A stretch of DNA of 19,069 bases, from the NCBI GenBank assembly GCA_043817485.1, contig JBDRGX010000084.1, forward strand, positions 1-19,069, written 5' to 3'. The notes beneath the pieces are model-generated. The model was not told the origin of the DNA. It made no database searches and worked only from the letters and a program-made list of their open reading frames with translations. Positions 1 to 19,069 of the stretch are shown here, piece after piece. The position numbers and the translations under genes are program-made. Position 1 is the first letter of the stretch. Each line of letters begins with the position of its first letter. This DNA comes from JBDRGX01 sp043817485 [NCBI: bacterium] (lineage in GTDB: Bacteria > JBDRGX01).

Positions 1-1
1 T

Positions 2-2068
2 TATGTTCAGAGACGCAAAGAAGATGATAAAGAAAAATCAAAGCGTAAATCGCAAGGAATTTATTACACACCAAAATACATTGTTGAATTTATTGTCAAG
101 GAAACTTTAGGTGAGGTTTTGAAAAAAACAAAGCCAAAAGAAATTTCTAAAATTAAAATACTTGACCCTGCTTGCGGTTCCGGGTCATTTTTAATTGCTG
201 CATATGATAAAATTTTGGAAACTTTAACAAAACAAAATTCACAAACTTCGCTTTTTACTAAATTCGATATTCTCAAAGATAATATTTATGGTGTAGATTT
301 AGATGTTCAAGCAATTGAAATTGCTCAATTAAATCTTTTGCTCAAAGTTTTATCGCAAAAAACAAAACTACCAATACTTCAACATAATATCAGTTCTGGA
401 AATTCGCTTGTATCTGGTAATGCTGAAAAATTGGAAAAATATTTTGGCGAAAAATGGAAAGAACAAAAACCATTTAATTTTGAAACTGAATTCAAAGAAG
501 TTTTTGAAACAAAACTATCAAAATTTCATCATCTTATTTTTGAGACAAAATATTCGCGACAAAAAAGCAAAGATAAAAATAATACGGTAGTAATTTTAGA
601 AGATATGGACAGATATTTGTTAGCAGAGTGTATTTTTAAATCAGTAAAAAAACTCGGTATTAAACTTTTTGCTGGAACAATTCTTCCTGATCATGTACAT
701 TTGGTTATTGCAGATATGGGGGAAAATATAGAGGAAATAGTTAATCAAATCAAAGGGTATGGTGCTTTTGTGGTAAACCGAACCCTTAAGGATTCGGTTG
801 AAGGAGAAGGACGACAACAACATCTTTGGGCAAAAGGTTGTAGCGATACTTTTCTTGATGATGAAAAACATCTTTTTGAAGCGATTGAATATGTAACAAA
901 TAATCATCTTAAACATGAGGATACATGGGGAAAAATTGATAATGTTAAAATTCAAAAAAGTTTAGCACCATTTTTGTATGATATAAATAAATTTCAATGG
1001 TCAGATTTTGAATATAGCAAAGGTGGTTTTGATGTCATTATTGGCAATCCACCGTATGTGAACATGCAGTTATTGGAAAGAGATGAGATTGGTTTTTATA
1101 AAGATAATTTTGTTGTTGCAAAGCAATATTTTAATTTATTTGCTTTATTTATTGAAAAATCTTTAAGACTCTTGAGAAATGACGGGTACTTTGGTTTTAT
1201 TGTGCCGAGCTTGTTCTTGAAAGGAATGCAATACGAACCTCTAAGAAAGTTGATAAATGCTACTGCTTCAGAGTTTTACATAAATGAACTAGGAGACAAT
1301 GTCTTTGAGAATGTAAAAATGCCTACCTGTATCTTTGTCATTAAAAAGGGTGTAAATAAAAAGAAGATAAATTACTTTGCACAACAAGGCATCAATATTT
1401 TTTCGGCTGACAAGACAGTAAGTTTAGGAAGCATAACAGATATTACAAGGGGTTTAGAAATTGGGAGAGACAAATTAAGTAATGCTGATGCAATTGTATG
1501 TATAACTGGAAGCAATATTGAGCCATATAGCATAAAGAGCAAGAGGTATATTTCAAGGGATACACTGAAGGAGTTTAATAAATCATCAGAAATCTTTGCT
1601 GTTCCTAAAATCTTGGTAAGAGAAACAGGAAATGCCATTGTGGCTACTTATGATGATAAAGGTATTATTACGACACGAAGTTTATACAATGTAAGGATAA
1701 AGGACAAAAGCTATTCACTGCTTTATATTTTGGCTCTCTTGAATTCAAAACCATATAAATATTATTTCAAAAGTTTCATTGTCCCAGATACAAATATTTT
1801 CCCAAAAATCAGGGTTGAGCAAACAAGACGGATACCAATTTATAAAATAGATTTTTCCAACCCCGCTGAAAAGACAAAACACGATGGACTCGTCTCCATT
1901 GCCGATAAAATGCTCAACCTCCATAAAGAACTTCGGAAGACATCAGAAAATACTGATAGATGGTATGTATTAAAATCTGAAATTGAAAAACTTGATAGCG
2001 AAATTGATGAGGAGATTTATAAACTCTATGGACTTACAACAGAAGAAATTAAAACAATTGAAACTTAA
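2..2068 (+). CDS. Type IIG-like restriction-modification enzyme (Eco57I/TaqI-like methylase plus specificity domain), 5'-truncated, with an embedded HUH domain
   Basis: The reading frame is open from the window edge, so the N-terminus (often a nuclease domain in this family) is outside. Before the first ATG-like start it reads GIYYTPKYIVEFIV (nt 56-97), the usual lead-in to an Eco57I-type N6-adenine methylase. Motif I DPACGSGSFL begins at nt 164 and the SAM-site acidic stretch GVDLD follows near nt 290. The catalytic NPPY is at nt 1046-1057. A TaqI-like C-terminal target-recognition region (GLEIGRDKLSN, then VPKILVRETG and ALLNSKPYKYYF) runs to about nt 1850, and the end is a helical DEEIYKLYGLTTEEI tail. 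Between motif I and NPPY sits about 150 extra residues resembling an IS200/REP-type transposase (separate entry). Composition is clearly less AT-rich than the genes that follow (24 of 60 bases are G/C at 1021-1080 against 12 of 60 at 3361-3420), which suggests horizontal acquisition. The methylase assignment is firm. Whether it also cuts DNA cannot be judged here. Confidence 0.88.
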   Translation, partial: YVQRRKEDDKEKSKRKSQGIYYTPKYIVEFIVKETLGEVLKKTKPKEISKIKILDPACGSGSFLIAAYDKILETLTKQNSQTSLFTKFDILKDNIYGVDLDVQAIEIAQLNLLLKVLSQKTKLPILQHNISSGNSLVSGNAEKLEKYFGEKWKEQKPFNFETEFKEVFETKLSKFHHLIFETKYSRQKSKDKNNTVVILEDMDRYLLAECIFKSVKKLGIKLFAGTILPDHVHLVIADMGENIEEIVNQIKGYGAFVVNRTLKDSVEGEGRQQHLWAKGCSDTFLDDEKHLFEAIEYVTNNHLKHEDTWGKIDNVKIQKSLAPFLYDINKFQWSDFEYSKGGFDVIIGNPPYVNMQLLERDEIGFYKDNFVVAKQYFNLFALFIEKSLRLLRNDGYFGFIVPSLFLKGMQYEPLRKLINATASEFYINELGDNVFENVKMPTCIFVIKKGVNKKKINYFAQQGINIFSADKTVSLGSITDITRGLEIGRDKLSNADAIVCITGSNIEPYSIKSKRYISRDTLKEFNKSSEIFAVPKILVRETGNAIVATYDDKGIITTRSLYNVRIKDKSYSLLYILALLNSKPYKYYFKSFIVPDTNIFPKIRVEQTRRIPIYKIDFSNPAEKTKHDGLVSIADKMLNLHKELRKTSENTDRWYVLKSEIEKLDSEIDEEIYKLYGLTTEEIKTIET
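515..955 (+). other. HUH/Y1 transposase-like (IS200/REP-associated) domain inserted in frame in the methylase
   Basis: The segment opens with KFHHLIFETKYSR (from nt 521), matching the first strand of IS200-type TnpA proteins. It continues through a helix to LPDHVHLVIA, whose HVH (His codons at nt 692 and 698) is the metal-binding HUH motif. IEEIVNQIKGYGAFVVNR follows, then LWAKGCSDTFLDDEKHLFEA. The motif IEYVTNN places the expected catalytic tyrosine at nt 890-892. This order matches REP-associated tyrosine transposases, and all catalytic residues appear to be kept. It lies between FNFETEFKEVF (ends near nt 510) and GGFDVIIGNPPY (from about nt 1025). In ordinary relatives these two methylase stretches are, from family knowledge, only a short linker apart. 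There is no stop or frame change at either border. A diverged, non-transposase DNA-binding role is possible. Confidence 0.78.
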
Positions 2069-2099
2069 ATTATAAGTAAAACATTGACATTAATCAATC

Positions 2100-2133
2100 T
2101 AAAATAGACTTATTGAGAAACAAGTCTATTTTA
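2100..2133 (+). terminator. Hairpin downstream of the restriction-modification gene, possible terminator
   Basis: A perfect 12-bp inverted repeat (TAAAATAGACTT pairing with AAGTCTATTTTA) with a 10-base loop starts 32 bases after the stop codon at 2068. The only U-run is the stem end itself, so it could terminate in either direction but is not a strong intrinsic terminator. The rest of 2069-2261 shows nothing coding. Confidence 0.5.
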
Positions 2134-2183
2134 AATTGAGAATATTAGATTCTTTTAATCCAAAATCTGAAATTTTATATTAT

Positions 2184-2211
2184 TTTACTTTTGATTGTAA
2201 ATTGGTATTAT
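2184..2211 (+). promoter_or_regulatory. Possible extended -10 promoter for the polysaccharide cluster
   Basis: TATTAT at 2206-2211 is preceded by TGG at 2203-2205, which fits the extended -10 (TGn) pattern. A weak -35 (TTTACT, 2184-2189) lies 16 bases upstream. It sits about 50 bases before the flippase start. In DNA this AT-rich such matches occur by chance, so confidence is modest. Confidence 0.35.
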
Positions 2212-2261
2212 AGCAAATTACAAATTTTTTTTGCATAATTTAATAAAAAAGGAATTTTAGA

Positions 2262-3731
2262 GTGGAATCTTCTAAATCTATATCTTCTTTATCAATAAAA
2301 AATAGTTTTTGGAATTTATTTGGATATTTTATAAGAAAAATTGTTGGAACAATATCTTTTATTATCTTGGCTCGAATATTATTTAAATCTGATTTTGGAC
2401 TTATTAGTGCAGTTCGGGTATTTTTAGATGCAGTTTTAATAGTTAGAGATATGGGTTTTTCTGCTTTTTTAATTTATCAAAAAAATGACACAAAAAATAC
2501 TGCTAATTTAATATTTTTTTTTAATATTTTTTCTGCTTTTTTGCTTTATTTTATACTTTTTTTTTCTGCACCATTAATTGCTAATTTTTATAAAGAAGAA
2601 ATTGTATCATCTATTATAAGAACATTGGGATTACTTTTACTTATTGAATCTTTTAGCTTAACTCATCTTACTCTTTTAACAAAAGAACTTCAATTTAAAA
2701 AAAAATCTATAGCAGAAATAATTTCTACTTCTATAACTTTTATTATATCTATTATTCTTGCTTTTAAACATTATGGAATTTGGAGTTTAATTTATGGAAA
2801 TCTTGTTGGATCTTTAGTAAATAGTTTTATTGTTTATTTTCTTTATTCATTTAAGCCAGTTTGGAAATTAGATTTTAAATTGCTTAAAGATATTTTTAAA
2901 TATGGTTCGTTTGTGACGGGCTCTAATCTTATTAATTTTTTTAGTTTTAATATGGCTTATTTAATTATAGGTAGATTTTTAGGAATGGAAGTTTTAGCTA
3001 TTTTTACAATGGCTTATAACTTGGCTAATTGGACATCTGAACATTTTATTTACATTATTTCTCGTGTTGCTTTTCCAGTTTTTTCTTTAATTCAAGATAA
3101 TAAAGTAGCTTTGAAAAAAGGGTATTTGAAAATAATACAATATACTTTTATTTTTGTATTTCCAGCTATTATTGGATTATTTTTTTTAAGCAAGGAATTT
3201 GTTTTAACTGTTTATACTGCAAAATGGATAGAAGTAATTGTTGTTTTAAAAATTCTTCTTTTTTGGAGTTTATTCCATTCTATTTTTATTTTACTTGATT
3301 CTATTTTACAATCTATTGGTTATCCTTCAGTTTCTTTTAAAATTAATTTAATGAAAATAATATTTTCTATTCCTATTTATATTTTTATTATTCCTTATGG
3401 AATTATTGCTTTTACCATTGCTATTACTATTATTCAATTTTTATTTAATTTTGTTCTGGCTTTTAAAACATATAAAATAATAGAACTTCAGTTTATAGAA
3501 ATAATAAAAATTATTAAAACACCTTTCATCTCTGGAATTTTGATGATTGGAACTATTTTTATTTCTCGATTTATTTTATCATTTATTAAAATGCCACAAT
3601 TAATTAATTTAATTATTCTTACTATTGCTAATGGCTTTTTATATTTTTTATTTTTTTATAAATTAGATTTCAATTTACTAAAAGAATTAAAAAAAATAGG
3701 GCAAAATGTATTTTCTTTTAAAAAAGTGTAA
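2262..3731 (+). CDS. Polysaccharide/oligosaccharide flippase (Wzx-like, MATE/MOP superfamily)
   Basis: A 489-residue, highly hydrophobic protein with about a dozen predicted membrane helices spread over its whole length. The N-terminus is short and polar, followed by NSFWNLFGYFIRKIVGTISF and ILARILFKSDFGLISAVRVF, the signature start of the polysaccharide biosynthesis export family (Wzx/TuaB type). Proteins of this family flip lipid-linked glycan intermediates across the cytoplasmic membrane. GTG at 2262 is chosen as start because AAAAAAGGA (to 2253) precedes it by 8 bases. Only two bases separate its stop from the next start, so it is translationally linked to the GT2 gene at 3734. Codon use is extremely AT-rich. 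The exact glycan cannot be told from sequence. A lipid II flippase is less likely, because the neighbours are glycosyltransferases typical of surface polysaccharide clusters. Confidence 0.87.
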   Translation: MESSKSISSLSIKNSFWNLFGYFIRKIVGTISFIILARILFKSDFGLISAVRVFLDAVLIVRDMGFSAFLIYQKNDTKNTANLIFFFNIFSAFLLYFILFFSAPLIANFYKEEIVSSIIRTLGLLLLIESFSLTHLTLLTKELQFKKKSIAEIISTSITFIISIILAFKHYGIWSLIYGNLVGSLVNSFIVYFLYSFKPVWKLDFKLLKDIFKYGSFVTGSNLINFFSFNMAYLIIGRFLGMEVLAIFTMAYNLANWTSEHFIYIISRVAFPVFSLIQDNKVALKKGYLKIIQYTFIFVFPAIIGLFFLSKEFVLTVYTAKWIEVIVVLKILLFWSLFHSIFILLDSILQSIGYPSVSFKINLMKIIFSIPIYIFIIPYGIIAFTIAITIIQFLFNFVLAFKTYKIIELQFIEIIKIIKTPFISGILMIGTIFISRFILSFIKMPQLINLIILTIANGFLYFLFFYKLDFNLLKELKKIGQNVFSFKKV

Positions 3732-3733
3732 TT

Positions 3734-4582
3734 ATGAAAATTAGTGTTATTATTCCTACTTATAATTGTGCTCAATCTTTATTAGAAGCAATTGAAAGTG
3801 TTTTAAATCAAAGTTTTAAAGATTATGAAATTATTGTAATTGATGATGGATCACAAGATGAAACAAAAAATGTAATTGATTCTTATATGAAAAATATTTG
3901 TTATATTTATCAACAAAATCAAGGGGTTGCTTGTGCTCGTAATCTTGGTATTAAAAAAGCACAAGGAAAATATATTGCTTTTTTAGATGCTGATGATATT
4001 TGGATAAAAGATAAATTAAAAATGCAAATAGAATGTTTTGAAAAATATCCAGAAATAGGATTAGTTTTTTCAGATTTAATTATTTTAAATGAAAATAAAG
4101 AAGAAAAAGAATATAAAATTGGAAATTTTAAAAAAGATGTAGAGGCACTTATTCAACATAATTTTATTCCTACTTCAAAAGTAATGGTTAAAAAAGAATG
4201 TTTTGAAAAAGTAGGTATGTTTGAAAATTTTAATTTAGCAGAAGATTATAATTTATGGTTAAAAATTATTCAACATTATTCTATTTATCATATTCCTCAA
4301 TGTTTAGTTAAATACAAAAACAAAATAAGAACAAAATCTTATTTACTTCAAACAACAATTAATGAAATAAAAATTATAAGCAATATTACTTTAAAAAATA
4401 AATTTATTATTAAAAGAAAATTAGGACAATTATTTTATATGGCTGGATTATTTTCTCATCAATTAAAAAAATATAATCAATCTCAAAAATATTTTATTCA
4501 ATCAATTTTAAAAATGCCTTTTTATTGGCGAACATATTTTTATATTTTTTTAAATTTAATTAAAAATAAAAAAGGGTTTTAG
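3734..4582 (+). CDS. Glycosyltransferase family 2 (GT-A fold)
   Basis: A 282-residue cytoplasmic enzyme expected to move a sugar from a nucleotide-sugar donor onto a growing glycan. The N-terminus ISVIIPTYN (residues 3-11) is the usual GT2 opening. The nucleotide-binding acidic pair is in IVIDDGS (Asp37-Asp38). The metal-binding DxD is in FLDADD (85-88). The likely catalytic-base region is AEDYNLWLKI (Glu170-Asp171). The last 80 or so residues are basic and helical with no clear membrane span. It follows the flippase by two bases and precedes the GT4 gene by seven, so the three are almost certainly one operon. Donor and acceptor are unknown: GT2 sequence alone does not reveal them. Confidence 0.9.
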   Translation: MKISVIIPTYNCAQSLLEAIESVLNQSFKDYEIIVIDDGSQDETKNVIDSYMKNICYIYQQNQGVACARNLGIKKAQGKYIAFLDADDIWIKDKLKMQIECFEKYPEIGLVFSDLIILNENKEEKEYKIGNFKKDVEALIQHNFIPTSKVMVKKECFEKVGMFENFNLAEDYNLWLKIIQHYSIYHIPQCLVKYKNKIRTKSYLLQTTINEIKIISNITLKNKFIIKRKLGQLFYMAGLFSHQLKKYNQSQKYFIQSILKMPFYWRTYFYIFLNLIKNKKGF

Positions 4583-4589
4583 GGTTTTA

Positions 4590-5750
4590 ATGAATATTCT
4601 TTTTATTTCTACTTTTTGTTCTTTTTGGTCTATGGGAAAAAATAAAGGTGCTGTAAGTTATTTTAATTTAATTGAAAATTTAGTAAAAAAGGGGCATAAA
4701 GTTTTTTTACTAAAACCAGAAGGAGAAAAAGAAGAAATAAATATTAAATATTTTGAAATAAAAAATCCTTTTACAAAACCTAATAAAGGATATATTTCTA
4801 ATTTTCTTTTTTCTATTTTATTTTTCAAAAGAACAATTTTTTTGGGAAGAAAAATTATAAAACAACATAATATTGATAGTATTGTAGGAATTTCTTGTTT
4901 ATCGGGATTAGTTGCTTATTTTTTAGGAAAAATGTTTAAAAAGCCATCTTTTACGCATCTTTATGGTATTCATGATTTTAAAATTAGTTGTTTTTTTTCT
5001 CCTTTACAAATATTAGCTTATTTTGACATCTATTTGAATTTCAAATTTTTTAGAAATAAAATTATTTTTATTGATGATTTTACTTCTGGTGAAAAATTAA
5101 GAGAAAAATTTAAAATTCCTTTTTGTGAGTGGATATCAATTCCTTTAGGAACTAATAAAGAATGGTTTAATCAAGAAATTAAAAAAGATTTAAAAGATAA
5201 TTTTAAAATACCGAAAAATACTATTATTTTAATTTCTGTAAGCAGATTATCTCATGAAAAAAGAATTTCTTTAATTATAGAAGCAATTCCAAAAGTAATA
5301 GAAAAATATTTTGATGTATGTTTTTTAATTTTAGGAGATGGTCCAGAAAAAGAAAAATTACAACAAAAAGCAAAAAAATTAAAAGTAGAAAATTTTATAA
5401 AATTTATTGGAGCAGTAGATCAATCTGAAGTAAATTATTATTTAAAAAATTCTGATATTTTTCTTTCTTTTTATAAAGCAGATATTGGAGGTTCTTTAAT
5501 GGAAGCAATGATTTGTGGGCTTCCTTGTATAGTAACAAGAAGAGGAGAAATTGATAGAATAATTAAAAACAATGAAACGGGTTTAATTGTAGAAGAAAAT
5601 TTTTCAATTGCTTTATCAATTATTTCTCTTCTTGAAAATTTTCAATTAAGAAAAAAATTAGGTGAAAATTCTATTAATTTTGCTCAAAAAAATTTTCTTT
5701 CATGGACAGAATGTATTGATAGAGAAATAAATGTATTAATAGGAAAATAA
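4590..5750 (+). CDS. Glycosyltransferase family 4 (GT-B fold)
   Basis: A 386-residue GT-B glycosyltransferase. The N-terminal half is the acceptor-side Rossmann domain (NILFISTFC...KGHKVFLL). The C-terminal half carries the family signatures ISVSRLSHEKRISLIIEA (from about residue 213), FLILGDGPEKEKL, FIGAVDQSEVNYYLKNSDIF and GGSLMEAMICGLPCIVTRRG. The donor-site EX7E motif is altered: the second Glu (MEAM) is present, but the first position is Ala, with Asp next to it (KADIGG). It therefore keeps the fold, though its donor site may be atypical. AGGG within TTTTAGGGTTTTA serves as a ribosome site just upstream of ATG 4590. The gap of seven bases to the GT2 gene supports co-transcription. Sugar specificity is not determinable. 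Confidence 0.9.
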   Translation: MNILFISTFCSFWSMGKNKGAVSYFNLIENLVKKGHKVFLLKPEGEKEEINIKYFEIKNPFTKPNKGYISNFLFSILFFKRTIFLGRKIIKQHNIDSIVGISCLSGLVAYFLGKMFKKPSFTHLYGIHDFKISCFFSPLQILAYFDIYLNFKFFRNKIIFIDDFTSGEKLREKFKIPFCEWISIPLGTNKEWFNQEIKKDLKDNFKIPKNTIILISVSRLSHEKRISLIIEAIPKVIEKYFDVCFLILGDGPEKEKLQQKAKKLKVENFIKFIGAVDQSEVNYYLKNSDIFLSFYKADIGGSLMEAMICGLPCIVTRRGEIDRIIKNNETGLIVEENFSIALSIISLLENFQLRKKLGENSINFAQKNFLSWTECIDREINVLIGK

Positions 5751-5766
5751 TAGAATTGTGTAATCC

Positions 5767-5825
5767 AAATGTTGTAAATTACCAAATTCGTATTTCGTTT
5801 TTACCAATATCCCTAAAGGGATATT
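5767..5825. repeat. Dispersed intergenic repeat (copy A) with palindromic hairpin
   Basis: This lies in the 134-base gap between the GT4 and FemAB-like genes. AAATGTTGTAAATTACCAAA (5767-5786) recurs exactly at 15383-15402 and with two changes at 18070-18089. TTTCGTTTTTACCAATAT (5793-5810) recurs as its exact reverse complement at 15493-15510. It runs into a palindrome AATATCCCT-AA-AGGGATATT (5806-5825). At all three sites the repeat lies shortly after a gene's stop codon. The hairpin might also help end the upstream transcript, although its U-run is short. Confidence 0.7.
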
Positions 5826-5884
5826 TTGAAAAAATTTTTCAATGAATTTTCTTTTATGTTTAATATTTTGGGATATATAAAAAA

Positions 5885-6853
5885 ATGATTATTAAATTAG
5901 AAAAAAATATAAATAAAGAACATTGGAACGATTTGGTAAAAAATTCTTTTTATTCTACTGTGTATCATACATGGGAATGGTTAGAATCTTTAAAAAAAAC
6001 TTATTTAGATTGGGAAATTTTTTATTTAATGGCTTATGAAAAAGAAAAAATATTAGCTGGATTGCCAATAATAAAAATAAAAGAAAAAATAATTCGTTTA
6101 AGATATTTTTCTTCAATGTGGGGGAGTTATGGAGGAGTAATTGTAAGAGATGAAGAAAATTTTGATATAAAAGAAAAAATGTTAGATTATTTTAAAAATT
6201 TTTTTTCCTTTTGGAAAATAATTTCAATTGAATTAGTAGATTTTTATTCTCAAAATGAATTTGTAAAAAATATGGGATTTACAGAAAAAAAACAAATTGC
6301 TTTAATTCTTTCTCTTAATAACTCTTTAGAAGAAATATGGAAGGAAAAAATAAAATATAAAATTCGTAAAAATGTAAAACGAGCAGAAAATAATGGAATA
6401 GAAATAAAAGAAATAACAAACATAGAAATGTTGAAAAATTGTTTTCATTTAATAGAACAAACAAATTATCGTCATAAAATGAAAAAGGTTCAATATCCTT
6501 ACAAATTATATGAAAATATGTTTCTAACAATGGGTTCTCAAAATTTAATTAAATGGAATGTGGCTTTTTATAAAAAAATTCCAATTGCTTTACTTTTTTC
6601 TTTTGTATTTAAGAAAAATTTAGTTTTTTGGATAAATGCTTCTTCTCAAGAATTTTGGCAACATCGACCTAATGATTATTTGTATTGGTATCAAATTAAA
6701 TGGGCTTGTTTACAAAATTTAACTTATGCTAATTTTGGAACTACTTTAGAAAACAATGAAGAACTTATTCGTTTTAAGCAAAGCTTTGGAGCAGAAAAAA
6801 AATATTATTCAATTTATACTTATTTTTCTTCTTTTTTAAAATTGAAGCAATAA
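5885..6853 (+). CDS. FemAB/BioF2-like GNAT-fold acyl- or aminoacyltransferase
   Basis: A 322-residue protein with the FemAB-type double-GNAT layout. The N-terminal part has STVYHTWEWLESLKK and a GLPIIKIKEK strand, followed by a loop with SSMWGSYGGV. The middle holds the diagnostic basic helix YKIRKNVKRAENNGIEI (about residues 158-174). The C-terminal GNAT half has WNVAFYKKIPIALLFSFVF, then NDYLYWYQIKWACLQN and NFGTTLENNEELIRFKQSFG. This family includes peptidoglycan-bridge aminoacyltransferases and transferases of exopolysaccharide clusters. The position after two glycosyltransferases and a flippase favours modification of a cell-envelope glycan. The ribosome site is weak (GGGA 13 bases upstream), and the 134-base repeat-filled gap means it may be read from its own promoter. 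The donor (aminoacyl-tRNA or acyl-CoA) is not determinable. Confidence 0.78.
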   Translation: MIIKLEKNINKEHWNDLVKNSFYSTVYHTWEWLESLKKTYLDWEIFYLMAYEKEKILAGLPIIKIKEKIIRLRYFSSMWGSYGGVIVRDEENFDIKEKMLDYFKNFFSFWKIISIELVDFYSQNEFVKNMGFTEKKQIALILSLNNSLEEIWKEKIKYKIRKNVKRAENNGIEIKEITNIEMLKNCFHLIEQTNYRHKMKKVQYPYKLYENMFLTMGSQNLIKWNVAFYKKIPIALLFSFVFKKNLVFWINASSQEFWQHRPNDYLYWYQIKWACLQNLTYANFGTTLENNEELIRFKQSFGAEKKYYSIYTYFSSFLKLKQ

Positions 6854-6909
6854 ATAATAAAATTATTGAAAATATGAATTTTAGATTAATGATTTTTTTT
6901 AGAAAATTC

Positions 6910-6938
6910 TTGACATGATTTTTTATGTGTGCAATAAT
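6910..6938 (+). promoter_or_regulatory. Promoter of rpoBC
   Basis: Perfect TTGACA (6910-6915), a 17-base spacer, then AATAAT (6933-6938) preceded by TGC (6930-6932), an extended -10. This is one of the best sigma-70 matches in the window. It places the transcript start near 6945, about 100 bases ahead of the gene and upstream of the leader hairpin. Confidence 0.78.
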
Positions 6939-6976
6939 GCTTTTTGATATTTTTATCGCGAAAATGTATTTTTATT

Positions 6977-7021
6977 AACCAAATTAGTCTTTGGTTATTT
7001 TTTGACTAATTTGGTTTTTTT
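6977..7021 (+). promoter_or_regulatory. Terminator/anti-terminator leader (putative attenuator) of rpoBC
   Basis: AACCAAATTAGTC (6977-6989) pairs perfectly over 13 bp with GACTAATTTGGTT (7004-7016). A run of seven T (7015-7021) overlaps the stem end, so this is an intrinsic terminator between the promoter and the ATG at 7046. The first seven bases (AACCAAA) can instead pair with a nearer TTTGGTT (6990-6996), giving a smaller hairpin that excludes the terminator. Two competing structures sharing one strand are the hallmark of attenuation. A plain terminator for the upstream gene is the alternative, but the promoter at 6910 lies in between. No ligand or protein is suggested by the sequence. Confidence 0.62.
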
Positions 7022-7045
7022 CATTTAAAAGGGAGTAAAAGCAAT

Positions 7046-10000
7046 ATGTTTAAACAAAGAAAAAATTATGGAAAATTTGTTAATGCAATTGAAATCCCTA
7101 ATTTGTTAGAAATGCAAAAAAAGTCTTATGAAGAATTTTTACAATTGAATGCTTTGCCAGAAAATCGTGAAGACAAAGGATTACAAAGACTTTTTAAAAC
7201 TATATTTCCAATAGAAGATTATAGTGGTAATTCAATTTTAGAATTTGTTAGTTATTCATTATCTGAACCACTTTATTCTGTTAAAGAATGTCAAATAAAA
7301 GATAAAACTTATTCAGTTCCTTTAAAAGTAAAATTAAGATTAATTATTAAAGAACAAATTTTAGAAACAAAAGAAAAAAAAATAAGAGATATAAAAGAAC
7401 AAGAAATTCATTTTGCATCAATTCCTTTAATGACAGAAAATAGTACTTTTATTATAAATGGAATAGAAAGAGTTATAGTTAATCAATTACATCGTTCTCC
7501 TGGTCTACTTTTTGAAGAAAATAAAAAATCTACAGTTAAAGGTCATTCATATAAAGCTCGAGTTATTCCTTTTAGAGGATCTTGGCTTGAATTTGAAATT
7601 GGAAATCTTGTTTATGTTAGAATTGATCGCAAAAGAAAAATGAATGCTACTATTTTACTTCGGGCATTAGGTTTATATGATTCTGATATTCTTGGCTTTT
7701 TTTATGATGTAGAAACTATTGATTTAACAAAGAATTCTTCAAGTAAATGGCTTGCTCTTTTAGAAAAAAGAATTTGTGCAGAAGATGTAATAGATAAAAA
7801 AATTGGTGAAATAATAATTGAAGCCAAAGAAGAAATTTCTTCAGAAAAAATAGAACTTTTAAAGAAATTTAATCCAGATTATATTAAAGTTTTGCCTTTA
7901 AATTATGATAATACTATTTTAATAACTTTGAAAAAAGATCTGTCTAAAACTCCAAGAGAATCTTTATTAGAAATTTATTCTAAACTTCGTTCTGGAAATC
8001 CTTTAATTCTTGAAAAAGCAAAAGTTTTTTTTGACAGATTATTTTTTTCTTTTACTACTTATGATTTAGGTAAGGTTGGTAGATTTAAAATAAATAAAAG
8101 ATTGGGATTAAATCTTTCTTTAGAAGAAAATCTTCTTACAAAAGAAGATATTGTTTTTGTTTTGAAATATTTAATTGGATTAAAAAATGGGCAAGGATTT
8201 ATTGATGATATTGATCATTTAGGAAATAGAAGAATACGATTAGTAGGAGAAGTAATCGAAGATAGATTAAGAAATGGTTTTGTTAGAATGCGTAGAGAAA
8301 TTAAAGAAAGAATGACTCTTCAAGAAATAGAAACTGTAATGCCAAATGTTTTGGTAAATGTCAATTCTTTAATGGCTACGATTAATAAATTTTTTAGATC
8401 TAGTGAACTTTCTCAATTTATGGATCAAGTTAATCCATTAGCTGAACTTACTCATAAACGAAGAATTAGTGCTTTAGGTATTGGGGGTATTACAAGAGAG
8501 CGTGCAGGTTTTGAAGTTAGAGATGTACATTATACTCATTATGGAAGAATTTGTCCTATTGAAACTCCAGAAGGATTAAATATAGGATTAATTACTTCAT
8601 TTACTATTTATTCCAAAGTAAATGAGTTGGGTTTCATAGAAACTCCTTATTTTAGCGTAAAAAATGGAAAAGTTGATAAAACAAAAATGCATTATCTTTC
8701 TGCAATAGAAGAAGATGATTTTATTGTTGCTTCTTCTGATGCAAAAGTTAATAAAGATGATGTAATAGAAAATGAATTTGTTTTAACTCGTAATAAAGGA
8801 AATTTTTTATTAGTAAAAAAAGAGGAAGTAAATTATATTGATGTTTCTTCAATGCAACTTATAAGTTTGTCTACTTCTTTAATTCCGTTTTTGGAACATG
8901 ATGATGCTAATAGAGCTTTAATGGGATCAAATATGCAAAGACAAGCAGTTCCACTTTTAAAAACAGAATCTCCTATAATTGGTACTGGAATGGAAAAAAT
9001 TGCAGCAAAAGAATCTGGTGTAATGCAAATTGCAGAAAGAGATGGAAAAGTAGTAAGAGTTTCAGGAAATGCTATTATTGTAAAAGGGATGACTAATTCT
9101 GGAAAAATATATTTTGATACTTATTGTCTACGAAAATATGAAAAATCAAATAATGACACTTGTATTAACCAAATTCCAATAGTTAAAACAGGCGATGAAG
9201 TTAAAAAAGGGGATATTTTGGCAGATGGTCAAAGTACAAGTTTAGGAGAATTAGCTTTGGGCCAAAATGTAATAGTAGCTTTTATGCCATGGAATGGTTA
9301 TAATTTTGAAGATGCAATTGTAATAAATGAAGATGTTGTTAGAAAGGAAAAATTTACCTCTATTCATATTAAAGAATTTGAAGTTGAAGCACAAATAACA
9401 AAATTAGGTAAAGAAGAAATTACACGAGATATTCCAAATGCAAGTGAAGAATCTTTGAAAAATTTAGACAAAGATGGAATTATAAAAATAGGAACTTATG
9501 TAGAACCAGGAGATATTTTAGTAGGAAAAATTACTCCTCGTGGACAAACAGAATTTACTCCAGAAGAAAAACTTTTAAGAGTAATTTTTAAAGATAAAGC
9601 TGGAGATGTAAAAGATGCTTCTTTGAAAGTTTCTGCTGGTATTTATGGACAGGTTATAGATGTAAAAGTGTTTTGTGCAAAAAGAAAAAATAAGGATATA
9701 AAAAAAATAGAAAAAGAAATAGAAGAAAAAGAAGCTTTATTAAAAGAAAAAATAAATTGGATAAAAAAAGAATATAAAGAAGAATTAGAAAAACTTATTT
9801 TAAATCAAAAAATTTTATCTAATTTAATTTATAAAGATAATGTAATTATTCAAAAAAATAGTTTTATTACAAAAGAAAATATAGAACTAATTATAAAACA
9901 TAAAAAAATATCAGAATTAAATTTAGAGGATTCTAAAATATCAAAAAAACTTTTAAATTTAACTACATCTGTAGAAGAATTAATTGAACAAGAAAAAATA

Positions 10001-13000
10001 AGTTCAAAAAAAGAACAAGAAAAAATGAAAAAAGGAGATGAATTATTATCTGGTGTAGATAAAAAAGTAAAAGTTTTTATTGCACAAAAAAAACGAATGG
10101 TAGTTGGAGATAAAATATCTGGTCGTCATGGAAATAAAGGAGTAATTGGAAAAATTGCACCAAGAGAAGAAATGCCATATATGTTAGATGGTAGACCTGT
10201 TGATATTATTTTAAATCCTTTAGGTGTGCCTTCAAGATTAAATATTGGGCAAATATTAGAAGCACATTTTGGTTGGGTTGCAGCTGCTTTGGGTTTTAAT
10301 GTAGAAACACCAGTATTTATAGGTGCTACTTCAGAAGAAGTAATGAATACCCTTAAAGAAGTTTCTGAAAAAGAAAGAAAAGAAAAAGGGAAAAATATGC
10401 TATATACAGAAAATGGCAAAATTACTCTTTTTGATGGAAGAACTGGAGAACCTTTTGAACAACAAATTACAGTTGGTTATATGTATATGATGAAGTTATT
10501 CCATTTGGCTGATGATAAAATTCATGCAAGATCTTCAGGTCCTTATTCTTTAGTTACTCAACAACCATTAGGAGGAAAAGTTCAATTTGGAGGACAACGG
10601 CTTGGAGAAATGGAAGTATGGGCATTAGAAGCATATGGAGCAGCTCATATTTTACAAGAAATGTTAACTGTAAAATCAGATGATATTGAAGGTAGAATGA
10701 AAACTTATGAAGCTATTGTTAAAGGACAGAATATTCCATTTACAGGGATTCCAGAATCTTTTAATGTTTTAATTAAAGAATTACAAGGGCTTTGCTTAGA
10801 TATTGAATTTAAAAATGATGAAAAAAATAAAAAAGATTTGAAAAATGATGAAAAAACATTTTCTTCTCTTCAAATAAGATTATGTTCTCCAGAAAAAATA
10901 CTTTCTTGGTCTTCTGGGGAAATAAAAAAATCTGAAACAATTAATTATAGAACCTATAAAACAGAAAGAGAAGGTTTGTTTTGTGAAAAAATATTTGGAC
11001 CTGTTAAAGATTGGGAATGTTATTGTGGTAAATATAAAGGAATAAAATATAAAGGAGTTATTTGTGATCGTTGTGGAGTAGAATTAACAAGATCAAATGT
11101 TAGAAGACAAAAAATGGGACATATTAAATTAGCTGCACCAGTAATTCATTCATGGTTTTTAAAAATCAATCCAAGCCCAATAGCTAAATTACTTGATTTT
11201 AAAGTAAGTGTATTGAAAAATATTTTGTATTTTGGAAATTATATTGTTACAAATATTGTGTCAAGTAAACAAGAAAGTATACTATTAGAAGTTAAAAAAT
11301 CTTATACAAAAGAATTAAAAAAAATAAATGAAGAAGTAGAAGAAAAAATAATTAAGTTAGAAAAAAGTTCAATTGTTGCTTTTCCAGTAAAAGATGAACA
11401 AGAAAATCAATGTTTAGATAAAGGAAAAACATTAAATTTAGAAATATTGTATGATTTGCAAAAAAAAGGAATTGAACAAATAAAAATCTATTTATTAAAA
11501 GAAGTGTTATTAAAAGAAAAAGAAGATTTTTTTGAAGAAGAAATTACAATTCAAAAAACATTAGTAGAAAAAAGTGTAGAAGAATTAATAAAAGAGTTTA
11601 CTGCTGAAAAAGAAATTTTTGAACAAGAAAGAGAAAAAAATAAAAAAGAATGTAGTTTAAGATATGAAAAAATTATTCATTTAATAAAATCTTTAAAACA
11701 AGAAGATATTTTAAATGAGGAACAATATAATTTACTTTCTGATCATATTCAGGGCTTTGCTGTAATTAATTCAGGACCATTAGCAATTCAACAAATGTTG
11801 CAAAAAATAGATGTGGAAAAATTAAGTAAAGAAACAAAAGCAAAAATAAAAACAACTAAATCTGTTTTAGAAAAAAAAGAATTACTTAAAAAAGTGAAAA
11901 TAGTAGAATCTTTTAGAACTTCTGGAAATAAACCAGAATGGCTGGTAATGACTATTTTGCCAGTTATTCCTCCAGATTTACGACCATTAGTTCATTTAGA
12001 AGGCGGTAAATTTGCTTCTTCTGATTTGAATGATTTATATAGAAGAATTATAAATAGAAACAATAGATTGAGCAGGTTAATGGAAATAAATGCTCCAGAA
12101 ATAATACTGAGAAATGAAAAGAGAATGTTGCAAGAAGCTGTTGATGCTTTAATAGATAATGAAAAATGTGCTAAACCAGTATTAAGTGGTGGTGCAAGAC
12201 CATTAAAATCTCTTAGTGAATTAATTAGAGGAAAACAAGGTAGATTTAGACAAAATCTTTTAGGAAAAAGAGTAGATTATTCTGGTAGAGCTGTAATTGT
12301 AGTAGGCCCAGAATTAAAAATGCATCAATGTGGTTTGCCTAAAAAAATGGCAGTAGAATTATTCAAACCATTTATTTTAAATAAATTAGAAGAAAAAGGT
12401 TATGCACAAACAGCAAAAAGTGCTAAAAGAGCAGTGCAAAAAATACGACCAGAAGTATGGGAAGTTTTGGAAGAAATTGTACATTCGCATACTATTTTGT
12501 TAAATAGAGCTCCTACTCTTCATAGATTAAGTATTCAAGCATTTGAACCAGTGCTTATAGAAGGAAATGCTATTTCTATTAATCCATTAGTTTGTTCTTC
12601 TTTTAATGCAGATTTTGATGGTGATGCAATGGCAGTTCATCTTCCACTTTCTCCAGAAGCTCAATCTGAAAGTATGCTTTTAATGCTTTCTGTTAATAAT
12701 ATTTTATCTTCAGCAAATGGAAAATCAGTATTTACTCCTACTCAAGAGATGGTATTAGGATGTTATTATTTAACTAAATCTAAAAAAGAAGATAAAAAAG
12801 AAAAGAAAATGTTTTCTAATATAGATGAAGTAATATTATCTTTAGATCGAAAAATGATAAATTTACATTCTTTTATAAAAATGAAATTAAATAATGAAAT
12901 AATTGAAACAACTCCTGGTAGAGTTATTTTTAATTCTATTTTTGAATCTGATTTAGATTTTGTTAATAAAGAAGTGGATAAAAATGGACTTTCTAAAATA

Positions 13001-15280
13001 ATTATAGCATATCATAAAAAATTTGGTAATCATAAAACTGTTCAAATATTAGATAAAATTAAAGAAGTTGGATTTAAATATGCTACATTAGGAGGAATTA
13101 CTATTAGTCTTGAAGATGTAATAATTCCAGAAAAAAAAGAAAAAATAGTTCAAAAATCAAAAATAGAAGTAGAAAAAGTAACTGTTCAATATAAAAAAGG
13201 TTTAATTACTAATGGAGAAAGATATAATAAAGTAATAGATATTTGGGTAAATAGTACAGAAGAAGTAGCTAATGCAATGTTTGAGGAATTAGAAAAAGAT
13301 AAAGATGGGCTTAATCCTATTTATATTATGGCAGATTCTGGGGCTAGAGGAAATCGTCTTCAAGTAAGACAATTAGCTGGAATGAGAGGATTAATGGCAA
13401 AACCTTCTGGAGAAATCATAGAATCACCTATTATTTCCAATTTTAAAGAAGGACTAACAGTTTTGGAATATTTTATTTCTACCCATGGAGCAAGAAAAGG
13501 ATTGGCTGATACAGCTGTTAAAACTGCAGATGCTGGATATTTAACCAGAAAATTAGTTGATGTAGCTCAAGATGTTACTATTACAGAAAGAGATTGTGGA
13601 ACTACTCGTGGTAGAGTAATTGAATTTGTTGAAGAAGGAAGAGAAGGAATAGAAAGTTTTTCAGAAAAAATAATTGGCCGTGTTACTTTAGATAATATTG
13701 TTGATCCAGTAACAGATGAAGTGATTATAAAGGTTGGGCAAGAAATTGTTGAAGAGATAATAAAAAAAATAGAAAACTTAGGTATAGAAAAAATAAAAGT
13801 TCGTTCAGTTTTGACATGTGAAGCAGAAAGAGGTGTTTGTCAATTATGTTATGGTAGAGATCTTTCAACTGGAAAAATAGTAGAAATAGGAGAAGCTGTT
13901 GGAATTATAGCAGCACAGTCTATTGGAGAACCGGGTACTCAGCTTACAATGAGAACATTCCATATAGGTGGTACTGCAAGTAGAACAGTAGAACAATCAA
14001 GAATAGAATCTAAAAATGATGGAATAGTAAAATATGTGAATATTAAAATGATTGTGAATAAAGAAGGTGAAATTATAGTTTTAACGAGAAATGGTTTAAT
14101 AAATATTTATGATGATCAAGGAAGAGAAAGAGAAACTTATCAAATTCCTATTGGTGCAATTTTAAAAGTAAAAGATGGGCAAAAAATTTCAAAACATGAA
14201 GTATTAGTACAATGGACACTTTATTTAACCCCTATATTAACAGATGTAAGTGGGAAAGTAGTTTTTAAAGATATTATTGAAGGGGTAACAATGAATGAAG
14301 AAATAGATGAAATTACAAGTTTTACTGCTCAAGTAATAATAGAACCAAAAATAGAAGCAAAAAGAAAATATGCTTTAAGACCACAAATTTTAGTTGAAGA
14401 TGATGAAGGAAATACTCTTGCAGTTTATGATGTACCAGTAGGATCTCATTTATTAATACAAAATAATGATAAAATATTTGCTGGAGATATATTAGCTAAA
14501 ATTCATAAAAAAATAGGAAAAACAAAAGATATTACTGGAGGACTTCCACGAGTTTCTGAATTATTTGAAGTAAGAAAATCATTAAATGCAGCTATAATAT
14601 CTGAAATAGATGGTGTTGTAAGTTTTGTTGAAACTTCAAAAGGAGAGCGAAAAATTGTAATAACAGGAGAAAATGATAGTATCTGTGAATATAAAATTTC
14701 TCATGGTAAACATGTAATTGTTCATAAAGGAGATAAAATTACAGATGGAGATTGTTTAGTAGATGGACCAATAGATCTTTATAGTATATTAAAAGTAAAG
14801 GGAGAAATGGCAGCTCAGGAATATTTAGTAAATGAAGTTCAGTCAATTTATAGATTACAAGGTGTAGAAATTAATGATAAACATATAGAAATAATTGTAA
14901 AGCAAATGTTGAAAAATGTAAAAATAGAATCATCTGGAGATACCAAATTTTTAGAAGAAATGATAGTAGATAAAAAAGAATTTAACAAAGAAAATGAAAA
15001 AGTAGTTAAAAAAGGTGGAAAACCAGCAGTTGGAAAATCTGTGCTTATGGGAATAACAAGAACTTCTTTAAATACTGATAGTTTTATTTCTGCAGCATCT
15101 TTCCAAGAAACAACTCGTATTTTGAGTAATGCAGCTATTAATGGTAAAGTAGATAAAATGAGAGGCTTAAAAGAAAATGTTATAATGGGACATTTAATAC
15201 CAACGGGAACTGGTTTATGGAAAACAATGGGTAATTATGAAACAGTTGAAGATGAAGAAATTGAAAAGGTTGAAAAATAA
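7046..15280 (+). CDS. rpoBC: Fused DNA-directed RNA polymerase beta-beta' subunit
   Basis: One continuous 2744-residue frame encodes both catalytic polymerase subunits. Residues 1-1255 are RpoB: the [17 protein letters not shown] start, the rifampicin-region block [18 protein letters not shown] (from 456), [20 protein letters not shown], a Lys/Glu-rich coiled-coil insert (about 885-1000), the [14 protein letters not shown] active-site block and a normal [17 protein letters not shown] end. A short charged linker follows (1256-1271). RpoC then runs to the end: zinc site CYC...CDRC (Cys1325, 1327, 1340, 1343), a long coiled-coil insert (about 1400-1560), catalytic NADFDGD (Asp1856, 1858, 1860), the trigger-loop region [21 protein letters not shown], the second zinc site ([10 protein letters not shown] plus [11 protein letters not shown]) and the conserved ATG-free C-terminus [14 protein letters not shown]. 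All catalytic residues are present, so it should be fully active. GGGAG (7031-7035) is the ribosome site, 10 bases before ATG. It is transcribed alone, without rplJ/rplL upstream. Confidence 0.98.
10811..10857 (+). other. Beta/beta' fusion linker
   Basis: The junction encodes roughly 16 charged residues in which KNDEK occurs twice. The underlying DNA AAAAATGATGAAAAAA is repeated at 10811-10826 and 10839-10854. There is no stop codon, internal start with a ribosome site, or frame change. The repeat suggests the linker grew by local duplication after the two frames joined. Confidence 0.8.
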
Positions 15281-15293
15281 GATATTGTTAAGA

Positions 15294-15329
15294 AAAAAAA
15301 ACGCAAGTTTTATAACTTGCGTTTTTTTT
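15294..15329 (+). terminator. Intrinsic terminator of rpoBC (bidirectional)
   Basis: ACGCAAGTT pairs perfectly with AACTTGCGT across a TTAT loop (15301-15322). An A-run precedes the stem and eight T follow it (15322-15329). It begins 13 bases after the rpoBC stop. The symmetrical A and T runs allow it to work from either side. Confidence 0.92.
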
Positions 15330-15367
15330 AATTAGTTTTTTTAATTAACATATCATTTTATATTAAG

Positions 15368-15510
15368 TTGCAATCAGAAATAAAATGTTGTAAATTACCA
15401 AATACAAAAGACACAAAAGAAAATTCGAAAAACGAATATTATATTTTTAATCTAAAATTATAAACATTTCAATTCGTTCCGTTAGGAACGAAATATTGGT
15501 AAAAACGAAA
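15368..15510. repeat. Dispersed intergenic repeat (copy B) with ending hairpin
   Basis: TTGCAATCAGAAATAAAATG (15368-15387) recurs exactly at 18055-18074. AAATGTTGTAAATTACCAAA (15383-15402) recurs at 5767-5786. A palindrome TTCGTTCC-GTTA-GGAACGAA (15473-15492) is followed by ATATTGGTAAAAACGAAA (15493-15510), the exact reverse complement of 5793-5810. The two parts are thus separate modules that can sit in either relative orientation. No coding frame is supported between 15330 and 16127. Confidence 0.7.
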
Positions 15511-15667
15511 CAAATTTCAATGACCAAAATATAAATGTTCAAAACAAATTCAAAAATATGATGTTTTTAACAGAATATTAAAATTAAACCAAAAAAAAGA
15601 AGAAATAAGAGATGAGAAAAATATTTTGTAGAATGATTTGTTTTTTGGTAATGTGGGTAGAAATATG

Positions 15668-15695
15668 GTAGGGGTGAACGGCCGTTCGCCTGTAC
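15668..15695. repeat. REP-like palindrome with GTAG foot
   Basis: GGTGAACG-GC-CGTTCGCC-type palindrome with core GAACGGCCGTTC (15676-15687), extended by imperfect arms from GTAG (15668-15671) to GTAC (15692-15695). Its G+C richness stands out against the surrounding AT-rich DNA. Hairpins with a GTAG foot are the classic form of sequences used by REP-associated tyrosine transposases. Confidence 0.6.
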
Positions 15696-15712
15696 AAATT
15701 AGGTTTATTTTG

Positions 15713-15749
15713 ATACACAAATGATATTTGTTGAATATCATTTGTGTAT
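15713..15749. repeat. Perfect 16-bp inverted repeat (hairpin)
   Basis: ATACACAAATGATATT pairs without mismatch with AATATCATTTGTGTAT across the five-base loop TGTTG. It starts 17 bases after the GAACGGCCGTTC palindrome. It has no T-run suited to a terminator. Function unknown; an operator-like site or a mobile-element remnant are options. Confidence 0.7.
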
Positions 15750-15760
15750 TTTCATAAAGT

Positions 15761-15850
15761 ATATATAACGGCAAAAAATAGTTAACGAACAATTAAAAAA
15801 AAATATGCAAGTAGATGTATTTATGGATAAAGTTAAGTCGTTATATATAT
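15761..15850. repeat. About 90-bp repeat unit, copy 1, with inverted ends
   Basis: The unit begins ATATATAACG (15761-15770) and ends CGTTATATAT (15839-15848), a perfect terminal inverted repeat. Inside are GGCAAAAAATAGTTAACGAA and, further on, TATGCAAGTAG and ATAAAGTTAAG. All of these recur in copy 2. No coding potential. Confidence 0.6.
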
Positions 15851-15932
15851 TAAAGCCTGAAGGGCTGATATTATTATAGCAATTATTAAATAATTACCAA
15901 TTAAACCCCGAAGGGGTGACATTGTTGTTATT
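15851..15932 (+). repeat. Two REP-like hairpin units
   Basis: First unit (15851-15881): AGCCT-GAA-GGGCT hairpin followed by GATATTATTATAGCA. Second unit (15901-15932): ACCCC-GAA-GGGGT hairpin (15905-15917) followed by GACATTGTTGTTATTAT. Both share hairpin loop and tail with the cluster at 18675-18998. Confidence 0.65.
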
Positions 15933-16022
15933 ATATAACGGCAAAAAATAGTTAACGAACAATTAAAAAAATATGCAAGTAGAATATTTCTACTATATAC
16001 CTATGAATAAAGTTAAGTTTTT
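15932..16022. repeat. About 90-bp repeat unit, copy 2
   Basis: Starting TTATATAACGGCAAAAAATA, this matches copy 1 nearly base for base for about 50 bases through TATGCAAGTAG. It then diverges and matches again at ATAAAGTTAAG. The right terminal CGTTATATAT of copy 1 is missing, so this copy looks decayed. Confidence 0.6.
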
Positions 16023-16063
16023 ATGCCAATTAATTTAAGTCTTTCTATATACATTAATTTTTC

Positions 16064-16092
16064 TTGACATAGTAGAAAAATTAAAATATTAT
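16064..16092 (+). promoter_or_regulatory. Promoter of thiC-cysE
   Basis: Perfect TTGACA (16064-16069), exactly 17 bases, then TATTAT (16087-16092). The transcript would start near 16099, leaving under 30 bases of leader. That is too short for a TPP riboswitch, and none of its conserved elements is visible. Confidence 0.8.
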
Positions 16093-16127
16093 TTAAAAAA
16101 ATTTTTTAAAATTGAAAAGAGATAAAA

Positions 16128-16349
16128 ATGACACAAATAGAACAAGCACGAAAAAATCAAAGTACTTTAGAAATGGAAAAAGTATCTTTAGAAGAAAAAG
16201 TATCTTTAGAATATATTAAAGATAAAATATCTAAAGGACAAATTGTTTTACTTAAAAATAAAGTTCATAATCTAAATAAAATAATTGCTGTAGGTAAAGG
16301 TTTGAGAACAAAAATAAATGCTAATATTGGAACATCTTTAGATAAATAG
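16128..16349 (+). CDS. thiC: Phosphomethylpyrimidine synthase ThiC, N-terminal part (frameshifted gene)
   Basis: ThiC is the radical-SAM enzyme that rearranges aminoimidazole ribotide into hydroxymethylpyrimidine phosphate for thiamine. These 73 residues align with its start: MTQIEQARK at the N-terminus, EYIKDKISKGQIV in the middle, and the highly conserved VGKGLRTKINANIGTS at residues 55-70. Translation then stops at TAG 16347, where other ThiC proteins continue. The continuation lies in the -1 frame from 16346. A loose AAAAGAGAT serves as ribosome site before ATG 16128. Alone this fragment cannot be functional. See the frameshift entry for the likely cause. Confidence 0.85.
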   Translation: MTQIEQARKNQSTLEMEKVSLEEKVSLEYIKDKISKGQIVLLKNKVHNLNKIIAVGKGLRTKINANIGTSLDK

Positions 16350-16352
16350 ATT
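16338..16352 (+). other. One-base frameshift within thiC
   Basis: The sequence reads GAT AAA TAG. Adding one A to the A-run would give GAT AAA ATA GAT, that is Asp-Lys-Ile-Asp, and would join both parts into one frame of about 428 codons, the usual length for short ThiC. Re-pairing of the Lys codon one base back would read UAA, so programmed slippage is unlikely here. A true deletion or a base-calling error in the A-run are the remaining options. Confidence 0.8.
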
Positions 16353-17413
16353 TAGATTTTGAAATTGAAAAATTAAAGGTTTCTATTAAATATGGTGCTG
16401 ATGCAGTAATGGATTTAAGTACTGGAGGAAATCTTGATGAAATAAGAAAAAAAATAATTGAAAATTCTTCTATTCCTATTGGAACAGTTCCTATATATCA
16501 AGCAGCTGTAGAAGCAAAAAATAAAACTGGTTCTATTCTTGGAATGACTAAAGAATATATTTTTAATATTATAGAAAAACATTTTCAAGATGGAGTAGAT
16601 TTTATTACTATTCATTCAGGGTTAATTAAAGAAACTTTAAAACGATTAAAAAGATCTCCAAGAGTAGTAGGAATTGTGAGTAGAGGTGGTGCTTTTTTAT
16701 CTAAATGGATGCTTTATCATTCAAAAGAAAATCCTTTATACGAATATTATGATGAAATTTTAGATTTGGCTTATAAATATGATGTTGTTTTAAGTTTAGG
16801 AGATGCTTTAAGACCTGGAGCAATTGCTGATGCTACAGATACAGCACAAATTCAGGAGCTAATTATTTTAGGAGAATTAGCCGAAAGAGCGTGGAATAAA
16901 AATGTAAGTGTAATAATTGAAGGGCCTGGACATATGCCAATAAATCAAATTCAAGCAAATGTTCTTTTAGAAAAAAAATTATGCAAAGAAGCTCCATTTT
17001 ATATTTTAGGTCCTTTAACCACAGATATTGCTCCGGGATATGATCATATTACAGGAGCAATTGGTGGAGCAATTGCTGCAGCAGCTGGAGCTGATTTTCT
17101 TTGTTATGTAACTCCATCAGAACATTTGAAATTGCCAGATATAAATGATGTTAAAGAAGGTGTTATTGCTGCGAGAATTGCAGCTCATTCCGCAGATTTA
17201 TCTAAAGGAGTAAAAGGTGCTTTTGAACAAGATAGAGAAATGTCTTTTAAAAGAAAATCTTTTGATTGGGCTTCTCAAATAAAAATAGCGATTGATCCAG
17301 AAAAAATTCAAAATGTAAAAGAAGAAAGTAAGTTTGATTCAAAAGTTTGTACTATGTGTGGTGAGTTTTGTAGCATGAAAGAAAGTGAGGAGTTATTTTG
17401 TTTGAAAGCATAA
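16346..17413 (+). CDS. thiC: Phosphomethylpyrimidine synthase ThiC, main catalytic part (frameshifted gene)
   Basis: In-frame ThiC sequence resumes at 16346 ([20 protein letters not shown]). The first internal ATG is 16409, which lacks a ribosome site, so this is a continuation rather than an independent gene. Conserved blocks are [69 protein letters not shown] and [20 protein letters not shown], followed by [14 protein letters not shown]. The C-terminal cluster ligand motif reads [11 protein letters not shown] (Cys-X2-Cys-X3-Cys), one residue tighter than the CX2CX4C form of long ThiC. I believe this occurs in other short ThiC proteins. The high conservation of every block after the frameshift argues that the gene was functional until very recently, or still is. 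The end overlaps cysE by 16 bases. Confidence 0.9.
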
Positions 17414-18039
17414 AAGAAGATATTCAAACTATATTTGCTAAAGATCCAGCAGCAAAAAATATTTTTGAAGTAATTTTTTGTTATGCTGGACTTCATGCTG
17501 TTTGGTCTCATCGCATTGCTCATTGGTTTTATATAAAAAAAAGATATACCATTGCTCGTGTAATTTCTCATATTAGTCGTGGTTTTACAGGAATTGAAAT
17601 ACATCCTGGTGCTGTTATTGGAAAAAGGTTTTTTATTGATCATGGAATGGGTGTTGTAATTGGAGAAACAACTGAAATTGGTGATGATGTTTTAATGTAT
17701 CAAGGTGTAGTTTTAGGAGGGACTTCTTTAGAAAAGAAAAAACGACATCCAACATTAGGAAATAATGTTATTGTTGGTGCTGGAGCCATAATTTTAGGTG
17801 CGATAATTATTGGTAATAATGCAAGAATAGGTGCTGGTTCAGTAGTAATTCATAATATTCCCGATAATTCTACAGCAATAGGTATTCCAGCAACTGTAAA
17901 AATAGGATCTTCAAAACAAAAAACGCAAATATTAGATCATGATAAATTACCAGATCCAGTATCTGATGCTATTCATTTTATTGTAGATGAGCAAAAAAAA
18001 TTAGAAGAAAGAATTAAAAAATTAGAAGCTCAAAAATAA
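17398..18039 (+). CDS. cysE: Serine O-acetyltransferase
   Basis: Transfers acetyl from acetyl-CoA to serine, the first step of cysteine synthesis. At 213 residues it is the short form of the family. An N-terminal helical part ([20 protein letters not shown]) is followed by a left-handed beta-helix of hexapeptide repeats ([44 protein letters not shown]). Catalytic residues are Glu67 (in IEIHP, Asp in E. coli) and His82 (in IDHGMG). The last 45 residues form a charged helix ([16 protein letters not shown] type). TTG at 17398 is the start: GAGGAG lies just upstream, and the frame overlaps the thiC end by 16 bases, implying translational coupling. Cysteine supplies sulfur for thiamine and for ThiC's cluster, which fits the pairing. 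No T-box or other cysteine-responsive leader is seen. Confidence 0.94.
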
Positions 18040-18054
18040 TATATTTAAATCAAA

Positions 18055-18090
18055 TTGCAATCAGAAATAAAATGTTATAAACTACCAAAT
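18055..18090. repeat. Dispersed intergenic repeat (copy C)
   Basis: Starts 16 bases after the cysE stop. TTGCAATCAGAAATAAAATG is identical to copy B, and AAATGTTATAAACTACCAAA differs from copies A and B at two positions. The following 100 bases (to about 18170) are AT-rich with further CGAAATTCGAA-type fragments. Nothing coding is seen. Confidence 0.65.
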
Positions 18091-18224
18091 TCGAAATATG
18101 AAATAATGAAAGAAAAAGGAAAATTTAAAGCACGAAATTCGAATTTGTTTTCTAAATTCCCGCATTAATATAACTATCCTAAAAAAAATCAATGTAAATA
18201 GAATATAAAATGTATGAACAGGGG

Positions 18225-18266
18225 CTTGTCTTTGTTCGTTGTTAGAGAATTACGGACAAAGATAAG
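18225..18266 (+). repeat. 14-bp stem with two G-U pairs
   Basis: CTTGTCTTTGTTCG (18225-18238) pairs with CGGACAAAGATAAG (18253-18266) across a 14-base loop. All 14 positions pair in a + strand RNA (two as G-U), but two would be A-C mismatches in a - strand RNA. It lies about 185 bases past cysE, and no T-run follows. Possibly a structured RNA or element remnant. Confidence 0.4.
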
Positions 18267-18318
18267 GGTTCAAGGAGAAGTGTTGGAAAATTATAGTCTT
18301 TGGTAATTCAATAGCAAT

Positions 18319-18367
18319 AGAGCACTAGAGCACCAGGAAGAAAGAGCACCAGTCCCCAGAACACCAG
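18319..18367. repeat. Short imperfect direct repeats of AGAGCACCAG
   Basis: AGAGCACTAG (18319), AGAGCACCAG (18327 and 18343) and AGAACACCAG (18358) form a small array of irregular spacing, richer in G+C than the surroundings. The spacing is too short and irregular for a CRISPR. Confidence 0.6.
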
Positions 18368-18573
18368 AGTAGATTTCATTTCTAATTTTCAATTTAATTT
18401 TTTTCATTGTTTCGGATTTTGAATTTGGTTTTATTATTAGAAGGTAATGACGATAAATAACAATTGAAAATGGGAAATAGGAAATGAGAAATGTAAAATT
18501 ATTGATTTTGGCAAATTATTTTTAATTTCTAATTTAATTTTGTTATCATTTTAAATTCAACTTAATATAAAAA

Positions 18574-18640
18574 TATCCCGTTAGGGATAACATATCGGTA
18601 GAAAAAAAATATTATCACATGATATAAATGCCGTAGGCAT
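18574..18640. repeat. Two hairpins of the GTTA-loop / GTAG repeat type
   Basis: TATCCC-GTTA-GGGATA (18574-18589) is followed by ACATATCGGTAGAAAAA, resembling the hairpin plus ATATTGGTAAAAACG module at 15473-15510 and its inverted copy at 5793-5825. ATGCC-GTA-GGCAT (18628-18640) follows, flanked by direct copies of CATGATATA. Confidence 0.6.
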
Positions 18641-18674
18641 GATATATAAAACAAAATTCGATCCCAATTTTTTA

Positions 18675-18998
18675 TAATGTCACCCCTTCGGGGTTAAAAT
18701 TGCTTATTTTTAATTATTTGCTATAATAATACCACCCCTTCGGGGTTAAAATTCCTTGTTTTCGGATGTTTTTGGTTTTTTTCATTTTTTGTATTAATCC
18801 CGAAGGGATGACATTATTGTAGCATATTTGTTGCACAGTTTCAATTAAACCCCGAAGGGGTGGCATTATTGTAGGGCTGGTATGTTTCTTATCCCCCGCT
18901 GGCGGGGGTGTCCGTTAGGACAGGGGTGGAATTTTTTAATAGCAAATAATACAGTAATTTTTGCTACAATAATACCACTTTTTCAGAGTTGGGATTAA
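18675..18998. repeat. Cluster of REP-like CCCCGAAGGGG units in both orientations
   Basis: Five more copies of the unit TTAA-ACCCC-GAA-GGGGT-GACATTATTGTAGCA: minus strand near 18675-18700 and 18719-18752, plus strand near 18793-18823 and 18844-18877, and a degenerate minus copy at 18962-18998. Some have compensating base changes in the stem (ATCCC with GGGAT at 18797-18809), so the hairpin rather than the sequence is conserved. Between the copies is AT-rich filler with no coding frame. Confidence 0.72.
18893..18922. repeat. Back-to-back GC-rich hairpins
   Basis: CCCCCGC-TG-GCGGGGG (18893-18908) abuts TGTCC-GTTA-GGACA (18909-18922). The first is the most G+C-rich stretch in the window. No T-run follows, so it is not an intrinsic terminator. 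It probably belongs to the repeat cluster around it. Confidence 0.65.
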
Positions 18999-19007
18999 CT
19001 GTTTTTC

Positions 19008-19035
19008 TTGACAAATGATAGAATATGGCAATAAT
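19008..19035 (+). promoter_or_regulatory. Promoter reading out of the right edge
   Basis: Perfect TTGACA (19008-19013), a 16-base spacer and AATAAT (19030-19035). The context GGCAATAAT resembles the rpoBC promoter's GTGCAATAAT. It probably serves a gene that begins just beyond the window. Confidence 0.58.
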
Positions 19036-19069
19036 TTGTATAAATTTTAAAAATAATTTAATAAAAAAA

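What the first reader, a model, noticed from the sequence alone, without database searches (positions are those of the whole stretch)
515..955. HUH/Y1 transposase domain embedded in frame inside a restriction-modification methylase
A complete-looking IS200/REP-type domain (FHHLIFETKY, LPDHVHLVI, LWAKG...DTF, IEYVTNN) sits between methylase motif I and the NPPY catalytic loop. Both host halves are intact and the frame is continuous, and the HUH histidines and the Tyr are kept. HUH enzymes nick single-stranded DNA. One fused to a methylase/specificity module could give a modification enzyme with a nicking or hairpin-recognition activity, a target-guided transposase, or a domain co-opted for DNA binding. 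I do not know of this arrangement as a described system. It may recur in other genomes under generic annotation.
Basis: partly seen in the sequence, partly recalled or inferred. Interest (0 to 1): 0.8.

Follow-up and report, generated by a model that had tools for sequence, protein, structure and literature searches.

The report
Transposase domain inside a DNA-modifying enzyme
A small single-strand-DNA transposase sits in frame inside a restriction-modification enzyme, and the same kind of transposase turns up in frame inside genes such as tRNA synthetases in other bacteria, which suggests a mobile element that can enter a gene without breaking its reading frame.

Summary
Window ~507-1019 is a ~171-codon in-frame insert with a Y1/HUH (REP/IS200-type) transposase domain: HVH (692-700), Tyr (890-892) and Y---N are intact. 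It lies in a type IIG-like methylase just before GGFDVIIGNPPYV; the closest homologue found (L002) lacks it.

The proposed nicking methylase is not supported. The same domain type lies in frame in a second methylase (G306, same site) and in AlaRS, ValRS, IleRS, LeuRS (3), MetH (2), IspG, HsdR and HsdS (11 proteins, all above Pfam's cut-off). Seven of seven gene-interior inserts of the Verrucomicrobiota sample carry palindromic repeats on both sides, like whole REPtrons/TIRtrons; three checked in the Patescibacteria sample do not. Fused domains are not one clade (0 of 200 bootstrap trees).

Best reading: a REP-type transposase element, open throughout, inserted in frame at a tolerant border; one case of recurrent in-frame insertion into genes. 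Against it: no terminal repeats here, only an internal palindrome (776-799), and a score below the RAYT cut-off. Activity is untested. In-frame REPs are published; in-frame whole transposases I did not find in nine searches of one library.

The parts
2..2068 (+). type IIG-like Eco57I/TaqI_C adenine methylase frame, cut by the left edge of the window, carrying the insert
   Evidence: PADLOC best match REase_MTase_IIG 216 bits
164..184 (+). methylase motif I, DPACGSG
488..505 (+). last host residues before the insert, EFKEVF
   Evidence: alignment with L002
507..1019 (+). in-frame insert of about 171 codons holding the Y1/HUH transposase domain
   Evidence: DNA empty-site comparison with L002
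524..916 (+). HUH domain core from FHHLIFETKY to NNHLKH
   Evidence: Pfam Y1_Tnp, coordinates
692..700 (+). HUH motif HVH (metal-binding histidines)
776..799 (+). 24-nt palindrome AACCGAACCCTTAAGGATTCGGTT in the loop between the HUH and Tyr halves
   Evidence: 0 of 100 shuffles as good; DNA fold z -2.55 (+) and -3.50 (-)
890..892 (+). putative catalytic Tyr (TAT), followed at +4 by Asn (YVTNN)
1022..1060 (+). host resumes: GGFDVIIGNPPYV, methylase motif IV
1499..1840 (+). TaqI_C target-recognition domain
   Evidence: residues 500-613

Best explanation
The insert is a REP/IS200-type Y1 transposase (TnpA) element whose whole length reads as open frame in phase with the host. It landed in a type IIG-like methylase at the border between the conserved N-terminal module and the variable module that begins at motif IV. 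Shown: the insert, its in-frame state, its HUH/Tyr residues, the empty site in relatives, and the same kind of insertion in other genes. Inferred: it arrived by single-strand (HUH) transposition; because the element has no stop in this frame, the host enzyme is still made as one chain with an extra surface domain, and the transposase is expressed through the host gene's translation. The domain is probably a passenger that may still nick palindromic single-stranded DNA, rather than a working part of the methylase.
For: Empty site in the closest homologue found; no HUH match in the other methylase frames held apart from G306. A second HUH in a different Eco57I methylase at the same place before FDIVIGNPPY, with an empty-site relative. 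Eleven further proteins with Y1_Tnp in frame inside (10) or at the end of (HsdS) other genes, 11 of 11 above Pfam's cut-off. Where solved homologues have gaps of 6, 20, 26 and 12 residues, LeuRS L182, IleRS L180, ValRS L179 and AlaRS L172 have 175, 264, 255 and 216. Inverted or direct palindromic repeats on both sides of the transposase in 7 of 7 Verrucomicrobiota-sample inserts lying inside a gene. NCBIfam RAYT cut-off passed by 7 of the 10 fused domains given. REP palindromes at the same methylase site in L052 and L056. Tree: fused domains scattered among free-standing ones. HUH and Tyr kept in 13 of 13 fused domains, Asn at Tyr+4 in 12 of 13, L181 having His (read by eye).
Against: The window insert has no terminal repeats: DNA folds of its borders are no better than shuffles and no flanking repeat stands out. 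Nor do the three other inserts of the Patescibacteria sample that were checked, L180-L182; G306's flanks were scanned for hairpins only. So the repeat-bounded unit is shown only in the other phylum. The window domain misses the curated RAYT cut-off (43.4 of 80 bits), as do L179, L181 and L182. The window as a whole has 7 palindromes against a mean of 6.75 expected, so the internal palindrome is notable only by its place. Fused domains are less scattered in the tree than random labels (8 changes; 0 of 500 shuffles as low), so some fusions share ancestry or a lineage is prone to it. No expression or activity data. Transposition itself is not observed.
Confidence: 0.7

Rival explanations
1. Co-opted module: the HUH domain has become a working part of the restriction-modification enzyme, for example nicking or binding hairpin or single-stranded DNA of phages or plasmids.
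For: Catalytic residues are kept in both methylases although the domains share only 28% identity. Both sit at the same place next to motif IV. Restriction-modification genes are 4 of the 13 hosts (window, G306, HsdR, HsdS).
Against: 9 of 13 hosts have nothing to do with restriction. The closest methylase homologue does without it. The clade of window and G306 domains also holds a gene with its own start (L183), though its 3' end is cut by the contig.
Confidence: 0.12
2. Passive insertion at a tolerant loop: the border before motif IV accepts many sequences, and the HUH domain came by illegitimate recombination, with no transposition and no function.
For: A different, unrelated ~150-aa insert sits there in L001, short REPs sit there in L052 and L056, and the border separates a conserved from a variable part in all three pairs compared (85-87% against 36-37%). 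The window insert and L180-L182 lack terminal repeats.
Against: Repeated choice of this one domain type across many host genes, with repeats on both sides in the other phylum.
Confidence: 0.15
3. Decayed or misassembled sequence: a dead element or chimeric contig.
For: No genome is held for the window. The thiC gene in the window is frame-shifted. G306's methylase frame has a TAG upstream.
Against: In 12 of 13 proteins, from 12 assemblies counting the window (HsdS, the 13th, has host sequence only before the domain), the two host parts flank the insert in frame; a chimera would not be expected to rejoin two parts of one gene. Long open frame with intact motifs.
Confidence: 0.03

Closest known systems
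TnpA-REP / RAYT with REPtrons and TIRtrons (PMC3733652: passages seen; PMC6006769: outline with abstract, sections 5 and 31, passages seen; PMC8266576: listing and two passages seen)
   Same: Y1/HUH domain, Tyr followed at +4 by Asn, association with palindromic repeats; 7 of 10 fused domains given pass NCBIfam's RAYT cut-off.
   Different: Here the transposase is read as part of another gene's product. [quoted passage not shown] The window domain itself is below the RAYT cut-off and has H where that paper gives P for class 2 (YVTNNH against Y---NP).
Rickettsia palindromic elements and intragenic REPs (PMC3733652: passages seen)
   Same: In-frame palindromic inserts in coding genes, tRNA synthetases included; Opitutus terrae and Rickettsia conorii named as richest.
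   Different: Those are short repeats (REPs 20-40 bp; dimers or groups encode 20-30 residues) without a gene; here the insert carries a transposase and spans about 170-260 residues.
Inteins and homing elements (recalled, no call)
   Same: In-frame insertion in conserved genes with host protein retained.
   Different: The Pfam scans list no intein family; the extra domain would stay in the protein (inference).
Type IIG restriction-modification enzymes, Eco57I/TaqI_C (Pfam, PADLOC)
   Same: The host: motif I, NPPY, TaqI_C.
   Different: The closest homologue found has no HUH domain.

Membership tests
Y1/HUH transposase superfamily (Pfam PF01797) | Profile match above gathering cut-off | tested here: met
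   36.7 bits against 23
Y1/HUH transposase superfamily (Pfam PF01797) | HUH pair, Tyr and the +4 Q/N metal ligand | tested here: met
   HVH 692-700, Tyr 890-892, Asn at +4; ligand role as described in PMC6006769 section 31
Y1/HUH transposase superfamily (Pfam PF01797) | HUH fold by structure prediction | tested here: inconclusive
   mean pLDDT 41 without alignment
REP-associated tyrosine transposase (RAYT, NF047646) | Curated score of 80 bits | tested here: not met
   window 43.4 bits; 7 of the 10 other fused domains given pass
REP-associated tyrosine transposase (RAYT, NF047646) | Flanked by REP or terminal inverted repeats | tested here: not met
   none at the window borders; present in 7 of 7 Verrucomicrobiota-sample interior inserts, absent in L180-L182
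REP-associated tyrosine transposase (RAYT, NF047646) | Cleaves and joins single-stranded palindromic DNA | not testable with these tools
   needs biochemistry
IS200/IS605 transposase (NF033573) | Curated score of 55 bits | tested here: not met
   30.6 bits
Type IIG restriction-modification enzyme | Motif I, NPPY and TaqI_C in one chain | tested here: met
Type IIG restriction-modification enzyme | N-terminal nuclease domain | tested here: inconclusive
   lies left of the window; relatives L001 and L002 extend about 320 residues further and L002 matches a REase_MTase_IIG profile nearly end to end; the nuclease motif itself was not tested

The most novel reading that the evidence does not exclude
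A class of single-strand transposons has become free of stop codons through terminal palindromes and transposase alike, so that it can enter essential genes in frame: the host enzyme survives as a domain-insertion protein and the transposase is translated as part of it, protected from loss because deleting it imprecisely would kill the gene. The window methylase is one such host.
Probability: 0.4. Interest if true: 0.88.

Novelty: new variant of a known kind. Interest (0 to 1): 0.7.

Why it matters
In-frame palindromes inside genes are known, but how they get there and whether their transposase can follow is open. Whole transposase units read through inside LeuRS, IleRS, ValRS, AlaRS and MetH would show that a mobile element can live inside essential genes without splicing. 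It would also explain a source of odd domain insertions that an earlier survey set aside as fusions or annotation errors.

Tried and rejected
Looked for relatives of the fusion in viral contigs, phages and plasmids: none. The plasmid methylases found with the full protein are all under 60% identical and none covers 80% of the query. seek exact short peptides, none of them in the HUH core, so they reach close relatives only. HUH plus NPPY together in 285 and 85 genomes: G306, methylase-only matches, and one HUH gene (L063, the same place as L183). Searches around L003's genome alone and in the 3-genome phylum of G002 gave nothing. Rejected a border at the window insert marked by repeats or hairpins. 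AlphaFold on the insert alone gave no usable model, so no fold search was run. The near 15-nt repeat 489-503/949-963 does not lie at the DNA-defined borders and is not in phase; not taken as a target duplication.

Twenty further loci, mostly mid-size frames, were fetched. All 20 gave a frame matching the HUH profile. By eye only, with no family search, one (L185) joins the front of a methylase-like protein to the HUH domain and then stops; the others look free-standing, several with repeat-coded tails, and some are cut by the locus end.

The first tree cut several tails wrongly and missed L183; one search replaces it. In one search the tandem HsdS-side copy (L176, 228-residue frame) counts as not fused. 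The GC3 figure for the insert was taken in the wrong frame; one search replaces it (insert 0.16, host front 0.17). No shuffle control was run for the terminal repeats. One search has a reversed-pattern control (0 matches) for three of them. Whether the host genes are the only copies in their genomes was not tested. One search scored at most 8 candidates in a genome, so its counts are lower bounds.

Papers: nine searches listed no account that I recognised of a whole transposase in frame inside housekeeping genes. I judged from listings, opening passages only three papers. The library lacks most subscription journals and all bioRxiv preprints.

Full report
THE OBSERVATION. The frame at 2-2068 (+) runs off the left edge of the window and encodes 688 residues. 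Pfam finds N6_Mtase and Eco57I methylase parts, a TaqI_C specificity domain, and within them Y1_Tnp (36.7 bits, cut-off 23). NCBIfam gives REP_Tyr_transpos at 43.4 bits, below its cut-off of 80, and IS200 at 30.6, below 55. PADLOC's best family is a type IIG restriction enzyme-methyltransferase. HVH is at 692-700, Tyr at 890-892 and an Asn at Tyr+4.

THE EMPTY SITE. One scan of genome contigs with the full protein gave three relatives. The closest, L002 (a MAG contig titled Clostridia bacterium), is 80% identical over residues 1-188 and goes straight from EFKEVF to GGFDVIIGNPPYV, one or two residues between. L001 (titled Patescibacteria group bacterium) has an unrelated ~150-aa insert at the same place, with no Pfam match above cut-off. 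Of 28 methylase frames with different NPPY surroundings listed, one has HUH (G306), one has the L001 insert and two have a short REP palindrome (L052, L056). The other 24 gave no match to the HUH profile; six of them have spacers of 191-302 residues between motif I and NPPY that I did not examine further. In all three pairs among window, L001 and L002 the part before the site is 85-87% identical (139/164, 145/168, 142/164) and the part after it 36-37% (114/321, 121/328, 129/363). The site is thus a border between a conserved and a variable module. The insert has the same third-position GC (0.16) as the host part before it (0.17).

A SECOND METHYLASE. In 379 genomes drawn from the phylum of L001's genome, a BLAST search with the domain found matches in 8 genomes, one of them in a long frame: G306. 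Its 1339-residue frame (in L044) is an Eco57I methylase with Y1_Tnp at 27.0 bits. The HUH domain is split by a repeat-rich linker and sits between WFDPEWMFGV and KGFDIVIGNPPYV, where G352 reads WFDPEWMFGVKSGFDIIIANPPYK. An in-frame TAG lies upstream of this frame, so that gene may be broken at its front. Searching HUH plus NPPY in 285 and 85 genomes, which overlap the earlier sample in part, found no other methylase fusion at E 1e-12.

THE SAME DOMAIN IN OTHER GENES. A three-sequence profile of the domain gave 67 rows in 46 of 387 genomes of the phylum of L003's genome (titled Verrucomicrobiales) and 33 rows in 22 of 379 genomes of the first phylum. I call these the Verrucomicrobiota and Patescibacteria samples after those titles; the genomes themselves are unnamed. 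Eight of the 67 rows, and five of the 33 (four proteins, G306 among them), lie in frames over 700 residues; a further long row, G223, matches only the methylase tail of the profile. I fetched all eleven new ones. They are AlaRS (L172), IspG/GcpE (L173), LeuRS (L174, L181, L182), MetH (L175, L177), HsdS with the domain at its C-terminus (L176), HsdR (L178), ValRS (L179) and IleRS (L180); Y1_Tnp passes the cut-off in 11 of 11. Against solved structures the extra residues are plain: 175 where 1h3n (LeuRS) has 6, 264 where 8c8v (IleRS) has 20, 255 where 1gax (ValRS) has 26, 216 where 4xem (AlaRS) has 12. The two MetH inserts share one site, and so, by eye, do LeuRS L181 and L182. Between the MetH inserts, differences per codon position are 0.34, 0.28 and 0.56 at 55% amino-acid identity, as expected under constraint on the protein.

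TERMINAL REPEATS. In all seven Verrucomicrobiota-sample inserts that lie inside a gene, palindromic repeats stand on both sides of the transposase: inverted arms of 42 nt (90%) in L172, 47 nt (85%) in L173, 29 nt (93%) in L174, 31 nt (87%) in L175, 28 nt (93%) in L177, repeated palindromes in L178, and a 64-nt repeat pair in direct order in L179. They lie within the open frame. L176 was not put through this test. In the Patescibacteria sample, L180, L181 and L182 show no such ends. Of three repeats sought in the fetched parts of their genomes, those of G925 and G1015 occur elsewhere too, that of G813 only at the ValRS insert; the reversed patterns gave no match. NCBIfam's RAYT cut-off is passed by 7 of the 10 fused domains given; L179, L181 and L182 fall short, and L176 and G306 were not given.

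THE WINDOW'S OWN MARKS. The window insert has no repeats at its ends. Inside it, in the loop between the HUH and Tyr halves, is a 24-nt palindrome at 776-799. Of 36 loops tested, five have a palindrome that none of 100 shuffles equals: window, G306, L180, L181 and the free-standing L037; four more have 2 or 3 of 100. Similar palindromes stand outside the transposase in the same genomes: once in G336 (L210), twice in G306 (L220). The whole window has 7 palindromes of the chosen kind against a mean of 6.75 expected, so the argument rests on place. Palindromes of REP type, 57 copies in G590 and 6 in G511 with none for the backward pattern, include the copies at the methylase site of L052 and L056. 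Of 35 distinct copies in the 30 loci read, four lie within frames of at least 150 residues, two of them these.

DESCENT. In a tree of 70 domains, the 12 fused rows need 8 changes, starred branches force at least 6, and none of 200 bootstrap trees has one origin; yet they are more clustered than shuffled labels (0 of 500 as low). The window groups with G306 and L183 (99/94), and G306 with L183 (100/91). L183 begins as its own gene after a frame that looks by eye like a U32-type peptidase, but its end is cut by the contig. The tree has few columns and some long branches, so single placements are unsure.

HOW IT LIKELY WORKS. Shown: in-frame inserts, intact motifs, empty sites, recurrence, repeats around the domain in one phylum. 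Inferred: HUH single-strand transposition carries a unit that is open in one frame; at surface loops or module borders the host enzyme tolerates it, and the transposase is made as part of the host chain. Whether the window domain still nicks DNA is unknown. A role in restriction is possible but has little support beyond its position and kept residues.

KNOWN AND NEW. PMC3733652 (passages) reports REPs in frame within genes, tRNA synthetases among them, and describes REPtrons and TIRtrons. PMC6006769 (sections 5 and 31) classes TnpA-Y1 proteins and says long fusion-like ones were discarded. Nine searches of this library listed no account that I recognised of whole transposases in frame inside housekeeping genes. 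I therefore call it a new variant of a known kind.

Noticed in passing
window 7046-15280 (+): rpoB and rpoC are fused in one 2744-residue frame (Pfam Rpb2 and Rpb1 domains in order).
   Followed up: partly
window about 16340 (+): thiC looks frame-shifted: its annotated frame starts at profile position 93 and the missing front reads, by eye, in another frame upstream.
   Followed up: partly
window 15294-15329 and 15713-15749: Two perfect 16-bp-arm palindromes after rpoBC; the first ends in a T run like a terminator. Rfam finds nothing at gathering scores in the window.
   Followed up: no
L001 (methylase frame 15-3134): A different ~150-aa insert, without a Pfam match above cut-off, at the same site before the NPPY motif.
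   Followed up: partly
L185 (G1038:C83): The front of what looks like another methylase runs into a HUH transposase and then stops (by eye).
   Followed up: no
L176 1773-4001 and 3907 onward: HsdS carries a HUH domain at its C-terminus, with a second, nearly identical copy in an overlapping frame downstream.
   Followed up: no
L224 8545 and 8584; L226 15594: The repeat that bounds the LeuRS insert of G925 recurs further along the same LeuRS frame and inside a 1178-residue frame.
   Followed up: no
L044 3893-3895: In-frame TAG upstream of the G306 methylase frame.
   Followed up: no
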